Origin: an uncultured Desulfuromonas sp.
GTDB lineage: Bacteria; Desulfobacterota; Desulfuromonadia; Desulfuromonadales; Desulfuromonadaceae
DNA: 64,000 nt
NCBI RefSeq assembly: GCF_963678835.1
Contig: NZ_OY787469.1
Coordinates: forward strand, 3,286,001 to 3,350,000
Direction: 5' to 3'
Part shown: positions 1-64,000 of the stretch, piece after piece
Layout: each line of letters begins with the position of its first letter
How positions within the stretch are numbered: the stretch's first letter is position 1
Translations under genes and position numbers: made by a program
Notes under the pieces: model-generated
The model's database searches: none
What the model saw: only the letters and a program-made list of their open reading frames with translations
What the model was told of the DNA's origin: nothing

Positions 1-743
1 TTGGCGACGGCGTCATCAAAGGTGCAGGTGAATACCGTGGCGCTCTCGCCGTAGAGGCCCTTTTCAATGTCCGTCACCAGCTGGTTAAACGGGTTGCGCT
101 TGCCGTTATGGCTGGAGATGACCAGGATCTGTCCACCCCAGATGAGCAACGCGGTAGCGGCATTGATAACGCCTTCGACATCGGCATGGAATGCAGCCTC
201 ATCGATAATGACCACGCCCTGCAGGCCACGAATATTGGCTGGGCGGCTGGACAAGGCTACGGCCTGGAAGCCTGAAGCAAAGCGGATACGATAGGCGGTG
301 ATGTTTTTACTGTTGCCTTGTTCGTCCTGGTCGGAGAATAAAAACTCCTCGATACCTGAAATACCGCCGCCCTGGGCTTCGGCGATAACACGGGCAAACT
401 TGGCGCAGTAGCCGATAAACTCCAGGCCTTTTTCTTTGGTGTCGCCGATGTAAAAAACGTTATCGCCACCAGCAGACTTGCGGCTACCGGCGATAATGGT
501 GCCATCCTGAGCCGTGGCAAAGGTGATGCCGGTGCGGCGGCCCTTAGGGCAAGCAAGCAGCTGATATTTAGGCCGACCGAATTCATCTTTCTGATTGCGC
601 AGAGTGATCCATTTGGATTGGTGAATCATCAACACCCCTTCCGCCAAAGGGTCAAACCCTTCGGGGATTTCACGCGCACGCGGCGGGAGTTCATCCCACT
701 CGATAATGCGCTGCGTGCTGCTTAAGGGTGCCAATGCGGCCAT
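1..743 (-). CDS. Mu gp28-like terminase large subunit (N-terminal part)
   Basis: The reading frame is open from the ATG at 743 to the window edge (247 codons). It reads like the ATPase half of a large terminase: a P-loop-like segment CPKGRRTGIT near residue 70 and a Walker B-like VVIIDEAAFH near residue 180. Such proteins drive DNA packaging into the prohead and cut the Mu-type genome by headful. It starts directly after the stop of the gp27-like small subunit (stop 744-746, ATG at 743), the normal Mu order. The C-terminal nuclease domain lies outside the window. Confidence 0.85.
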   Translation of the reverse strand, partial: MAALAPLSSTQRIIEWDELPPRAREIPEGFDPLAEGVLMIHQSKWITLRNQKDEFGRPKYQLLACPKGRRTGITFATAQDGTIIAGSRKSAGGDNVFYIGDTKEKGLEFIGYCAKFARVIAEAQGGGISGIEEFLFSDQDEQGNSKNITAYRIRFASGFQAVALSSRPANIRGLQGVVIIDEAAFHADVEGVINAATALLIWGGQILVISSHNGKRNPFNQLVTDIEKGLYGESATVFTCTFDDAVA

Positions 744-1322
744 TTAGTTCACTCCCAATACTTTGCGCCGCCAGAAGTCGGCTTGTTCTGCTGTCATGCC
801 CTGGGCGCTGGCTTCGTCGCCAACAGCTTTGGCTGCTTCGGCCAATGCTTGCTGACGAATTTCTTTTTCCCGCTCCACATTCAAGTTCGCGGCTTTCTCC
901 AGCCGCATGGTAGTCAATGCCAGGTCTTTGAGCATTCCGGCGACGGCTGGCATGTTCTCGGCGTCGAGTTTCATGTCTGCTGCCGTCAGAGACAGGTCAA
1001 AGCTCAGCGACCGTAGGATCTCGTTGACCAAGTTGCCGATTTTGCCCTGGGGCGCTGCGCCGAGTTTGGCGATCCACATTTCAGCGACCTCGCGTGATTG
1101 CTGGAGGCGTTGGCCGACCTCGCGCATTTGCAGATCGTAGCGATTGACGGCGCTCTTGCTGATCCGACCTTCGTGGCCATCGGCTTCCAGGACAGCGTTG
1201 ATCTTCTCCGTGGCCTGCAGCTGAGTGACGCGTGGATCGCGCAGCAGTTCCTGCAGCTGCTCGCGGATATCGTCGGGCAACCGGTCGATGCTGGATTGCT
1301 GTTTTTTCTTGCGCTCAGCCAT
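744..1322 (-). CDS. Mu gp27-like protein (DUF3486), probable small terminase subunit
   Basis: 192 residues. The start is typical of the DUF3486/gp27 family: basic leader, then IDRLPDDIREQL, a predicted HTH-like region with the conserved RDPRVTQ and SKSAVNRY segments, and a helical rest with REVAEMWIAKLG. The family is thought to recognise phage DNA for packaging together with the gp28 large subunit, which follows without a gap. It lies 3 bp downstream of the gp26-like gene, so the packaging genes are one transcription unit. Confidence 0.85.
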   Translation of the reverse strand: MAERKKKQQSSIDRLPDDIREQLQELLRDPRVTQLQATEKINAVLEADGHEGRISKSAVNRYDLQMREVGQRLQQSREVAEMWIAKLGAAPQGKIGNLVNEILRSLSFDLSLTAADMKLDAENMPAVAGMLKDLALTTMRLEKAANLNVEREKEIRQQALAEAAKAVGDEASAQGMTAEQADFWRRKVLGVN

Positions 1323-1325
1323 TGG

Positions 1326-1625
1326 TTACCTCTGGGGCCGTTGGCGCTCAATGCCGGGAATGACGACGGCACCAGTTGCCGCATCTACACCGCGCTCTGT
1401 AAGCCGAGCCACCCACACACCGACCATACGCGATGTTGTGATAAGGCCTTGTTCTTCGAGCCATGCCAGATCAGACCGGAGGACATCTGCACTGACCTTG
1501 TGACCCATTTTTATTAACCATGACCGCAGCACGGCGTCGTTGTGGCTGTAATCCGGGTCGCTATTCAGCGTCTCGATGATGATCCTGCGCCGGTTTGGTG
1601 CGACAAATTCCGTGTAATCGCTCAT
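1326..1625 (-). CDS. Mu gp26-like protein (VpaChn25_0724 family)
   Basis: 99 residues matching the pattern of the VpaChn25_0724/gp26 phage family: an N-terminal NRRRIIIETL, the central SDPDYSHNDAVLRSWL helices, then DLAWLEEQGLI and ARLTERGVDAATG near the C-terminus. The fold resembles a winged helix. Its role in Mu-like phages is not firmly known; it always sits just before the gp27/gp28 packaging genes, as here. It overlaps the gp25-like gene by 4 bp. Confidence 0.8.
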   Translation of the reverse strand: MSDYTEFVAPNRRRIIIETLNSDPDYSHNDAVLRSWLIKMGHKVSADVLRSDLAWLEEQGLITTSRMVGVWVARLTERGVDAATGAVVIPGIERQRPQR

Positions 1626-1948
1626 CTGTTTCCATTCCCCGTCATTAAAAAGTTCTGGATGTTGTCCAGAGCATTGCCAATACCTTCGAGGCGTCCGTCT
1701 GTTTTGCCGACGACAATTTCCACCTTGCGTAGCCGGACATCAAAATCACTGTGCTGGCTGCAGCCGCTGTTGGCCTCGACTTTAGTCATCCTGTTGCGGA
1801 TGTTTTCGAGCTGGGCGGCGTGTTCGGCAAAGGTTTTAGCTGTGACCTTGCTGCGGTTGCTCCACCAGGTGTATGCCGTGTTGAGCACAACACCGATGGC
1901 AATAATGAGGTTGAGCCAAAACTGCCAGGCTGAGTAGTCAATGGTCAC
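1622..1948 (-). CDS. Mu gp25-like membrane/coiled-coil protein (DUF2730)
   Basis: 108 residues from a GTG start at 1948 that overlaps the TGA stop of the preceding gene (GTGA). One N-terminal transmembrane segment (WQFWLNLIIAIGVVLNTAYTWW) is followed by a helical, probably coiled-coil tail with IRNRMTKVEA and RLRKVEIVV. This layout is the DUF2730 (Mu gp25) family found between the lysis and packaging genes. A longer in-frame start at 1999 exists, but it would overlap the upstream gene by 55 bp. Function unknown. Confidence 0.75.
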   Translation of the reverse strand: MTIDYSAWQFWLNLIIAIGVVLNTAYTWWSNRSKVTAKTFAEHAAQLENIRNRMTKVEANSGCSQHSDFDVRLRKVEIVVGKTDGRLEGIGNALDNIQNFLMTGNGNR

Positions 1949-2157
1949 AATGGTCTCCAGTGTTCGTAAATTTCCTGACAGTCCCGGCAACGTTTGCAAC
2001 CGGGGATGGCTTTGCGTCGTGCTGCCGGGATAGGCTCTTCACAATCAATGCAGTGGGTGCGGCTTTCGGTTGCTGCCTGGGTCTTGCGTTGATGCGCGAA
2101 CAGGGCATCGGCCTGCAGTTGCTCGTTGATGCGCTGGGCGCGGTCGATGTCATCCAT
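1945..2157 (-). CDS. TraR/DksA-family zinc-finger protein
   Basis: 70 residues from ATG 2157. The N-terminal MDDIDRAQRINEQ helix is followed by a four-cysteine zinc finger: HCIDCEEPIP, then CKRCRDCQEIYE. Short TraR-like proteins bind the secondary channel of RNA polymerase and imitate DksA plus ppGpp. In Mu-like phages a TraR gene is common between lysis and gp25. The ORF can be extended upstream by 25 codons, but homologues begin with MD-D-DRAQ. Overlaps the lipoprotein gene by 8 bp. Confidence 0.85.
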   Translation of the reverse strand: MDDIDRAQRINEQLQADALFAHQRKTQAATESRTHCIDCEEPIPAARRKAIPGCKRCRDCQEIYEHWRPL

Positions 2158-2635
2158 TGCTGCTGCTGGCTCCGGTTGCCAGTGCAATGGCGGCGATTTG
2201 CTGCATGAGTGCGGCACCGTCTGTGGTGACAACTTCCGGCAATTCGTAGCCTCGCACGGTGAGATAAACCCGGACTCCGGCGCGTAATGACGACAGCAGC
2301 CCGATAATGGCTGTGCGCGATGTGGCGCTTAGATCGGTGCGCTGGGCAAGGATGGTTTCGACTTGGTCACCAATAACTGTCAGGGTGACGGTTTTACCCT
2401 GTGGCCATTCTTTTGCAGCTTCGGTGGCGACTTCGGCGACCAGGTCAGCATATTCCTGGTGCTTTTCCAGGGTGATCTCAACCGCCGGAATCAGTGCGGC
2501 GCTGATGGCGTCTGCAACGATGGCGGATGTTTCAGAGTTGGCCAGGTCGGTTGTTTTGCTGGTGCCGCTGCAGCCGCAGACAAAGACGGCGACTGCGCTA
2601 ATCAGAGCACCCAGAACGAGAAGTGTTTTTTTCAT
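2150..2635 (-). CDS. Prophage lipoprotein in the lysis cassette
   Basis: 161 residues with a lipoprotein signal (MKKTLLVLGALISAVAVFV) and a lipobox-like VCGC, so it is probably lipid-anchored at Cys22. The mature part is helical and Ala/Thr-rich and has no motif I recognise. It follows the endolysin and an NlpC/P60-like enzyme with 4-bp overlaps, so a role in lysis or outer-membrane disruption (spanin-like) is possible by position only. Confidence 0.65.
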   Translation of the reverse strand: MKKTLLVLGALISAVAVFVCGCSGTSKTTDLANSETSAIVADAISAALIPAVEITLEKHQEYADLVAEVATEAAKEWPQGKTVTLTVIGDQVETILAQRTDLSATSRTAIIGLLSSLRAGVRVYLTVRGYELPEVVTTDGAALMQQIAAIALATGASSSNG

Positions 2636-3156
2636 TGTTCCTCCGGTGTGATGGTGTGGATCGGGTCACAGGCGTTAACGATTTCGCCGGGATCTGCGGT
2701 GGTCGGCAGGGTGTATCCGGTAGCGGCCCAGCACTCCTGGACGAACGTGGAGCACACTTTTTGCCGCACCGGGATCTTCAGGCCGGTCTTTTGGCTGAGC
2801 CACACTTTGACAAGGCTCAGCCAGCCATACCAGCGGCTGACCACTGAACTGTTACGGTAGCAGCGGGCCGCTGCGGCCACGGCGTTTGGATTGTTAAGGA
2901 CACGCTCTGGAGCACGACAGAAACGCAGGTTTTGTTTTTGGCGACGACGCACCCACTCACTGGCAGGCAGGATCTGGAAGCCGGTGCCCTCGACAAACTC
3001 ATAAGCAAATAGGCCGGATGTTTCCTGGACCAGCAGTGCCACGTGGCTGTAGGACTCGCCAGTCAACGCACGGATGATGCGCCCGGCAATGCCGGTGCCT
3101 TTGACGGCGAGCACGTCACCGGTGACGGCTCTGATGCGGAGATCTGCGTAGGTCAT
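2632..3156 (-). CDS. Permuted NlpC/P60-like (YiiX/DUF830 type) cysteine hydrolase
   Basis: 174 residues. The start GDVLAVKGTGIAGRIIRALTG and SHVALLVQ (catalytic His first) followed late by CSTFVQECW (catalytic Cys) is the order of the circularly permuted papain-like YiiX family. Members cleave amide or ester bonds in peptidoglycan or lipids. It has no signal peptide. It overlaps both the endolysin and the lipoprotein by 4 bp, which places it in the lysis cassette. Whether it cuts peptide bridges in the wall is inferred. Confidence 0.75.
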   Translation of the reverse strand: MTYADLRIRAVTGDVLAVKGTGIAGRIIRALTGESYSHVALLVQETSGLFAYEFVEGTGFQILPASEWVRRRQKQNLRFCRAPERVLNNPNAVAAAARCYRNSSVVSRWYGWLSLVKVWLSQKTGLKIPVRQKVCSTFVQECWAATGYTLPTTADPGEIVNACDPIHTITPEEQ

Positions 3157-3716
3157 GCGTCACCTTCCAATCGTTCGAGCCAGCCGGGCAAATAGAGCGG
3201 CTTTTTCTGGCGGATGTAGTGCTGATAGGCTTCGCCCTTGAGCGCCATGAGCAGGGCTGTTTTGTAGGGGCAGATGTTGATGGCTTCAATGGTGATCGGG
3301 CCGATGATGCCGTCAACTGCGAGCGGTCCGCGCTGGAAAAGGCGCGCCATGGCCTGCCGCCACTTGTTGCGGCGGACTGCTTTGACGTCGCCACCGCACA
3401 CCTGGTTGATGGCGCGTTGCAGAAGCTTGATGGCACGGCGTTGGCCGGTATTGACGGCGAGGTCAAATGTTTTAGCCGCCAAGTCGTGGGCACTGCTTTG
3501 ATCTGCAATGCGGTTTATGCGCGGCAGGTGGTAGTAGTCGCGGTAGTAGATACGTACGGCATCTTCAATCGTCAGGTTTTTGATATCCAAATCTGGATAG
3601 GATCTTTTACTGATGCCGTATTTTGTCTCGCCGCCGGGATCAGCAGGATCGAAGGTATAGCCACCTTCAAACTGCAGGGTGTAGGCTGCGATGCGTTCAA
3701 ATACTGGTGTGATCAT
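3153..3716 (-). CDS. Endolysin, glycoside hydrolase family 108 (ZliS-like)
   Basis: 187 residues from ATG 3716; GGAG lies 9 bases upstream. A second ATG (3722) and a TTG (3731) are in frame. The N-terminus FERIAAYTLQFEGGYTFDPADPGGETKYGIS carries the catalytic Glu of GH108 lysozymes (EGGY). The C-terminal part, around GPLAVDGIIGPITIEAIN, is the peptidoglycan-binding-3 domain usual in this family. It cleaves the glycan backbone at lysis. No signal peptide is visible, so a holin or the neighbouring genes must release it. First gene of the late block after the terminator at 3905. Confidence 0.9.
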   Translation of the reverse strand: MITPVFERIAAYTLQFEGGYTFDPADPGGETKYGISKRSYPDLDIKNLTIEDAVRIYYRDYYHLPRINRIADQSSAHDLAAKTFDLAVNTGQRRAIKLLQRAINQVCGGDVKAVRRNKWRQAMARLFQRGPLAVDGIIGPITIEAINICPYKTALLMALKGEAYQHYIRQKKPLYLPGWLERLEGDA

Positions 3717-3776
3717 CCCCATAGGCTCCAATCAATGCACAAATGGCCGACGGTGGTCGGCTGGTGCGTTTAAGTG

Positions 3777-3799
3777 GCGGGGCTGACAGTCAGCCCCGC
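3777..3799. repeat. Perfect 10-bp hairpin upstream of the endolysin
   Basis: GCGGGGCTGA and TCAGCCCCGC are separated by CAG. The stem is followed by neither a clear U-tract nor a start codon. It may be a regulator site or a stabilising 5' hairpin of the late transcript. Confidence 0.6.
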
Positions 3800-3904
3800 G
3801 CAATCAGGAGAACAGTACGAATGGCACGATCCGCGCTGTGTTATGGTGACAATCTATTGGAATTGCGTATTTTTTACGTGGAAGGTTTACCGTGATTTAC
3901 CGGC

Positions 3905-3936
3905 AAATAAAAAGCCCCGCCGGGTGGCAGGGCTTT
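3905..3936 (-). terminator. Intrinsic terminator ending the middle operon
   Basis: On the minus strand, AAAGCCC and GGGGCTTT form a GC-rich stem around CACCC and are followed by TTATTT. It lies just after the stop of the 57-codon gene at 3946. Confidence 0.75.
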
Positions 3937-3945
3937 GGATTGTGC

Positions 3946-4119
3946 TTACTCGTTTGTTATTTTGCGGCGCATCGGCCTATAGAGTGTTGATGAATAAGGG
4001 GTATACACTTTATCATTTGTCGCTCTTACTGTCATCCACCCTTGCCCCATGGAACATTCATCGCCTGCCATTATCAGCTCTCCATCGGTCAATAACCGAT
4101 ATTTTTCAACATTTTTCAT
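3946..4119 (-). CDS. Small prophage protein (57 aa)
   Basis: 57 codons, ATG at 4119, with AGAGGTG seven bases upstream. The sequence begins MKNVEKYRLLTDGELIMAGDE and contains GQGWMTVRAT, a pattern I know from small phage proteins of unknown function (YR-L-GE-I--GDE then a W). It overlaps the upstream gene's stop by 4 bp and is the last gene before the terminator at 3905, so it ends the middle operon. Confidence 0.65.
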   Translation of the reverse strand: MKNVEKYRLLTDGELIMAGDECSMGQGWMTVRATNDKVYTPYSSTLYRPMRRKITNE

Positions 4120-4505
4120 TGCTGCACCTCTTTAGTTTTGGTTGGAAAATTACTTATTGTCCAGACTCTAATACCATAGGGTGCAGCAGTTTTCATCAGT
4201 CGTTTGAGGTGGCGTTCGTCGCTTTGCTTTTCAAGTATAAGTACAATTCCCGGCAGTCGTTTAGTCTCAACCGCGTAGTACAAAGATTGCCCGATGGCCT
4301 CCGCCCACTTATTTGAAAAATCAAACTCAATGGCATAGCTTTCGGTAAGACAATCAACTCTTGTCCCATCATGAAGACGGTATTCCATAACGCCACCTAC
4401 CGCATCACACCATTCTTTCTGGTATTCACGTTCTAGTCGCTTGTGTTTTGCAGCGGATACAACTGGCATTAGGATAATTAGAAATAGGAAAATTATTACC
4501 CTCAA
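4116..4505 (-). CDS. Secreted prophage protein with possible endonuclease-like core
   Basis: 129 residues. A signal peptide (MRVIIFLFLIILMPVVSAA) precedes a conserved block: EWCDAVGGVMEYRLHDGTRVDC, then YAIEFDFSNKWAEAIGQSLYYA and PGIVLIL. The E-x-D-F...K-W-EAIGQ arrangement with a following beta strand resembles PD-(D/E)XK nuclease folds, but I see no full catalytic set. Two cysteines (33 and 52) could form a disulfide after export. It overlaps the HTH gene upstream by 4 bp. Function unknown. Confidence 0.6.
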   Translation of the reverse strand: MRVIIFLFLIILMPVVSAAKHKRLEREYQKEWCDAVGGVMEYRLHDGTRVDCLTESYAIEFDFSNKWAEAIGQSLYYAVETKRLPGIVLILEKQSDERHLKRLMKTAAPYGIRVWTISNFPTKTKEVQQ

Positions 4506-4816
4506 AACATCTCCATCTGATTAGGATTTGGCGCATTGATCCGCTCATAAGTACGGTTGCGGCACAACCAGTCTACCAGATCAGGATAAGGGACGCGCCT
4601 TTCATTGCGCAGGGTGACACTGTCCAGCGTAAATGGCAAAACGGGCTTTCCTGTCTCTTGGTCGATCTCGTGCTCATTGAGCATACGACGGAAGGTTTTT
4701 TCAGACCGGATATTGAGCAGGCGGCGCACCTCTGCAGGCTGGTAGGTTGCGCGGATCGGCAACCCTTCCAGGTCCAGCAGCGTATTCAATTTTTCGGTGG
4801 CCTGTTCTTTGGTCAT
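4502..4816 (-). CDS. HTH/excisionase-like DNA-binding protein
   Basis: 104 residues. The central part (ATYQPAEVRRLLNIRSEKTFRRML) looks like a MerR/excisionase-type winged helix, followed by a wing and a tail with VPYPDLVDWLCRN. It lies where Mu carries its middle/late activators (mor, C), so a role in switching on late genes is possible by position, but the sequence is not visibly Mor-like. It overlaps both neighbours by 4 bp. Confidence 0.6.
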   Translation of the reverse strand: MTKEQATEKLNTLLDLEGLPIRATYQPAEVRRLLNIRSEKTFRRMLNEHEIDQETGKPVLPFTLDSVTLRNERRVPYPDLVDWLCRNRTYERINAPNPNQMEMF

Positions 4817-5601
4817 TTCTGCATATTCCTAAAAAATTCTTTTCCTTTTTCGCGGTCATCGTCTGACAGATCATGATTGATCTGATCGCGTTCCGGGCGG
4901 CGCGGGAGCCGGGCGTAGAGATCCTTCGGCTCCGGCCATTTATCTGTCTCGTTTAAAAGCCGTTTAAATGCCTCTTCAATGCGGTGGCTATCAACCTCGG
5001 CGATGGTCACTTTTTTGTCGATGAGGTACGCCTCCCACAACCCTGCGGTGATAGTAATGGTGTCAGCGGCTGGCGCGCCTTCTCGGCAGAGGCCGATGAG
5101 CGTGGCAAATCCACTCCCGATACATAGGCGCAGCCAGTTAAAGTCTGTTTCTTCCATCCATTTTGTCAGCGCGTGTATTGCGTGAGCACGCTTACTAGAT
5201 GTTTTCAGCTTATTCAGCCCGAGCGGGTCAGCTACAGGCTGGCTTGTTGATGGCGGCGTGATAGCCACGGTGGCGAGCACCTGTTTGAGGTAATTGTGGT
5301 TTTTAAGTGGCCGATCATCGCCAGCCTGGCGCTTGTTGTGGATCGCCTCGACGGTTTGGTGCATGGCGACGGCGAGCTGGTGCGGATCGGCTTCGAGTTC
5401 AAGGACTTCTTTGACCAGCGCAAGTGACCTGGTGTTTTTCAGGGCGCGTGTCGGTGAGCGAAATAGGCCGAGGTAATGCACGAGCGGTTTAAACAGCGGT
5501 CCTGTCTCGGCGAGTGTCACGAGCAGCTCCAGGCCTGCTTCGTCACTGACGTAGGCTTCGAGGCTGTTTTGGCTATGGCAGACGGGGCAACGGAGATTCA
5601 T
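4813..5601 (-). CDS. Prophage protein with N-terminal zinc-ribbon half
   Basis: 262 residues. The N-terminus LRCPVCHSQNSLEAYVSDEAG has one CxxC pair; the rest is helical, with GLFRSPTRALKN and a C-terminal stretch RIEEAFKRLLNETDKWPEPKDL, followed by an acidic/basic tail. The C-terminal third resembles the helix that in phage replication accessory proteins precedes a DnaC-like partner, but I would not name a function. It starts the transcription unit that ends at 3905; the gene on its right is on the other strand. Confidence 0.55.
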   Translation of the reverse strand: MNLRCPVCHSQNSLEAYVSDEAGLELLVTLAETGPLFKPLVHYLGLFRSPTRALKNTRSLALVKEVLELEADPHQLAVAMHQTVEAIHNKRQAGDDRPLKNHNYLKQVLATVAITPPSTSQPVADPLGLNKLKTSSKRAHAIHALTKWMEETDFNWLRLCIGSGFATLIGLCREGAPAADTITITAGLWEAYLIDKKVTIAEVDSHRIEEAFKRLLNETDKWPEPKDLYARLPRRPERDQINHDLSDDDREKGKEFFRNMQK

Positions 5602-5634
5602 TTTATTCTCGTTTTCACCTGATATACTTTGTTT

Positions 5635-5928
5635 ATGTTCACAATGTCTCTACAAACAACAGAAGTGCTCTGCGAGATTGAAACCCTCGCTAAAAAATTG
5701 AGGATCAATCTTGATCAGTGCCGGAAAGCTCCAATCCCGCTTGATAAAGACGCGGTACTTGATGCCCTGTGCTTTGGGCGATTCGATCTTCTTGGCCCTG
5801 ATGACATCGCCTGGATCGGCTATCGCCTAAAAACAACCAGAGACAAGTTCAGTCCGGATGATCCGCAGACGCCTGTAGAATTTGAATTTTCGGAGCATGG
5901 CTACCTTCCTGTTCTATTAGGATTGTGA
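5635..5928 (+). CDS. Hypothetical prophage protein on the opposite strand
   Basis: About 97 residues; starts at 5635 (ATG) or 5644 (ATG), neither with a clear ribosome-binding site. The sequence (CEIETLAKKLRINLDQCRKAPIPLDKDAVLDALCFGRFDLLGPDDIAWIGYRL) is compositionally normal and protein-like. It is divergent from the gene at 4813-5601 and overlaps the 3' end of the XRE gene (5849-6223) by 80 bp tail to tail. It is the only plus-strand gene inside the lytic block; real but not certain. Confidence 0.45.
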   Translation: MFTMSLQTTEVLCEIETLAKKLRINLDQCRKAPIPLDKDAVLDALCFGRFDLLGPDDIAWIGYRLKTTRDKFSPDDPQTPVEFEFSEHGYLPVLLGL

Positions 5929-6223
5929 TCTTAGCGACCCCCTGTTTTACAGGAAGATCAACAGAGTCATCCTCTCCAATAAATGGCTTTCCTTGGCCGG
6001 TAATCAGCCAATTGACGTTGACGCCATAGGTAGTCACCAGATGCCCGACACTTAAAAGGCCCGGCTCCGATTTTCCAGCTTCCCAAACCTGAAAAGCCTG
6101 CTGATGCTTCAAATTTAACTCTTTTGCTAGCTGCCGTTGTGACAAGCCGAGACATTCTTGACGCAGATATTTAAGGCGTTGAGAAAATTCAAGAAGTCCT
6201 TGTTTTTTCGTGTCATCTTTCAT
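5849..6223 (-). CDS. XRE-family HTH regulator
   Basis: 124 residues from ATG 6223, which overlaps the gemA stop (ATGA). The N-terminal half is a standard XRE helix-turn-helix: RLKYLRQECLGLSQRQLAKELNLKHQQAFQVWEAGKSEPG, then VGHLVTTYGVNVNWLITGQGKPF. The C-terminal tail has no recognised domain. Placed at the end of the early/middle operon, it is a candidate for the early-to-late switch. Confidence 0.8.
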   Translation of the reverse strand: MKDDTKKQGLLEFSQRLKYLRQECLGLSQRQLAKELNLKHQQAFQVWEAGKSEPGLLSVGHLVTTYGVNVNWLITGQGKPFIGEDDSVDLPVKQGVAKITILIEQEGSHAPKIQILQASADHPD

Positions 6224-6642
6224 TTCAGATCCCAACCTTTCTTCTCGCCTTCTTTTTGCAAGGCGCTGATGATGCCGCGCAGATCAGCTGGTCTGCTGTG
6301 CAAAAACCGCACGGAATCAACGTCGTACATATGCTTTGCCATGGCGTCGGCGTAGCTCCAGGGCTTTTTACCGGCGGCGAGCATAGCCCCGATTTTGGCG
6401 AGCCTGCGTCCACCGCTGGTCTTTTTGTCCATGTTGTTTGGCTTGCGTTTTGGCCGCTTTGGCTGCCAGCCGAGTGATTCAAAGTGTTTGAGCAAATCGT
6501 CTTTTTCGCGCTTAAGCAGGTGTTTACTACTGTCAGTGCGGCCATTGCTGATCATGAGGATGGCGTCACGGTAGGTGTCGTCATCGAGAGCCAGGTCTTT
6601 TTTGGCGATGTGGATCTTCTGCAGCATGGGATCTTGTGGCAT
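6220..6642 (-). CDS. gemA: GemA-like regulatory protein (Mu gp16, DUF1018)
   Basis: 140 residues. It has the family's opening KIHIAKKDLALDDDTYRDAI and the late segment ADLRGIISALQKEG, both typical of DUF1018. GemA modulates host gene expression and DNA topology in Mu; the biochemical activity is not settled. It sits after the small accessory genes and directly before the XRE regulator, close to its place in Mu. Confidence 0.85.
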   Translation of the reverse strand: MPQDPMLQKIHIAKKDLALDDDTYRDAILMISNGRTDSSKHLLKREKDDLLKHFESLGWQPKRPKRKPNNMDKKTSGGRRLAKIGAMLAAGKKPWSYADAMAKHMYDVDSVRFLHSRPADLRGIISALQKEGEKKGWDLK

Positions 6643-6644
6643 GG

Positions 6645-6833
6645 CTATTCTCCGATCTCTGCAATGGTGACAGCAACGTCCGGGCAGTGTTCGAGGCGCT
6701 GATATTGGCGCAGTGGCATGGCAACGCTGGCGCTGATCCGCACGTGGGCGATGTCGTTGCCGACGTCAATGCGGTTCAGGCTCATGATGGCTCTGGCCTG
6801 CTGCGGGAATGTTTGTTCTGGTTTCTTTGCCAT
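6645..6833 (-). CDS. Small prophage protein (62 aa)
   Basis: 62 residues from ATG 6833, with GAGAA upstream. The sequence has MAKKPEQTFPQQARAIMSLNRIDVGNDIAHVRISASVAMPLRQYQRLEHCPDVAV in order, probably a small beta-strand protein. No family recognised. It ends 2 bp before gemA and overlaps the upstream gene's 3' end. Confidence 0.55.
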   Translation of the reverse strand: MAKKPEQTFPQQARAIMSLNRIDVGNDIAHVRISASVAMPLRQYQRLEHCPDVAVTIAEIGE

Positions 6834-6978
6834 GGTTCTCATCCTTTTTGCACCGGCACGGCCTGCCGTGCCAGACTTGATCTACTGAGCATTGCGGTGT
6901 GTGGCCTTCGGCCTGGAGCTGGAGCATTTCGGCCAGCTCTGTGGCGTAGATGCCGCCGTCAGGAGTGTTCTTTGTCAA
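6766..6978 (-). CDS. Small cysteine-containing prophage protein
   Basis: 70 residues from a TTG start at 6978 that lies inside the end of the upstream gene. The N-terminal half (GGIYATELAEMLQLQAEGHTPQC...GRPCRCKK) looks like a protein; the C-terminal 23 residues overlap the next gene in another frame and look random. No ATG is available. It may be real with translational coupling, or a remnant. Confidence 0.4.
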   Translation of the reverse strand: MTKNTPDGGIYATELAEMLQLQAEGHTPQCSVDQVWHGRPCRCKKDENHGKETRTNIPAAGQSHHEPEPH

Positions 6979-7147
6979 TTTTTTCTCGATAGCATTGGGT
7001 AGACATCTTCTTTTTGCACTGTTTGCAATTAACGTCTCTTTCCAGTCTGGTCAAAAATGGTGGATCGTATCGTCCACACAGAGCCCAGCAGTCTCCTATG
7101 ACGGAATGGCGCGGTTTTGATTCGTCAATCATGTGGATTGTTGGCAT
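6959..7147 (-). CDS. Small zinc-ribbon-like prophage protein
   Basis: 62 residues. It has Cys20, Cys24 and a CKQCKKK pair, so it may bind one metal. The ATG at 7147 shares its A with the stop of the NrdD-like gene (TAATG), a sign of coupled translation. No family recognised. Confidence 0.6.
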   Translation of the reverse strand: MPTIHMIDESKPRHSVIGDCWALCGRYDPPFLTRLERDVNCKQCKKKMSTQCYREKIDKEHS

Positions 7148-7287
7148 TACTTCTCTCCTGATTCTTTGACCTGGTATTCCTTGCGCTCGGCGAACTCTTC
7201 TTGCTTGCCTTTATTCCATTGCTGGACGGGCCGAAAGAAGCCGACGACGCGGGAATAGACTTCTGTTTTTTCTGGGCATTTAGGCAT
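7147..7287 (-). CDS. Stand-alone NrdD C-terminal glycyl-radical fragment
   Basis: 46 codons from ATG 7287. The protein reads MPKCPEKTEVYSRVVGFFRP then VQQWNKGKQEEFAERKEY. This is the extreme C-terminus of class III (anaerobic) ribonucleotide reductase, where the Gly of RV-GY/F carries the radical. Full NrdD is about 600-700 residues; here only the tail is encoded, and of the four tail cysteines that bind zinc only one remains. Its place in a coupled operon with clear start and stop argues that it is a working small gene and not debris. It may act as a spare radical domain, as YfiD/GrcA does for pyruvate formate-lyase; that is inference. Confidence 0.75.
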   Translation of the reverse strand: MPKCPEKTEVYSRVVGFFRPVQQWNKGKQEEFAERKEYQVKESGEK

Positions 7288-7290
7288 TTG

Positions 7291-7578
7291 TCAGCAACCT
7301 GTCCTTTCAACAATTTCACCAAGGACAAGGATGTAAACCATCTTCCCTTCAGGTGCGCCATGTTCGACGATACCCAGCCCTCTCATTATCTCTTTTAGCT
7401 CTACTGTTATGGTCGGTGCGTTTGTCGCGTATCCATTCCTGAAACGAATAAAGTCGAAGGTTTCATTCTCCAGGCGAATATTCCAGTAAGGCTTGACATC
7501 TCGGTATTCTTCCTTCTTCACTCCTGATGCAATCATGTCGAACCATTTTTTCTTGAGAGTTAGATGTAAAATACGCAT
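7291..7578 (-). CDS. ASCH-domain protein
   Basis: 95 residues. The start ILHLTLKKKWFDMIASGVKKEEYRDVKPYW is the hallmark of phage ASCH proteins (conserved KK-WFDMI-SG-K--EYR). A beta-barrel with FIRFRNGY and ITVELKEI follows. ASCH domains bind or process RNA, and some hydrolyse modified cytidine. It lies 3 bp upstream of the NrdD-tail gene and is preceded by a terminator-like hairpin, so it may begin a new small transcription unit. Confidence 0.85.
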   Translation of the reverse strand: MRILHLTLKKKWFDMIASGVKKEEYRDVKPYWNIRLENETFDFIRFRNGYATNAPTITVELKEIMRGLGIVEHGAPEGKMVYILVLGEIVERTGC

Positions 7579-7601
7579 AGATCCTGCCCTTAATCGTTGT
7601 T

Positions 7602-7712
7602 GAAAAATCCCGGAGGTTCAGGAGGATGAAACCTCCGGGCAATGTCGTGCTTCTGGCTGCTCTTCAGACCATGACCGCCACGTCATGGTGACCGCCCAGC
7701 TGGGCGGTTTCG
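7602..7712 (-). terminator. Cluster of three inverted repeats, one terminator-like
   Basis: Going along the plus strand: CCCGGAGGTT/AACCTCCGGG (arms 7609-7618 and 7630-7639), ACCATGAC/GTCATGGT (about 7669-7690) and the palindrome ACCGCCCAGCTGGGCGGT (about 7691-7708). On the minus strand the first one is followed by ATTTTTC, so it can end transcription of the gene at 7713. Confidence 0.55.
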
Positions 7713-7874
7713 CTATTGTTCGAGTTGTTCTGCTGCGCTTTCCAGAGCATTGCGCACATATTCAGCTTCTTTAGACTTTCGGCTCTCAAGTGGTACTGTG
7801 GCCTGCAATAGAAGGTCGGCGACTAAGTCAGGATCAAGTTCCATTTCTTCTAGCTCTTCTCGATCTGCAAACAT
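7713..7874 (-). CDS. Small acidic prophage protein (53 aa)
   Basis: 53 codons from ATG 7874, with a strong AAGGAG nine bases upstream. The protein is acidic and helical (FADREELEEMELDPDLVADL... RNALESAAEQLEQ). No family recognised. The good ribosome-binding site and the tight fit between the upstream gene and the hairpin cluster make it a likely real gene. Confidence 0.6.
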   Translation of the reverse strand: MFADREELEEMELDPDLVADLLLQATVPLESRKSKEAEYVRNALESAAEQLEQ

Positions 7875-7886
7875 TTATCCACTCCT

Positions 7887-8111
7887 TTACGAAATAACGA
7901 TCTTTGGGCCCGTTGTAACCAGGACGGCTTCGCCCATGGCATCTTCACAGGGCATGTCGTCTGGATATCCGGCGATGGCCTTGCGCAGATCGCCGACAGT
8001 GGTGACGTCGTGCTCTTTGATCGCCAGCAGTGCCGGGTGGATGGCCTCGCCTTTAGCCCATGCTTCCGGTGATGGATAAATGCGATCAACGTCTGTTATG
8101 CCCATTGTCAT
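7887..8111 (-). CDS. Small prophage protein
   Basis: 74 residues. The segment VTTVGDLRKAIAGYPDDMPCEDAMGEAVLVTTGPKIVIS is of a type common in phages, where VGDL--AI-GYPDD-P precedes a beta strand. Function unknown. It overlaps the upstream gene by 4 bp. Confidence 0.65.
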   Translation of the reverse strand: MTMGITDVDRIYPSPEAWAKGEAIHPALLAIKEHDVTTVGDLRKAIAGYPDDMPCEDAMGEAVLVTTGPKIVIS

Positions 8112-8482
8112 GACTTCACCTCTTTGACGTGTGAAACATACAATTCCTCCTCGTACTCCGCGACAATCTCTATCCCTTCAATGCTGCTTGACACCCATCG
8201 CCTCGAATTATCTTTATCCAAAACGAAGATCCCAAAACCTTCAACGGATCGCACGAAGCCACAATGTTCTTTCGAATAATCTTCTGGCTGAACATGGAAG
8301 GCCATCGCCAAGGATTCGGTTAGTTCCTCCAAGTCATCAATTGTCCAAAAGGAGTCTTTCCAATCTCCATGGATGAAAAATTCTTCGGCTTTTTTCGGAT
8401 CTGAAAATGTGACATCAATTTCCATCTCAAACGATGCGCAATACCTTTGTGGTTTCACTTGCTCGGATACTTGTGTGCTCAT
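8108..8482 (-). CDS. Hypothetical prophage protein
   Basis: 124 residues, acidic, beta-rich, ending YEEELYVSHVKEVKS. No motif recognised. It is co-oriented with and coupled to the next gene by a 4-bp overlap. Base use is more AT-rich than in the surrounding phage genes, which suggests a cargo gene of separate origin. Confidence 0.6.
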   Translation of the reverse strand: MSTQVSEQVKPQRYCASFEMEIDVTFSDPKKAEEFFIHGDWKDSFWTIDDLEELTESLAMAFHVQPEDYSKEHCGFVRSVEGFGIFVLDKDNSRRWVSSSIEGIEIVAEYEEELYVSHVKEVKS

Positions 8483-8508
8483 GACTGACTCCTGATTGAT
8501 TGTGTGTT

Positions 8509-9036
8509 TTAAACAGCGTCTTTGAGGATCTGCTCGCCTTCTTCAAGCAGCGCGGTGACGAGCTTGTCAATGTCGTTATCCACGGGCTTGATCAGCACCT
8601 GATCGGTGTCGGCGGTGACTTCGACACCGAGTTTTTTCAGTTCTGCGGCGCTGAGTTGGGCCAGCGGTGTTTTGAGCACGGATTCTGATTCTTTGATCAG
8701 GGTGTCGGCCAGCTCCGGGTGGTTTTTGCGGATGAGCTTGATGACGGTGGCTTCGTCGTCGAATACGATCTTGCCTTTTTCTTTTTTGTAGCCGACGCGC
8801 ACGCCTGAAATGATCATGGTTTTAGGGCTTTTAAATGCGTCTTTGCTGTCTTTGATGGTGGAGTGCAGCACGGCCTGACTCTCGGCGACGTCTTCTGCGG
8901 CGGCTTTGATGGCTGGCAAGTGGTGTCGTTTGACGCATTCAAGGTCATCTTGCAGACGTTGCACCAGGGCATTGAGGTTCTGCCGTTTGTCGGCGAAGGT
9001 TTTGGTATTGTGTTCGATGGTGGCTAAGGTGCTCAT
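8509..9036 (-). CDS. gam: Gam-like host-nuclease inhibitor
   Basis: 175 residues: a long N-terminal coiled coil (to about residue 70), then TMIISGVRVGYKKEKGKIVFDDEATVIKLIRKNHPELADTLIKE, and a C-terminal helix pair. This is the layout of Mu Gam, a Ku-like protein that binds DNA ends and blocks exonucleases: coiled coil, G-x-R strand, then K/E-rich helices. Sequence identity to Mu Gam looks low, so the call rests on architecture, length and position in the early operon downstream of A and B. Confidence 0.65.
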   Translation of the reverse strand: MSTLATIEHNTKTFADKRQNLNALVQRLQDDLECVKRHHLPAIKAAAEDVAESQAVLHSTIKDSKDAFKSPKTMIISGVRVGYKKEKGKIVFDDEATVIKLIRKNHPELADTLIKESESVLKTPLAQLSAAELKKLGVEVTADTDQVLIKPVDNDIDKLVTALLEEGEQILKDAV

Positions 9037-9064
9037 GGTGGTTTAATCTCCTTTTAAAGTCGGT

Positions 9065-9280
9065 TTATGCGGCCTTTCCGGCCTGTTTTAATGGCACCAG
9101 GCGGGACAGGCCGTTGGTAATATTGAGGCCGTGGGTGCGCTGGGTGACGTGCATGATTTTGGCGTCGTAATATGCTGGCAAAGCGGCGTACTGGCCGAAG
9201 GTGATGCAGAGCAAGTCTTTCATCTTCAATGCACGGTAGCGCTTGGCGAGCAGGTCAAGTTGTTCGTCGGTGTGTTTCAT
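9065..9280 (-). CDS. Small prophage protein
   Basis: 71 residues from ATG 9280, overlapping the upstream stop (ATGA). Helical: DEQLDLLAKRYRALKMKDLLCITFGQYAALP, then a basic end. No family recognised. In the early operon between a zinc protein and gam. Confidence 0.65.
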   Translation of the reverse strand: MKHTDEQLDLLAKRYRALKMKDLLCITFGQYAALPAYYDAKIMHVTQRTHGLNITNGLSRLVPLKQAGKAA

Positions 9281-9636
9281 ATCGCTGCCCTTTCTGGGTT
9301 GTCGATCCATTTGCCGTCAGCGGTTTCGACATAAAACGGCAGGTAGCCGCCTTTAATCGCATTGGTCTGTCTGGTGCGGCATCTACTGCAAAACCCAGTG
9401 CGGTTGATTGATGGGTTGATCTGCACGCTACAGCCTTCTACTTTGCAGGGAGCCAGCAGCTCTTTGTGTTTGGTGCGGATGTATGTTCTGGTCATGACAG
9501 TCTTTGGCGGCTCATAGATGCGGTTGCCGCACTGGTTGCATTTGATGAATCGTTCAAAGCCAATGACGGTTGGCTCTTTTACCAGCTCCAGGGCGGCGCG
9601 GCCTGCTCCGCATTTAGGGCATGTGGCTTTACTCAT
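9277..9636 (-). CDS. Zinc-ribbon prophage protein
   Basis: 119 residues from ATG 9636; the frame is open further upstream, but that part overlaps the XRE gene. Two zinc-binding units are visible: TCPKCGAG with CNQCGNRIY, and CKVEGCSV with CSRCRTRQTN. The first half resembles a zinc ribbon with Arc-like spacing. Function unknown, probably nucleic-acid binding. Confidence 0.7.
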   Translation of the reverse strand: MSKATCPKCGAGRAALELVKEPTVIGFERFIKCNQCGNRIYEPPKTVMTRTYIRTKHKELLAPCKVEGCSVQINPSINRTGFCSRCRTRQTNAIKGGYLPFYVETADGKWIDNPERAAI

Positions 9637-9955
9637 GGCTGGCCTCCGTGTTGTTGGGGCATTTACTGCACGCCCGGTATTGCTTGACGCGGTGCGGGTT
9701 GGTTGCAGCAAAGGGGCGGCGGCGTGTCTCGGCGCATTTTCCCAGGGCGATATCTCCCATGGTTGGGCATTGCACGCGGCTGCTTCCGTAGACTTCTTCT
9801 ACGCGCTGCAGGATGGCTGATGGGTCAGCACCGTATTTGCCGTTGAGGATCTGGCTGACGGCGGCAGTGCTGACGCCGAGTGCTTTGGCGACTTTGCCCT
9901 GGCTGCTTTGGGCCACGGCATCGCGCAGTAGTTGGATGCGATCATCGTTACTCAT
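9629..9955 (-). CDS. XRE-type HTH protein with C-terminal cysteine cluster
   Basis: 108 residues. The N-terminal HTH (DAVAQSSQGKVAKALGVSTAAVSQILNGKYGAD) is followed by VQCPTMGDIALGKCAETRRRPFAATNPHRVKQYRACSKCP, with four cysteines that could hold a metal. The same two-part design is common in Mu-like prophages of Gram-negative bacteria. It overlaps both neighbours by 8 bp. Confidence 0.8.
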   Translation of the reverse strand: MSNDDRIQLLRDAVAQSSQGKVAKALGVSTAAVSQILNGKYGADPSAILQRVEEVYGSSRVQCPTMGDIALGKCAETRRRPFAATNPHRVKQYRACSKCPNNTEASHE

Positions 9956-10532
9956 GGGCGGCCTCCTCGTGCCAGACGACTTTTTGCTGATTCTGGTCGT
10001 AGACTTGTTTGATGCGCTGCACGATGGGCGGCTTTGGCCCGGTGTTGCGGATCAGGCGATAGGTGACGGCGACAGGGCCGTGACCGCTGACGACGCGCAG
10101 GTAGCCTGCTTTGAGCAGATCGCCGCAGTAGTCAACTGCGGTGGATTCTTTGACCTGGTGTTTTGTGGTGCTGGCGTTGATGGCCAGCCCGGCGCAGGTA
10201 AATGTTTTGAGAATGCGCATGGTGCGCCACATTTGGTCATTGCCTGCACCACGTTTGCATGGTGACCCATCACGTTTGACGCGGGGGGCATCGAATCCGA
10301 CATCTTTGATGAGGGTGTAGTGCTTGGCGCTGCCGATTGCTTGACCGGGTGTACCTTTGAGGTACCCGGCTTTTTCGAGTCCGTTGAGGTAGTCGCGGAT
10401 ACCGTCTTTTGACAGCTTTGTTTTTGCAAAAATATCGGCAATGGTGAAGTCTTCACGTAGCTCGCGAACGACCTTCCACACGGCGGAACGGCTGGCTTTT
10501 TTATGGCGCTGATTGATTGGAGTGCTAGGCAT
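9948..10532 (-). CDS. Winged-helix prophage regulator
   Basis: 194 residues from ATG 10532. Two HTH-like halves are visible: SAVWKVVRELREDFTIADIFAKTKLSKDGIRDYLNGLEKAGYL and MRILKTFTCAGLAINASTTKHQVKESTAVDYCGDLLKAGYL; each ends in a wing. The internal repeat suggests a tandem winged-helix protein. It directly follows MuB with an 8-bp overlap. Function not known. Confidence 0.7.
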   Translation of the reverse strand: MPSTPINQRHKKASRSAVWKVVRELREDFTIADIFAKTKLSKDGIRDYLNGLEKAGYLKGTPGQAIGSAKHYTLIKDVGFDAPRVKRDGSPCKRGAGNDQMWRTMRILKTFTCAGLAINASTTKHQVKESTAVDYCGDLLKAGYLRVVSGHGPVAVTYRLIRNTGPKPPIVQRIKQVYDQNQQKVVWHEEAAHE

Positions 10533-11271
10533 TTTCGCGCCTCCGTGCCGGTGCTTTGCCGGTATACAGAGGCTTATCACCCCAATCTTCAAGGGTGATT
10601 TCGTCGTATCCGATGTTCTTTGCTTCAGTGCGGATTTGCTCAATGTTGCCACAAATCCGGCGGATACTTCCCTTGGCTGATTTGCAGACTTTTTTCAGCA
10701 AATCGTCGGCGATTGTGACGTCTTTGCAGTAGAGATTTGCCAGGTGCCGACAATCGTTAATATCGGCTGGTTGTGCTGGTATCCATTCGATAACGCGGGA
10801 GTGGAAACACTCCCAACGTTCTAGGTCTGAGGGTAAATTCTCTTCTCCGATGAGCAGTATTGCTGCACCGCTGCCATCGTGGAGGTCGCGGATACACTCA
10901 ATGTCTTTTCTTTTAACCAGGTGGTCGAGCTGGTCGACAATGAGTGGTCTGTTTGACAGGACCAATTGCTCACAAATGCGGTCAGTCAGCTCATATACTG
11001 GTCCTGATTCCGGTCTGCCCATTTCTTTGAGGATGGCTTTGAGTACGGCTTTTTTTGTCCAGGTGCTTTTACACTCAACGTAGTAAGCGTCGAGTTCGTT
11101 GGCTGCAAAGGATGCGGCGGTTGATTTTCCGTAGCCTGCCGGGCCGTACATGCAGACCATCCCAGGAAGGTGGAGCGAACGGTCTACAGCGCGTTCGAGT
11201 GTGCTGAGGCAGAGGGCGACGTTTGCGAGTGGTGCAACGGTGTTGTTGTTTGTTTCGTTGTTGTCTGTCAT
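10525..11271 (-). CDS. MuB-like transposition ATPase (AAA+)
   Basis: 248 residues. Walker A GPAGYGKST (residues 43-51), Walker B-like RPLIVDQLDHL, and a sensor region around AAILLIGEENLP match the MuB/TniC-type AAA+ ATPases. MuB coats target DNA and delivers it to the transposase. The C-terminal part (SIRRICGNIEQIRTEAKN) fits the usual helical lid. It lies 68 bp downstream of the transposase gene, as in Mu. Confidence 0.92.
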   Translation of the reverse strand: MTDNNETNNNTVAPLANVALCLSTLERAVDRSLHLPGMVCMYGPAGYGKSTAASFAANELDAYYVECKSTWTKKAVLKAILKEMGRPESGPVYELTDRICEQLVLSNRPLIVDQLDHLVKRKDIECIRDLHDGSGAAILLIGEENLPSDLERWECFHSRVIEWIPAQPADINDCRHLANLYCKDVTIADDLLKKVCKSAKGSIRRICGNIEQIRTEAKNIGYDEITLEDWGDKPLYTGKAPARRRENA

Positions 11272-11339
11272 ACTGTTTCCTCCTGATTTACAAGGCCATT
11301 TAATGGCCGGTTAAAGCCACGTTGCCGCGTGGCTTTTTC

Positions 11340-13400
11340 TTATTGGTTGATGGCCAGTGTTGACTCAACCTTTCTGAATGACTTCCAGATCGATGTGTTC
11401 TGAAAACTCCGATAAAATTTCTGCAGGTGTTCTTCAATCTCGCCTCCCGTTGCGAGTTGCTCATCTAGTTGACACCAGAGGCGGTAGCGATCACGGTCGC
11501 TGTCTGGGATGCGCGTTTTTGTTTTGCGTGTTTCGAGGGCTTTTTGTGCGATGGCGACTTGTTCGCGGCTGGGTTCGAGTTCGATGACGCCGTTGCGCTC
11601 CAGGCGTACTTCTTCGAGTTTTTGCAGCAGGCGTTTTTCACGGCCTTTGGCGCGGGCTTCACGGGCTGCCGTAACGGCGTCCATCGGGAACATGCTGCTT
11701 TTGTTGGCTTCAAATTCTGCCCGGCAGATGAGGCGTTCTTCCATATCGCGGACCATGACGAAGCTGCCGTCTTGTGGCTCGTATTCGAGGATGACGGTCT
11801 CTTGGTGGTAGTCCATCAGGTCGCGGCTAAAGTAGATATTGCCGAACATGCGCACTTCTCCCCGGTTGCATTTCACTTCTGTGCGTGGCCGGAATAGGTC
11901 GGCAAGTTCGTCGTTGTCGACGGTTTCCGGTTTCCATCCTTGCGCGACATGGAGATTCCAGCATTCCTGCGGAGTCATGTAGCGTCGGTTTCCTCCGGCG
12001 TCTGTAATCTTCGGCAGGCTGCTATGGGGGGTATTGTTGTAGTGTTCGACAGCGGCTGCGCACAGGTCTCTGAACTGTGGCCAGCTTGGAAGGATGCCGC
12101 TTGCCCCTGGGTTTTTGATCTCTTTCTTGAGCTGCAGGTCTATTTTGTGGGCGATACTGCTGTCCATATCGCGTCCCATGTAGGTTGGGAGCTGCTTCGC
12201 TGCGCGAATCCACAAGGACTTTTGTAAGCGTTCGACAAGGCCGCGTGCCTGGCTGTTTCCTGTGATCCCGGTCTTGAATGTGATACCGAGGCGAGCATAG
12301 CGACCGAAGGCCGGATGGGCGTTGACGGTGGCCAGATTGCCGGAGCCTGGGTCGGCATAAGTAATGGCCATAATCCCACCACAGGGCTTTGACTCGCTGG
12401 TACTAATGGCGTGGCGCAGGGCATCGGCGACTGTTTCAGCGGATTCGGCAAGGCCGCTTGACCAGCCGATAACCATGCGGGTGGCGGCGTCAATGACGGC
12501 GCAGCATTCCGGCTTGAATGGGCGACCATGGACCGGGTGGGCGACTTTTGCTTTAAAGCTGTGGCCATCGCACTGGCAGACATCGAGAGGCAGCAGTTCT
12601 GATGTGTCTCGGCGGCGGAATGGCTTGATTGATTTCAGCTCTTTGGCGCTCATGCGGCCTTTGTTGCGATCAACAGCGCTCATCTTGTTGAGCAGGCGAT
12701 AGCACTGTGATTGGCTGGGCATGGCGACGCCTTCAGGAAGGGCCAGCTTCATTTCGTCGAGTGCATCTTGCACGCTGGGCTTTTGCGGGCGCTGGTAACA
12801 TTTCAAAAAGTATTTCGCCCAGGGCTGGATCTCTTTCTTTCTGGCCGGTTTTGGTGCTAGAGCGGTGCCGCCGATCGCGGCGAGGTCACGCCAGCGGTAT
12901 ATCGTGCGGCGTGACAGGGTGTTTTTACCTTCGCCGTTGGCGCTGCGTGCGTTGGCGACGGGGATCAGTGCTTGGATATGCTCTGGCAGCAGGTCGTTTT
13001 TCGCCTGGGCGAGCACATGGTCGATGGCTTTATTGAGGCCGCGCCTCTCAGCGATGGTGTTAACCAGGTTGAGGATGGCGTAGCGTGCGTCCATGGTGCT
13101 GCGCTGCCAGCCTGCAAGCTGTGCCGGAGCTGGCAGATCGGCGTATTCGGCAGGCAGGTTGTCGTTGGCCTGCGGCAATGCGCAGCTGGTTTCTGGAAGT
13201 GTGGCGATGGCGTGGTCGAGCAGTGCGCTTTGCACGGCATCCGGAAGGCTGCTGATGTGATATTCAAGCGCCTTACTCCCTGACCGTTTGCGGCTATCCC
13301 AGCCGTCTCGATCAGCGCGGCGCTTCATGCCGCTTTCTGTTTTAGGCAGGCTGTCAATGGCCCGGTCGGCCAGTTCTTTGGCGGTAAACCAGTCTTTCAT
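11340..13400 (-). CDS. MuA-like DDE transposase
   Basis: 686 residues, close to MuA (663). N-terminal MuA-type DNA-binding domain (WFTAKELADRAIDSLPKTESGMKRRADRDGW), helical middle with NTLSRRTIYRWR, then the DDE catalytic core: D278 (CQCDGH), D350 (ITYADPGSG) and E390 (QARGLVERLQKS). A beta-barrel and a charged C-terminal tail, which in Mu contacts MuB and ClpX, follow. It joins phage ends to target DNA in integration and replicative transposition. The start overlaps the upstream gene by 4 bp. Confidence 0.95.
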   Translation of the reverse strand: MKDWFTAKELADRAIDSLPKTESGMKRRADRDGWDSRKRSGSKALEYHISSLPDAVQSALLDHAIATLPETSCALPQANDNLPAEYADLPAPAQLAGWQRSTMDARYAILNLVNTIAERRGLNKAIDHVLAQAKNDLLPEHIQALIPVANARSANGEGKNTLSRRTIYRWRDLAAIGGTALAPKPARKKEIQPWAKYFLKCYQRPQKPSVQDALDEMKLALPEGVAMPSQSQCYRLLNKMSAVDRNKGRMSAKELKSIKPFRRRDTSELLPLDVCQCDGHSFKAKVAHPVHGRPFKPECCAVIDAATRMVIGWSSGLAESAETVADALRHAISTSESKPCGGIMAITYADPGSGNLATVNAHPAFGRYARLGITFKTGITGNSQARGLVERLQKSLWIRAAKQLPTYMGRDMDSSIAHKIDLQLKKEIKNPGASGILPSWPQFRDLCAAAVEHYNNTPHSSLPKITDAGGNRRYMTPQECWNLHVAQGWKPETVDNDELADLFRPRTEVKCNRGEVRMFGNIYFSRDLMDYHQETVILEYEPQDGSFVMVRDMEERLICRAEFEANKSSMFPMDAVTAAREARAKGREKRLLQKLEEVRLERNGVIELEPSREQVAIAQKALETRKTKTRIPDSDRDRYRLWCQLDEQLATGGEIEEHLQKFYRSFQNTSIWKSFRKVESTLAINQ

Positions 13401-13879
13401 AGTTCACCGCCTTCCAGCATGGACAGCAGGGTCTTGCGCTTGGCCTTCTCGGCCCGCGCTTGACTTTCGGCTTCGGCATATTGCTGAATCTCTGCCCGCA
13501 GTGCGTCTGGTGCTTGCAGGGCAAACATGCCTGCGGCATCCGCCAGAATCTGGAGTGGTTCCGTTGTTCCAGTGACGTGACACAGTGCTGGCAAAAACTC
13601 AGCAGGGAAGCGGTGCGGGTGGCTGTCGGCTACCCAGCCGCTAATCATATTGGCGGTAACTTCTATCGGATAGACCAACGCGCTCATTTCGTCTGCGATG
13701 CTTTCGCGACTCTTCGGGGCCTGTTTGATCGCCTTTCTAATTGCGTCCAACAGTCGTTCCGTGACGTTCAGCCGACCTGGAGCATTGTCGACACGCTCGT
13801 CGCGTTGCTGCGACAGCATATCGAACAAGCTCATCTGGGTGTTGTCACCTTTGCCAATTTTTTTAGATTTTTTTGGCAT
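13397..13879 (-). CDS. Early-operon HTH protein upstream of the transposase
   Basis: 160 residues from ATG 13879. The middle has KSRESIADEMSALVYPIEVTANMISGWVADSHPHRFPAEFLPALCHVTGTTEPLQILADAAG, a lambda-CII/Cro-like helix bundle as in phage regulators (DUF2730-neighbour type), followed by a coiled-coil tail. Many Mu-like prophages carry this gene directly before the transposase. Probably DNA-binding; role not known. Confidence 0.65.
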   Translation of the reverse strand: MPKKSKKIGKGDNTQMSLFDMLSQQRDERVDNAPGRLNVTERLLDAIRKAIKQAPKSRESIADEMSALVYPIEVTANMISGWVADSHPHRFPAEFLPALCHVTGTTEPLQILADAAGMFALQAPDALRAEIQQYAEAESQARAEKAKRKTLLSMLEGGEL

Positions 13880-13948
13880 TGCTTCACCTAAACATGGTTG
13901 GTAGTATTGGCACACGTCATGACGTGAAATACACGTAATGTTGCTACG

Positions 13949-14146
13949 TTATGCCGCGTAGTCAGGAAACAGTCTCTCAACCGGCATATCGAGATGACGG
14001 GCGATACATTCGACAACGCGTCTGCTACGCCACCGGCCAGAGATGACGCCTGACACATGTGAGCGGGAAAGTTTTAACTCGTCAGCAATGTCGGCCTGCT
14101 TAATGTCCCTGTCCACCATCAGGGCGCGGACTTTATTCAGTTTCAT
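13949..14146 (-). CDS. Ner-like XRE repressor
   Basis: 65 residues from ATG 14146 (GGAG six bases before); a second ATG at 14158 has an equally good site because the leader GGAGAC is duplicated. The protein is a single HTH domain: KVRALMVDRDIKQADIADELKLSRSHVSGVISGRWRSRRVVECIARHLDMPVERLF. This is the position and size of Mu Ner, the early repressor that limits early and repressor-gene transcription. Confidence 0.8.
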   Translation of the reverse strand: MKLNKVRALMVDRDIKQADIADELKLSRSHVSGVISGRWRSRRVVECIARHLDMPVERLFPDYAA

Positions 14147-14660
14147 TGGAGTCTCCATGGGCGTCTCCACTTAAAGGAGGCTGTTGTGAAGTGCAGCTTT
14201 TTGGGACGGGGAGGCCGTGAGGAGCGGCGATACGATCGACAGTAAGTACAAAATTACGGCAGTTACTGAGCAGTTCCTGCCCCCACGTCAGTGGCGGAAT
14301 ATGTGTCCAGCGCGTCAGAACTCCGAAATGTTGGAGCAGGTCCAGCGCCGACGCGTGACTCAAATTTCCATGGATGGTGTATGCGGCGGAACCAACGTTC
14401 GTGACCTTTACCTCATAAAGAAGGTTGCCACGGTTATCAACGACGACTGGAGGCTCATCAAAATCGGCAAGGGGATAGCTCACGTTTTGTCCAGCGTGAC
14501 TACCGTCGTCGCAGTGGTCGGCGGCGGCCTGTAGCGCCGCCGCCATCAGGCGCATATCAGCGGGGTACATTTCGGCATCGCCACCGGGGAAATTGTGTAC
14601 AATGGCCAGCGGTTTGTTGTGACGGTCCGTGGTGTGTTTGACAATTAGATTGGCATTCAT
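14133..14660 (-). CDS. First gene of the early operon, hypothetical
   Basis: 175 residues from ATG 14660. The N-terminal part (NANLIVKHTTDRHNKPLAIVHNFPGGDAEMYPADMRLMAAALQAAADHC) is conserved-looking; the C-terminus overlaps the ner-like gene by 14-38 bp. It follows the operator region on the minus strand and so is the first lytic gene to be transcribed. Function unknown. Confidence 0.55.
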   Translation of the reverse strand: MNANLIVKHTTDRHNKPLAIVHNFPGGDAEMYPADMRLMAAALQAAADHCDDGSHAGQNVSYPLADFDEPPVVVDNRGNLLYEVKVTNVGSAAYTIHGNLSHASALDLLQHFGVLTRWTHIPPLTWGQELLSNCRNFVLTVDRIAAPHGLPVPKSCTSQQPPLSGDAHGDSNETE

Positions 14661-14714
14661 AACCGACCTCTCTTTTTTTGATTTATCGCCTAAACTTGTT
14701 TTGTTTTGTGGGGT

Positions 14715-14870
14715 CAGATTTGCACAAATTATTACGCACGTCAACACAAAAATTACGCGTCAGATTGTCCGACTGTCGGTTTTCTGCGCATCACGTCGAT
14801 TTATAACGCATCATCAACTACTTAGGAGAATCTGACTGCAAAAACCACAGGTCAGATTCCAGGTCAGATT
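14715..14870. promoter_or_regulatory. Repressor/early-promoter region with five GTCAGATT boxes
   Basis: The gap between the divergent early operon and the repressor gene holds five copies of GTCAGATT: 14715-14722, 14761-14768, 14829-14836 (inverted), 14851-14858 and 14863-14870. The last two are 12 bp apart and end one base before the repressor ATG (14872). A TTGACG on the minus strand near 14740 could be the -35 of the early promoter. The arrangement fits operators of the repressor, including self-control of its own gene. Confidence 0.75.
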
Positions 14871-14871
14871 C

Positions 14872-15600
14872 ATGGATAGACAAACCGACGCGTTTCCGGA
14901 GAGACTTTTAGAGGCATTAAAGGGGATTTCAAACCGATCTTTTGCAGAGAGATGCGGAATTTCTGAAGGGACAGTGCGTAGATATTTGAAGGGCGACGGA
15001 TTCCCAACCCTGGACACCCTTGAAAAAATGGCGCACGAGGCAGACGTATGCTTCCCGTGGCTCGCTACAGGTGAAGGCCCCATGAGAAAGCTTGCCGACG
15101 GCAACGGAATAACAGCAGAGGACCAGGAAAGCTACGCAGATAAAGCAAAGTGTCCGAAATGCGGCGAGAACGCAATCTCTGACGACTTTGTGCTGGTGCC
15201 TCGTTACAATGTCCAGGCGTCAGCTGGTCACGGATCATGTGTCAATAGCGAGCAAGTCGTCGATCATTTGGCGTTTAAGAAGGACTGGATCAGGAGCCTT
15301 GGTTTACAAGCTGCACACTTGGCATTAATAACAGCCAAAGGTGACAGCATGGAACCGACCATAAAAGACGGGTCTTTGCTTTTGGTAGACACAAGAGAAA
15401 AAGAAGTATCTACAGGCATTTATGTTATACGGTTAAGTGGTGAATTGATAGCAAAGAGGGTTATTGTACATCCGCTGGACAAATCAATTACCGTCAAGAG
15501 CGACAATGATACATATCCGTCCATCGTTGCAAAAGCCGATCAAGTCGGAATGCTTGAGTTCGTCGGCAAAGTGGTGTGGTTCGGACAAAAAGCGTACTAA
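14872..15600 (+). CDS. Prophage repressor, XRE HTH plus S24 (LexA-like) domain
   Basis: 242 residues. HTH at about 20-50 (NRSFAERCGISEGTVRRYLKGDGFPTLD), a short linker with a CPKC pair, an Ala-Gly bond at 118-119 (VQASAGHGS) that fits a self-cleavage site, then the S24 domain with catalytic Ser159 (GDSMEP) and Lys195 (AKRV). It should bind the GTCAGATT operators to hold lysogeny and be inactivated by RecA-stimulated cleavage after DNA damage. Divergent from the early operon. Mu itself has a repressor without S24, so this phage is probably SOS-inducible. Confidence 0.92.
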   Translation: MDRQTDAFPERLLEALKGISNRSFAERCGISEGTVRRYLKGDGFPTLDTLEKMAHEADVCFPWLATGEGPMRKLADGNGITAEDQESYADKAKCPKCGENAISDDFVLVPRYNVQASAGHGSCVNSEQVVDHLAFKKDWIRSLGLQAAHLALITAKGDSMEPTIKDGSLLLVDTREKEVSTGIYVIRLSGELIAKRVIVHPLDKSITVKSDNDTYPSIVAKADQVGMLEFVGKVVWFGQKAY

Positions 15601-15676
15601 AATATTAAAACTATTGAACGCTTTTCATGACAGGCCTATCATTCCGTCATTTCAATGACAATCCGGGAGGGCTTAA

Positions 15677-15886
15677 ATGGCAACTAAACAGAAAATGCAG
15701 AAATGTAAAACCTGCGGAAAGAAAACATTACATATCCAGCAAACACCTAATCATATACTCCACTTACTTCTCACTGTTGTTACTGGTGGGCTTTGGGCTA
15801 TCGCCTGGATAATTATTTCTCTAAGTAGCAAAAACCCTCAATGCACAGTCTGTGGCAGCGACAATAAATCATTTCGAGTTGTATAA
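15677..15886 (+). CDS. Zinc-ribbon membrane protein, paralogue 1
   Basis: 69 residues. Start MATKQKMQKCKTCGKKTLHIQQ gives a CxxC pair; a central hydrophobic stretch (ILHLLLTVVTGGLWAIAWIIISL) is one or two membrane passes; CTVCG completes the zinc ribbon near the C-terminus. Such proteins are frequent at phage ends, function unknown. It lies 76 bp after the repressor on the same strand and is likely expressed in the lysogen. Confidence 0.75.
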   Translation: MATKQKMQKCKTCGKKTLHIQQTPNHILHLLLTVVTGGLWAIAWIIISLSSKNPQCTVCGSDNKSFRVV

Positions 15887-15908
15887 ATCAAAATTCTAGG
15901 TATTCCCG

Positions 15909-16118
15909 ATGGCGACTAAGCAACGCATGTTGAAATGTAAAGAGTGTGGCAGAAAAACTCTCCACATAGAGAACTCTCCAAACCATATCTTACATTTGCT
16001 CTTGACCGTTATCAGTTGTGGGCTGTGGCTCCCAGTCTGGTTTTTTCTAGCGGTTTTCCCTGGAAAGCCAGAGTGTACTGAGTGCGGGAATAAATATAAT
16101 TCAGGTTGGTGGATTTAG
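15909..16118 (+). CDS. Zinc-ribbon membrane protein, paralogue 2
   Basis: 69 residues, plainly a tandem duplicate of the gene just before it: same start (MATKQRMLKCKECGRKTLHIE), same NHILHLLLTV core, and the same second pair CTECG. The membrane stretch has diverged (SCGLWLPVWFFLAVF). Last gene before the presumed phage end at 16197. Confidence 0.75.
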   Translation: MATKQRMLKCKECGRKTLHIENSPNHILHLLLTVISCGLWLPVWFFLAVFPGKPECTECGNKYNSGWWI

Positions 16119-16129
16119 CATACAAACTG

Positions 16130-16197
16130 GTGCCAAACTAATCGTTAAATCTTAAAGCAAAATGCCGAAAATATTTAACGCATCTTTGGCACCGACA
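16130..16197. mobile_element. Probable prophage end with paired transposase-binding sites
   Basis: Two sites face each other: GGTGCCAAA, 5 nt, CGTTAAAT at 16132-16150, and on the other strand the same GGTGCCAAA, 4 nt, CGTTAAAT ending at 16190. The outer site reads TGTCGGTGCC inward from 16197, so the terminus would have the TG...CA form of Mu-type ends. They lie after the last phage gene. The opposite end of the phage is not in the window for comparison. Confidence 0.55.
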
Positions 16198-16288
16198 AAA
16201 AATATTTAATAAACAGTAAACCCGCACCACAGCGGCATTTCCCACCCATCAGCACTCTTTCCCATCCTTTCCCGCCTGGTGCCATACC
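16198..16288. other. Short host segment beside the prophage
   Basis: About 90 bp, AT-rich next to the phage (AAAAATATTTAATAAACAG) and then C-rich. No gene or recognised element. If the prophage ends at 16197, its target duplication should be the next few bases. Confidence 0.3.
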
Positions 16289-16840
16289 TCTCAGTGATTC
16301 ACACTCTGGTGTGGCACCAATCAAACGGGCGGGACGGTGCCCGCCCTGCAGTCGTGTGTTATTGAGCAACCAAGCCCTCCCGTTCAGTAGCGCCGAACGA
16401 AGAGAACGATCACCGCGATGGTCGTCGGCAACCTGTTTGAGCGTCAGCGAGTTTTGCCGACATCGCGGTGTTAGTGAACGCAGAGAGGGAACCCGAAGGG
16501 CGCAATGACGGGAGTCGATTTTGTGGTACTTTTGTCGACGCAAAAGTGCCCCGACGTGCGGGCGCGGAAGCCCGCGTCACGTGGGTACCAACATCGCGAA
16601 CGGATGAGGTTCGCCGGTGCGATTCGTTTCAAGTTGCAAACCACTGAAGCTCAAGATCAAAGTCAAGGTCGCCGGGTCTCGTCCCGGCAGCCGACATCCT
16701 TTTGACTGGCCGCTCAAAAGGATGCAAAAACCAGCTTGAACACCTCCTAAACCTGGATTCACCGACAATGCGTCTGTTTCCGTTATGCGTCACGGATTCG
16801 GCTCGTCGGCAACCTGTTTGAGCGGTAGCGAGAAGTAGAT
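16289..16840. repeat. Family A repeat, solo copy 1
   Basis: Same unit as the array at 42.7-45.1 kb, but permuted: it begins at the GGGCGGGACGGTGCCCGCCC hairpin (about 16333) and ends with a short jump back to TCGGCAACCTGTTTGAGCG, as if it had recombined within the repeat. Hairpins conserved: GCGGGC/GCCCGC, GGTACTTTTG/CAAAAGTGCC, CATCCTTTTGA/TCAAAAGGATG. Non-coding. It lies between the prophage end and arfB. Confidence 0.8.
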
Positions 16841-16843
16841 CCG

Positions 16844-17239
16844 TCAGGAAGGATCAACCTTCCCCCGCAACTGCTTAATACTGCTGCGATGCTTTTTACT
16901 GTCAACCCGCTTACGCCGGGCCGAAGCACTGGGCTTGGTCGGCCGCCGTTTCTTCACCGTCCGACTCGCCTCCTCAAGCAACTCCTCCAAACGCTGCAAC
17001 GCCTCCTGGCGATTGCGCTCCTGGCTGCGTGAGTTCTGCGCCTTGATGGTCAATACACCATCCTGATCGATGCGTCGGTCGCGCCGAGCCAGCAGCCGTT
17101 CCACCACCGCCGGCGGCAGACCACAATCCTTCAGATCAACACTCAACATGATCGCCGTCGATGTTTTATTGACATGCTGTCCCCCCGCGCCTTGCGAGCG
17201 AACGGCTTTAAAATTGAGATAACATTCGTCGATTTTCAT
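16844..17239 (-). CDS. arfB: Peptidyl-tRNA hydrolase ArfB (ribosome rescue)
   Basis: 131 residues. The catalytic GGQ at 19-21 sits in RSQGAGGQHVNKTSTAI, and the protein ends in a long basic tail (KKRRPTKPSASARRKRVDSKKHRSSIKQLRGK) that enters the empty mRNA channel. Together these define ArfB/YaeJ: codon-independent release of peptides from stalled ribosomes. RBS-like AGGAAAG upstream. Monocistronic. Confidence 0.93.
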   Translation of the reverse strand: MKIDECYLNFKAVRSQGAGGQHVNKTSTAIMLSVDLKDCGLPPAVVERLLARRDRRIDQDGVLTIKAQNSRSQERNRQEALQRLEELLEEASRTVKKRRPTKPSASARRKRVDSKKHRSSIKQLRGKVDPS

Positions 17240-17457
17240 AGAATTCTTTCCTGCCCAACAACGTTTTTATCAAAATCAACCTGGGAACCAGCCAAACATA
17301 ACCAAATGAAATCATAGGAATTCGACCCGACATCGACCCGGATTTGCCGCGATGTCGAATGCAAATCTGTTTTGCCGGGGCTAGGCTTGACTCAAAAGCG
17401 CAACACAACGCAATGCAATCAGATCACTCACTCGTACCCGACAAAAAGGAGGAACTT

Positions 17458-17841
17458 ATGCGACGCATCGTTTTCGTACTCATGACCTTAGCCCTGACCT
17501 TCACTGTAATGGCGTCAACCAGTTTTGCCAAACAGCATCGTGACGAGGACTCTCGCAACCGCCCACATGTTGTTCAAACGTATGATTCACACCACCGTGA
17601 TTATGCCCGATACGATCGCGGCCATGACCAACGTTATCAGAAACACCAGCGCCACCCCGGCAAACATGCGGTTAAAGTCAGCCGCCAGAATAAGCACCAC
17701 CGCCGTCATCATCTGGCCGAATACCGTCATCACCGTCAACAAACCTGCAACAGTTATAAAAGGGGCTATCGTGACCAGCGGACAACCATCGTACTTCCGG
17801 CACCTCCGATCCCGCGTGTTGTTCTTCGCTTTCCCTGGTAA
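17458..17841 (+). CDS. Secreted His/Arg-rich basic protein
   Basis: 127 residues from ATG 17458 with AAGGAGG seven bases upstream. A signal peptide (MRRIVFVLMTLALTFTVMASTSFA) is followed by a very basic, His-, Arg- and Tyr-rich chain (HRDED..., HHRDYARYDRG, HHRRHHLAEYRHHRQQ) and ends in VLPAPPIPRVVLRFPW. Low-complexity, probably periplasmic, perhaps metal- or polyanion-binding. The family is not recognised; similar small proteins are called RcnB-like. Confidence 0.65.
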   Translation: MRRIVFVLMTLALTFTVMASTSFAKQHRDEDSRNRPHVVQTYDSHHRDYARYDRGHDQRYQKHQRHPGKHAVKVSRQNKHHRRHHLAEYRHHRQQTCNSYKRGYRDQRTTIVLPAPPIPRVVLRFPW

Positions 17842-17885
17842 ATAAAAGCAACGGATCCATCCACAAATCCGTTCCACGGGACGCT

Positions 17886-17945
17886 CCAGCAGGCTGTTGA
17901 AAAACAGCCTGCTGGAGCCTAGGGATGGGAATTTTTCAACATCCC
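17886..17945. repeat. Family B element, internally deleted copy
   Basis: Only the two ends of the MITE-like element remain: the hairpin CAGGCTGTTGAAAAACAGCCTG and the other end GGGATGGGAATTTTTCAACA. It can act as a terminator for the gene ending at 17841. Confidence 0.65.
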
Positions 17946-17959
17946 CCTAGTACGTCAGC

Positions 17960-18095
17960 ATCATTGAAATTATCTCTTCTCGGAGCGGCTTCAGCCGCGA
18001 ATTCCCCTCACGATAAGGATCAATGACCAGAATAATTCGCGAATAAATTCGCTCCGACAGGGGGGCACTCCGATGACAAAATTGACTGTGTTCAA
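17960..18095. repeat. Family D REP/BIME-like element, copy 1
   Basis: Two REP-like arms face each other: GGAGCGGCTTCAGCCGCGAA at 17982 and TTCGCGAATAAATTCGCTCC ending 18055, with a conserved spacer (GATCAATGACCAGAA) and outer tail (CACTCCGATGACAAAATTGA). Same element as at 55.8, 57.5, 57.8 and 61.8 kb. Confidence 0.8.
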
Positions 18096-18098
18096 GTA

Positions 18099-19106
18099 CT
18101 AGTAAAGCACAGACAATGGCGGCTCATTCAGGGCCGCCAGTTGTTCTCTGAGTTGCAAAACATGTTCTCCCCAATAGTGCATGGTATTAAACCAGGGGAA
18201 ATGCACGGGAAAGGTCGGATCATCCCAACGCTCCGCCAGCCACGAGGCGTAATGAATCATGCGCAGACTGCGTAATGCCTCAATGGCCGGAAGCTGGGCT
18301 ACGGGAAACGGTTGAAACAACTCATATCCTTCCATCAATGCCTGCAACTGTTGATACTGACGGGTTTGGTCGCCACTGAGCATCATCCACAAATCCTGAA
18401 TGGCCGGTGCCATACGCGCATCATCAAAATCAACAAAGTTGGGGCGTCCATCACGCCACAAAATATTACCGGCATGACAATCGCCATGCGCCCGGATTGG
18501 TGTTAACGCACCTTCAAGACGATCAAAGATGGCATCGACACCCTGCAGAAGGTCCCGCGTCACCGCATCATAGGTGGCCTGATATTCCACCGGCATAAAG
18601 TGCTCACTGATCAGCGCCACCCGGCTGGAACCAAAGGTGTGACAATCTAGGGTGGGACGATGGTCAAAAGCACATCGCGAACCAACCGCGTGCATGCGGC
18701 CCAGCATGCGACCGAGCACGCGCAGGTTGTCCAGATTGTCGAATTCCGGCGCATGACCGCCACGCCGCTCAAACACCGCCAGACGGTTTCCTCCGAAAGA
18801 AAACAGACTCTGGCCATCGTCATTGCGCCACGGAGCAACAACAGGCAGCTCCTGTTCGACCAACTCGAAGCAGAACTGATGCTCTTCAAGAATTTGCTCA
18901 TCGCTCCAGCGTTGTGGCCGATAAAACTTCACCACCAGTGGCTCATGATCCTCAATACCAACCTGATAGACACGATTCTCATAACTGTTAAGCGCAAATA
19001 CCCGGCAGTCACAGACAAAACCTAGCGATTCCACAGCATCCATCACACTATCGGGGGTCAAGCCATGAAAGGGATGGCTGTTTTTTGCGGTACTTTTCTC
19101 TTCCAT
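18099..19106 (-). CDS. srkA: Stress-response Ser/Thr kinase SrkA (YihE)
   Basis: 335 residues, near the E. coli length (328). N-terminal SrkA pattern FHGLTPDSVMDAVESLGF and NSYENRVYQVG, ATP-lobe VVKFYRPQRWS, catalytic loop HGDCHAGNILW and metal-binding VDFDDA. This is an aminoglycoside-phosphotransferase-fold kinase that counters cell death from stress, acting on cytosolic targets still poorly known. Start ATG with AGAGGTG upstream. Transcribed alone; a family D repeat abuts its stop. Confidence 0.93.
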   Translation of the reverse strand: MEEKSTAKNSHPFHGLTPDSVMDAVESLGFVCDCRVFALNSYENRVYQVGIEDHEPLVVKFYRPQRWSDEQILEEHQFCFELVEQELPVVAPWRNDDGQSLFSFGGNRLAVFERRGGHAPEFDNLDNLRVLGRMLGRMHAVGSRCAFDHRPTLDCHTFGSSRVALISEHFMPVEYQATYDAVTRDLLQGVDAIFDRLEGALTPIRAHGDCHAGNILWRDGRPNFVDFDDARMAPAIQDLWMMLSGDQTRQYQQLQALMEGYELFQPFPVAQLPAIEALRSLRMIHYASWLAERWDDPTFPVHFPWFNTMHYWGEHVLQLREQLAALNEPPLSVLY

Positions 19107-19391
19107 ATCACCTCTGGGTTCGGTGTCGTTGTTTTCGCGGGTTATCCTAACACAAATGTGTCAAGAGAAGCGTGCCAGCCATAACAAAAATGGCTGCACA
19201 ATCATCTGATCGCGATCAACGATTTTTCATGACGGTCCAACGGGCAGAACACGCTTCTAATGGGTCGGAATCGTTGACGGCCTTAAAAGCGGCCCTCTTC
19301 CAATTTCCCGCAATAATTAGAGGTGTTCTTAAGAGTTTTTTATGATAAATAATGATGGACAAACGGACTGTTTTGATCAACGGAGGGAAGC
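19107..19391. other. Divergent intergenic region srkA-mscS
   Basis: 285 bp holding the two divergent promoters, which I could not place securely, and a small hairpin (GCCAGCCAT/ATGGCTGC near 19168). CGGAGGGAAGC just before 19392 is the mscS ribosome-binding site. Confidence 0.4.
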
Positions 19392-20234
19392 ATGGATTTT
19401 TCTCAATTACTCGATATGGAACACTTGGGACCGCGCATTCTTGATTTGCTGTTTCAGTACGGACCCAGGGTGATCGCCGCCGTCGTCATCTTTATCCTTG
19501 GCCGCGTTTTTGCCCGCATCATCCGCAATGCGGTACGTCGGATTCTCAAACGCAGCAAAGTGGATGACCTGCTGGTCTCCTTTGTCGGCAGCCTCACCTA
19601 CATGGGCGTGCTGGCCTTTGTCCTCATTGCCGCGCTCAACCAACTGGGTATTCAGACCACTTCATTCGTTGCCATCCTCGGTGCCGCCGGTCTGGCCATC
19701 GGCTTAGCATTACAGGGGTCGCTGTCCAACTTTGCCGCCGGTGTGCTGATGATCATTTTCCGCCCGTTTAAAAATGGCGACTATATCGAAGGCGCTGGTG
19801 TCGCCGGGCTGGTCGAGCAGATCCAAATCTTCACTACCGAGTTGCGCACCCCGGACAATAAACTGGTGATCATTCCCAATGCCAACCTGATGGGCAGCAA
19901 CATCATCAACTATTCCGCCAATCAGACACGCCGTATCGATATGGTCTTTGGCATTGGCTATGACGATGATTTGCGCAAAGCCAAGACAATCCTTCAGGAG
20001 ATTCTGGCGTCTGACGAACGAATTCTCAAAAATCCAGCTCCGGTCATTGCCGTGTCGGAGTTAGGTGACAGCAGTGTCAATTTTGTTGTGCGACCCTGGG
20101 CCGCCACTAAGGATTACTGGGATCTCTATTTTCACCTGATGGAAACCGTCAAGATCCGTTTTGACGAAGAAGGGATCAGCATTCCCTATCCGCAGCGGGA
20201 TGTGCATCTGTATCAGGAGAGCAGCAAAGAGTAA
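19392..20234 (+). CDS. mscS: Small-conductance mechanosensitive channel MscS
   Basis: 280 residues (E. coli 286). Three membrane helices; TM3 carries the glycine/alanine-rich pore pattern GAAGLAIGLALQGSLSNFAAGVLMI, followed by FRPFKNGDYIEGAGVAGLVEQIQIFTTELRTPDN, the signature beta-domain. It opens under membrane tension to release solutes on osmotic downshift. Strong RBS. No partner gene. Confidence 0.95.
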   Translation: MDFSQLLDMEHLGPRILDLLFQYGPRVIAAVVIFILGRVFARIIRNAVRRILKRSKVDDLLVSFVGSLTYMGVLAFVLIAALNQLGIQTTSFVAILGAAGLAIGLALQGSLSNFAAGVLMIIFRPFKNGDYIEGAGVAGLVEQIQIFTTELRTPDNKLVIIPNANLMGSNIINYSANQTRRIDMVFGIGYDDDLRKAKTILQEILASDERILKNPAPVIAVSELGDSSVNFVVRPWAATKDYWDLYFHLMETVKIRFDEEGISIPYPQRDVHLYQESSKE

Positions 20235-20255
20235 CGGCTTCTTCTCTTTTAAAGA

Positions 20256-20922
20256 GCAAGGTCAAGGGCGCCGGATCTCGTCCCGGCAGCCGACATCCTT
20301 TTGACTAGCCGCTCAAAAGTATGCAAAAGCCAGCTGAACTTCTCCTGAACCTGAATCAACCGATAATGAGGCTATTTCCGTTTTGCTTTACAGATTCGGC
20401 TCGCCTCAACAAGGAGAATATTGGATAAACACGTCCTGTGTTTCCCAATAACGCAAGTCGAAAATGCGATTTCCGTCTTGCTTACACCATCAAAGATGGT
20501 GGTCGCCCGGCCATGGGCTCCACAGACGGTTTTCAACCGTCTGTCAGCTCGGCGAATCGCGCGCCACATCAGCACAGGCGTAAAACGTTGATAACCGTCT
20601 TACGCTCACTCTATTTCTTCCGTGGCACCTATTAAACGGGTGGGCAGTGCCCACCCTGCCTAGGCTTGTTTTTTTGCACTTCAGCCCTCCCGTACTGCAG
20701 CGCCGAACGCAAGGAGCGTCGTCGTGATGGTTTTCGGCAAACTGTTTGAGCGCCAGCGAGTTTTTGCCGATATCACGGCGTAAGCGATTGAAGAGAGGGG
20801 ACTCGAAGAGCGCGAAGCCCGGGAGTCGTTTTTCCGTCTCTTTTGACGACGCAAAAGGGACTCGACGTGTGGGCACGGAAGCCCACGTCACGTGCGTACC
20901 AAGCATTGTGAGAGCATGACGT
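20256..20922. repeat. Family A repeat, solo copy 2, interrupted by family B
   Basis: A complete but diverged family A unit in the same order as the array units, starting at the GCCGGATCTCGTCCCGGC hairpin. At about 20406 it is interrupted by a family B element and resumes at GGCGAATCGCG. Its stems differ from the array yet still pair: GTGGGC/GCCCAC in place of GCGGGC/GCCCGC, GTGAT/ATCAC in place of GCGAT/ATCGC. Confidence 0.8.
20406..20544. mobile_element. Family B MITE-like element nested in family A
   Basis: Contains the B-specific core CGAAAATGCGATTTCCGTCTTG and the B end with ACAGACGGTTTTCAACCGTCTGT. It replaces the tip of the family A hairpin that in other copies reads GCCGCCCTTTTGGTCGGCG. 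No clear target duplication is visible. Confidence 0.7.
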
Positions 20923-20983
20923 ACGATTGAAATATAAAAAACCAACAGTCCCTTATGAACATTCTTTCGGAACGCGTACTCAC

Positions 20984-21781
20984 CTACCTCCCATATTCAC
21001 TCTTCGGACTGTAATGCCGCTTGAGCCAATGGCTTAGACCATCAAGACCGGGAAACAGCACCCGCTCGGTAATATTGGCCTGATCAAGCTTATCGCGTAT
21101 CTCCCACTTCAGCTCCGCTGGAATGATAATCTTCTGCCAGAGCTCCGGATGCCGGTTCAACCAATCGTTGACCAACATGGTGGAGTCCGGCATCACAGTA
21201 AACATGCTGTACTGATTGATAATCCGGTCATCAATGGACGGCGGCTCGACAAAAATCAGGTAATCACCTTCTCCTATTTTGGGAAGTTCATTGAGGCAAC
21301 CAACACACTGGCTGAGCATCTCCATGGTGAACACATTCGCCCCTTCTTCCTCCAGCTTGAGACGAAAACGCTCCGGTAACTTCTGGTGAGCCAGCAGATA
21401 GTTGACCGACCAGATCACACCGTTGGAATCAAACCGTTCCAAATTAGCCGTGGCAAAATGCAGGGCGATGTACGGTGAATAGGTCCAATCCATCAGTCGG
21501 GTTGGTAAGCCATGATGCTGGGCCAATGCCAGCCAGTGCCAGACTGAATCCCTCTCTACCATACTGCGGTGGGCGTATTTTTTGAAATTGCGCAGCAGAT
21601 GTCGCTCAAGAAGGCTGTAATCGCCACCGAGTCGCATCAACGTGGTGGCCAGCTCATAATTTTCATCGGATAAACCACGAAAGGCCAATCGTGACCGAAA
21701 ACGACCAATCTCATCATCCCACGACTCAGCAAACAACATGTCATGCAGCTGGGACCAGCTGCGTGCATAAATTTCCGACAT
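20984..21781 (-). CDS. FRG-domain protein
   Basis: 265 residues. The FRG signature is plain: RLAFRGLSDENYELATTLMRL near residue 30, then AQHHGLPTRLMDWTYSPYIALHFA near residue 95. FRG proteins are widespread and often linked to phage defence or toxin modules; activity is not established. No membrane segment. It stands alone on the minus strand, with GGGGGGACG before the ATG. Confidence 0.85.
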   Translation of the reverse strand: MSEIYARSWSQLHDMLFAESWDDEIGRFRSRLAFRGLSDENYELATTLMRLGGDYSLLERHLLRNFKKYAHRSMVERDSVWHWLALAQHHGLPTRLMDWTYSPYIALHFATANLERFDSNGVIWSVNYLLAHQKLPERFRLKLEEEGANVFTMEMLSQCVGCLNELPKIGEGDYLIFVEPPSIDDRIINQYSMFTVMPDSTMLVNDWLNRHPELWQKIIIPAELKWEIRDKLDQANITERVLFPGLDGLSHWLKRHYSPKSEYGR

Positions 21782-21861
21782 CGTCCCCCCCTTGTCATAT
21801 CATCAGTCTCAAGTATACGCTGCACAGCTTATAACTCATCGGTGTTAGACAACAATGATAA

Positions 21862-21892
21862 ACAAAAAAAGCCGCAATCCAACGATTGCGGC
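21862..21892 (-). terminator. Terminator after the DUF815 ATPase gene
   Basis: On the minus strand AGCCGCAATC and GATTGCGGCT form a stem around GTTG, followed by seven T. It also protects the FRG gene from read-through. Confidence 0.9.
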
Positions 21893-21930
21893 TGTGACGT
21901 TATTCGCAGCTGACGAGTACGCCAGCTGCG

Positions 21931-22827
21931 TTATTGTGCGCCCTGCTGTTGCTGCAACAAGGTACGACCAACCCAGTTTTTGGCAAACTGATAGGCCGTC
22001 CGTCCACAGCGCTTGCTTTTATCGTGTGACCATTGGATGGCATCCATTTCCAGAGTCTTGCTCCATGGAATATCGATGTTGCGCTCACGGCCAAAACGCT
22101 CTACGCATAAGCGCACCGCATCCAGATAACGTTCCTGGGTGAAAACGTGGAAAGCAATCCACAAGCCAAAACGGTCCGAAAGAGAGACCTTTTCTTCCAT
22201 GGCCTCACTTTGCTGCAACTCGCCTTTAACGTATTTGCCGCCGAGATGATCGCCTTCGTATTCGGGCAACAGGTGACGACGGTTGGAGGTAACATAAATC
22301 AGCACATTTTCCGGTGCGGAGTAAACGGAACCGTCCAAGGCACTTTTCAACATCTTATAACTGAGTTCCCCAACCTCAAAGGTCAGATCATCACACAGCA
22401 GAATAAAGCGATACGGCTCATTTTCAACCGCTGCAAAGATCTCCGACAGGTAAATCAAGTCTTCTTTTTCCACCTGAATGGCACGTAAGCCATCAACTGC
22501 GAATTCATTCAACAGGGCTTTAACCAGTGAGGACTTCCCGGTACCACGCGACCCCCACAGCAACGCATTGTTGGCTGGCAAGCCAGCAATAAATTGCCGG
22601 GTGTTATTCACCAAAATCTCTTTTTGCTCTTCCACACCCAGCAACTCTTCAAGACGGGTCGTATCGGTCACCTTGACCGGCTCCAGAAAACCGGAAAACG
22701 AGTGACGACGCCAGTTGGCGGCGTGGCATGTTTCCCAATCCACCGATTTGACCGGTTTGGGCAGAAGTTGTTCAACAGAACTGAGCACCCGTTCGAGTTG
22801 CTCAATCATTTCAGGTTTTAAATTCAT
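21931..22827 (-). CDS. DUF815 AAA+ ATPase
   Basis: 298 residues. Walker A GSRGTGKSSLVKA near residue 90, Walker B-like FILLCDDLTFE near 142, and sensor YVTSNRRHLLPE near 180 match the DUF815 family of single-domain AAA+ ATPases. The N-terminal 70 residues are the usual helical cap. Substrate unknown. Monocistronic, ending in the terminator at 21862. Confidence 0.9.
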   Translation of the reverse strand: MNLKPEMIEQLERVLSSVEQLLPKPVKSVDWETCHAANWRRHSFSGFLEPVKVTDTTRLEELLGVEEQKEILVNNTRQFIAGLPANNALLWGSRGTGKSSLVKALLNEFAVDGLRAIQVEKEDLIYLSEIFAAVENEPYRFILLCDDLTFEVGELSYKMLKSALDGSVYSAPENVLIYVTSNRRHLLPEYEGDHLGGKYVKGELQQSEAMEEKVSLSDRFGLWIAFHVFTQERYLDAVRLCVERFGRERNIDIPWSKTLEMDAIQWSHDKSKRCGRTAYQFAKNWVGRTLLQQQQGAQ

Positions 22828-23041
22828 CGTTTGACCTTTTTATTGGACAGGGTTTCGCCTCGATGTTCACGGCATCACACATACAGAAAACAGATAGTGG
22901 TCGTCTTGTATACGTGAGCAGAATCAAAGTGTCAAATATTTCAGAAAAATATCAAACAGAGTTTGATGAATAAGAGAGCATGAAAATCAAACAAATCAAT
23001 GGCGCAAGGCGTTGTTTGCTGAGCAGGATAAACAGGAAGAT
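22828..23041. other. Intergenic region without a gene
   Basis: About 215 bp, AT-rich, containing only the promoter side of the DUF815 gene and no element I recognise. Confidence 0.4.
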
Positions 23042-23076
23042 AAAAAAAGGGCGGCGCAAAATATCTGCGCCGCCCC
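23042..23076 (-). terminator. Terminator of the cyd operon
   Basis: On the minus strand GGGCGGCGCA...TGCGCCGCCC is followed by TTTTTTTA. It lies 8 bp after the stop of the CydX-like gene. Confidence 0.92.
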
Positions 23077-23083
23077 GGGGAAA

Positions 23084-23179
23084 TCAATCAAGAAGATTGA
23101 GTTTTTTAAGTACGATTTCTGAAACAATCAGTGAGCCGATCACGACGGCGAACCATCCGGCAATCAAAAGAAACGTCAT
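23084..23179 (-). CDS. CydX-like microprotein (31 aa)
   Basis: 31 codons from ATG 23179, with AAGGAG seven bases upstream and 10 bp after the cydB stop. It is one transmembrane helix (TFLLIAGWFAVVIGSLIVSEIVL) with a basic end KKLNLLD. Small single-helix subunits (CydX, CydS, CydY) are needed for the stability of bd oxidases and are normally encoded right after cydB. The sequence is not close to E. coli CydX, so identity is by position, size and topology. Confidence 0.65.
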   Translation of the reverse strand: MTFLLIAGWFAVVIGSLIVSEIVLKKLNLLD

Positions 23180-23189
23180 GGTTTTCTCC

Positions 23190-24326
23190 TTAATATTTTT
23201 CGTCGCTACCTTCAACCAGAATATCTTCTTCAGTCAGCTTACGCTTGTCGAGCAAACTCCATACATACCAGATATAAGCGAGAACAAACGGAATCGCCAG
23301 TGCAATGTAGCTCATCGCCGTCAGGGTATAGTGACTGCTTGAAGCGTTGGCAATCGTCAGACTGCTCTGAAGGTCAAACTTGGAAGGATAGAACGCCGTG
23401 TTGTTGTATCCGGCAATGGAGAACACCGCCAGAACAACCAACACCGTGCCCAAACCGGCAAACCAGATCCCTTTGCGGCTGGCTTTGAAACGTGTGGCGA
23501 CAACACCCCACACCACCAGAACGAGGCCAACCAACAGGAAACCGAGACCATTGACCGGCATGGCCAGCAGATTGTTCAGATACTTGCCTTTTTCCATGAA
23601 GACAGTCCCGGTTGCGGGATCCACCGCGTACCCTTCCATCACCAACAGTTGAATCAGCACATAGAGCAGGAACGGCAGCAACAGCAGCAGATTTTTAAAT
23701 GCCGCATCACGGGTGCGCTCAATCAGCACGTCATGTTCAATGTTGTTATTGAGATACAGAGCGCCGAGAACACGCGCCAGAAACACCATAAAGATGCCGA
23801 AGCTCAGGTTGAACAAGTTGAATGCCGCTTCAATACCACGTCCCGGATGCTCCCAGGTCACAAAGTTATAGTCGCTCAGGCTGAAATTGGAGCCGGTAAA
23901 AAAAGTACCGACAGCAGCACCGATCAGCAGAACACCAACCGTGCCGTTGATAAACAGGAACAACTCATACACCTTGGCACCGAGAAAGTTACCCGGTTTT
24001 TTGCGGTATTCGTAACTAACGGCTTGAACGATGAACGTGAACAGAATCAGCATCCACACCCAGTATGCACCACCGAAGCTGGTGGAGTAAAACAGGGGAA
24101 AGGCCGCGAAAAAAGCACCACCGAACAATACCAGCGTCGTAAAGGTCAGCTCCCACTTCTTGCCAAGAGAGTTGACGACCAGAGATTTTTCCGTTTCGGT
24201 ACGGGCGATGGTCAGAAGCAGTCCCTGACCACCTTGGACAAACATCAGGAAAACAAACAATGCACCGACGACGGCTACCAGCAACCACCACAGTTGTTGC
24301 AATTGTGAAAGATCGAGACTACCCAT
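23190..24326 (-). CDS. cydB: Cytochrome bd oxidase subunit II
   Basis: 378 residues, as in E. coli (379). Eight to nine membrane helices; the N-terminal LQQLWWLLVAVVGALFVFLMFVQGGQGLL with its GGQ turn and the helix with WVWMLILFTFIVQAVSYEYRKKPGN are typical of CydB. It forms the pseudo-symmetric partner of CydA in the quinol-oxidising, high-affinity oxygen reductase, giving an otherwise anaerobic organism a way to remove oxygen. One base separates it from cydA. Confidence 0.95.
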   Translation of the reverse strand: MGSLDLSQLQQLWWLLVAVVGALFVFLMFVQGGQGLLLTIARTETEKSLVVNSLGKKWELTFTTLVLFGGAFFAAFPLFYSTSFGGAYWVWMLILFTFIVQAVSYEYRKKPGNFLGAKVYELFLFINGTVGVLLIGAAVGTFFTGSNFSLSDYNFVTWEHPGRGIEAAFNLFNLSFGIFMVFLARVLGALYLNNNIEHDVLIERTRDAAFKNLLLLLPFLLYVLIQLLVMEGYAVDPATGTVFMEKGKYLNNLLAMPVNGLGFLLVGLVLVVWGVVATRFKASRKGIWFAGLGTVLVVLAVFSIAGYNNTAFYPSKFDLQSSLTIANASSSHYTLTAMSYIALAIPFVLAYIWYVWSLLDKRKLTEEDILVEGSDEKY

Positions 24327-24327
24327 T

Positions 24328-25863
24328 TTATTCTCCCTCCGGTCCGTTTTGGATCTGTCTGGTCATAATCCGTACCTCAGCAATCAACAAGGTCGTGAAA
24401 ATGATCAAGAACATGAAAAAGGTCATTTGTACTGTGGTCGTGGTCAGGTTGGTCCGAGCAATAGACACGGGCAGCAAGCCCTGAATCGCCCACGGTTGAC
24501 GACCAACCTCAGCAACAATCCAGCCAGCCTGTGAGGCCACATAACCGAGAAAGACCGAAAGAACACCGAGACGCAAAAACCATGTCTGCTCGGTGAGATT
24601 CTTTTTGTAGAGAAAAAACAGGATGGCAACAAACAACAGCGGAAACAGGGTGCCAAGAACCACCATTACGTGGAAACTGTAGAAGACCAGAGGAACATTG
24701 GGTACCGCTTCTTCTGCGCTGGTGAGATAACCATAACCAAGGTGTTCCTGATTCTTATTGAACTCCTCCAGAGCGACAGCAGCAGCAACATCATTACCGT
24801 CGTCCTTGGCCTTCTTGTACAGAGCCAGTTGATGGATGGCCTGCTTGCCAAGAACAATTTTCTCATCGGTTCCCATGACACCATGCTCGGCATTGCCGTA
24901 CGCCAGATCATTGACACCGGGAACAAAGCTTCCCAGTTCGCGGTTCGCCAGCAGAGATAACAGGTAAGGAATTTTGATTTCGATCTGGAACGCATCCTGA
25001 TCATCACCCGGTTTTTTCGCCGGATTAACAATACCCAAAGCCACCAGATCCGCGTTGACGTCACCGTCCCACAATCCTTCCATGGCGGCCAGTTTCATCG
25101 GCTGAACCTGAGCTGCAACATAGGCTGATTCATCACCGGTAAAAGCAACAAAGCTGGCGGAAATCACGCCAAAGGTACAGGCCACAGCCAGACTCTTTTT
25201 GGCCATTTCCACATGACGGCCTTTAAGCAGATACCAGCTACAGACGGTGACAACAAACAGGCTCGACAGCAAGAAACCGGAACTTGTCGTATGCACAAAG
25301 TGGCTCATGGATACCGGTGAAAACAACACATCCCAGAAATTTTCCATCTCAAATCGGGCGGTATCCGGGTTGAAGGCCATGCCGACAGGATGTTGCATCC
25401 AACCATTGGCCACCAGAATCCATAGGGCCGACAAGTTGGAACCAATAGCAACCAGCCAGGTTGATAACAGGTGGAATTTTTTAGAAACCCGATTCCAGCC
25501 GAAAAACATGACCGCAAAGAATGTGGTTTCAAGGAAGAAAGCAAAAATACCTTCAGCAGCCAGAGGCGCACCGAAGATATCGCCAACCATCCAGGAGTAG
25601 TTCGACCAGTTGGTGCCGAATTCAAACTCCATGATGATACCGGTGGCAACACCGATGGCAAAGTTGATACCGAACAGCTTCATCCAGAACTTGGTGATAT
25701 TTTTCCACTGCTCGTTACCGGTTTTAACATACAGGGTTTCAAAAAAAGCCAGCAGGAAGGACAGCCCCAGAGTCAGAGGGACAAAGATCCAGTGATACAT
25801 GGCCGTCAGGGCAAATTGTGCCCTGGCCCAATTCAATTGTGACACATCAAGTTGTTCTAGCAC
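24328..25863 (-). CDS. cydA: Cytochrome bd oxidase subunit I
   Basis: 511 residues from a GTG at 25863 (AGGAGG seven bases upstream), giving the usual N-terminus with QLNWARAQFALTAMYHWIFVPLTLGLSF and its heme b595 ligand His. Conserved elements follow: VATGIIMEFEFGTNW, the Q-loop with KIPYLLSLLANRELGSFVPG, and GWIVAEVGRQPWAIQGLLPV. CydA holds the three hemes and the quinol site. The Q-loop is not of the long E. coli type. Transcribed DUF4492-cydA-cydB-cydX. Confidence 0.96.
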   Translation of the reverse strand: MLEQLDVSQLNWARAQFALTAMYHWIFVPLTLGLSFLLAFFETLYVKTGNEQWKNITKFWMKLFGINFAIGVATGIIMEFEFGTNWSNYSWMVGDIFGAPLAAEGIFAFFLETTFFAVMFFGWNRVSKKFHLLSTWLVAIGSNLSALWILVANGWMQHPVGMAFNPDTARFEMENFWDVLFSPVSMSHFVHTTSSGFLLSSLFVVTVCSWYLLKGRHVEMAKKSLAVACTFGVISASFVAFTGDESAYVAAQVQPMKLAAMEGLWDGDVNADLVALGIVNPAKKPGDDQDAFQIEIKIPYLLSLLANRELGSFVPGVNDLAYGNAEHGVMGTDEKIVLGKQAIHQLALYKKAKDDGNDVAAAVALEEFNKNQEHLGYGYLTSAEEAVPNVPLVFYSFHVMVVLGTLFPLLFVAILFFLYKKNLTEQTWFLRLGVLSVFLGYVASQAGWIVAEVGRQPWAIQGLLPVSIARTNLTTTTVQMTFFMFLIIFTTLLIAEVRIMTRQIQNGPEGE

Positions 25864-25882
25864 AGACAACCTCCTTTGAGCG

Positions 25883-26104
25883 TTAGCGTCCCGTGGCAGG
25901 GAGCGCTGCGATATGGTTAAAAACATGATCAGCACGCTGCTGGTCTGTTTCAAAATTCGTATTCAGGTAATCGGGGAAAAACAGGTTCAAAACCGTCAGA
26001 AAGACAAGAAGTTTAAGAAGAATAATCTTCCACAGCGTCTTACCCAGTTTCATGGAACGGAACCCTTCGACATAAAAATTTACGACCGAACGGACTGAGA
26101 CCAT
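25883..26104 (-). CDS. DUF4492 protein of the cyd operon
   Basis: 73 residues. FYVEGFRSMKLGKTLWKIILLKLLVFLTVLNLFFPDYLNTNF matches DUF4492: an amphipathic Y/F-GF--M-LGK-LW start, one membrane helix, then F-P-L-TNF. This small family occurs upstream of cydA in delta- and epsilonproteobacteria and Bacteroidetes; its role in oxidase assembly is unproven. It ends 19 bp before the cydA GTG. Confidence 0.85.
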   Translation of the reverse strand: MVSVRSVVNFYVEGFRSMKLGKTLWKIILLKLLVFLTVLNLFFPDYLNTNFETDQQRADHVFNHIAALPATGR

Positions 26105-26369
26105 TAGACTTCTCCACGGATATGAAACTGATTGAGGGATAAAAACAGCCTAGCGTAATTTTTAACATTTACAGCATCTTGCTGTCGTTTTTGCCGCCAT
26201 GGCAAAGAGGATAAATTTCGTCTTATTTTACAAAGCCCCTTCTTCTTGTCAAGATAAATATTACCAAAAAAGTCTTTTATTTAACGATTAATGCCAATAT
26301 ATAAATAAAAGAATCATATGAGCAAGATCTTATGTTATTGAAAAATAGGATCTTTTTTCTCTGGGCTTT
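26105..26369. other. Divergent AT-rich region, cyd operon / diguanylate cyclase
   Basis: 265 bp, much richer in A and T than its surroundings, holding both promoters. No clear FNR or ArcA site was found by eye. Confidence 0.4.
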
Positions 26370-27851
26370 ATGAAGCGATATCGTATAATGAGTAAATATA
26401 GACTTTTTTTAGAAAGGCCTGTTGTGAAACGCACCTGCTTTTTTGGATTTCTGAGTATCATCCTGGCTCTGTCGTTTATCGGCAGCAATATTTATTCGGC
26501 ACGACAGGTCGCCATCCGCGAAGCCGATGCCGACACAACAGGTCTGGTGCGTTTTCTGGCCATGGATATTGAACGGATGTTTTACGGTGTCGAGCAGATG
26601 TTTGTCGGCCTCGACAACCTGCTGATCAGCAACGATAAAACGCATCTGGACGGAATCAACGATGTTCTGCTGAGACTCAAAGCCAACAACAGCTACCTGA
26701 TGGATCTGCTTATCGTTGCGCCATCAGGAAAAATCGTCAACTGGAGCGGTCCGGGAACGCCTCCGGACATCACGGATCGTGAGTACCTGCGCTACCACTT
26801 TAACCACAAAAACAGCTCGTTTTACATCGGCAAACCGCAACAGTCAAAAGTTCACAATCAGCAGTGGTTTTTTGGTTTCAGTAAAGCGGACCGGGATCAA
26901 TCCGGCCAGTTGCAGCGCATACTGGTTGCCATTATCGACATTGAGCATCTTTATCGCCGCTATCAAAACCTCAACCTGCCGGAAGATATGATCATGACCA
27001 TTTCCTCCGAGGATGGCACGATCTATACCCGGATCCCTGGCCATGAGTGGGTGGTCGGCCAAAATTTCCCAGATGGCATTAAATTGCTGTGTAATCTGAA
27101 AAAAAACAAGATATTCCACGGCGCTTCACCGGTTAATGGCGAGCGTTTATTCGCCAGCCTTGAACGGGTCGGTGACACGTCAATGGTTGCTGCCGTTTCC
27201 GTCAAAGAGGACGATGTTTTTGCTGACTGGCGACGCCACAGCCTTTTAATGGGGGGCTTCGGCCTTGCGGTTGGAGGCATTTTATTCACCCTGTCGATCC
27301 TGACGGTTCGTTCACAACAGGAACAATTCCGCATCCAACAACAACTTCAACAGCAAGCCACCACAGACCCACTGACAGGGATTGCCAACCGTCGCTACGC
27401 CCTGGAACAGGCGGCCCTGGAAATAAAACGCAATCAACGTGCGGAAACACCGTTTTCCGTAGTAATGATGGATATTGACCACTTTAAAAAAGTCAATGAC
27501 ACCTATGGCCATCATGTGGGTGATCAGGTTTTGATGGAGGTTGCCCAAACCTGCCGCAACCACTGCCGAGAATCGGATCTGGTCAGTCGCTTTGGTGGAG
27601 AGGAGTTTCTGATTCTTCTGCCGTCGACAAACCTCAATGGGGCGCAAACCCATGCTGAGAAAATCCGTCAGGCCATAGAAGCTCTATCGTTTCCCACTGC
27701 TGAGGGCAACATTTCGGTCACCGCCAGTTTTGGCGTCAGCCAATGGCAGGCTGAAACAAAAATCGACCGCGTAGTCTCTCGTGCGGATGCCGCTCTCTAC
27801 CAAGCCAAACATGATGGTCGTAACTGCGTTCGCTTACAAAAGAATGGTTAA
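26370..27851 (+). CDS. Membrane diguanylate cyclase with periplasmic dCache-like sensor
   Basis: 493 residues. One membrane helix near 25-45, a periplasmic sensor of about 260 residues (DLLIVAPSGKIVNWSGPGTPPDITDREYLRYH and FFGFSKADRD are Cache-like), a second helix near 305 (LLMGGFGLAVGGILFTLSIL), then a GGDEF domain: DPLTGIANRR, MDIDHFKKVNDTYGH, and active-site RFGGEEF. It makes cyclic di-GMP from two GTP. No RxxD inhibitory site is evident upstream of GGEEF. Start uncertain: 26370, 26388 and a GTG near 26424 are in frame. Confidence 0.9.
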   Translation: MKRYRIMSKYRLFLERPVVKRTCFFGFLSIILALSFIGSNIYSARQVAIREADADTTGLVRFLAMDIERMFYGVEQMFVGLDNLLISNDKTHLDGINDVLLRLKANNSYLMDLLIVAPSGKIVNWSGPGTPPDITDREYLRYHFNHKNSSFYIGKPQQSKVHNQQWFFGFSKADRDQSGQLQRILVAIIDIEHLYRRYQNLNLPEDMIMTISSEDGTIYTRIPGHEWVVGQNFPDGIKLLCNLKKNKIFHGASPVNGERLFASLERVGDTSMVAAVSVKEDDVFADWRRHSLLMGGFGLAVGGILFTLSILTVRSQQEQFRIQQQLQQQATTDPLTGIANRRYALEQAALEIKRNQRAETPFSVVMMDIDHFKKVNDTYGHHVGDQVLMEVAQTCRNHCRESDLVSRFGGEEFLILLPSTNLNGAQTHAEKIRQAIEALSFPTAEGNISVTASFGVSQWQAETKIDRVVSRADAALYQAKHDGRNCVRLQKNG

Positions 27852-27875
27852 CCGCCATTCTCTTATATCAGCGGA

Positions 27876-27930
27876 TGTCTGACAGGATATTGAAAAAAGC
27901 CCCATTCGAGGGTTCTTCAACCGTCGGCTA
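27876..27930. repeat. Hairpin with family B-like end
   Basis: GGATATTGAAAAAAGCCCC and GGGTTCTTCAACCGTC resemble the right end of a family B element. Lying after two converging genes, it may serve as a terminator for both. Confidence 0.45.
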
Positions 27931-28986
27931 ATACGAAGGATGCGGCGTTTTAGGGGTGGATGCCGGCAAAGAGGGCAACGTCATTGTGGGACGGGTACCC
28001 GTCAGGCTGTCCATGAACACCACAAGGGAATCAACCTGTTGCCGGGTCAATTTCTTATCCAGCTGAACCCAGGCCATTACCTCCACGGTCTCCTCAAGGG
28101 TCCAGGCACTGCCGGAATGAAAATAAGGGGCGGTCAGCGCCACATTACGCAACGTCGGCACTTTGAACACATAGTCCTCGCGGATTGTTGTTATGACCTG
28201 GCAGCGACCACGATCGTTTTCAGGACGATAACGTTGCTCAGGCTCATGCTTGACCCCAAAACGGTAATAGCTGTTACCGCCGAGGTTGGTACTCATGTGA
28301 CACTGCGTACAGCCCAGGGCGATAAATTGGCGCAATCCCGTCTTCTGCACGTCGGTCAGCGCCGACAGTTGCCCTTGCAGATAGCGATCAAACGGCGCAT
28401 CCGGGGTCAGCAACGTTGCAACAAAAGCAGCCAGGGCATGACGCGTGGTGGCAAAACAGATCGGATTGTTCCGGTCGGGAAAAGCCCGGCTAAACCATTG
28501 CACATAATCGGGCATGCTCGACAGGACATCACAGATCATGGGATCAGTACTGGCCATCTCCACCGGGCTGGTCATCGGTGCCCCGGCCTGCTCGATCAGA
28601 TCACGCGCCCGACCATCCCAGAACTGGGCAATCTGCAGCACGGAATTGAAAACCGTCGGCGCATTACGCGGACCGGTCTGCCAACCATGCCCCACGGACA
28701 CCGACCGACCATCGTCGCCACCAAGCGACAGATTATGACACGAATGGCAACTGACTGTCTGGCTCAGCGATAAACGGGGATCAAAAAATAATCGCTGCCC
28801 CAAAGCCACTTTCTCCTCAAAATGGTCCACCAGCTCCTGGCGCGGCACCTGATCAGGAATCACATCAAAATAGAAGCGAGCCTGATCCTGCAAGGAGGAC
28901 CCCGACTCAGTTTGAGCGAACACCGCATTCCCACTCAAAACAACGCCAGAGACCACGAGACAAAGGATGGTTTTAATAACGGGCAT
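27928..28986 (-). CDS. Di-heme cytochrome c peroxidase (MauG/CcpA family)
   Basis: 352 residues from ATG 28986 (AAGGAGG eleven bases upstream). A signal peptide ends at VFAQ. Two heme sites: SCHSCHN (residues ~85) and GCTQCHM (~235). The conserved FFDPRLS, RNAPTVFNS...FWDGRA and KVPTLRNVALTAPYFHSG are diagnostic. It reduces H2O2 in the periplasm using cytochrome electrons. Overlaps the TsdA-like gene by 14 bp, so the two form an operon. Confidence 0.92.
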   Translation of the reverse strand: MPVIKTILCLVVSGVVLSGNAVFAQTESGSSLQDQARFYFDVIPDQVPRQELVDHFEEKVALGQRLFFDPRLSLSQTVSCHSCHNLSLGGDDGRSVSVGHGWQTGPRNAPTVFNSVLQIAQFWDGRARDLIEQAGAPMTSPVEMASTDPMICDVLSSMPDYVQWFSRAFPDRNNPICFATTRHALAAFVATLLTPDAPFDRYLQGQLSALTDVQKTGLRQFIALGCTQCHMSTNLGGNSYYRFGVKHEPEQRYRPENDRGRCQVITTIREDYVFKVPTLRNVALTAPYFHSGSAWTLEETVEVMAWVQLDKKLTRQQVDSLVVFMDSLTGTRPTMTLPSLPASTPKTPHPSY

Positions 28987-29797
28987 CGCTTGGTTTTCCT
29001 CCTTCAGGCCAATCATGAACTTTCGGCGGATAATCCTCCCGCGGCTGATGGATGACAAAATCAGCAAGATCATAGGCTTGCTGAATGGTCAGAATCCCCC
29101 CGGAAGAAAACGGCATATTGCGCTGAATAAACGCAGCGGCTTTGTGTAACCGCGCCATCCCGGCGGCAATGTTAAAGGAATCTTTGCCCCACAAAGGGGG
29201 AAAACCGTAAGGATAGCGCTGAGGGGTCTCATCAAGGCGTCCCTGCCCCTCTTTGCCGTGACAAACGGCACAGCGCTGCACAAACAACTGCTCACCGCGC
29301 TGGCGGTCTGCGGGCGGCATTTCAGCCAAACGGGGCAAGCCCCACCCTTCGAGTCGATACCCCTCTGATATCCCTTCAGACAGCCAGGTCATATAGGCAA
29401 CAATCGCCTGCATCGGTTCGCTGTCCACTGCCGGAGCCTCACTGTTAAGACTGCGGCGAAAACACCCCTGAATCCGTTGCGGCAACGACACATCACCGGC
29501 AGAACGACGACTATAGCGGGGATAACGGCTCGTCACCCCGACCCAAGGTGCGGCATAGGCGACAGTCCCGGCCTTGAGATGACAATTGCTGCAACGCAGA
29601 CGGCTGTGAACAAGATCGGGAAGTTGACGCGGAGTATCGGTGAGAATCAAAAGACCACGGCGAATCAGATCGCCATCGGGACCGGCGGGAATTGAGTTTT
29701 CTTCAGGAGCAGCAAAGGGAAGAGGTTCCGCTTCGGCCCAGACCATGGACAACGAAGCCATAACCAGACAACAGGCGAGGATAAAAGCTCGGGGCAT
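28973..29797 (-). CDS. TsdA-like di-heme c-type cytochrome
   Basis: 274 residues from ATG 29797, with a signal peptide (AFILACCLVMASLSMVWA). Heme sites CSNCH (~70) and CAVCH (~180). The pattern TSRYPRYSRR, then LPQRIQGCFRRSLN, later GFPPLWGKDSFN-AAGMARL and FIQRNMPF, is that of thiosulfate dehydrogenases/tetrathionate reductases (TsdA); the Cys of QGCFRRS corresponds to the unusual heme ligand there. Proposed role: interconversion of thiosulfate and tetrathionate, or another sulfur compound, in the periplasm. Pairing with a peroxidase gene is unusual. Confidence 0.75.
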   Translation of the reverse strand: MPRAFILACCLVMASLSMVWAEAEPLPFAAPEENSIPAGPDGDLIRRGLLILTDTPRQLPDLVHSRLRCSNCHLKAGTVAYAAPWVGVTSRYPRYSRRSAGDVSLPQRIQGCFRRSLNSEAPAVDSEPMQAIVAYMTWLSEGISEGYRLEGWGLPRLAEMPPADRQRGEQLFVQRCAVCHGKEGQGRLDETPQRYPYGFPPLWGKDSFNIAAGMARLHKAAAFIQRNMPFSSGGILTIQQAYDLADFVIHQPREDYPPKVHDWPEGGKPSDARY

Positions 29798-29849
29798 AGG
29801 CAGGCGCTCCACTTAAAAAGAGGAAAAGGTGTCCTCCAAGTGTAGCGTT

Positions 29850-31004
29850 TTATAACGTAGAATCAACCTGTTTGAAGCGATCGACAGCCATGGGAATCTG
29901 TTCAAGGCGGACATTGCCAAAAGCCAGACGCAGATACCCTTCCAGTCCTGGACCAAACACCTCACCCGGCAAGCAGGCGACATGAGCATGATCCACCAAT
30001 CGCCGCGCCGCCTGACGTCCCGACATCTGCGGCCAGGGATGACGCACCCAGGCGAAAAAGGCGCCACTGGCACAGAGGTCAAAGGCGTTCTGCTCCGCAA
30101 ACAGCCGACAGAACAGATCATGGCGTTGTTGCATCGTATGATTGTTCTCGGCCACCCAGTCATCCAGGTTGTCACAACCATAGGCCACGGCATATTGCGT
30201 GACCCGTGGTTGGCAGACCACCATGCTGTCCTGCACCTTTAAAGCCTGACGAATCAGCGATTCATCAGCCACCAGACACCCGGCACGATAACCGGTCAGA
30301 GCAAAGGTTTTGCCGAACGAGGCAAAATGGATCAGGTTCTGCGGCCAATCGGAACGTGAAAACAACGTATGTGGCGCTTGTCCCGACGGCACAAAGGCAT
30401 GGTAGGTTTCATCGAGCACCAGAGCAATATCGTGCCGGCAGGCCAGTTCGTACAATGCATCGATTTTTTTCGGACTGAGAATCGCCCCAGTCGGATTGCT
30501 CGGCGTGACCATGAGGATTGCCCGGGTCCGTGCATTGACGGCCTCTGCAAACGCTTCAGGTTCGGCATCAAAAGGAACATAGCGCGGCACGACCCCCAAC
30601 GCTTCCATGCCCATGGGATGATCAAAATAGGCCGGCAGTTGAACAATCACTTCATCCCCGGCCTCGCACAGCAACAGCAGAGCAAGCCAGAACGCCTGAC
30701 TGGCGCCAATGGTCAAACACAACTGCGCCGGTGTCGGTCCGTGCCCATAGCGACGCTGATACCAGCGGCTGACACTTTCGCGCGTTTCAAGTAAGCCCTC
30801 ATCCGGTGAATAGACAGCACATTCCGCTGTGCCCATACGTTGCTGAACATGAGCGACAAGGTCATCATGCGGCGGATAATCGGGAATCGCCTGACACAGA
30901 TCGACCAGTGGCTTGTCCGCTGGAAAATCACGACCAGCCAGCCACCCTTTCACCTCGGTGATCGGTGGAAACGTCACAGCATCAAGGCGAGAGGACCGCT
31001 TCAT
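29850..31004 (-). CDS. PLP-dependent class I/II aminotransferase
   Basis: 384 residues, start ATG 31004 joined to the stop of the peptidase gene (TGATG). Fold-type I features: cofactor-binding GASQAFWLAL, SNPTGAILS, DETYHAF, and the PLP lysine in SFGKTFALTGYRAG; a late R in YLRLAFGN binds the substrate carboxylate. Substrate cannot be assigned; amino-acid transaminases of this kind act in amino-acid breakdown or synthesis. Operon with the M20 peptidase suggests peptide/amino-acid use. Confidence 0.85.
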   Translation of the reverse strand: MKRSSRLDAVTFPPITEVKGWLAGRDFPADKPLVDLCQAIPDYPPHDDLVAHVQQRMGTAECAVYSPDEGLLETRESVSRWYQRRYGHGPTPAQLCLTIGASQAFWLALLLLCEAGDEVIVQLPAYFDHPMGMEALGVVPRYVPFDAEPEAFAEAVNARTRAILMVTPSNPTGAILSPKKIDALYELACRHDIALVLDETYHAFVPSGQAPHTLFSRSDWPQNLIHFASFGKTFALTGYRAGCLVADESLIRQALKVQDSMVVCQPRVTQYAVAYGCDNLDDWVAENNHTMQQRHDLFCRLFAEQNAFDLCASGAFFAWVRHPWPQMSGRQAARRLVDHAHVACLPGEVFGPGLEGYLRLAFGNVRLEQIPMAVDRFKQVDSTL

Positions 31005-32149
31005 CACACTTCTGCCATGTCTTGGACAAACGCCACGACCAGATCTGCCACGCTCACCAGATCATCGACGAGGACAAACTCATTGACCGAGTGCACCTTC
31101 TGCATGCCACTGGCCAAATTAACAGTCTGAATACCGTATTGATTGAACAGGTTGGCATCGCTGCCTCCCCCTGAGCTGCCCGCTTCCAGCGGTTGGCCGA
31201 GTCGTTCTGCGGCCGCACACAGGCGCCGCAACACCGGTGCATCAGTCGGAACATCCATCAACGGATAATCGGCCATCACTTCTGTAGTCAACTGCGCTTG
31301 GGTCGATTCACCGTGGATCTCCACCACACTGGCATCGGCCGCCTGACGCAGACAATCGATCATATGCTCGGTCTGTTGTTGCAACGCCTGCTCATCGAAG
31401 CTGCGCGCTTCACCAAGCAACTGAACATGGCGCGGTACGATATTGGTCGCCTGACCGCCCTGGATGATGCCGATATTGGCCGTGGTCTGCTCGTCAATGC
31501 GCCCCAGTTTCATGGCCGAGATCGCCTTGGCCGCCACCTGGATAGCTGAAATGCCGTGCTCCGGGTCGAGACCGGCATGAGACTCCACCCCTTCAATAAG
31601 AAAACGCAGCTTGTTGGCACAGGGCGCTTTGTAGGCAACCGTACCGACACCGGAGGTATCCAACACCAATCCGAAGCGTGCGCTGAGCTGTGACACATCG
31701 AGATGCTTGGCGCCAAGCAGGCCAACCTCTTCACACACCGTGATCACCACTTCCAGCGGCGGATGGGGCAGATTCTGTTCCTTGAGAACACAGATTGCTT
31801 CAATAACCTCGGCAATGCCCGACTTATCGTCGGCCCCGAGAACAGTCTCACCGGCACTGCGAAACACACCGTTTTCAAGCACCGGCTGCACCCCGTCTGC
31901 CGGCGATACGGTATCCATGTGCGCAGACAATAACAACGGAGGTGCCGACGACTGATGCGCAGCAAAACGGACAATCAGATTACCCGCCTCACCGCCAATG
32001 GCGCCAGCCGTTTCATCCATCTCCACCTCGGCGCCCAATTCGCGAAAGCGCTGAGCCAGATAATCCGCAATTTCCGCTTCGTGGAACGACGGACTGCAGA
32101 TAGAAGCCAGACGAAAAAACTCATCACTGATACGCTGTCGATTGATCAT
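31004..32149 (-). CDS. M20 family metallopeptidase (PepT-like)
   Basis: 381 residues from ATG 32149 (a GTG two codons earlier is possible). Metal and catalytic motifs: LSAHMDTVSP, GADDKSGIAEV, CEEVGLLGA, LDTSG and a late GSGGGSDANLFN; the order is that of PepT-type aminopeptidases with an inserted dimerisation domain around AGLDPEHGISAIQVAA. It should remove N-terminal residues from short peptides in the cytosol using two zinc ions. Confidence 0.88.
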   Translation of the reverse strand: MINRQRISDEFFRLASICSPSFHEAEIADYLAQRFRELGAEVEMDETAGAIGGEAGNLIVRFAAHQSSAPPLLLSAHMDTVSPADGVQPVLENGVFRSAGETVLGADDKSGIAEVIEAICVLKEQNLPHPPLEVVITVCEEVGLLGAKHLDVSQLSARFGLVLDTSGVGTVAYKAPCANKLRFLIEGVESHAGLDPEHGISAIQVAAKAISAMKLGRIDEQTTANIGIIQGGQATNIVPRHVQLLGEARSFDEQALQQQTEHMIDCLRQAADASVVEIHGESTQAQLTTEVMADYPLMDVPTDAPVLRRLCAAAERLGQPLEAGSSGGGSDANLFNQYGIQTVNLASGMQKVHSVNEFVLVDDLVSVADLVVAFVQDMAEV

Positions 32150-32348
32150 ATCCACTCTTTCCCTAACCTGCTCTCAACCAGAGCAGAGCCATAAACTCCA
32201 TTAACCAGCCCCCTCACCCACAAGCCATTTCCACATGGGACGATCCTCATGGACAACTTCTGGACACCCGTAAACCAAAACTGCTATCTTTAGCCGATTC
32301 ATTGATCACAACCACTTACACAGATCAACAGGACGGATACTTATACCC

Positions 32349-33698
32349 ATGTCGCGTCATAACCGCAGGTCGTTCCGATCCATGGCAACCTCCCGCCGCC
32401 AGCGCAAGCAGAATACGACGTTGCTTCTGGTTCTGGCAAGTGCTGTCTTGGTCGTTTATATCTTATCGAAACTCACGAGTCCTTCCGCTCCCACCACCGC
32501 CACTGACAGTACCCTTCCCGCTCCGGCAGCCTTTCATGAACCGGCACCTGAGCACGTTATTCAGATCCAACGGGAGACCATCTGCCAATCGGTACAACCC
32601 GGTGACACGATCACTGCTATTCTCGGCCACTATTTTTCGCCGCAGGAGATACTCGTCATCGCCCGCCAGAGTGAAAACGTGTTTCCTCTCAGCCAACTGT
32701 GCGCCGGTCACCCTTACCAGATTGAGGTGGAAAACGAGAGCTTTGTCAGCTTCTATTACGACATCAATCGTGATGATCAACTGATCATCCGTCAGGAAGA
32801 TGGTGAATTCTTTATTGAGCGACAGCCCATTCCCTATGTGGTTGATGTCGAACAAGTGGGCGGTGTGATCACCTCGAGTCTGTTCGGAACAGTCGCTCAA
32901 CTCGGAGAATCTTCAGAGTTGGCCGCAGAGCTGATGAATATCTTTGCCTGGGATATTGACTTTATCCGCGATATCCGTGAAGGCGATTATTTTACCGCCC
33001 TGGTGGAAAAACGCTATCGTGATGGCAATCTGGCAGGCTATGGCGATATTCTTGCCGCAGAATTCAACAATCAGGGCAAGAGTTTCTATGCGTTCCATTA
33101 CACGCATGGCACCGATAGCGGCTACTACAATCAGGATGGCAAAAGCCTGCGCAAAGCGTTTCTCAAGGCACCATTATCTTATACCCGCATCTCTTCGGGT
33201 TACACGAGACGACGCTTTCACCCAGTGCTCAACAAATGGAAGCCCCACTTGGCCATCGACTATGCCGCGCCAACCGGCACGCCGATTAAGGCTGTGGCCG
33301 ACGGCACCATCACCCAAAAGAGCTATGATCGCAACAACGGCAACAAGATTCGTCTGCGCCATCCCAACGACTACGAGACCACCTATATCCATATGGTGCG
33401 TTTCGCTCGCGGCATGAAAAAAGGCAAACGGGTCAAACAGGGCGAAGTGATCGGCTACGTCGGCAGTACCGGAATTGCCACCGGTCCGCATCTCGACTTC
33501 CGGGTCTTTCATCACGGCAAACCGATCAACCCTCTCAAAATCAAGTCGGAACCGGCCAAGCCGATCTCCAAGGCCAACCGGGCTGAATTTGATCAGTTGA
33601 CCGTCGAATTGATGCAACAGTTGACCCAGGCCAAACAGCAACTGGCCCTGTTACCTGAAGAAGAAACCACAGGTGACGAAGCCAAAACCACGCTGTGA
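32349..33698 (+). CDS. M23 family murein endopeptidase (MepM-like)
   Basis: 449 residues. One membrane anchor near 30-45 (LLLVLASAVLVVYILSKL), a LysM/OapA-like N-domain (CQSVQPGDTITAILGHYFS...), a middle domain with EGDYFTALVEKRY, and the LytM domain with zinc ligands HLAIDYAAPTGTP and GPHLDFRVFHHGKPINP. It cuts D-Ala-mDAP cross-links during envelope growth. It overlaps acpH by 4 bp. Confidence 0.92.
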   Translation: MSRHNRRSFRSMATSRRQRKQNTTLLLVLASAVLVVYILSKLTSPSAPTTATDSTLPAPAAFHEPAPEHVIQIQRETICQSVQPGDTITAILGHYFSPQEILVIARQSENVFPLSQLCAGHPYQIEVENESFVSFYYDINRDDQLIIRQEDGEFFIERQPIPYVVDVEQVGGVITSSLFGTVAQLGESSELAAELMNIFAWDIDFIRDIREGDYFTALVEKRYRDGNLAGYGDILAAEFNNQGKSFYAFHYTHGTDSGYYNQDGKSLRKAFLKAPLSYTRISSGYTRRRFHPVLNKWKPHLAIDYAAPTGTPIKAVADGTITQKSYDRNNGNKIRLRHPNDYETTYIHMVRFARGMKKGKRVKQGEVIGYVGSTGIATGPHLDFRVFHHGKPINPLKIKSEPAKPISKANRAEFDQLTVELMQQLTQAKQQLALLPEEETTGDEAKTTL

Positions 33699-34318
33699 AT
33701 TACCTGCTGCACGCCCTGCTCAGTGACGATGACCCATTGGTCCGGGCGGGCAACCTGCTGGGCGACTTTGTTAAAGGCCGTCTGACGCAAGGACGTTTTC
33801 CCGACAGGCTGTTACACGGCTTGCAGCAACATCGTCAGCTTGACCGCTTCGCCCACGATCATCCAGCCTTCTGTCGCAGTCAGCACCGTCTCGATGACCG
33901 CTTTGGCCGTTATCGCGGCATCATGATCGACCTGTTTTACGATCATTTTACCGCACGGGACTGGAACGATTACCATCCAGACCCTCTTGAGCACTTCTCT
34001 CAATCCCTCTATCACACGTTGCAACACCATCAGAATATCCTGCCGAAAACCTTTCTGCCCCTCTTGCCACGCATGGTGGAAAAAGACTGGCTCACCAGTT
34101 ACCGGGATAAAACAGTGATGCAACGCGCTCTGATTCATACCGCCGGAAGAATCCGCCATGACAATCCACTCGCAGAGGGCTACGGTGAACTGGAGAAACA
34201 TTATTCGCAATTGCGTGAGGATTGTCGCCAGTTTATCGGCGATGCCCGTAAGATATTTTTAGGCGAGAAAACCAGACAGGGAGCGCTGATAGAAATCGAT
34301 TGTACGCCACCGTTGTGA
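33695..34318 (+). CDS. acpH: Acyl-carrier-protein phosphodiesterase AcpH
   Basis: 207 residues, starting with a GTG that overlaps the upstream stop (GTGA). NYLLHALLSDDDPLVRAGNLLGDFVKG, LDRFAHDHPAF, RYRGIMIDLFYDHFTARDW and the final GDARKIFLG follow DUF479/AcpH closely (E. coli 193 residues). The HD-like metal site removes 4'-phosphopantetheine from ACP. Cotranscribed with the M23 peptidase gene. Confidence 0.92.
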   Translation: MNYLLHALLSDDDPLVRAGNLLGDFVKGRLTQGRFPDRLLHGLQQHRQLDRFAHDHPAFCRSQHRLDDRFGRYRGIMIDLFYDHFTARDWNDYHPDPLEHFSQSLYHTLQHHQNILPKTFLPLLPRMVEKDWLTSYRDKTVMQRALIHTAGRIRHDNPLAEGYGELEKHYSQLREDCRQFIGDARKIFLGEKTRQGALIEIDCTPPL

Positions 34319-34372
34319 CACAAAAGTGGTCCGACCCGTGAGCGTGGAAGCGCACATCCTATAGTGAGCAAA
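34318..34372. repeat. Family A fragment
   Basis: ACACAAAAGTGGTCCGAC, then GTGGAAGCGCACAT, is a degenerate piece of the family A unit (compare the end of the array at 45057-45105). Confidence 0.6.
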
Positions 34373-34428
34373 CCGCGCAAACAGGTCAATCGAAACAAAA
34401 CTTCCGAGAAAGGGATTTGAGCCTCACG

Positions 34429-34566
34429 CTAAGCCGGCGCAACAGCCGGCGAATCCCCATGATGGTGACACTCTTCAAGAGGGGCTTTTCCCCCACCTTG
34501 TGTTAAAACGCTGCATCCAGATAAAGAGACCACACAAACAGCCAAAACAATGGCATAAAATTTCAT
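34429..34566 (-). CDS. Small His-containing lipoprotein (45 aa)
   Basis: 45 codons from ATG 34566, with AAGGAGGGGG just upstream. A lipoprotein signal MKFYAIVLAVCVVSLSGCS (lipobox LSGC, Cys18) is followed by a short tail with GGGKAPLEECHHHGDSPAVAPA. The Cys-His-His-His cluster might bind metal. No homologue recognised. Confidence 0.6.
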   Translation of the reverse strand: MKFYAIVLAVCVVSLSGCSVLTQGGGKAPLEECHHHGDSPAVAPA

Positions 34567-34660
34567 ACCCCCTCCTTCGACCAGGATCGATCGCTCAGCA
34601 GTAAATAATTCATATAGATCATTTTATCTCGCCAGGGCCACTTCACAACCTTTGATCTTG

Positions 34661-34980
34661 GCAGGATGTTGAAAAAGTCCCATCCGGGGCCTTTTCAATG
34701 ACGCAAACCGAAAATGCGATTTCCGTCTTGCTTACAAGATCAAGGGCTTGAAAACCTGTCCTAGTGCTCTGTCAATGCTAAAAATTCGAGTGTATGGCAC
34801 AGCATCGTGCCGTTCTCACAAGGCGCGAAATCGCCGAAGTGGCCACTCCACTTCAAGATTTTGCAACGCAGTGAGAATGGTACGAGGCGAAGCCAGACCC
34901 GAAAATTTAGTGTTGTCAGAGCACTAGATTTTAGCCATCCGTCCATGGGCTCCACAGGCTGTTTTTCAACCGCCTGTTAG
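34661..34980. mobile_element. Family B MITE-like element split by family C
   Basis: Left part 34661-34760 (GGATGTTGAAAAAGTCCC, CGAAAATGCGATTTCCGTC) and right part 34928-34980 (CATCCGTCCATGGGCTCC, ACAGGCTGTTTTTCAACCGCCTGT) join into a ~153-bp B copy. The 167 bp between them are a separate element. Confidence 0.8.
34761..34927. mobile_element. Family C MITE (167 bp) nested in family B
   Basis: Perfect outer repeat CTAGTGCTCTG...CAGAGCACTAG continuing as an imperfect 28-bp terminal inverted repeat (CTAGTGCTCTGTCAATGCTA versus CTAGTGCTCTGACAACACTA). The TA next to each end would fit a TA target duplication, as for IS630/mariner-type elements. No coding capacity; it needs a transposase from elsewhere. 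Confidence 0.8.
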
Positions 34981-35003
34981 AAATCATGGTTTCGCCAATG
35001 GCA

Positions 35004-35888
35004 TCAAAACGCCCACGCTAACGTCCGTGGTGATTCAAAATGATGATGCTTCCCGGTCACCGGGTCAGTAAAAATGACCTCTTTAGCCAACAGTTGCAAC
35101 GGTGTTGAAAAATCATCGGGCTGTTCCGGTAACAGGTTCGGATAGTAGCGATCATTGACCAGGCCAAACCCCAGCCCACTCATATGCAGGCGTAACTGGT
35201 GGGTTTTTCCAGTGATCGGTTGCAGAGAAAACAACCCATAGCCCTGGCGCAAGTCGAGCAGTTCAATGGATGATCGGGCATTCACGTCACCGGCAACCAC
35301 CTGCCAACGGAACCAGGGATCGCCCTGCTCAATGCGATTTGCCACCTGCCAATGACGCTGCTGCGGTTCCTCAGGGCAATGCGCCACGGCATCGTAGCGT
35401 TTTTTTATGTTTCCCTGGCTGAACAGGGCATTGTAACGCGCGCGATCTTCGGAGCGCTGAGCAAATAACACCAACCCGGCGGTAAAACGATCAATGCGAT
35501 GCACCGGTGCCAACTGATCGTTTCCCGTCGCCAGCCGCAGGCGATAGACGAGGTTTTCCGTGACATAGCGGCCTCCGGGGTGCACCGGCAAAAAATGCGG
35601 TTTGCACGCTACCAGCAACGCATCATCCTGATACAGGATGGTTTCGGCAAACGGAATCAGCGGCTGCTCCTCCACCTCACGGTAATAATAAATCACCTGT
35701 TGGGGGCGATAGCCATCACGCCCCAGCGGCTGTTGATCGGCGTCAAGCACCTTGCCGTCGTCCACCCGTCTGGCCCATTGCTCGTACGTAACATGAGGGA
35801 AATATCCGGCCAGAAACGCCACCAGATCAGGGTAAGGTGGCTGGGCATGGGGCAGAACCAGTTTTGAGCAATAACGGGAAATCGCCAT
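35004..35888 (-). CDS. RluA-family pseudouridine synthase
   Basis: 294 residues from ATG 35888 (a TTG four codons earlier is weaker). Catalytic HRIDRFTAGLVLFA holds the Asp nucleophile; PVHPGGRYVTENLVYRL before it and ITGKTHQLRLHMSGLGFG after it are standard RluA elements. An N-terminal part (FLAGYFPHVTYEQWARRVDDGKVLDADQ) resembles an S4-like RNA-binding segment. It turns uridine into pseudouridine in rRNA or tRNA; which site cannot be told. Follows the metY terminator. Confidence 0.88.
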   Translation of the reverse strand: MAISRYCSKLVLPHAQPPYPDLVAFLAGYFPHVTYEQWARRVDDGKVLDADQQPLGRDGYRPQQVIYYYREVEEQPLIPFAETILYQDDALLVACKPHFLPVHPGGRYVTENLVYRLRLATGNDQLAPVHRIDRFTAGLVLFAQRSEDRARYNALFSQGNIKKRYDAVAHCPEEPQQRHWQVANRIEQGDPWFRWQVVAGDVNARSSIELLDLRQGYGLFSLQPITGKTHQLRLHMSGLGFGLVNDRYYPNLLPEQPDDFSTPLQLLAKEVIFTDPVTGKHHHFESPRTLAWAF

Positions 35889-35902
35889 AATACGTTTCAA
35901 GA

Positions 35903-35943
35903 GAAAAAGCCGCCCGCAATTCAGTGAGTCACTGCGGGCGGCC
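35903..35943 (-). terminator. Terminator of metY
   Basis: Minus strand: GCCGCCCGCA and TGCGGGCGGC type stem with an AT-rich loop, followed by TTTTTCTC. The RluA gene starts only 15 bp further on. Confidence 0.9.
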
Positions 35944-35960
35944 GAGGGGTTATTTGTACG

Positions 35961-37244
35961 TCAAGCTGTAGTCGTCAGAGCCTGCTCCAGATCAGCCAGA
36001 ATATCTTCGATATGCTCCACACCGATCGACAGACGAATCAGCTCCGGCGTAATACCACCAGCCGCCTGCTGCTCGGTGGTCAACTGGGCATGGGTGGTTG
36101 ACGTGGGATGAATGGCCAGACTGCGCGCATCGCCAACATTGGCCAGGTGAGAAAACAGGTGCAGCTGTTCGATAAAACGACACCCCGCCGCTTCTCCCCC
36201 TTTAATACCAAAGACAACCATCGCACCACAGCCTTTTTTCAGATATTTCTGCGCCTTGGCGTAAGACGGATCATTTTCCAGACCGGGATAGCTCACCCAA
36301 TCCACCTGCGGATGGTCTCTGAGAAAACGCGCCACTTTCAGCGCATTTTCGCTGTGTCGCTCCATGCGCAGTGGCAAGGTCTCAATGCCCTGCAGGAAAA
36401 ACCACGAATTATCCGGCGAAATGCAGGCACCAAGGTTGCGCAGTGGCACCAGTCTCATGCGCAGAATATAGGCCAGCGGATTGAGTTCTCCCAGGTCCGT
36501 CGCATAACGAATCCCATGGTAACTGGGATCAGGCTCACTGAGCAACGGATGCTTGCCCGTCGTCCAATCAAAGCGACCGGCATCAACAACAATACCACCA
36601 ATGCCGGCACCATGGCCGCCGAGCCATTTGGTCAGCGAGTGAATAACGATATCCGCGCCATGATCAATCGGCCGCAGCAGATACGGAGTGGCAAAGGTGC
36701 TGTCAACAATCAGCGGCAGGCCGTGGTCGTGGGCAATGGTGGCCAGAGCTTCGATATCAGCCACATCCAGCTTGGGATTGCCAATCACCTCGGTAAACAC
36801 GGCTTTGGTCTTGTCGGTGATGGCTTCGGCAAAATTGTGCGGATCGGCCGGGTCGACAAACACCACTTTGATCCCCAATTGCGGCAGGATGTCATTGAAC
36901 TGGGTGTAACTGCCGCCGTAAAGATGGCTGGAAGCAACGATCTCGTCACCGGCCTGGGCCAGATTGATAATGCTGTAAAAAATCGCACTGGTGCCCGATG
37001 CCAGAGCCAGAGCACCGGCACCACCTTCCAGAGCGGCAACCCGTTGTTCCAGCACATCAGTGGTCGGGTTCATCAGACGCGTATAAATGTTGCCCAGCTC
37101 TTTGAGGGCAAACAGATTGGCCGCATGTTCGGTATCACGAAACTGATAGGAACTGGTGCGGTACACGGGAACCGCGCGGCTGCCGGTGGTTGGATCAGGC
37201 TGATAGCCCGCGTGGAGAACCTGGGTCTCAATGTGTGTGCTCAT
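35961..37244 (-). CDS. metY: O-acetylhomoserine sulfhydrylase
   Basis: 427 residues. Cys/Met PLP family: [30 protein letters not shown] at the N-terminus, [15 protein letters not shown], the PLP lysine in [17 protein letters not shown], and the long form typical of MetY. It makes homocysteine from O-acetylhomoserine and sulfide, a fitting route in a sulfide-rich anaerobe. GAGAGGATTCACC precedes the ATG. Expression should be held by the SAM riboswitch upstream. Confidence 0.95.
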
Positions 37245-37289
37245 GGTGAATCCTCTCTTTGATACGGCCGAAAAAGCCTGGTAAAAATG

Positions 37290-37460
37290 TTGCGAGAGAG
37301 GCGACGCGAGAGATGACGAAAGTACAACGTGTACGGTAGGTCAACTTTCCCCTTACGGGGCGCATCGCTGTTTTGCAAACACCGTGTTCACAAAACATGC
37401 TGGCACCTTGGTTGTCAGGTTGCCGGGCGCTTGGCTCATGCCGCCACGCCTCTCTTAATG
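37290..37460 (-). ncRNA. SAM riboswitch (S-box type core) of metY
   Basis: The leader contains the SAM-I/SAM-IV core: GCGCCCGGCAACCTG, then CAAGGTGCCAGCATG. The closing stem P1 can form between AGAGAGGCG (about 37448-37457) and CGCCTCTCT (37296-37304). A CCCCGTAAGGGG hairpin lies between. It should switch metY off when S-adenosylmethionine is plentiful. The element deviates from the classical K-turn helix, so the subclass is open. Confidence 0.75.
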
Positions 37461-37469
37461 CATGGATAA

Positions 37470-37497
37470 AGGATAAACACCTGAGTATTTTTGTCAA
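37470..37497 (-). promoter_or_regulatory. Sigma-70-type promoter of the metY leader
   Basis: TTGACA (37492-37497, minus strand) and TATCCT (37470-37475) are separated by 16 bp. The RNA would start about 10 bases before the riboswitch P1 stem. Confidence 0.65.
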
Positions 37498-37507
37498 GAT
37501 TATTTTC

Positions 37508-37545
37508 AAAAAAATGTCGCTGGAACCGACTGTTCCAGCGACATT
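37508..37545 (-). terminator. Terminator of nifEN-cowN
   Basis: A 13-bp perfect stem ATGTCGCTGGAAC/GTTCCAGCGACAT around CGACT, followed on the minus strand by a run of T. It separates the nif operon from the metY promoter. Confidence 0.85.
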
Positions 37546-37598
37546 TTTCCACAATAAGCGATAATTATTTCTGTTTTTCACAACTTATCGAAAAAAAA

Positions 37599-37904
37599 TC
37601 AACAACACTCTCGTTCAATTTTTTTCAACAGAGCCATGGCCACATCATCTTCGTGGTCTTCGAAAAACTCCTGCAAATTATTGATGTAGGCATGAATCAG
37701 GAACAACTCATCGATCTGAATGCCATTAACGGTCTCACCCCGTTCGGCCTTGCCGAGTTTATCGGTAAACATCTCCCAGAACGCGTTGTTTTTACTGGGG
37801 TCTTCCAGATGCTTTTTCAGCATGCACATCAACAGTTTCGAGTTGCCTTCACAATCGATCCCTTCGAAGGACACATAGCGGTCCGGTTCTTGAGTCACAG
37901 TCAT
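37599..37904 (-). CDS. cowN: CowN, CO-protection protein of nitrogenase
   Basis: 101 residues from ATG 37904, which overlaps the nifN stop (ATGA); AAGGA lies eight bases upstream. RYVSFEGIDCEGNSKLLMCMLKKHLEDPSKNNAFWEMFTDKL, then DELFLIHAYINNLQEFFEDHEDD and an acidic end IERECC match CowN. CowN lets Mo-nitrogenase work in carbon monoxide. Last gene of the nif operon. Confidence 0.92.
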   Translation of the reverse strand: MTVTQEPDRYVSFEGIDCEGNSKLLMCMLKKHLEDPSKNNAFWEMFTDKLGKAERGETVNGIQIDELFLIHAYINNLQEFFEDHEDDVAMALLKKIERECC

Positions 37905-39232
37905 TTTTGACATCCTTTTTTCAAAGCGTCTTCGTCGCGGCGCCGAACATGCTGAACACGCCATTCTTCGGCCAGATTCGCCGCCTCACATAAAAAGTAC
38001 GCGCCTCCTTCGTACAGCACGTCAACCTTCAGGGCATTACCCACCTGCTCCCAGTTGGGCATCCCACGTAACATCAACCCTTTTCCGGCATGATGCGCCA
38101 GCCGTTCCGCATGGAAATTACTCAGCACGACGTCGGCTTCATCCAATGCCACTTCAACATCTTCGAGGTCGCCAACCACCACACGGTCCGCTTTGATTTT
38201 ATCGAGAATCGACGAATCACTGCTGACCACGCATAAAGGGATCCGCCCCCCGGCATCGTAAAGCGATTGGGACAAGGCCGCCATCTGGTCGGGCTCACCC
38301 GCCAGAATAAACCGGGTCTGGCCCAGTGAAAAATGGCTGTCGAGCATGGCGTCCTGCAACCGCTGTCGCCAACGGATAATCTGTTGCGGTGGACGCTGCA
38401 TGCCGGTGATCTTCAACAGATGCGCGGCCAGGGCGTCCGTGGCATCCAGCCCATTGACATGGGGAAAATGCTCATGCGCCACCTGCGGATTCTTTTTCTG
38501 CAGCGCTTTGGCCACATCACGCATTGAATCACCAATGGTCAGCACATGACCGGCATCGGCTAGAATGCGGATCGCGTCAACCGTCACACCGCCCTTGCTC
38601 AACGCGGCCTGCCCGTCACCGAGATGGCCATCCAATGAGGTGGACAGATCCGGAACGGCGACCACCTCAAGACCGAAGGCGGCGATGAACTGCTGGATCT
38701 TCTCCACCTCCAGCGGTGTCAGGCTGACATGCGGCAACAACACCACCTTGCGTTCATTGATGGCGCTCTGCTCTTCGGTCAACTGATCAATCAATGCTTT
38801 GGTGGTTAACGCCCAGCCACTTTCCATGGCCCCTTCGTAATCCGGCGTATTGACATAAACCAAGGGAAAATCAATCAATTTCGACACGCCGCGAATATCG
38901 TCGCCCTTGGTTTCCGGCAATCCGGTGGTGTGCAGGCCAACCAGAGACGGAGAGATTTTTCCGGTGATATTTTTCACCGCTTCACTGATGCTGTAATCGC
39001 CACCATCGAGCACAGCCACCGCATCACTGACCGCAGTGGTCTGAATAGCGATGGGCTCACAAAAATGGCGGGTCATGAACACCTTGGTAAACGACGTACA
39101 ACCCTGCGCCCCATGCATCAGAGGCATACATTGATCAACACCGAGAAAGGCCAGAACCGCTCCCATCGGTTGGGTAAGACGAAACGGATTCACCTGCAAC
39201 GGCTTGGTATTTTTATGAATTATTTCTCCCAT
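37901..39232 (-). CDS. nifN: Nitrogenase cofactor scaffold subunit NifN
   Basis: 443 residues from ATG 39232, with AAGGAGG four bases upstream. PLQVNPFRLTQPMGAVLAFLGVDQCMPLMHGAQGCTSFTKVFMTRHFCEPI is the NifN beginning, and the central LTIGDSMRD region is conserved. With NifE it forms the tetramer on which the iron-molybdenum cofactor precursor matures. It overlaps nifE by 13 bp. No NifB fusion is present. Confidence 0.95.
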   Translation of the reverse strand: MGEIIHKNTKPLQVNPFRLTQPMGAVLAFLGVDQCMPLMHGAQGCTSFTKVFMTRHFCEPIAIQTTAVSDAVAVLDGGDYSISEAVKNITGKISPSLVGLHTTGLPETKGDDIRGVSKLIDFPLVYVNTPDYEGAMESGWALTTKALIDQLTEEQSAINERKVVLLPHVSLTPLEVEKIQQFIAAFGLEVVAVPDLSTSLDGHLGDGQAALSKGGVTVDAIRILADAGHVLTIGDSMRDVAKALQKKNPQVAHEHFPHVNGLDATDALAAHLLKITGMQRPPQQIIRWRQRLQDAMLDSHFSLGQTRFILAGEPDQMAALSQSLYDAGGRIPLCVVSSDSSILDKIKADRVVVGDLEDVEVALDEADVVLSNFHAERLAHHAGKGLMLRGMPNWEQVGNALKVDVLYEGGAYFLCEAANLAEEWRVQHVRRRDEDALKKGCQK

Positions 39233-40572
39233 GGAGCCTCCTTGCGCACACAACGGAATACCGGATTTTCCAGCGCATTCTTCACATCCTCAGCCAGGCT
39301 GAGCAGTCCATTGTAAGCGCCGTAACTTTTCTTTTTTTCTTGGTTTACGTCGATGAACGAGATCCCCTTTTTGATCGCCGTGTACAGACTGCGACCACCG
39401 GCCAACAACAGATCAGCCTTGAACTTATCGATCATCTTGGCTTGTTCGGCACCGGGGTTGGTCATCAGCACGCCGTTTTCACCCAGGTATTCGCGCGCCT
39501 TTTCCTTATCGGCCTCCGTCGCTTTGCGCACTGAGGTGGCAACCACCTCAATACCAAGATCCTGCAACGCCGAAGCAATCGACCACGACTTGTTACCGCC
39601 GGTGTTGAGAACCGCCTTTTTGCCTTTAAACAGTTCCCGGTAAGGCGTGAGTTGTTCATCGAGGCGTTGCTCCTCACGAGCCAACACCTTGCGGGTACGT
39701 TCGATCAGCTCCGGATCACCGATTCCCTCGGCAATCGCCATGATGGCGTTGGTGGTATCGCGCTGACCGTAAAATGACACCGAAACAAACGGAATGCCGT
39801 AACGCTCTTTCATCTTGCGGGTAAACGTAACCAGGGATTTGGCACAGACAATGACGTTAAGTTTGGCGCGATGAGCGGTGCAGATTTCATCAATGCGACC
39901 GTCACCGCTCAACGTGGAGAGGATACGAATACCCAGCTCGTCGAGAATCGGTTTGTACTGCCACATATCGCCGGTGACATTGTAATCACCAATCAGGTTG
40001 ATGGCATGGCTCACATCGCCCTGCGGCTCCTTGCGGCCAATGAGGTTTTTGAGCACGGCTTCACCACCGAGACGACTGCCGAGGTTTTTGCCGCCGACAA
40101 ACCCCGGCGCATGCACCGGCACAATCGGGATGTTAAATTTCTTCTCAGCATGGCGACACACAACATCAATATCATCACCGATCATCGCCGTTACGCAGGT
40201 GGAATAGACGAATATCGCCTTCGGGTCATAGTGCTCCATCACATAGACGATGCCATCATACAGCTTATCTTCACCGCCGAAGATGACATCATTGGTGGTG
40301 ACCGCCGTGGTAAAACCCATCTGAGTCATGTCCCGGCCCTCATAACTGGTCGGAGTGGCCCGGGTTTCCCAGGAAGAACTCAAGCAGGTCAGCGGACCAT
40401 GCACCAGATGGGCGGCATCCGCATAGGGGAATAGGGAAATTTGCGCGCCTTCGAACGCACAGCCACCACTGGTGGCACCGGGCGTTGTCGTATTGCACGC
40501 TTTCTTTTTGGTCGCGTTGTGCTCGCAGGCACTTTCGTCAAGCAGATCTTTAATTTTTGGTTTATCAGACAC
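39220..40572 (-). CDS. nifE: Nitrogenase cofactor scaffold subunit NifE
   Basis: 450 residues from a GTG at 40572 (AAAGGA six bases upstream), giving SDKPKIKDLLDESACEHN at the N-terminus; the frame is open further but reads into the leader. TTPGATSGGCAFEGAQISLFPYADAAHLVHGPLTCL and YVYSTCVTAMIGDDID-type motifs hold the cluster-binding cysteines, and TGGNKSWS is conserved. Partner of NifN. First gene of the operon, under the sigma-54 promoter at 40768. Confidence 0.95.
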   Translation of the reverse strand: MSDKPKIKDLLDESACEHNATKKKACNTTTPGATSGGCAFEGAQISLFPYADAAHLVHGPLTCLSSSWETRATPTSYEGRDMTQMGFTTAVTTNDVIFGGEDKLYDGIVYVMEHYDPKAIFVYSTCVTAMIGDDIDVVCRHAEKKFNIPIVPVHAPGFVGGKNLGSRLGGEAVLKNLIGRKEPQGDVSHAINLIGDYNVTGDMWQYKPILDELGIRILSTLSGDGRIDEICTAHRAKLNVIVCAKSLVTFTRKMKERYGIPFVSVSFYGQRDTTNAIMAIAEGIGDPELIERTRKVLAREEQRLDEQLTPYRELFKGKKAVLNTGGNKSWSIASALQDLGIEVVATSVRKATEADKEKAREYLGENGVLMTNPGAEQAKMIDKFKADLLLAGGRSLYTAIKKGISFIDVNQEKKKSYGAYNGLLSLAEDVKNALENPVFRCVRKEAPWEK

Positions 40573-40662
40573 AGCATGTCCTTTCACAAGAGTCGTTAAA
40601 CCTCTTGCCGAGAAACGCGCCGTTGAGTCTCTCAACCAGGGGAAGGTTGCATTGCGCAGGCA

Positions 40663-40736
40663 TTCTGTTGACGGAGTAACCGAGGGGATGCCGTCAACAG
40701 AACAGGGTCGCCATACCAAACCGGCAACAGGCGACC
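40663..40736 (-). promoter_or_regulatory. Two tandem hairpins in the nifE leader
   Basis: Between promoter and start codon the leader can fold into GGTCGCC/GGCGACC (arms 40706-40712 and 40730-40736) and, directly after, a 12-bp perfect stem TTCTGTTGACGG/CCGTCAACAGAA (40663-40674 and 40691-40702). Neither is followed by a T-run. Two tandem leader hairpins would fit antitermination or RNA-binding control known for Geobacter nif genes. Confidence 0.6.
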
Positions 40737-40767
40737 TGAAGAATAATAATACTCGTGCTGTGATATT

Positions 40768-40783
40768 TGCAAAAGGCTGGCCA
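40768..40783 (-). promoter_or_regulatory. Sigma-54 promoter of nifE
   Basis: On the minus strand TGGCCAGCCTTTTGCA has the -24 GG and -12 GC exactly 10 bp apart. It lies about 195 bp before the nifE GTG. A NifA-type TGT-N10-ACA site was not seen upstream. Confidence 0.75.
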
Positions 40784-40935
40784 GTTCAGATAACCACCTG
40801 AAAAAGCGCATTTTTATCTTGAAGTGATGGACGCGCATGCACAAAGGCTGACCATTTTCCTCATTTTAGGGCAGCTAAGCGCTCAAAGTTTAAGCAGAAA
40901 AAAGCAATGATTTTGGTAATGCCGCCACAAGAACC

Positions 40936-41280
40936 TCATCCCCAGAAAATGCCGGTGGGATCATCGGTGACACAATCAAGCAACCGTTCAATATCCCGAT
41001 CCTCTGGGTGCGGATGGTAGGGAAGCCAGTCTTCATTGCGGTCGGCACTGAACAACCGCCAGACCTGCTGGTGAGGATCTTTTTCAAAACGGGCAATGGC
41101 CGTGGAATACCACAAGTCCACCTTTTCATGGTGGTGACGGGATTCATATAAGGTCAGATGACGACCGCGAATCCGGTAATCGAGACGCAGTTTCGTATTC
41201 AATTCACGGGGAATCCTTATCTCACAATAGGCATTAAACAGCCGCTTTAATCGGATTATTTCAAATTCACTGAGACTCAT
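40936..41280 (-). CDS. DUF3024 protein
   Basis: 114 residues from ATG 41280. FEIIRLKRLFNAYCEIRIP, LRLDYRIRGRHLTLYESR, VDLWYSTAIARFEKDPHQQVWRLFSADRNEDWLPYHPHP and the final FWG follow the DUF3024 pattern. Unknown function, probably soluble. A longer start at 41340 is possible but lies in a region without family similarity. Confidence 0.75.
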   Translation of the reverse strand: MSLSEFEIIRLKRLFNAYCEIRIPRELNTKLRLDYRIRGRHLTLYESRHHHEKVDLWYSTAIARFEKDPHQQVWRLFSADRNEDWLPYHPHPEDRDIERLLDCVTDDPTGIFWG

Positions 41281-41414
41281 AGTCAATCGGGTCCTGTCCA
41301 GCAGCAAGAGGTGGTCAATTTCGTCAAGTTTGTGGGCCATGGAGTACTGTCAGCAGTGTAACAGGAGTCTGTTCTCTACGAAATGAAAACACGGTTGTTA
41401 AACCCAGGACGAAT

Positions 41415-42521
41415 ATGCTAGAACAACCAAGTAGGCGTTCTAATGAATTTCTTTCATTGCAGGAGCAGACAGTGTCTTCATTTCCTCAGGAAGCATCCTC
41501 GTCTCTTCAGGAAAAAAAAACTCAAGGCCGTAAAGTGTGCGAAAAATGCCTCGAGTTAGAAGAGATGACCTCCGCTTTGGAAGAATATATCGGCCGGACT
41601 AACGAACAACTGCTCAAATCCGAAATGTCCGATATGGAATTGGAACAGATTTTTTCCGCCTGCGCCGATCCAATGGTGGTGATCCGCGACGACGGGATCA
41701 TCGTTCGTGCCAACCGCAGCATGCTGGAACATCTCGGCTGTTGTTGCGAAAACGTCATTGGTCATTCCTGCACCGAGCTACTCAGTGAGCAGGAATGTAA
41801 ACTGGCCAACTCCCGTAAGAATAAAAGTCAGACCGATATCGAAATCACCAACGAAGACGGTGAGATCATTAACTATATCATGACCACAACACCACTGGTT
41901 ACCCTTGATGGTACCCCTGGAACCCTGGCTCAATACAAAGACATTACCGACCGCAAAAAAGCCGAGCAGGCCCTGGAAAAAGCCCATGCTGCCCTGGAAC
42001 GCATCGCCCGCATTGACGGTCTGACCCAGATCCCAAACCGCCGCACTTTTGATGAAAGCTTTACCGAGCAATGGCAAAAAAGCCTTGCCGAGCAATCCCC
42101 GCTCTCCATCATCTTGTGCGACATCGACTTTTTCAAACGCTACAACGACACTTACGGTCACCAGCAAGGTGACACCTGTCTGTCCAGTGTGGCCAAAGCC
42201 CTGGAACAGAGCCTGTCCGACAAAAGCGGCGGACTGGTCGCCCGTTACGGTGGTGAGGAGTTCATCTTCCTGTTGCCCGGAACCTCTCTGGAAGAAGCCA
42301 CCGCCCACGCTAGAACCGCACGGCACAATGTTGAGCAACTGGCTTTGGAGCATCAGGCTTCCGAAATCGCCGACAATGTCACCCTGAGTCTCGGAGTCTC
42401 CTGTACCATTCCCCAAAGCGACATGCAGCCACAGCATCTGATTCGTACGGCTGATGAGGCGTTGTATCAGTCTAAGGAAACGGGGCGGAATCGGGTGACG
42501 GCTGTGGAGTTTTCCGGTTAA
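41415..42521 (+). CDS. PAS-GGDEF diguanylate cyclase
   Basis: 368 residues; soluble. A charged N-terminal helix with CEKCLELEEM, a PAS domain (QIFSACADPMVVIRDDGIIVRANRSML...GTLAQYKDITDRKKAEQ), then GGDEF: DGLTQIPNRRTF, CDIDFFKRYNDTYGHQQGD and RYGGEEFIFLLPG. It makes cyclic di-GMP in response to a PAS-sensed signal; several cysteines in the PAS part (LGCCCENVIGHSC) hint at a redox or metal input. A GTG at 41472 with AGGAG six bases before is an alternative start. Confidence 0.92.
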   Translation: MLEQPSRRSNEFLSLQEQTVSSFPQEASSSLQEKKTQGRKVCEKCLELEEMTSALEEYIGRTNEQLLKSEMSDMELEQIFSACADPMVVIRDDGIIVRANRSMLEHLGCCCENVIGHSCTELLSEQECKLANSRKNKSQTDIEITNEDGEIINYIMTTTPLVTLDGTPGTLAQYKDITDRKKAEQALEKAHAALERIARIDGLTQIPNRRTFDESFTEQWQKSLAEQSPLSIILCDIDFFKRYNDTYGHQQGDTCLSSVAKALEQSLSDKSGGLVARYGGEEFIFLLPGTSLEEATAHARTARHNVEQLALEHQASEIADNVTLSLGVSCTIPQSDMQPQHLIRTADEALYQSKETGRNRVTAVEFSG

Positions 42522-42689
42522 TTTCCTCTCAATTTCACCTTATTTTATGAATCAGATGAGCGAGAGCTGTTGCTTGAAATTTTTTGCGTCAGCAAGGAAG
42601 GAGCTATAGTCGTTCTATGGCGACGACCGATAACGCTGCTGACGTGAAAAAGATCTGCAACAACTCCGTGAAGGCTGATTGATGACAAC

Positions 42690-45125
42690 CCCTTGGGAGT
42701 CGATTTTGCTCCCCTTTTGTCGACGCAAAAGGGGACCGAAGTGCGGGCGCGGAAGCCCGCGTCACGTGGGTACCAACATCGCGAACGGATGACGTTCGCT
42801 GGTGCGATTCGTTTCGGATGACGAACCACTGAAGGTCAAGGTCACAGTCAAGACCGCCGGGTTTCGTCCCGGCAGCCGACAGCCTTTTGACTAGCCGCTC
42901 AAAAGGATGCAAAAACCAGCTGAACACCTCCTGAACCTGGATCCACCGACAATGGGTCTGTTTCCGTTATGCTTCACAGATTCGGCTCGCCGCCCTTTTG
43001 GTCGGCGAATCTTGCGTCTCATCAGCCATGGCGTAAAACGTTGATAACAGGCTTGCGCCTCACTCTATTTCTTCCGTGGCCCCGCTCAAGCGGGTGGGAC
43101 GGTGCCCACCCTTGCGGCAGAGTGTCATTTAGCAGCCAAGCCCTCCCGTTCAGCAGCACCGAACGCAATGAACGTCAGCGCAATGGTTGTCGGCAACCTG
43201 TCTGAGCGTCAGCGAGTTTTGCCGACATTGCGATGTAAGAGAATGGAGAGAGGGAACCCGATAGGGTGCAATGACGGGAGTCGATTTTGCTCCCCTTTTG
43301 TCGACGCAAAAGGGGGCCGACGGGCGGGCGCGGAAGCCCGCGTCACGTGGGTACCAACATCGCGAACGGATGATGTTCGCCAAAGCGGTCAGTTTCGGAT
43401 GACGAAGCACTGAAGAGCAAGATCAAAGTCAAGGTCGCCGGGTTTCGTCCCGGCAGCCGACATACTTTTGACTGGCCGCTCAAAAGGATGCAAAAACCAG
43501 CTTGAACACCTCCTGAACCTGGATCCACCGACAATGCGTCTGTTTCCGTTATGCGTCACGGATTCGGCTCGCCGCCCTTTTGGTCGGCGAATCTTGCGTC
43601 TCATCAGCCATGGCGTAAAACGTTGATAACAGGCTTGCGCCTCACTCTATTTCTTCCGTGGCCCCGATCAAGCGGGTGGGACGGTGCCCACCCTTGCGGC
43701 AGAGTGTCATTTAGCAGCCAAGCCCTCCCGTTCAGCAGCACCGAACGCAATGAACGTCAGCGCAATGGTTGTCGGCAACCTGTTTGAGCGGTAGCGAGTT
43801 TTGCCGACATTGCGATGTAAGAGAATGGAGAGAGGGAACCCGATAGGGTGCAATGACGGGAGTCGATTTTGCCTCCCTTTTGTCGACGCAAAAGGGAGCC
43901 GACGGGCGGGCGCGGAAGCCCGCGTCATGTGGGTACCATCATTGCAAACGGATGAGGTTAGACAGAGCAATCCTTTCCGAATGACGAACCATTGAAGATC
44001 AAAGTCAAGACCGCCGGGTCTCGTCCCGGCAGCCGACATACTTTTGACTAGCCGCTCAAAAGTATGCAAAAGCCAGCTGAACACCTCCTGCCCCTCAGAT
44101 CAACCGACACTGTGTCTGTTTCCGCTATGCTTTGCAGATCCGGCTCGCCGCCCTTTAGGCCGGCGAATCATGCAACTCATCATCTTTGGCGTAAAACGTT
44201 GATAACAACCTTAAGTCGCGCTCTATCTCTGGTGTGGTACCGATCAAGCGGGCGGGACGGTGCCCGCCCTGCAGTCGTGTGTTATTCAGCAGCCAAGCTC
44301 TCCCGTTCAGCAGCGCCGAACGAAGAGAACGGTCAGCGCGATGGTCGTCGGCAACCTGTTTGAGCGTCAGCGAGTTTTGCCGACATCGCGGTGTTAGTAA
44401 ACGCAGAGAGGGAACCCGTAAGGGCGCAATGACGGGAGTCGATTTTGCGGTACTTTTGTCGACGCAAAAGTGCCCCGACGTGCGGGCGCGGAAGCCCGCG
44501 TCACGTGGGTACCACCTTCGCGAACGGATGAAGTTCGCCAGCGCGGTCAGTTTCGGATGACGAACCACTGAAGAGCAAGATCAAAGTCAAGGTCGCCGGG
44601 TTTCGTCCCGGCAGCCGACATCCTTTTGACTGGCCGCTCAAAAGGATGCAAAAACCGGCTTGAACTTCTCCTGAACCTGGCCCCACCTACACTGAGTCTG
44701 TTTCCGTAATGCTTCACGGATTCGGCTCGCCGCCCTTTAGGTCGGCGAATCTTGCGTCTCATCAGCCATGGCGTAAAACGTTGATAACAACCGCCCGGCT
44801 CGTTTTACTTCTTCCGTGGCACCGATCTAACGGGTGGGACGGTGCCCACCCTTCAATCGTGGGTTATTTAGCAACCAAGCCCTCCCGTTCAGCAGCACCG
44901 AACGCAATGAGCGTCAACGCGATGGTTGTCGGCAACCTGTTTGAGGACTGATGCCGACTGGGCGAGTTTTGCCGACATCGCGATGTAAGGGAATGGAGAG
45001 AGGGAACCCGCCAGGGTGCAATGGTCGGGAGTCGATTTTGCGCCACTTTTGTCGACGCAAAAGTGGTCCGACGTGCGGGCGCGGAAGCCCGCGTCATGTG
45101 GGTACCATCAAGGCAAACGGATGAA
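42690..45125. repeat. Family A tandem array, four units plus a partial
   Basis: A partial unit (42690-42828) is followed by four head-to-tail units: 42829-43409, 43410-43991, 43992-44567 and 44568-45125 (581, 582, 576, 558 bp). Each holds the same chain of hairpins: CGGG-TCGTCCCG, CCTTTTGA/TCAAAAGG, GGGTGGGACGGTGCCCACCC, a long TGTCGGCAA/TTGCCGACA stem, a C..CTTTTGTCGACGCAAAAG..G stem, and GCGGGCGCGGAAGCCCGC. Frames are open on both strands but are not conserved between units, so it is judged non-coding. Stem changes between units are often compensated. Confidence 0.9.
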
Positions 45126-45144
45126 GCTGACCATCGCAACGATT

Positions 45145-45187
45145 CCCCCAAAACAAAACTGGCAGAGTGGACTCACCACTCTGCCAG
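45145..45187 (-). terminator. Terminator of the aas operon
   Basis: CTGGCAGAGTGG/CCACTCTGCCAG (12-bp perfect stem, 5-base loop), followed on the minus strand by TTTTGTTTTG. Confidence 0.92.
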
Positions 45188-45213
45188 CGTTTTCATCGAT
45201 CTTAAATAATAAC

Positions 45214-47853
45214 CTACTCCGCCAGCATCTCTCGCAAAGCGCGATAATTGGTCTTACCGGTACCGAGCACCGGAATCTCATCCACCATACGGATCTGACG
45301 GATATTATGCAGCGGCGACAACCCGGCATCACGAATCACCTGATTCACCTGCTCGCGTTCCAGCGGTACCCGACTGAACAGCACCAGCTCAGCATGGGTA
45401 TCCGGATTGATCGCTTCCACGGCAATCAACGGTCCGTCTCCATCCACGGCAACATTTTGTAACTCAGGTGCTGCACCAATCGTCTCCTCAATCGCCGGCA
45501 GGGAAATCATCTCACCACCGAGCTTGACAAAGCGTTTGAGCCGTCCGCAAAAGGTCAAACCACCTTGTTCGTTGCGCCGAACCAGATCGCCGGTGTTATA
45601 CCAGGCTTTGCCGTCAAGCACGATAAACGGTGATTTGACACTCTTTTCAAGATAGCCGTTAAACACATTCGGCCCGCGCACCACCAGGATACCGGCTTGA
45701 TCCTCGGGCAACGGCTGCATGGTTTCCGGATGAACCAGTTGGTAGTCCATCGACGGCATCACTTGGCCGATGGTGCCCGGCACCGGGTTGTTCGGCGCAT
45801 TCACGCTGACCAGCGGCGAGCATTCGGTTACACCATAGCCCTCACACACTGTTGCTTGAGGACAACGCTCTGCAAGCAGTTGATAAGTGGATTCCGGGCA
45901 TTTTTCCGCACCGGTAAAGATCAAACGCAGGCTCTGCAACTGATTTTCATGGGCAGAACCGGCAATGGCGGCGAGAAAGGTCGGCGTACCCACCACCACC
46001 GAGCAGCGGTAGGCCTCCACATGTTGCGCCAGAATCGCCCCATCGGTCGGGTTGGGATAATAGGCAGTACGCAGTCCCAGGCATAACGGCATGACAATGG
46101 TGCCGGATAAACCAAGAGAGTGAAACGGCGGCAGCATCCCCAACAGGCGATCACTTTCTTTGAGCGGAATCACCTGGGTCATGTCGTCCATGTTGGTGAG
46201 GATGTTACGATGGCTCAGCGGTACTGACTTTGGCAACGCCTCACTGCCGCTGGTGAACAACACGGCAGCGGTATCATGAATCTCTTTGGTGGATAAAAAG
46301 AAGCTGAAAAACTGCCCTTTCAGGCGTGCTTTGAGTTTATCGACAAGAGTTAACTGACCCACCAGGTTTTCCATGGCCATCCACTCGGCATCCACCTTGC
46401 CCACGTCAACACCACGCGTCCTGAGTTTTTCGATTAACAGGGCCGATGTCAACACGCGGGTTGTGCCGGTTTGTTCCAAAGCATGAGATAGGTAGCGTTC
46501 GCCGGTGGTCCAATTGAGCAACACCGGGCGCTTGCCACTGAACACCACCGCCAGCCAACACAGACAAGCTGCTAACGACGACGGCAACATAATGGCGATA
46601 GAGCCGTCTTCAATCTCACGCAACACCGGCTGCAGCGCCAACACACCGGTCAACAGTTGACGCCAGGTTTTCGCCCCGCCCTGCTGATCGGCAACAATCA
46701 CTTGGTCCGGGTTGTTCTTGGCCTGATAAAGAATCAACTCAGTAAGATTATCTGCCTGACGAAACGCCAAGGTCTTATCCGAGCGCTGATCAAACCAGCC
46801 ATCCGCCACCGGCTTGAGCGGCTCCGCAGCAAAACCAAGACCTTCGCCACGCGCGGCCAGCAGGCAATCGGACACCCGCTGCAAGGCATCAAGATTTTCG
46901 ACATCAACGCTAAATTCCTCATTCAACCAGGTCAAAAATTCCATCACTGCCAAACTGTCAAGCCCCAGATCATAGGCCAGGGTCATGTCATCTTTAATCT
47001 TATGATGCCCACTGATCTCCTTGAGTTTTTCTTCCACCAGTTGCCGTGTGGCCGCTGGAATATGACTGGCATCGCTGGAAAACTGCGCTTGAGGCGGTGC
47101 AGGCAACTCACAGGTCTGATTGCCCTGCCAAAAATAATCGGGCACGGTAAAGGCCGGTTGCGTCACCTCATTGTAAAAGGTTTCCAGATACCCATTGATC
47201 TCCTGGCGGCTGCCTTGGCGGGGAAAATCCGTCTCTTCGATAAATTCGACGGTCACGGTGCGCTTGGGCATGAACACCAGACCATTGACCAGCAGTTTCG
47301 GCAACATGGTCAACAGCGTTTTAAAGAAGTGGGGTTTATCGCCGTGGGCACGGCTGAACCGGCTGCCCCATAATCCCGAGGTACGCACCAGTACCACCCG
47401 TGCTTCAGGCACGGCTTTGACCAGACGATCGACGGCACTACTGCCACGCAACTCCTCATTGGGACCACGATAGATCCGGCCAGCCGGATACACCAGCAAA
47501 TGCTCGCCCTGCTCCAGGCTGCGCTCCATCAACTGCAGCGCCTCGGCAACATCACCACGCTCGCCCTGATTGCTCTGCTGACTCAGGTCGGGAATCAACA
47601 ACGCCTGCATTTTATTAAGAAGAAATCCGGTCACCGGATGATCTGCCTGAGCCCGGTCTGCCAATGGGCGTACGGTAAAATGTTGCTGCAACGCCACGTT
47701 GACAATCAGTGGGTCGACCAATGCCGGATGGTTGGGCAAAAACAACATCCCCACCTTGCCGTCACGACGGATTTTATCAAGACCTTTTATGTCAATGCGA
47801 TAGCGCAAGCGCAACAGGGTGCGCAAGATAAACAGGAAAAATGATCTAAACAC
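45214..47853 (-). CDS. aas: Aas-type acyltransferase/acyl-ACP synthetase with internal ACP domain
   Basis: 879 residues from a GTG (AAGGAGG six bases upstream). Three parts: PlsC acyltransferase (NHPALVDP, VYPAGRIYRG), an acyl-carrier domain around residues 280-345 with the phosphopantetheine serine in DLGLDSLAVMEF, and an AMP-forming ligase (LFTSGSEALPKSVPLSHRN, GYGVTECSPLVS, WYNTGDLVRR). E. coli Aas (719 residues) lacks the carrier domain. Role: re-acylation of lysophospholipids using free fatty acids. In operon with lplT. Confidence 0.9.
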   Translation of the reverse strand: MFRSFFLFILRTLLRLRYRIDIKGLDKIRRDGKVGMLFLPNHPALVDPLIVNVALQQHFTVRPLADRAQADHPVTGFLLNKMQALLIPDLSQQSNQGERGDVAEALQLMERSLEQGEHLLVYPAGRIYRGPNEELRGSSAVDRLVKAVPEARVVLVRTSGLWGSRFSRAHGDKPHFFKTLLTMLPKLLVNGLVFMPKRTVTVEFIEETDFPRQGSRQEINGYLETFYNEVTQPAFTVPDYFWQGNQTCELPAPPQAQFSSDASHIPAATRQLVEEKLKEISGHHKIKDDMTLAYDLGLDSLAVMEFLTWLNEEFSVDVENLDALQRVSDCLLAARGEGLGFAAEPLKPVADGWFDQRSDKTLAFRQADNLTELILYQAKNNPDQVIVADQQGGAKTWRQLLTGVLALQPVLREIEDGSIAIMLPSSLAACLCWLAVVFSGKRPVLLNWTTGERYLSHALEQTGTTRVLTSALLIEKLRTRGVDVGKVDAEWMAMENLVGQLTLVDKLKARLKGQFFSFFLSTKEIHDTAAVLFTSGSEALPKSVPLSHRNILTNMDDMTQVIPLKESDRLLGMLPPFHSLGLSGTIVMPLCLGLRTAYYPNPTDGAILAQHVEAYRCSVVVGTPTFLAAIAGSAHENQLQSLRLIFTGAEKCPESTYQLLAERCPQATVCEGYGVTECSPLVSVNAPNNPVPGTIGQVMPSMDYQLVHPETMQPLPEDQAGILVVRGPNVFNGYLEKSVKSPFIVLDGKAWYNTGDLVRRNEQGGLTFCGRLKRFVKLGGEMISLPAIEETIGAAPELQNVAVDGDGPLIAVEAINPDTHAELVLFSRVPLEREQVNQVIRDAGLSPLHNIRQIRMVDEIPVLGTGKTNYRALREMLAE

Positions 47854-49108
47854 GCCATGCCTCCTTGGTGAGCAATTGAAAAAACACCACGGCCATTGTC
47901 AAAGTTAACATACCACACACTACCATGCCCCAGGCGGGACTCAAGGTCGCGTCTAATAAAGTGAACAGTTGTCCGGAAAACAGGATGCCGCTGAACGCGC
48001 CAAAGTTGGACACGGAGATCACCCGTCCCCGTTCATGATCGGCCGGCCGAACCTGAATAAAACTGGACTGAGGGATGATAAAGATGCCACCACAACAACC
48101 GCTGACCGACAGGGCCACGAACAGCACCGGCAATTGAACCACCTGAGGCAAAAGCGGTGCCAGACCACTGACCGTCAGCCCAATGCCAAGACCCACCGCT
48201 GATGGCACCACCACATGAGTCCAGCGATCGACCCGAGTCAGCCGTGCGGACAGGAACGACCCGGCACAGATCCCCACCATCAAAGCAACGATCAGCAGAC
48301 TGGTCAACGTTGAGCTGTAGCCCAACTGTTGAACACCGAGGGTGTTGATCACCAGCACCACCAGCGACGCCATGAAATAAAAGAACGCATCACCGATAAT
48401 GGCCAGAAACAAGGGTCGGTCCTGACGCAGCCGCCACAAATCACAAGCCGAATGCCACGGTCCCAGCCAGGGAAACGGTGTCTTTGTGCCCTGTGCCGGA
48501 CGTTTAACCACACCAAAGCTGCACACCACGCCAATCAGTGACACCACAACCACGCCGATGCCGACCACCAGACGTCCGTCATAAAAATGATCCTCGGCAA
48601 TACCGCGATCCAACGCAATACCAGCCAGGGCAATGCCCATGAGAATGGCCAGTGTGGTCACCAACTTGAGCACCGCATTGGCCTTGGTCACATAAACGCT
48701 GGGGTAGAGTTCCGGAATGGAGCCGTTAATGGCCGGACCAAACAGAGTGGATTGCAGCGACATGATAAACACCATGGCCAGAATTCCGTTCCAGTGCAGG
48801 GTGATCACGCCCCAGGCGCCCACCAGCATGGCCAGCAGTTCGAGAAACTTGACGCCAATCACCACATGCTTCTTGCTGTAGCGATCGGCCAGCCAACCAG
48901 CTCCGGCGGAAAACAGGATAAACGGCAGCGCAAACAAGGTGGTGGCCGTGCCCTGCAATTGGGTCATGGCCGTGCTGACGGCCAGCAGCAACGCAACCTG
49001 TTTGAAAAAGTTATCGTTGAAAGCTCCGAGAAAATAGGTGGCGGCCATGGCAATAAACTTGCTGCGCCCCTGACGAATCTGTTCCTGAACGTGCGGGTCA
49101 TATGACAT
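47846..49108 (-). CDS. lplT: LplT-like lysophospholipid transporter (MFS)
   Basis: 420 residues from ATG 49108 (GGAGGGA upstream). Twelve-helix MFS protein; TYFLGAFNDNFFKQVALLLAV and GWLADRYSKKHVVIGVKFLELLAM are typical of LplT. It flips lysophospholipids into the inner leaflet, where Aas re-acylates them. It overlaps aas by 8 bp and the CPBP gene by 11 bp. Confidence 0.9.
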   Translation of the reverse strand: MSYDPHVQEQIRQGRSKFIAMAATYFLGAFNDNFFKQVALLLAVSTAMTQLQGTATTLFALPFILFSAGAGWLADRYSKKHVVIGVKFLELLAMLVGAWGVITLHWNGILAMVFIMSLQSTLFGPAINGSIPELYPSVYVTKANAVLKLVTTLAILMGIALAGIALDRGIAEDHFYDGRLVVGIGVVVVSLIGVVCSFGVVKRPAQGTKTPFPWLGPWHSACDLWRLRQDRPLFLAIIGDAFFYFMASLVVLVINTLGVQQLGYSSTLTSLLIVALMVGICAGSFLSARLTRVDRWTHVVVPSAVGLGIGLTVSGLAPLLPQVVQLPVLFVALSVSGCCGGIFIIPQSSFIQVRPADHERGRVISVSNFGAFSGILFSGQLFTLLDATLSPAWGMVVCGMLTLTMAVVFFQLLTKEAWRV

Positions 49109-49787
49109 GAGTCCCTCCGAGTAATTGCCAGCCGATCCATAACAAAGCGACATCGGCAATCAGGTGACTGACATAGCAGTCGACAAGTGAAACCCCACGA
49201 GTGCGCATCCAGCTCCACAGAGCCCCGGCAACCATGGTGGCGAATGTGAAAAATAACGTAATCGGTAAAGAGAAATAAACAATTAAAGTGAAATAATGGT
49301 GCAAGCCAAACCCGATACCTCCTAATACGACCACCCAAACGGTGGCTAATCTGCGCTCTTTAAGCCGTTCAAACACAAAGCCGCGCCAGTACCATTCTTC
49401 CAGCAGGCTGTTAACCATGGCGATAAACAGCGCCACGCTCCAGTAATGGTCAAGCAGATTCAATGAGGTGAGTTTGGCGGCAATGGCGTCGCCATTGATT
49501 TGGCCCTGAAACAGCATCAGCCAGGCGACAAAAATCACCGCACCAAGCACAATACCGCTGATCAGGCCCCAAAGGCCACGTGTCACCTTGACGCCGGCCT
49601 GACGTGATGCCGCGATCACAGAGCGAAGACGCCAGACCACAAACGGAGCCACCACCAGCACCACCTTGGACAGCGGATAAAGTACCTGCGGCCACCATTG
49701 AAGGGTGAACGATGTCCAGGTGGCCAGCGCGGGAAACACCAGCCAAAGCGTCAGCCACGCCCAGGCTTTGGTCTCAGTGCGCATCAT
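49098..49787 (-). CDS. CPBP-family intramembrane protease
   Basis: 229 residues, about seven membrane helices. The diagnostic EEWYWRGFVFERL (Glu-Glu plus Arg) near residue 115 and a later GFGLHHYF with the metal-binding His, then HLIADVALL, match CPBP/Abi proteases (Rce1-like). Targets unknown. Cotranscribed with tetR, lplT and aas, so perhaps linked to membrane lipid repair. Confidence 0.85.
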   Translation of the reverse strand: MMRTETKAWAWLTLWLVFPALATWTSFTLQWWPQVLYPLSKVVLVVAPFVVWRLRSVIAASRQAGVKVTRGLWGLISGIVLGAVIFVAWLMLFQGQINGDAIAAKLTSLNLLDHYWSVALFIAMVNSLLEEWYWRGFVFERLKERRLATVWVVVLGGIGFGLHHYFTLIVYFSLPITLFFTFATMVAGALWSWMRTRGVSLVDCYVSHLIADVALLWIGWQLLGGTHVI

Positions 49788-50343
49788 CCACCTCCAGCAT
49801 GCGACACGCGGCCCGACTCACTTCAGCAACCACCTCTTCGGTCAGTAAGGGAATCCGTCCGTAACGGTGCATCACCAGTGGCTGCATGACAGCGCCCATC
49901 ACCATGGCCGCCATTAAAACGGCATCGCCCTGCTTCTCGCCATGCAGCTCGTCAACGAAACGGATGATCACATCATTGGGGTTGGTCTGCGCTTCGAGAT
50001 CTTCCTCGGGAAACCCATGCTGCGTGAGCAGAATAAAGGTAAAGCGGGTCGGAGACTGCTGATAATAGTCGTAAGTATAGTCGATGGCTTTCACCAGCCG
50101 CTGCGCAGCGGGAATCTCCTCAGCCAGCAGTGCGGCAAATGGCGTGGTAAAACGGTCAATCTCGCGCTGAAACAGCGCCCAGGCCATCGCGTCTTTACTG
50201 GGATAGTGCTTATACAGCGCCCCTTCCGTTACCCCGGCTTCCCGGGCAATATCGCGAATCACCGTGCGCGCCAACCCTTTGGTGGCAAACAGGCGAATGG
50301 CGGCTTCTTCGATCACTTCTTTTTTCAGATTAGGTCGTCCCAT
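49774..50343 (-). CDS. TetR-family regulator of the lipid operon
   Basis: 189 residues from ATG 50343 (GGAGG five bases before). N-terminal HTH (EEAAIRLFATKGLARTVIRDIAREAGVTEGALYKHYPSKDAMAWAL) is a textbook TetR domain; the C-terminal part should bind a ligand, plausibly an acyl compound given the downstream genes. It probably represses its own operon through the palindrome at 50355. Confidence 0.92.
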   Translation of the reverse strand: MGRPNLKKEVIEEAAIRLFATKGLARTVIRDIAREAGVTEGALYKHYPSKDAMAWALFQREIDRFTTPFAALLAEEIPAAQRLVKAIDYTYDYYQQSPTRFTFILLTQHGFPEEDLEAQTNPNDVIIRFVDELHGEKQGDAVLMAAMVMGAVMQPLVMHRYGRIPLLTEEVVAEVSRAACRMLEVDDAH

Positions 50344-50354
50344 GGCGTCCTCCA

Positions 50355-50382
50355 TTTAGTAAGTAAACATTTACTTACTAAA
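50355..50382. promoter_or_regulatory. Palindromic operator of the TetR regulator
   Basis: TTTAGTAAGTAAA and TTTACTTACTAAA, 13-bp perfect arms 2 bp apart, lie 12 bp before the tetR ATG. Size and symmetry fit a TetR/FadR-type dimer site. Confidence 0.85.
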
Positions 50383-50403
50383 TAAATCATGGCCCGTCAA
50401 CAC

Positions 50404-50446
50404 AAAAAAAGCCGGGACAGGAAATTTCCTGCTCCGGCTTTTCAGT
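50404..50446. terminator. Bidirectional terminator-like hairpin
   Basis: AAAAGCCGG...CAGGAAATTTCCTG...CCGGCTTTT with A- and T-runs outside. It can stop transcription coming from the parvulin gene on the right. Confidence 0.75.
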
Positions 50447-50470
50447 GGTTCTTTAAATTTTCTGGTGGGT

Positions 50471-50630
50471 TTAACAGGCTGTTGAAAAACAGCCTATGGA
50501 GTCCATGGACGGGCGACCAAAATCAAGGACATGTTTTCAAGTGCTTGATTTTGGTCGCAAGACGGAAATCGCATTTTCGGCTTGCGTCGTTGAAAAGGCC
50601 CCGGATGGGACTTTTTCAACACCCTGTTAA
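50471..50630. mobile_element. Family B MITE-like element, complete copy
   Basis: 160 bp with terminal inverted repeats TTAACAGGCTGTTGAAAAA and TTTTTCAACACCCTGTTAA (18 of 19 pair). Inside: an inverted ACCAAAATCAAG/CTTGATTTTGGT and the core CGGAAATCGCATTTTCGGCTTG. Best copy of the family here; it has no coding capacity. Confidence 0.85.
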
Positions 50631-50644
50631 GCTTTAAAACCTAT

Positions 50645-50738
50645 GAACCACAGAGACACGGAGCCACGGAGAAACCTAAAAACCCTGGGTTTTGATCTTT
50701 CTCCGTGTCTCTGTGCCTTATCTCCGTGGTGAACACCT
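50645..50738. repeat. Family E inverted repeat
   Basis: CACAGAGACACGGAG (50649-50663) and CTCCGTGTCTCTGTG (50701-50715) are perfect 15-bp arms, with partial copies beside each. This kind of repeat is common between genes in many bacteria. It may terminate the parvulin transcript. Confidence 0.8.
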
Positions 50739-51020
50739 TTAGGAACGCTTGGTCACCTCAATCAGGTGATAGCCAAACTGGGTTTTCACCGGGCCGAGGA
50801 CCTTGCCCACTTCGCCGCTGAACACCACCTCGTCAAATTCCTTGACCATCTGGCCGGGAGCAAACTGACCGAGATCGCCGCCTTTGCGACCGGACGGACA
50901 TTGGGAAAATTTCTGGGCGCATTCGGCAAAGTCGGTAGCACCGGCTTCGATCTGCGATTTGAGTTCAAGGCATTTCTCTTCACTGGAAACAAGAATGTGG
51001 CGTGCACTGGCAATGGCCAT
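50739..51020 (-). CDS. ppiC: Parvulin-type peptidyl-prolyl isomerase
   Basis: 93 residues, a single parvulin domain: ARHILVSSEEKCLELKSQI, FAECAQKFSQCPSGRKGGDLGQFAPGQMVKEFDEVVFS and VKTQFGYHLIEVTKR. No signal peptide, so it works in the cytosol, speeding cis-trans isomerisation before proline. E. coli PpiC has the same size. Confidence 0.93.
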   Translation of the reverse strand: MAIASARHILVSSEEKCLELKSQIEAGATDFAECAQKFSQCPSGRKGGDLGQFAPGQMVKEFDEVVFSGEVGKVLGPVKTQFGYHLIEVTKRS

Positions 51021-51128
51021 GAGTAGACTCCTTTTATTTGTTGGGCTCTGTTCGTGATGTCAAAAGAGGCGCCAGTGTAACGGCAATTGGCGTTACCGCC
51101 AAGAAAAAAAACGAACCGGGACAGGACG

Positions 51129-53630
51129 TTAGCGATCTGACCGTTTCTTCACACCGCGTTGAGCCGGAGCCTGCAGCGGATCATCCGGCCACGGATGTTT
51201 GGGGTAACGCCCTTTGAGTTCCTTTTTAACTTCATCATAGGTGGTCGCCCAGAAGTTGGCTAAATCCGTGGTGGTCTGCATGGGACGCCGGGCAGGTGAC
51301 AACAGGTGCAGCATAACCGGCACGCGGCCCTTACCAATCCGTGGCGTCTGCTGCCAACCGAACAGTTCCTGTAATTTCGCGGCTAGCACCGGCTGATGCG
51401 GATCGCTGTAATCCACGGCAATCCTGGAACCACTGGGCACCGTCAAACGCTCCGGGGCCAGTTCATCCAGTTGCTGACGCTGCGGCCAGCTCAACAGGCT
51501 GCAGAGCGGTTCGAGCAGGTTCAACTTGGCCACCTGCTCCAGACGACTCATGCCATTGAGCCACGGTGCCAGCCAGACATTCAACGAATCCAGCAGTGCC
51601 GCATCATCAACCTGTGGCCAATCATCGACCAGTTGATGCTGTTGCACAAACGCCATCCGCTGATGCAAACACAGCGTCTCTTTGGTCCAATTGAGTCGCC
51701 CCAAACCACCAGAGCGGATCTGTTCGAGCACAATCGGCAGAGCCTGTTCCGCATCCAGTGCATGCGGACGTGACGACAGGAGCAACGCTCCCCAACGCCG
51801 CGCTTCCCGGGTTACCACCCGTTGTCCGCTGTCATCCCACACGGTTTCCATCTGCCAGTTCACAGGGTGTGGCCACAGGTTGTCCAACTGACGCTCATCC
51901 AGCGCCGAAGCACGATGGATCAAGGCCTCACCAGAAGCGGAAAACTCGACATCCACCGCCACCAGCCAGCGATGCTGCCGTACCCGGCAGCGCGGCGACA
52001 GGCGGGCACCACGGCCATTGCTGAGCAGGAAGTGATCCGTGCTGCCTTCTATACTGCCATCCCGCTTCTGGGCAACCCGATCCGGGTAAGCGGCAATCAG
52101 TAAACGCCCCAAAGCAACGCTATTCCGGCTCGGGGTTGTGGTCGGCGAGCAACCTAAACGTCGGCACAGTTGACGATAGCTTTGATGGGCTAATGGTGAG
52201 ATGCGCGACGACGATTTCTTGCCATGCGGCTGCCACTGTTCCAGATGGTCAAGCAGATCACTGTCACTCACCGTATCGCCCTGCCCGCTGCGAAACCATT
52301 GCGGCGATTCGAGCACCACGGCCAACTGACACGCCAAAACCTGCTCATTTTCATCTTCAGCCACCACCAGCATCCGTGCCAGACGCGGATGCAGCGGCAA
52401 GCGGGTCATGGCTCGACCAACTGTGGTCAGACGGCGTTGTTGATCAATCGCATCCAGTTGGAGCAGCAAGTTGAAGGCGGCATTCATATGGGCCGCAGGC
52501 GGCGCGTCCACCCACGGCAACGCATCGGCCTCGGTCACGCCCCAGGCGATCAACTCCAAAGCCAGGGACGTCAAATCACTGCGTAAAATCTCCGGTGCCA
52601 CATAATCGATCATGGCCGCCTCCGTTTGTGGCGACCACAACCGGTAACAGGCTCCGGCAGCGGTCCGGCCGGCCCGGCCACTGCGCTGGCGCACGCTGGC
52701 CTGGGAAATACGCCGCGTCACCAGCCGGTTCATGCCGGTGCGCGGTTCAAAGGTCATCAGCCGTTCCAAGCCACTGTCGATCACCACCCGAACCCCTTCA
52801 ATGGTCAGACTGGTTTCGGCAATGTTGGTGGCCAACACCACTTTGCGCTGGGTTGTCGGCTGAATGGCCTGCTGTTGCTGTTCAAACGGCAAAGCACCGT
52901 ACAACGGCAACACCAAGGTATCGCCATCCAGCCGTCCAGCCAGAGCATTACAACAACGCTGAATCTCCCGTGCCCCCGGCAAAAACACCAGCACATCGCC
53001 CGGCTGCTCCGCCACCGCCTTGTGTACCGCCCGACTCACCTGGACTTCCAGCCGATCATCATCGTCGAGGTGAAACACCTCTACCGGATAGCAGCGCCCG
53101 CCGCTCGACACCACCGGGCAACCGCCGAAGTAATCGGCCAATGCCGCGCCATCAAGCGTCGCCGACATCACCAGCACTTTCAGATCATCACGCAAGGCCG
53201 CCCGCACATCACCAACCAGGGCCATGCCAAGATCGGCCTGCAATGCCCGCTCGTGAAATTCATCAAAGATGATCAGACCTACCCCGTCCAGAGTCGGATC
53301 ATTCTGCAAGCGTCGCGTCAACACCCCTTCGGTCACCACCTCAATACGTGTCTGCTTGCTCACCGCCTGCTGATGGCGAATGGTATAACCCACGGTCTGC
53401 CCCGGCTCTTCACCCAACTGACGGCTCATATAACGCGCCGCATGCACCGCAGCCAGACGGCGCGGCTCCAGCATGATAATCCGCTGGCCCTGCAACCATT
53501 CGGCATCCAGCAACGCCAACGGCACCCGCGTGGTTTTGCCCGCGCCCGGTTCGGCCTGCAGAACAACACTGTCGTGCGTTTGCAGCTCGGCCAGCAATTG
53601 CGGCAGGATATGGTCTATGGGAAGGGGCAT
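51129..53630 (-). CDS. hrpB: ATP-dependent RNA helicase HrpB
   Basis: 833 residues. DEAH helicase motifs: QAEPGAGKTTR (I), DEFHERALQADLG (II), VMSATLDG (III), TNIAETSLTIEGV (V), RQRSGRAGRTAAG (VI), then the HrpB-specific C-terminal half ending PVMLHLLSPARRPMQTT-DLANFW. A bacterial DEAH-box helicase, role in RNA metabolism uncertain. Monocistronic. Its 5' end has a partial copy after the chemoreceptor gene (55667-55816). Confidence 0.95.
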   Translation of the reverse strand: MPLPIDHILPQLLAELQTHDSVVLQAEPGAGKTTRVPLALLDAEWLQGQRIIMLEPRRLAAVHAARYMSRQLGEEPGQTVGYTIRHQQAVSKQTRIEVVTEGVLTRRLQNDPTLDGVGLIIFDEFHERALQADLGMALVGDVRAALRDDLKVLVMSATLDGAALADYFGGCPVVSSGGRCYPVEVFHLDDDDRLEVQVSRAVHKAVAEQPGDVLVFLPGAREIQRCCNALAGRLDGDTLVLPLYGALPFEQQQQAIQPTTQRKVVLATNIAETSLTIEGVRVVIDSGLERLMTFEPRTGMNRLVTRRISQASVRQRSGRAGRTAAGACYRLWSPQTEAAMIDYVAPEILRSDLTSLALELIAWGVTEADALPWVDAPPAAHMNAAFNLLLQLDAIDQQRRLTTVGRAMTRLPLHPRLARMLVVAEDENEQVLACQLAVVLESPQWFRSGQGDTVSDSDLLDHLEQWQPHGKKSSSRISPLAHQSYRQLCRRLGCSPTTTPSRNSVALGRLLIAAYPDRVAQKRDGSIEGSTDHFLLSNGRGARLSPRCRVRQHRWLVAVDVEFSASGEALIHRASALDERQLDNLWPHPVNWQMETVWDDSGQRVVTREARRWGALLLSSRPHALDAEQALPIVLEQIRSGGLGRLNWTKETLCLHQRMAFVQQHQLVDDWPQVDDAALLDSLNVWLAPWLNGMSRLEQVAKLNLLEPLCSLLSWPQRQQLDELAPERLTVPSGSRIAVDYSDPHQPVLAAKLQELFGWQQTPRIGKGRVPVMLHLLSPARRPMQTTTDLANFWATTYDEVKKELKGRYPKHPWPDDPLQAPAQRGVKKRSDR

Positions 53631-53633
53631 CAT

Positions 53634-54000
53634 AAAATCCGGTCAATAGCGCAAATAAATGTCGGAAGTGTAACCAAATCAAGAAAATTTCGCGACACCC
53701 TTTCATCGTACCTGATCAAACGCGCATTTAACCAACTAAACAAACACAACACATTATTTACAAAAAAATTCACATCCTAACAAAAACCAAACCTGCAAAA
53801 GCTATAGCTTCATGAAAAACAAACTAACAATTACCACCCAGCTAACATTTACTCTCTGCACAACGAATGTTTCACAACGTAAAGGATAACGTCTCAACCA
53901 ATTTATATCGAACAACACACTGCGCAGAGACGCTGTTGCTGTAAATAGTTTTCCAGCAATGTTCATCCCACTTCCAGCGGACATCCCAAGGAGGCAAATC
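53634..54000. other. Intergenic region hrpB-chemoreceptor
   Basis: 367 bp, AT-rich. It holds the divergent promoters and AAGGAGGCAAATC before 54001. No repeat element or RNA motif recognised; AACGTTTCAC-type boxes are absent. Confidence 0.4.
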
Positions 54001-55677
54001 ATGAATCTTAACAACCTTCCAGTCTGGATACGCCTCAGCGGCAGCTTCGCCACACTACTTCTTTTTTTAGTAATCGCCGGTGGGACCGGCATCTGGGGCT
54101 CGACAAGCCTTTCGAAACGGATCATCACGACTCTTGAAACCGATGGCGCTATCGCCGAACACATTGCCACAGCGTCCAGCCAGGCATTGGGCCTGAGACG
54201 TTATGAGAAAGATATTTTTCTCAACATCAGTAAAACAGAAAAAACTTCCACCTATTTTGATAAATGGCAACAGGAGTATACCAAGCTGACCAAGAGCATT
54301 ACAGCGTTGGAAAAGGTTGCCTATCTACCGGATGAGCAAGCTGCCGTAAAAAAAATGGCCAGTGGAGCAAAATCATATAAGCAAGGATTTGAGGGGATTT
54401 TTCAACGAATACAGGCCGGAGAAATCAGAACGCCACAAGCTGGCAACAAGGCTATGGGACCGTTAAAAGAGTCAATCCGGGCACTGATTAACAACGCGGC
54501 ATTGATTCACTCTGCGAGTACCAAGCGCATGCACGCAATTGAATCGGATATCGAATCTACTGCATCCAGATCAAAAAACGCGATCTATACAGCGCTATTG
54601 CTTTCGATTTTTGCCATGCTGGTGATGGCCTATTTCACAACCCGCAGCATCGTCAATCCGTTAAAAGAGGTCAACCGAATGCTGAACAACCTTGGAAAAG
54701 GAGATCTCAGTCACCGCCTGCACATGGTCCGCAAAGATGAGATGGGAGAAATGGCCAAAACCTTAGACGCTTTTACCGACAACCTGCAAGATGAGGTGGT
54801 CACGGCGTTCAATAAGATTGCCGATGGTGATCTCACTTTTGTGGCCAGCGGCCTTATAAAAGATCCACTGAGTCGAGCGAACCGGTCATTAACTGACGTC
54901 ATGTCACAAATTCAGTCTGCGGGAGAACAAATTGATTCTGCCAGCAGTCAAGTTTCTGATTCAAGCCAGACACTTTCGCAAGGAGCCACTCAAACGGCAG
55001 CATCTCTTGAAGAAATCAGCAGTTCCATGAGTGAGATGGCCAGTCAAACCAAGACCAACGCTGATAACGCCAACACCGCGAACCAATTGGCAAGCGAAGC
55101 GAATAAGGCCGCGCAAAACGGCGGGCATCAGATGGCGGCCATGGTAGCAGCGATGGAAGAGATCAGTGAGTCAGGTCAAAACATCAGCAAAATAATTAAG
55201 ACGATTGATGAAATTGCTTTTCAGACAAATCTTCTCGCACTGAACGCCGCCGTCGAGGCAGCCCGAGCAGGTCAGCACGGTAAAGGTTTTGCAGTTGTTG
55301 CGGAGGAAGTCCGCAACTTAGCAGCACGGAGTGCCAAAGCCGCTTCCGAGACCGCCGAGTTGATCGAAGGCTCAGTAACAAAAACCGAAAATGGAACCCA
55401 GATTGCTCAACAAACGTCTAAAGCCTTGGAGGACATCGTCGGCGCGATTACTAAAGTAACTGACTTAGTCGCTGAAATTGCCGCAGCCAGCAACGAACAG
55501 GCCCAAGGCATCGCCCAGGTTAATCAGGGGCTGGGACAAATAGACGAAGGGGTACAGCAGAATACGGCAACAGCTGAAGAATCTGCCGCAGCCTCCGAAG
55601 AACTCTCCAGCCAAGCAGCGTATTTACAACACATGCTGAGCCGTTTCAAGTTGGCAGGTGGCTCGACTCCAACATAA
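54001..55677 (+). CDS. Methyl-accepting chemotaxis protein
   Basis: 558 residues from ATG 54001. Membrane helix 1 at ~11-32, a periplasmic four-helix-bundle sensor (4HB_MCP: RRYEKDIFLNISKTEKTSTYFDKW), helix 2 near 200, HAMP, then a signalling domain with the hairpin tip EIAFQTNLLALNAAVEAARAGQHGKGFAVVAEEVRNLA. It controls CheA. The last codons before TAA at 55675 come from DNA shared with an hrpB relic, so the end of the gene was made by recombination. Confidence 0.95.
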   Translation: MNLNNLPVWIRLSGSFATLLLFLVIAGGTGIWGSTSLSKRIITTLETDGAIAEHIATASSQALGLRRYEKDIFLNISKTEKTSTYFDKWQQEYTKLTKSITALEKVAYLPDEQAAVKKMASGAKSYKQGFEGIFQRIQAGEIRTPQAGNKAMGPLKESIRALINNAALIHSASTKRMHAIESDIESTASRSKNAIYTALLLSIFAMLVMAYFTTRSIVNPLKEVNRMLNNLGKGDLSHRLHMVRKDEMGEMAKTLDAFTDNLQDEVVTAFNKIADGDLTFVASGLIKDPLSRANRSLTDVMSQIQSAGEQIDSASSQVSDSSQTLSQGATQTAASLEEISSSMSEMASQTKTNADNANTANQLASEANKAAQNGGHQMAAMVAAMEEISESGQNISKIIKTIDEIAFQTNLLALNAAVEAARAGQHGKGFAVVAEEVRNLAARSAKAASETAELIEGSVTKTENGTQIAQQTSKALEDIVGAITKVTDLVAEIAAASNEQAQGIAQVNQGLGQIDEGVQQNTATAEESAAASEELSSQAAYLQHMLSRFKLAGGSTPT

Positions 55678-55816
55678 TGACACGCTGGCCCTGCAACCAT
55701 TTGGCCTCGAGCAAGGCCAATGGCACACGGGAGGTCTTACCCGTGCCCGGTTCGGCTTGCAGAACAGCACTGTTGTGCATGTGCAGCTTGCCGAAAAGTT
55801 GTGGCAGGATCTGGTC
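55667..55816 (-). pseudogene. Relic of the hrpB 5' end
   Basis: On the minus strand 50 uninterrupted codons read DQILPQLFGKLHMHNSAVLQAEPGTGKTSR, then VPLALLEAKWLQGQRVIMLE, plainly homologous to residues ~5-54 of HrpB (DHILPQLLAELQTHDSVVLQAEPGAGKTTR). No start, no rest of the gene. It overlaps the end of the chemoreceptor gene on the other strand. Confidence 0.88.
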
Positions 55817-55836
55817 ACTCGTACTTGAACACCGTC

Positions 55837-55960
55837 AATTTTGTCATCGGAGTGCCCCCCTGTCGGAGCGAATTTATTCGCGAATTGTTCTGGTCATGGA
55901 TCCTTTTCATGAGGGGAATTCGCGGCTGAAGCCGCTCCGACAAGAGACAATTTCAATGAT
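55837..55960. repeat. Family D REP/BIME-like element, copy 2
   Basis: CGGAGCGAATTTATTCGCGAATT and AATTCGCGGCTGAAGCCGCTCCG arms, same spacer and outer tail (TCAATTTTGTCATCGGAGTG) as copy 1, inverted orientation. Confidence 0.8.
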
Positions 55961-56099
55961 GTTAAAGGATTAGGAAGAGGCATAAAAGATCCGGCGCAAA
56001 CTCATAAAATAACGCCAAAAAGGATAACCGAACTAACCGATTTTCGCGATACGCTGAACGGCTTCGCCTCTGAGACTTCTTGGATGAATGACAGAAGTA

Positions 56100-56600
56100 T
56101 CACTTACCTCGCCCCCTCATCATCTCAGCAGGACTCACGCCAAAGAAACGCTTGAAATCACGGCTGAATTGCGAGCTACTTTCGTAGCCAACCTTATCCG
56201 CCGCAATGTAAACCTTCATGTGCTCACGTTCGATCAGATCACGCGCCTTGTTGAGGCGCACTTTTTTCAGATATTGGATGGGTGATTCGGAGGTGATCTC
56301 TTTGAACGCCCGGTGAAACGTCGAGGCACTCATTCCGGCGACACCGGCCAACTGATCGACATCGAGCTTGCGGGAGCATTGCCGGTGAATCAGATGCAGG
56401 GTTTTGGAGATGCGGGCAAAGCTGCCGTCGTCCTGAGCGGCAAGAGCATAGAGAGAAGAGGCTTGCGTGCCACACAGGGCACGGTAAATGATTTCACGGA
56501 TAAGCCCCGACCCAAGAACCAGCGCATCCGCTTCTGAATGGAGGCACTTCAACAACCGGATCACCGCATCGTGCATGGCCGCATCCATCTCAGCCGGAGC
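56100..56600 (-). pseudogene. AraC-family regulator, N-terminally truncated
   Basis: From about residue A48 of the open frame (position 56600) to the stop the sequence is a normal AraC end: REIIYRALCGTQA, TLHLIHRQCSRKLDVDQLAGVAGMSASTFHRAFKEITSESPIQYLKKVRLNKARDLI, VGYESSSQFSRDFKRFFGVSP. Upstream of 56600 the frame runs into the antisense strand of the alcohol dehydrogenase. About 100 N-terminal residues (effector domain) are missing. It may still be expressed as a DNA-binding fragment. Confidence 0.8.
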
Positions 56601-56607
56601 CACCTGC

Positions 56608-57321
56608 GTTGCCGTTATCACCGACACGGCAAAAGGGATCAAACATCCGCTGGTGTCGTATGAAATTTGCCCCGACATCGCCATTGTCGATGGTGAGCTG
56701 GCGAAAAGCATGCCTGCCGACATCACGGCCAACACCGGCATGGACGCCCTGTCTCACGATGTAGAAGCTGTGGTTGCGGCCCTGGCAAGCACCTATAGCG
56801 ACACCATGGCGCTGCGTTCCATCCGGACGATTTTTGACACCCTGCCCCAAGCCTGCGCCAATGGCGAAGACATGGCAGCACGTCAGGCCATGCACGATGC
56901 CTCCTGCATGGCGGGAATGGCCTTTTCCAATGCCATCCTCGGTATCATCCACTCAATCTCTCATCAGATTGGCGGCATGTTTGGCGTTCCTCACGGACGC
57001 GCCAACGCCATCCTGATGCCGAATGTCATCCGTTTCAACAGCCGCGCCACTGATAAATATGAATTGATGGCCCAGGAGCTGGGCAAAGAGACGGCTGAAG
57101 AGTTTGCCACCGAAGTGGAAAAACTGCGGCAGGCCGTTGGCATTGAAGACAGCTTCAAAGCGTATGGCATGACGCCTGAAGCATGGCAGGAAAAACTCGA
57201 CGCCATGGTTGCCAATGCTCTGGCCGACCCGTGCACCGGCACCAACCCGCGTCAGCCGAGTGAAGAAGAGATGAAACAGATCTTTGAGTGCTGCTTTAAC
57301 GGCGAGGTGGTTACCTTTTAA
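56608..57321 (+). pseudogene. Iron-containing alcohol dehydrogenase, N-terminally truncated
   Basis: 237 codons from the junction: VAVITDTAKGIKHPLVSYEICPDIAIVDGELAKSMPADITANTGMDALSHDVEAVV, then HSISHQIGGMFGVPHGRANAILMPNVIRFN with the iron-binding His residues. The first ~150 residues, with the NAD-binding GGGS region, are absent. The frame continues upstream only as antisense AraC. Adjacent truncated AraC shows that one deletion removed both 5' ends. Confidence 0.85.
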
Positions 57322-57346
57322 ACCAGCTGCAGACTTGTGCTGAAAA

Positions 57347-57386
57347 ACCGTTGGCCACACCTTTAACCAAGTGCGGCCAACGGTTT
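57347..57386. terminator. Hairpin after the alcohol dehydrogenase remnant
   Basis: AACCGTTGGCC and GGCCAACGGTTT, 11-bp arms. The left arm is missing in the second copy of the tandem duplication. Confidence 0.6.
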
Positions 57387-57483
57387 GGCGCGGGCAGAAA
57401 ACAACAAACAACGCAAGGATTCTCCAGGAACCTGTCGCTTGAAATTCATCATAGTGCTGTCAAAGACGAGTACTTCAGCATAG

Positions 57484-57608
57484 ATTGAAATTGTCTCTTG
57501 TAGGAGCGGCTTCAGCCGCGAATCCCAACCATGATAAGGATCCATGACCAGAACAATTCGCGAATAAATTCGCTCCTACAGGGGGTCACTCCGATGACAG
57601 AATTGACG
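57484..57608. repeat. Family D REP/BIME-like element, copy 3
   Basis: GGAGCGGCTTCAGCCGCGAAT and ATTCGCGAATAAATTCGCTCC arms within the first unit of the tandem duplication. Confidence 0.8.
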
Positions 57609-57807
57609 GTTAGGGACAAAACCCTTCCGTTCTTTGTTGACAATGGTATTCGCAATTCTCTTCAAGTGTGCCCGAATAATAACTTTAACCAAGTGCGGCC
57701 AACGGTTTGGCGCGGGCAGAAAACAACAAACAACGCAAGGATTCTCCAGGAACCTGTCGCTTGAAATTCATCATAGTGCTGTCAAAGCACGAGTACTTGA
57801 GCATAGT

Positions 57808-57933
57808 TGAAATTGTCTCTTGTAGGAGCGGCTTCAGCCGCGAATTCTCATCATGAAAAGGATCCATGACCAGAACAATTCGCGAATAAATTCGCTCCTA
57901 CAGGGGGGGCCACTCCGATGACAGAATTGACGG
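57808..57933. repeat. Family D REP/BIME-like element, copy 4
   Basis: Same element in the second unit of the duplication, ending at the stop codon of the ankyrin gene. Confidence 0.8.
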
Positions 57934-59622
57934 TTAGGGACAAAACCCTTCCGTTCTTTGTTGACAATGGTATTCGCAATTCTCTTCAGGTGTGCCCGAA
58001 TAATAAGTATTAGCGAACTGGGTTCGCCACCGTTCAACGCAGGCGGAAAAACGCTTGCGGTCATTGGCGTCACCACCATGGCCAACCAGGAGGTCAAGCA
58101 CACCATCATCTTCAGCATAGTAAATGGCAACCCCGGCATTGGGGTCGATTCCACTATCGATTAATGACGTTACAGCGGCACGGTCACCTATGCGCACGGC
58201 ATAAGTTAAATCATCGTACGTGGCGGCTTTTGGTATCAGCATTTGAATGATTTTGCGCCGCCTTTCACTATTCTCAGGGCTCTGATACGCCGAGAACAAC
58301 GGGCGCAGAGCTTCCTTCATGGGCCGGATATCACCGCGTGAAGCACTTTTCATGGGGATTTTCGGGTCGGCACCGAGCTGCAGAAGCAGCTGTACGGCTT
58401 CCGGGTTGTGGCCGTTCACTGCCGTCCACAGCGGCGTGGCACCACGCTCGTTGCGCGAATTGATGCTCAGACCGGCATCGACCAAACGTTGCATCATCGC
58501 TGGCTTATTGGCCGACGCAGCAAGGTGAAGTGCACAATTACCGGCATAATCACGGGCATTGAGGTCAGCGCCCATCTCAATAAGCCGTTGCATCAAGGTG
58601 ACATCGTCATTCTCCACCGCCAGCAAAAGCGCATTGACGGGCAAGGACGCGCCCTCGTCGAGCAAAAGGTCAAAAAAACGGCGATCCTCCTGTTCGAGTG
58701 CGGCTTCCATCAGTCTATCCATATCCTGCAGCGTGGCACCGTGCTCCAACAGTTGCACGGCCAGATCCAGATCTGCGGCGCGGATGGCCCAAAGCAGCGG
58801 CGTCATGCCGTCGCTATCCCGATGGTTGAGATCACTGCCGCCATCATCAAAAACCTTCAGCGCCAGCTTCCGATGCCCGTTACGTAACGCCGCAGTGAGC
58901 AGATTGGAACCGTGAAATGGGCCGTCAGGAGCCACTGAAGAAAGATCGACATCCATCTGATCCATTAGGTAAAGCAACGTCGTTTCGTCACTTACATAAG
59001 CGATCACAACACCAGCATAGGCTGGGGTTAGCCCGGCACCCGCATGAACAAGAAGATCAATGCCAGGTTGATCGCCAATGGCAGTCGCATAAAAGAGCGG
59101 GCTGAATCCAAGCGGTCCCGTGTCATTGACACACGCGGGTTCAGTCTGCAACAGGGTGGCAATTTTCTGATGATCTCCCGCCATAATGGCGCCAATAAGG
59201 GGCGGTTCGCTGATCTTATGCATCTGATACTGCTGAAGCAGCATTTGAATATCTTGGGTGCTGACCGCCTGGTTGATTTCAAAATCGTTGAGATATATCA
59301 GGTCGACCGGGAGAGTAAGCGTATCGCCTGCCAGGGAGCAAACCAAGTCAATGGTCGTGTAGAGATAAAAAAAGGCGCCTGAGACGCATTCTTGCACCGG
59401 GATAAAAAAGGCGCCCACACCAATCGGGCCACTCGGGTCATGGTTGACATGCTTTGACGGAGGGCCGTCCTCAAAACTTTTTGCGGCTTTCTTAACACCT
59501 GAATAGGGCTGGCCGACATGACTGGGATGGCTGCTTTTAGTTTGGAGCGTCGAGCAACCGTTGCAGAGAAAAATTAATGCGACAAACAAGAGAAGCCGTA
59601 AGCTTCGTGCGAGAGAGTTCAT
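57934..59622 (-). CDS. Ankyrin-repeat lipoprotein
   Basis: 562 residues from ATG 59622. Signal MNSLARSLRLLLFVALIFLCNGCSTL suggests a lipoprotein (Cys23). An N-terminal domain with FFIPVQECVSGAFFYLYTTIDLVCSLAGDTLTLPVDL resembles YceK/DUF1375-type lipoproteins. From ~150 on come about ten ankyrin repeats (DGMTPLLWAIRAADLDLAVQLLEHGA, NCALHLAASANKPAMMQRLVDAG, GATPLWTAVNGHNPEAVQLLLQLGADP). Binding partner unknown. The last codons lie in a tandem duplication. An upstream in-frame extension to 59754 has no signal and is rejected. Confidence 0.85.
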   Translation of the reverse strand: MNSLARSLRLLLFVALIFLCNGCSTLQTKSSHPSHVGQPYSGVKKAAKSFEDGPPSKHVNHDPSGPIGVGAFFIPVQECVSGAFFYLYTTIDLVCSLAGDTLTLPVDLIYLNDFEINQAVSTQDIQMLLQQYQMHKISEPPLIGAIMAGDHQKIATLLQTEPACVNDTGPLGFSPLFYATAIGDQPGIDLLVHAGAGLTPAYAGVVIAYVSDETTLLYLMDQMDVDLSSVAPDGPFHGSNLLTAALRNGHRKLALKVFDDGGSDLNHRDSDGMTPLLWAIRAADLDLAVQLLEHGATLQDMDRLMEAALEQEDRRFFDLLLDEGASLPVNALLLAVENDDVTLMQRLIEMGADLNARDYAGNCALHLAASANKPAMMQRLVDAGLSINSRNERGATPLWTAVNGHNPEAVQLLLQLGADPKIPMKSASRGDIRPMKEALRPLFSAYQSPENSERRRKIIQMLIPKAATYDDLTYAVRIGDRAAVTSLIDSGIDPNAGVAIYYAEDDGVLDLLVGHGGDANDRKRFSACVERWRTQFANTYYSGTPEENCEYHCQQRTEGFCP

Positions 59623-60061
59623 AAAAAGTCTGCCTGTGTGATCCGGATAGATTGTGACGATAATGACAGCGGCAAAAGAACAACAAGCCCCTGTGCCGTC
59701 AACATCGTCATTGGAAGGCCAATAACGCACCCCGAAGATGGGAATTATTACCATATAATGACAATAAATCTCACGGCAAAAATAGATAACTTGGCTCAGG
59801 CAATAGACAAAGAAAAACCAATCCCGTATTCAATAGAATAGAAAAACAAGCCATATATCAAAAGCGTACACGGTGTCTCTGCCGCAGACATCGATTATCG
59901 ACTGGTGGCCTATGATGACGAAAAATATTCTGATCTGGTTGACTGCCTGACAACAGCGTCCAAAGCTTTGAAGAAGTCAAAATAGACCGGTAAAGTTGTT
60001 TCAACAAGGCGTGGCCATCGCTTTCAATTCGTCTCCACGGCCATCAGGCCAAAGAGTGTTT
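59623..60061. other. Region with gene remains, ankyrin gene to cytochrome
   Basis: About 440 bp. The only recognisable content is a frame interrupted by one TAG at 59839 (59758-59985). The rest is unstructured. Confidence 0.4.
59758..59985 (+). pseudogene. Small gene with in-frame amber codon
   Basis: One frame reads MTINLTAKIDNLAQAIDKEK then PIPYSIE, TAG (59839-59841), KNKPYIKSVHGVSAADIDYRLVAYDDEKYSDLVDCLTTASKALKKSK, stop. Both halves look protein-like and share the frame, so this is a 75-residue gene broken by a single stop codon, or one read through it. No family recognised. Confidence 0.45.
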
Positions 60062-61147
60062 CTAACTATCCTTACTAGAATGACACTTAAAGCAGCCTGT
60101 CTCATTATCGCCGCCCCCCGCAGTCATACCGCTGTAATCCCAGCGCAACATATCGGGATACTGGCTACCATGAACAAGATGACAGGACAGGCAGGTCACC
60201 ACCGCATCACTGCGGGTTGGCGTGGTGGGATCAAGCCAGCCGACCGGCACACTCGCATCATAGTTGGTCTCAGGATTGTAGTCGGCGAATTCACCGGTCG
60301 TCGGCAAACGGATCATGGTCGGATGCCGTAACCACACCCCTGATGCGGCATCTTCCGTATTCATATGAGCCTGGGCATGACAGCCGGTGCAAAACGCGCT
60401 GAGACTATGGGTGGTCTGCAACAGAACATTGTCGTTGTGGTTTGTCACCGCCCCCTGATATCTGTTGTGCCCCAAAGTGGGGTCCTGCTCCCAATCAGCA
60501 TCTTCAATTCCAGCAACATACGAGGTGAGCATCACAATGCCACCGCCATAGCGCGCATCATGACCGCCAAGAAAACGATACCAACCACTCTCCTCGGTTT
60601 CCATGCTGCCTTCGGCAACATCAGTGCCGTGGTGTTTATATTTTTGATGACAGATCTTACAGCCATCAATCTCAGTGTCGGTCATACTGCTTTTGGGCAT
60701 GGCCAGAGACGCATGACACGAATTGGTGCACCCACCGCCCCAAAGATCCAGCGGCGCATGATCCAAATCGCTATCTTGATTGCTGATGCCATAGACATTA
60801 TGGCCATGACTGTCGATGTTGCCACCAGCTGCCGCCACATCATAAAAATTCCCCCCGGCCAAAGGCTTGGTCGGATAACCCGTGGTATTGAAAACAATCG
60901 GAATACGCGTTGGACCGAAGTTGACAATCGTCTCCGTCCCCGAAGAAGAGTGACAGCCGATACAACTCGACACCAGCAACGTGTCATTCGCACTCGCATC
61001 AAGAACTGAACCATCCTGGCTATTGTGCATAGTATGACAATTGGAACATGCGCCGGTAACTGCAGCCTGAACATCTGGAGCCAGCACCAGAAGTGCCTCC
61101 AGACTGAAAAACACGATAAAGACCAGACGTTTCGATGTTAAAAACAT
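60062..61147 (-). CDS. Seven-heme c-type cytochrome
   Basis: 361 residues from ATG 61147 (AGGAGGGG before). A signal peptide ends at VQA. Heme sites in order: CSNCH, CIGCH, CTNSCH (a CX3CH site), CKICH, CTGCH, CLSCH and CFKCH. The two-by-two spacing resembles doubled-CXXCH proteins. Periplasmic or outer-surface electron carrier, plausible in metal or electrode respiration. Monocistronic. Confidence 0.9.
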   Translation of the reverse strand: MFLTSKRLVFIVFFSLEALLVLAPDVQAAVTGACSNCHTMHNSQDGSVLDASANDTLLVSSCIGCHSSSGTETIVNFGPTRIPIVFNTTGYPTKPLAGGNFYDVAAAGGNIDSHGHNVYGISNQDSDLDHAPLDLWGGGCTNSCHASLAMPKSSMTDTEIDGCKICHQKYKHHGTDVAEGSMETEESGWYRFLGGHDARYGGGIVMLTSYVAGIEDADWEQDPTLGHNRYQGAVTNHNDNVLLQTTHSLSAFCTGCHAQAHMNTEDAASGVWLRHPTMIRLPTTGEFADYNPETNYDASVPVGWLDPTTPTRSDAVVTCLSCHLVHGSQYPDMLRWDYSGMTAGGGDNETGCFKCHSSKDS

Positions 61148-61454
61148 CGCACCCCTCCTAAAACATGCCCCCTCAGAGACCAACGCGGGGGATATCCCAC
61201 AAAAAACATTGCTAATGAATATTCGCATTGAGATCTATCATTAAATGTGCCAATAGCTAATCAAATGAAAAACAATGCCATATGTGGTCAAAATTGCATG
61301 AGGTTATATTTTCCTGTCACCGCCAGAAAAAATGGCGTCTTATCCATGGACGAAGATAGACAAATGAATTTGCCCCAGAAATAGCGGCAAAATACCCAGT
61401 TTGTTAAAACAACACCGCTTCAGGCCTTATTCTTGGTGCCCCCTAAAGAGCGGA
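61148..61454. other. Intergenic region without recognised content
   Basis: About 300 bp upstream of the cytochrome; AT-rich. No cyclic di-GMP riboswitch motif, which such cytochromes often have, was found. Confidence 0.4.
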
Positions 61455-61588
61455 AGGTCCCGCATGAGGGAGCTGTCGGCCAGACGGCGTTAACACTGGG
61501 CTCACAGGTTCAGCAGGTAATCGTTGCGGATCTGAGGCCCAATAGGGTAGCAACGGCGAGGAAGTATCTCTGCGGTGGAAACTGTGAT
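61455..61588 (+). pseudogene. Fragment of a SAM-dependent methyltransferase
   Basis: The frame GQTALTLGSQVQQVIVADLRPNRVATARKYLCGG parallels GHTALTLAPYVQQVIAVDLTPNMVETAKKFVCDE of the methyltransferase gene at 63294. Only ~40 codons remain, ending where a family B element begins. A diverged, truncated paralogue. Confidence 0.75.
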
Positions 61589-61589
61589 C

Positions 61590-61742
61590 TGGCTGTTAAA
61601 AAACAGCCTGTGGTACTCATGGACGGGCGACCAAAATCAAGAACCGTTTTTCCAGTCCTTGATTTTGCAAGCAAGACGGAAATCGAATTTTTGGCTTGCG
61701 TCGTTGAAAAGGCCCCGGATGGGACTTTTCAACAACCTGCTA
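61590..61742. mobile_element. Family B MITE-like element, copy beside methyltransferase relic
   Basis: GGCTGTTAAAAAACAGCC at the left, CGTTGAAAAGGCCCCGGAT and CTTTTCAACAACCTGCTAA at the right, with the same inner CCAAAATCAAG and GACGGAAATCG. Slightly degenerate ends. Confidence 0.78.
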
Positions 61743-61754
61743 AGGGTAACCACC

Positions 61755-61832
61755 TGTAGGAGCGAATTTATTCGCGAACTATTTAGGGCATTGATTCATT
61801 GATGATGGGAATACACAGCTGAAACACGAGAC
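61755..61832. repeat. Family D element, partial copy
   Basis: Only one arm, GTAGGAGCGAATTTATTCGCGAA, is well kept; the second arm is eroded to ACAGCTGAAAC. Confidence 0.6.
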
Positions 61833-61836
61833 AAAA

Positions 61837-62478
61837 TCAGACTTTCTTTCTGGAGAGATGCCGCTGCGTATTCCACAGCTCAATACGATCCGGCCTGGAT
61901 AGATAATCTTCTTGCTCGCGAATAGCATGAAACCAGCAGTCACGATCACGTTGAGCAATCAGTCGTTCCTGATTCACGTTTTTGATCTTGCGCGCATAGA
62001 CTTTAAAGAGGCCAAAAGAAAAGTGAATCACCCTTCCTTCTTCACCACCGAGACTTTCAGCGACGAGTGGGATCTGTTCGCATTCGAGAAATTCACGCAC
62101 AAACTCCACATTGGCATCCCCAACGGACATGTTTTTGTGAATGGTGCGAAGATCCTTCAAAACATTTCCACCACCAAAAGCTTTCGCTTTAAGGCAGGCG
62201 CGATGCGCACCAAGCTTCAACATCTCGTTGATCAACAGCTCCATGGCATGGATTCCGTAGCGCCCGGCTTCTGTCATGAAAATCGGCTCATCATCAAACG
62301 CCTGATTGGAACTCAACAGAAAATGATTCATCCCCATCACGTGATGGACAGGATCATAAAGGCACACCGCAACACAGGAGCCAAGAAGTGTCGTAATCGT
62401 CACGGGAACATTTGAAGCATAATGCTCGCCCGGCCCGATAATGACACGTTGATGCCTTTCAAAATTTTCAGTTCGCAT
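61837..62478 (-). CDS. cheD: Chemoreceptor glutamine deamidase CheD
   Basis: 213 residues (longer than the usual ~160). Catalytic Cys in TLLGSCVAVCLYDP, His in GMNHFLLS, and the conserved AKAFGGGNVL. It deamidates glutamines of chemoreceptors and interacts with CheC-type phosphatases. The C-terminal ~50 residues (RDRDCWFHAIREQEDYLSRPDRIELWNTQRH) are an extension of unknown role. No other che gene is adjacent. Confidence 0.9.
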   Translation of the reverse strand: MRTENFERHQRVIIGPGEHYASNVPVTITTLLGSCVAVCLYDPVHHVMGMNHFLLSSNQAFDDEPIFMTEAGRYGIHAMELLINEMLKLGAHRACLKAKAFGGGNVLKDLRTIHKNMSVGDANVEFVREFLECEQIPLVAESLGGEEGRVIHFSFGLFKVYARKIKNVNQERLIAQRDRDCWFHAIREQEDYLSRPDRIELWNTQRHLSRKKV

Positions 62479-62781
62479 ATATGCTCAATTCGTTCAATTC
62501 AGGATGCAATACCACAAGATTGAGACGAGAAATTGCTGACGCTCTCGGCAAGCCATAAACATTAATTTGTCTATACTTTTTTTAATGTTTTATCACAACT
62601 CTAAAATGGGAGGCAACACTTCAAAAGTGAATCATTCAATAACTTCATTCAACGGATAAAAAGGTCCGCGTTGGCAGGACAGACCACTCTCAGACGCAAC
62701 AAAGAAAAACAATGCGGGTTTTACCATGTTCGATGCTAAAATTATGCTTTTATTTAGTGAACCAACAGGAGGGATCATCTC
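62479..62781. other. Divergent intergenic region cheD-thioesterase
   Basis: About 300 bp with divergent promoters; GGAGGGATCATCTC precedes the thioesterase ATG. Nothing else recognised. Confidence 0.4.
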
Positions 62782-63297
62782 ATGCAAAACGACAACTTTC
62801 AGGATCACTATCCCGATGAACTCAGCTACTGCTACGGCTGTGGACGTCACAATGAACACGGTCTGCAACTCAAAAGTTCGTGGGATGGAGACGAAACCGT
62901 TGCCCTATTTCAACCCAAGCCTTACCACATCGCGGTTCCCGGTTACGTGTACGGCGGCTTGCTCGCATCGCTCATCGACTGCCACGGCACGGGAACGGCT
63001 TCAGCAGCAGCCTACCGCAATGAGGGCCGCGCGATGGACACCGCCCCACCGCTGCGCTTTGTCACCGCCTCGTTACAGGTCGATTACTTGCGTCCCACAC
63101 CGCTGGGTGGCCCCCTTGAGATCAGGGGGAAAATCAGCGAACTTAAAGGCCGCAAAGTGGTGGTCAATGTGACGGTCAGTGCCGATGGAGAGGTTTGTGT
63201 GCAAGGCAAAGTGATCGCGGTTCAGATACCGGAACATATGGCCGCAAAAATGGACGCCATAGAACCAGAATCAAAACAAAACGGTGAACAGCTATGA
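62782..63297 (+). CDS. Hotdog-fold thioesterase (PaaI-like)
   Basis: 171 residues. CYGCGRHNEHGLQLKSSWDGDETVALFQPKPYHIAVPGYVYGGLLASLIDCHGTGTASAAA shows the hotdog helix with the catalytic Asp; PPLRFVTASLQVDYLRPTPLGGPLEIRGKI is the second strand set. It hydrolyses acyl-CoA thioesters. N-terminal CYGCG may bind a metal. Overlaps the next gene by 4 bp (ATGA). Confidence 0.85.
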   Translation: MQNDNFQDHYPDELSYCYGCGRHNEHGLQLKSSWDGDETVALFQPKPYHIAVPGYVYGGLLASLIDCHGTGTASAAAYRNEGRAMDTAPPLRFVTASLQVDYLRPTPLGGPLEIRGKISELKGRKVVVNVTVSADGEVCVQGKVIAVQIPEHMAAKMDAIEPESKQNGEQL

Positions 63298-64000
63298 CGG
63301 ATAAAACATCCAAAGAAATGAGTCGAGATCAGTACAGCCAGGTCGGCGATGCTTACGTGCGCAGTCAAACTCACGCCAAAGGCGTTGACCTCGACTATCT
63401 TCTCGATATGGTCCAGCCGCAAAAAGACTGGCAGGTTCTGGATGTGGCCACCGGCGGCGGCCATACCGCCTTAACCCTGGCTCCGTATGTTCAACAGGTG
63501 ATTGCCGTCGATCTGACACCCAACATGGTGGAAACGGCGAAAAAATTTGTCTGCGACGAAAAAGGCCAGACCAATGTCACCTTCCAACTGGCGGATGCCG
63601 AAAACCTGCCTTTTGAAAACGGCAGCTTCGACCTCGTCACCTGCCGTATCGCAGCGCATCATTTTCCCGATTGTCAGAAGTTTATCGCGCAAAGTGTTCG
63701 GGTGTTAAAACAAGGCGGTTTGCTGGCAGTGCAGGATCATGTGTTACCAACAGAAGAAAATCACGCCCTCTATGTGGATCAGTTTGAACGCCGGCGCGAT
63801 CCATCCCACTTTCGCGCCTATTCCGAGCAGCAGTGGCGCCGGATGTTTGAAAACGGCGGCCTACAGGTCGAGCAAACCCGGCAACTGACCAAACGCCACA
63901 ATTTTACCGACTGGGCCAAACGGATGAACTGCACGGAGGAAACGCTTGAGGAGTTGGTTGCCATGATCAAAAACGCGCCCGATACCGTCATCGCCTGGCT
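63294..64000 (+). CDS. Class I SAM-dependent methyltransferase (partial)
   Basis: Open to the window edge (235 codons). SAM-binding motif I VLDVATGGGHTALTLAP near residue 50, VIAVDLTPNMVETA, then AENLPFENGSFDLVTCRIAAHHF and VLKQGGLLAVQDH are UbiE/methyltransferase-11 type. Substrate unknown. It forms an operon with the thioesterase. A fragment of a paralogue lies 1.8 kb upstream. Confidence 0.9.
   Translation, partial: MTDKTSKEMSRDQYSQVGDAYVRSQTHAKGVDLDYLLDMVQPQKDWQVLDVATGGGHTALTLAPYVQQVIAVDLTPNMVETAKKFVCDEKGQTNVTFQLADAENLPFENGSFDLVTCRIAAHHFPDCQKFIAQSVRVLKQGGLLAVQDHVLPTEENHALYVDQFERRRDPSHFRAYSEQQWRRMFENGGLQVEQTRQLTKRHNFTDWAKRMNCTEETLEELVAMIKNAPDTVIAW

What the first reader, a model, noticed from the sequence alone, without database searches (positions are those of the whole stretch)
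42690..45125. Family A: a hairpin-rich ~580-bp non-coding unit with compensatory changes, tandem and dispersed
Seen: four head-to-tail units plus a partial, two solo copies (16.3 and 20.3 kb) and a fragment (34.3 kb). At least four stems differ between copies while still pairing: CATCCTTTTG/CAAAAGGATG versus CATACTTTTG/CAAAAGTATG (unit 3); GGGTGGG/CCCACCC versus GGGCGGG/CCCGCCC; CGCAATG/CATTGCG versus CGCGATG/CATCGCG; CTCCCTTTTG/CAAAAGGGAG versus GCCACTTTTG/CAAAAGTGGT versus GGTACTTTTG/CAAAAGTGCC. Frames on either strand are not kept. Inference: selection acts on fold, as expected for a structured RNA or for a mobile element that moves as folded single-stranded DNA. I recognise no named class.
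Basis: partly seen in the sequence, partly recalled or inferred. Interest (0 to 1): 0.78.

Follow-up and report, generated by a model that had tools for sequence, protein, structure and literature searches.

The report
Tandem hairpin-pseudoknot intergenic repeats
A large non-coding repeat, kept as a folded shape rather than as a protein code, occurs in about 150 copies between genes of this bacterium, often several in a row; related versions occur in other families of its order, and what copies or uses it is unknown.

Summary
The window array (42530-45147) has four head-to-tail ~580-bp units plus a partial; both solo copies and the fragment are real. The genome holds 155 matches to one core. 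The unit is larger than described: an optional ~165-bp hairpin module makes it ~747 bp. Units start with a two-hairpin core and end with an inverted one. In each core, the second hairpin's loop complements a stretch beyond an A-rich spacer, an H-type pseudoknot. That pairing stays complementary across families (49 loops, 0 of 5000 permutations). Stems covary under a phylogeny-preserving null here and in another family. Other families have tandem units of ~505 and ~640 bp. Arrays lie after gene ends: 25 convergent, 16 tandem, 0 divergent of 41. They grow by local duplication and are exact targets of two IS families. Best reading: a large REP/BIME-like structured repeat, probably non-autonomous and mobile. 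RNA versus single-stranded DNA is undecided. No core lies beside 47 Y1-transposase loci examined, and no Rfam family matches. It is an unnamed, large variant of a known kind.

The parts
42530..45147 (+). whole array block between the convergent ends of a diguanylate-cyclase-like gene (41415-42521, +) and a large acyl/AMP-binding-type gene (45214-47853, -; both names from reading the sequence, no family scan)
   Evidence: breakpoints from comparison with G002, G008, G007
42545..42690 (+). optional ~165-bp hairpin module (D), present here only before unit 1
   Evidence: same module as the 14 inter-unit pieces aligned; blastn 42545 = full-unit position 7; folds with z -7.85 on + and -6.17 on -
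42698..43278 (+). unit 1
   Evidence: 95% to unit 2
43279..43860 (+). unit 2 (query unit)
   Evidence: 127 matches in own genome
43861..44436 (+). unit 3
   Evidence: 84% to unit 2
44437..45023 (+). unit 4
   Evidence: 88% to unit 2
45030..45124 (+). partial unit ending the array
   Evidence: 89% over 95 bp
43437..43504 (+). direct core of unit 2: GC hairpin, S2 hairpin CATAC../GGATG (one mismatch), GCAAAA spacer, P' (CCAG) complementary to part of the S2 loop (CTGG)
44619..44648 (+). S2 hairpin of the direct core, unit 4 (perfect CATCCTTTTG/CAAAAGGATG)
44438..44498 (-). inverted core at the 3' end of a unit; read on + it is P' GTCGA, TTTTGC, S2 GGTACTTTTG/CAAAAGTGCC with loop TCGAC, then GC hairpin GCGGGC/GCCCGC
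16304..16832 (+). solo/partial copy; present in G008 (split by an IS3-like element) and G002
20252..20930 (+). solo copy: direct core at left, inverted core at right, with a second repeat inserted in the middle; orthologous in G008 and G002 (there split by an IS110-family element), absent in G007
34313..34351 (+). fragment of the inverted core
   Evidence: score 33 v 24 max of 281 random 60-mers

Best explanation
This is a family of large REP/BIME-like structured intergenic repeats. Each unit has, at its two ends and inverted to each other, a conserved ~65-nt core: a GC hairpin, then a ~10-bp hairpin whose loop pairs with a stretch beyond an A-rich spacer (an H-type pseudoknot). SHOWN: copies, arrays, inverted cores, loop-tail complementarity, covariation, the same plan with other unit lengths in other families, placement after gene ends, copy-number turnover at stable sites with local duplication, and two IS families sitting at fixed points of the hairpins. 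INFERRED: the element is non-autonomous and spreads when its cores, extruded as folded single strands, are recognised by a trans-acting enzyme (an HUH-type transposase is the most economical guess). Unequal recombination between units then expands and contracts each array, and selection on the fold of the cores keeps them recognisable. Arrays survive only where they do not separate a promoter from its gene.
For: 155 direct cores in the genome, reversed-pattern control 0. Loop:tail complementarity: 49 unique loops, mean score 10.51 v 8.53 (sd 0.29) permuted, 0 of 5000, with pairs such as GGCGT/ACGCC, CGGCA/TGCCG, GGCCA/TGGCC, GTCGA/TCGAC, GTCGT/ACGAC. Covariation: 5 of 72 named pairs or 5 of 54 pairs predicted on both strands, and 3 of 46 in G017. 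G017 units are whole-length imperfect inverted repeats: 17 of 17, best E 1.8e-26, shuffled 0 of 17. Context 25 convergent/16 tandem/0 divergent of 41 v 19/102/26 of 147 other gene pairs. Best match of a unit is in its own locus for 21 of 42, expected 1.2. An IS3-like element at one point of the direct core in 4 of 4 copies and an IS110-family element at one point of the inverted core in 2 of 2 copies in the sequence held, much of which was fetched because it holds the element. Occupied in both genomes at 12 of 12 sites compared with G008, with different amounts of element. All 18 relatives with a match or 50 and scanned have a Y1 match.
Against: No Y1 gene examined has a core beside it: 27 loci in this genome (blastn with the unit, 1.5-kb flanks) and 20 stretches chosen from the relatives' list. 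One IS200-type gene has a solo 165-bp module beside it and one RAYT has a half-element about 2 kb away. Y1 genes are in 52 of 58 relatives anyway, so their presence says little. No clean empty site with a target duplication was found; all 12 sites compared with G008 are occupied, so movement itself was not seen. Array orientation against GC skew gave 26/7 v 3/4 (p=0.075), no clear lagging-strand preference. The whole unit is not unusually stable (RNA z -0.58 and -0.87, DNA z -1.68), though the cores are (z -2.0 to -3.0).
Confidence: 0.5

Rival explanations
1. A functional structured RNA: the cores are pseudoknots in transcript 3' ends or in a non-coding RNA. The A-rich spacer lies in the groove of the 10-bp stem, and the fold protects, terminates or recruits a protein in the transcripts that run into the array.
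For: Interleaved (pseudoknotted) pairs that stay complementary are hard to explain in double-stranded DNA. A-rich linker and U/A-rich stem resemble RNA pseudoknot triplexes (recalled). Arrays follow gene ends. Wobble events favour the + strand in the hand-picked helices (57 v 23) and in D folded on that strand (38 v 10).
Against: The wobble asymmetry is not seen in pairs predicted from both strands (22 v 14; D 6 v 6; G017 2 v 1). In tandem gene contexts arrays are 8 same/8 opposite to the genes. No sigma-70-like promoter in the array (0, shuffles 1.0). No Rfam family. About 150 copies in variable tandem number is unusual for a trans-acting RNA.
Confidence: 0.25
2. A chromosome-architecture repeat, like BIMEs that bind gyrase, IHF or other nucleoid proteins: copies are kept because a protein binds the hairpins or dyads, and arrays amplify the effect.
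For: High copy, tandem, between convergent genes where supercoils could collide. The 20-kb solo copy is 93% identical to G002 over 349 bp while flanking stretches are 83-86%.
Against: The other orthologous solo copy (16 kb) is 82% to G002, like its flank at 84%. Dyads for a dimeric protein would not need the loop-to-tail pairing.
Confidence: 0.15
3. Pure recombination debris: mosaics of short hairpin repeats that expand by slippage, with apparent covariation due to common descent.
For: Modular mosaics, half-units and nested repeats are common. The all-pairs covariation test gives only 1 pair at E<0.05.
Against: The same two-core inverted plan with different unit lengths in several families, and loop:tail pairs that differ between families yet stay complementary. 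Paired columns change 271 times in 143 columns (1.9 each), unpaired 1727 times in 437 (4.0 each).
Confidence: 0.07

Closest known systems
REP / BIME / REPIN repeats with RAYT (TnpA_REP) transposases
   Same: extragenic palindromes in high copy, inverted pairs, tandem arrays with variable number, near gene ends, targets for IS elements (PMC8266576 passages, PMC3733652 passages, PMC1525189 search listing)
   Different: unit 500-750 bp rather than 20-50-nt REPs; two-hairpin core with pseudoknot; no GTAG tag; not beside any of the Y1/RAYT genes examined
Anonymous 'multicopy nucleotide sequences' of Geobacter and Pelobacter genomes
   Same: intergenic multicopy families, some palindromic, in related bacteria (PMC2996986, PMC2700814, PMC3543383: passages only)
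   Different: unnamed alignments in supplements that I could not read; no tandem ~580-bp units or pseudoknot mentioned in the passages seen
MITEs
   Same: non-coding, dispersed, inverted ends
   Different: no target duplication or parent transposon ends found; ends are pseudoknotted hairpins; tandem arrays
Large ornate bacterial RNAs (OLE, GOLLD, ROOL)
   Same: ~600-nt non-coding, several stems and pseudoknot (recalled, and abstract starts of PMC9723947 and PMC12286853 in a listing)
   Different: no Rfam match, ~150 copies, no promoter-like site, no partner gene noticed

Membership tests
REP/BIME (RAYT-associated) | extragenic palindromes in high copy, as inverted pairs and tandem clusters | tested here: met
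REP/BIME (RAYT-associated) | REP unit of 20-50 nt | tested here: not met
   core ~65 nt with two hairpins; unit ~505-747 bp
REP/BIME (RAYT-associated) | GTAG (or CGTC) tetranucleotide at the foot of the hairpin | tested here: not met
   no GTAG at the feet of the stems in the core alignments, by inspection; CGTC occurs near the inverted GC hairpin but without the 8-9-bp stem and CCA tail described for CGTC REPs
REP/BIME (RAYT-associated) | RAYT gene flanked by the repeat | tested here: not met
   0 of 27 Y1 loci in own genome, 0 of 20 stretches chosen from the relatives' list; other Y1 loci of relatives not looked at
REP/BIME (RAYT-associated) | target of specific IS insertions | tested here: met
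   IS3-like 4 of 4, IS110-family 2 of 2 at fixed points in the sequence held, which is enriched for the element
MITE | terminal inverted repeats and target-site duplication | tested here: inconclusive
   inverted cores at both ends; no clean empty site
Known structured RNA family (Rfam 15) | covariance-model match | tested here: not met
   none over the arrays at gathering, none at E<=1 over 42500-45200
Structured non-coding RNA (any) | covarying base pairs | tested here: met
   weak in the all-pairs test
Structured non-coding RNA (any) | transcription | not testable with these tools
   no expression data; no promoter-like site
Retro-element (RT-mobilised) | reverse transcriptase in carrier genomes | tested here: not met
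   no PF00078 match at E<=0.001 in carriers G001, G006, G007 (single contig), G011, G013, G015, G037; own genome has 5 and G002 16
Integron cassette array | attC sites and integron integrase | not tested
   no integrase search made; no attC search made

The most novel reading that the evidence does not exclude
A previously unnamed class of large mobile structured element whose ends are pseudoknots (loop-to-flank pairing), moved or maintained as a folded single strand by something other than a neighbouring RAYT, kept across several families of Desulfuromonadales with family-specific unit length. Single plasmid matches in Pseudomonas antarctica and Diaphorobacter, the second weak, hint that the core may be far wider in Proteobacteria.
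Probability: 0.35. Interest if true: 0.75.

Novelty: new variant of a known kind. Interest (0 to 1): 0.55.

Why it matters
Small REPs are the textbook extragenic repeats of bacteria. A family ten times longer, with pseudoknotted inverted ends and tandem arrays kept across families, would test whether folded single strands other than RAYT substrates can be mobile or selected. It also gives a ready locus set (about 150 copies, amount per site differing between close relatives) for measuring how such arrays move, and a naturally repeated landing site for IS110-family elements.

Tried and rejected
Protein-coding repeat: rejected, no frame is kept. Known RNA family: none. Plasmid or phage origin: unit without a match at E<=0.01 in both collections by distant blastn; core pattern in 1 stretch of viral contigs, two other motifs in none. 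RAYT-linked REPtron: none of 27 own loci and 20 chosen stretches. Reverse-transcription origin: several carriers lack RT. Strand of folding from G.T v A.C events: promising on hand-picked helices, not robust. Whole-unit stability: unremarkable. Orientation to replication: no clear bias. Wide covariance search: R1 hits 6 of 297 genomes of the phylum, four in the order (own included) and two elsewhere, one of these at E 0.0099 (strict filters and 17 candidates scored per genome, so a lower bound). Follow-up of the two plasmid matches: the Diaphorobacter stretch matched only itself; the Pseudomonas stretch matched itself and 18 Bacteroidales plasmids over half or less of the query at E 2e-3, read as chance. 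Second genome pattern was mistyped by one spacer base and found 1 place; not used. Alignments A1 and A2 mixed both core types and were replaced by A3, which still holds one truncated copy (L197). Two notebook figures were later corrected here: '13 of 13' sites is 12 of 12, and '4.4' unpaired changes per column is 4.0.

Not in print, as far as listings go: searches showed no named family of this kind. Passages of five papers were read and one paper gave no hits (106). Supplements could not be opened (cap of zero look-ups; none was tried).

Full report
WHAT IS THERE. The window lies at 3,286,001-3,350,000 of contig 1 of a 4.5-Mb, two-contig genome. Named records with the core pattern are Desulfuromonas sp. 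BM513, Pelovirga terrestris, and Geobacteraceae, Desulfuromonadales and Deltaproteobacteria MAGs (28 stretches), so I infer that the order is Desulfuromonadales. The array has four ~580-bp units and a partial. Searching the genome with one unit gave 127 matches from the 40 of 156 candidates that were scored. A core pattern with up to 3 mismatches gave 155 places (105 forward, 50 reverse; reversed-pattern control 0). I fetched 33 own-genome stretches holding 40 arrays or copies by my clustering.

THE UNIT. Many units carry an extra ~165-bp hairpin module (D), making ~747 bp. In the window array it occurs once, at 42545-42690. D was found in five genomes of the genus, plus one weak match elsewhere (6 of 58 genomes); in G002 there are also D-like copies at 73-77% identity. 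Array ends recur: 19 of 40 start at full-unit positions 276-323 and 17 of 40 end at 602-656. The 20-kb solo copy shows the phase direct core at the left, inverted core at the right. Half-units also occur alone (G008).

THE CORE. The direct core is a GC hairpin (GCCGGG..CCCGGC), six bases, hairpin S2 (CATCCTTTTG..CAAAAGGATG), GCAAAA, then P'. P' is complementary to part of the S2 loop. The inverted core has the same order on the other strand. Examples of loop/P' pairs: GGCGT/ACGCC, CGGCA/TGCCG, GGCCA/TGGCC, CTGG/CCAG, GTCGA/TCGAC, GTCGT/ACGAC, GCGC/GCGC. I took one tail per loop (49 loops from 70 loop-tail pairs and 152 distinct instances; instances had to contain TTTTG..CAAAA, at least 9 of 10 stem pairs and a CA[A/G]AA spacer). 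The mean pairing score was 10.51 against 8.53 (sd 0.29) when tails were permuted, 0 of 5000. Many loops are related by descent within the genus, so the permutation is not a phylogenetic test. Some loops do not pair well (for example TACACA, TCCAGCAA); one copy has its loop inverted (L198) and lost the pairing. On alignment A3 (18 cores) the fixed-register pseudoknot pairs in 52% of cells because own-genus loops use another register; the two stems pair in 95-96%.

COVARIATION. On 60 full units (mean identity 0.867, 53 of them from this genome) I wrote an R-scape-like test that shuffles substitutions on a FastTree tree. All-pairs: 1 pair at E<0.05. Restricted to 72 hand-named helix pairs: 5 pairs at E<0.05, slid controls 0,0,0,1,0,0. 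With 54 pairs predicted from both strands: again 5. In G017 (another family, 17 units): 3 of 46, E below resolution, no slid control run; in D: 0 of 23 (1 of 52 with the one-strand fold). Paired columns show 271 changes in 143 columns, unpaired 1727 in 437. The wobble asymmetry that would name the folded strand (57 v 23; D 38 v 10) is not robust (22 v 14 and 6 v 6 on pairs predicted from both strands), so I do not rely on it. The whole unit is not unusually stable; the cores have z -2.0 to -3.0, the TGTCGGCAA hairpin z -0.26, D z -7.85.

RELATIVES. Unit DNA matches 17 of 58 genomes (own included) at E<=0.001, five of them only weakly (1.8e-6 to 6.1e-4). The core model hits 6 of 297 genomes of the phylum. 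G017 has head-to-tail ~505-bp units, G040 ~640 bp, G035 a pair 671 bp apart. G017 units are imperfect inverted repeats along their whole length (17 of 17, best E 1.8e-26; shuffled 0 of 17). Own-genus units match themselves inverted in 34 of 60 (shuffled 0 of 60), and the five matches shown lie at the direct core. Outside the phylum the evidence is thin: a motif I recalled matched one Pseudomonas antarctica (E 3e-8) and one Diaphorobacter plasmid (E 2e-3). The Diaphorobacter copy has GCGCG-TTTTT-hairpin with loop CGCGC, the same form; the Pseudomonas copy's loop does not pair cleanly.

TURNOVER. At the window site, G008 (flanks 97 and 91% identical) has one unit in another phase, G002 (83, 84%) none, G007 (80, 79%) one. 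Of 12 sites with both flanks found in G008, 12 hold element sequence there, mostly less than here. G008 is a draft, so collapse is possible, and my count windows were cut at 400 bp beyond the gap. Units are most like units of their own locus (21 of 42, expected 1.2; within-locus identity 0.903 v 0.876 permuted, 0 of 2000). The 20-kb solo copy is 93% identical to G002 over 349 bp while flanks are 83-86%; the 16-kb copy is 82%, flank 84%.

CONTEXT. By a longest-ORF caller, 42 arrays or copies are 25 convergent, 16 tandem (8 same strand, 8 opposite), 0 divergent and 1 far from a gene. 147 other gene pairs in the same loci are 19/102/26 (p 2e-9 for convergent, 0.0015 for divergent; 12/45/21 for gaps of 100 or more). 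No sigma-70-like promoter was found in the array.

IS TARGETS. An IS3-like element (HTH_Tnp_1, rve) sits at the same point of the 3' arm of S2 in 4 of 4 copies at different loci, in both orientations, with GAT/ATC repeated. An IS110-family element (DEDD_Tnp_IS110, Transposase_20) sits at one point of the inverted core in 2 of 2 copies in two genomes. These counts come from exact matches to IS ends in the sequence held, much of it fetched because it holds the element, so copies elsewhere are not excluded. REPs are reported as IS targets (PMC1525189, listing).

MECHANISM. Shown: inverted, pseudoknotted ends; dispersal; local tandem growth; safe positions; IS insertions at fixed points. Inferred: a trans-acting enzyme recognises the folded ends. 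Y1 transposases are plentiful (27 matches here; 52 of 58 relatives, including all 18 with a match), but none examined is flanked by a core. Reverse transcriptase is absent from several carriers. A cis-acting or trans-acting RNA remains a serious rival, because interleaved pairs with an A-rich linker look like an RNA pseudoknot.

NOVELTY. It works like a large BIME but fails three REP features (size, GTAG tag, RAYT neighbour), so it is not filed as a REP. Multicopy intergenic families, some palindromic, were noted in Geobacter and Pelobacter genome papers without names (passages of PMC2700814, PMC2996986, PMC3543383; supplements not read), so parts may already be tabulated there.

Noticed in passing
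L056 2118-3519 (own genome C2 ~335 kb); L163 6671-8064 (G002): IS110-family element inserted at the same point of the inverted core in two genomes; a natural target for studying target choice of this IS family.
   Followed up: partly
L057 4184-7122; L169 2958-4196; L275; L276: IS3-like element inserted at the same base of the direct-core hairpin in four loci, both orientations.
   Followed up: partly
window 7651-7715 (-): Type II hammerhead ribozyme above the Rfam gathering score.
   Followed up: no
window 37333-37466 (-): SAM-I/IV riboswitch just above the Rfam gathering score.
   Followed up: no
window 20405-20549 and about 34680-34990: A second repeat (with GAAAATGCGATTTCCGTCTTGCTTAC) nested inside the solo unit and again at 34.7 kb; 89 bp at the first place are missing in G008.
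   Followed up: no
L060 about 3584-3660, L036 about 3474-3524: Short six-base runs (AAGGTC/AAAGTC, AAAACC) just before the first direct core of arrays, as if slippage acts at the edge.
   Followed up: no
L198 176-203: One core whose S2 loop is inverted relative to its neighbour, losing the loop-tail pairing.
   Followed up: no
own genome C1 1301353-1306477; L123 about 685-1660: Three similar RAYT-like genes close together, and a ~170-bp repeat in several copies around another such gene.
   Followed up: no
G002 contig 1: Twelve reverse transcriptase genes with the same score and length (492 aa), probably a group II intron burst.
   Followed up: no
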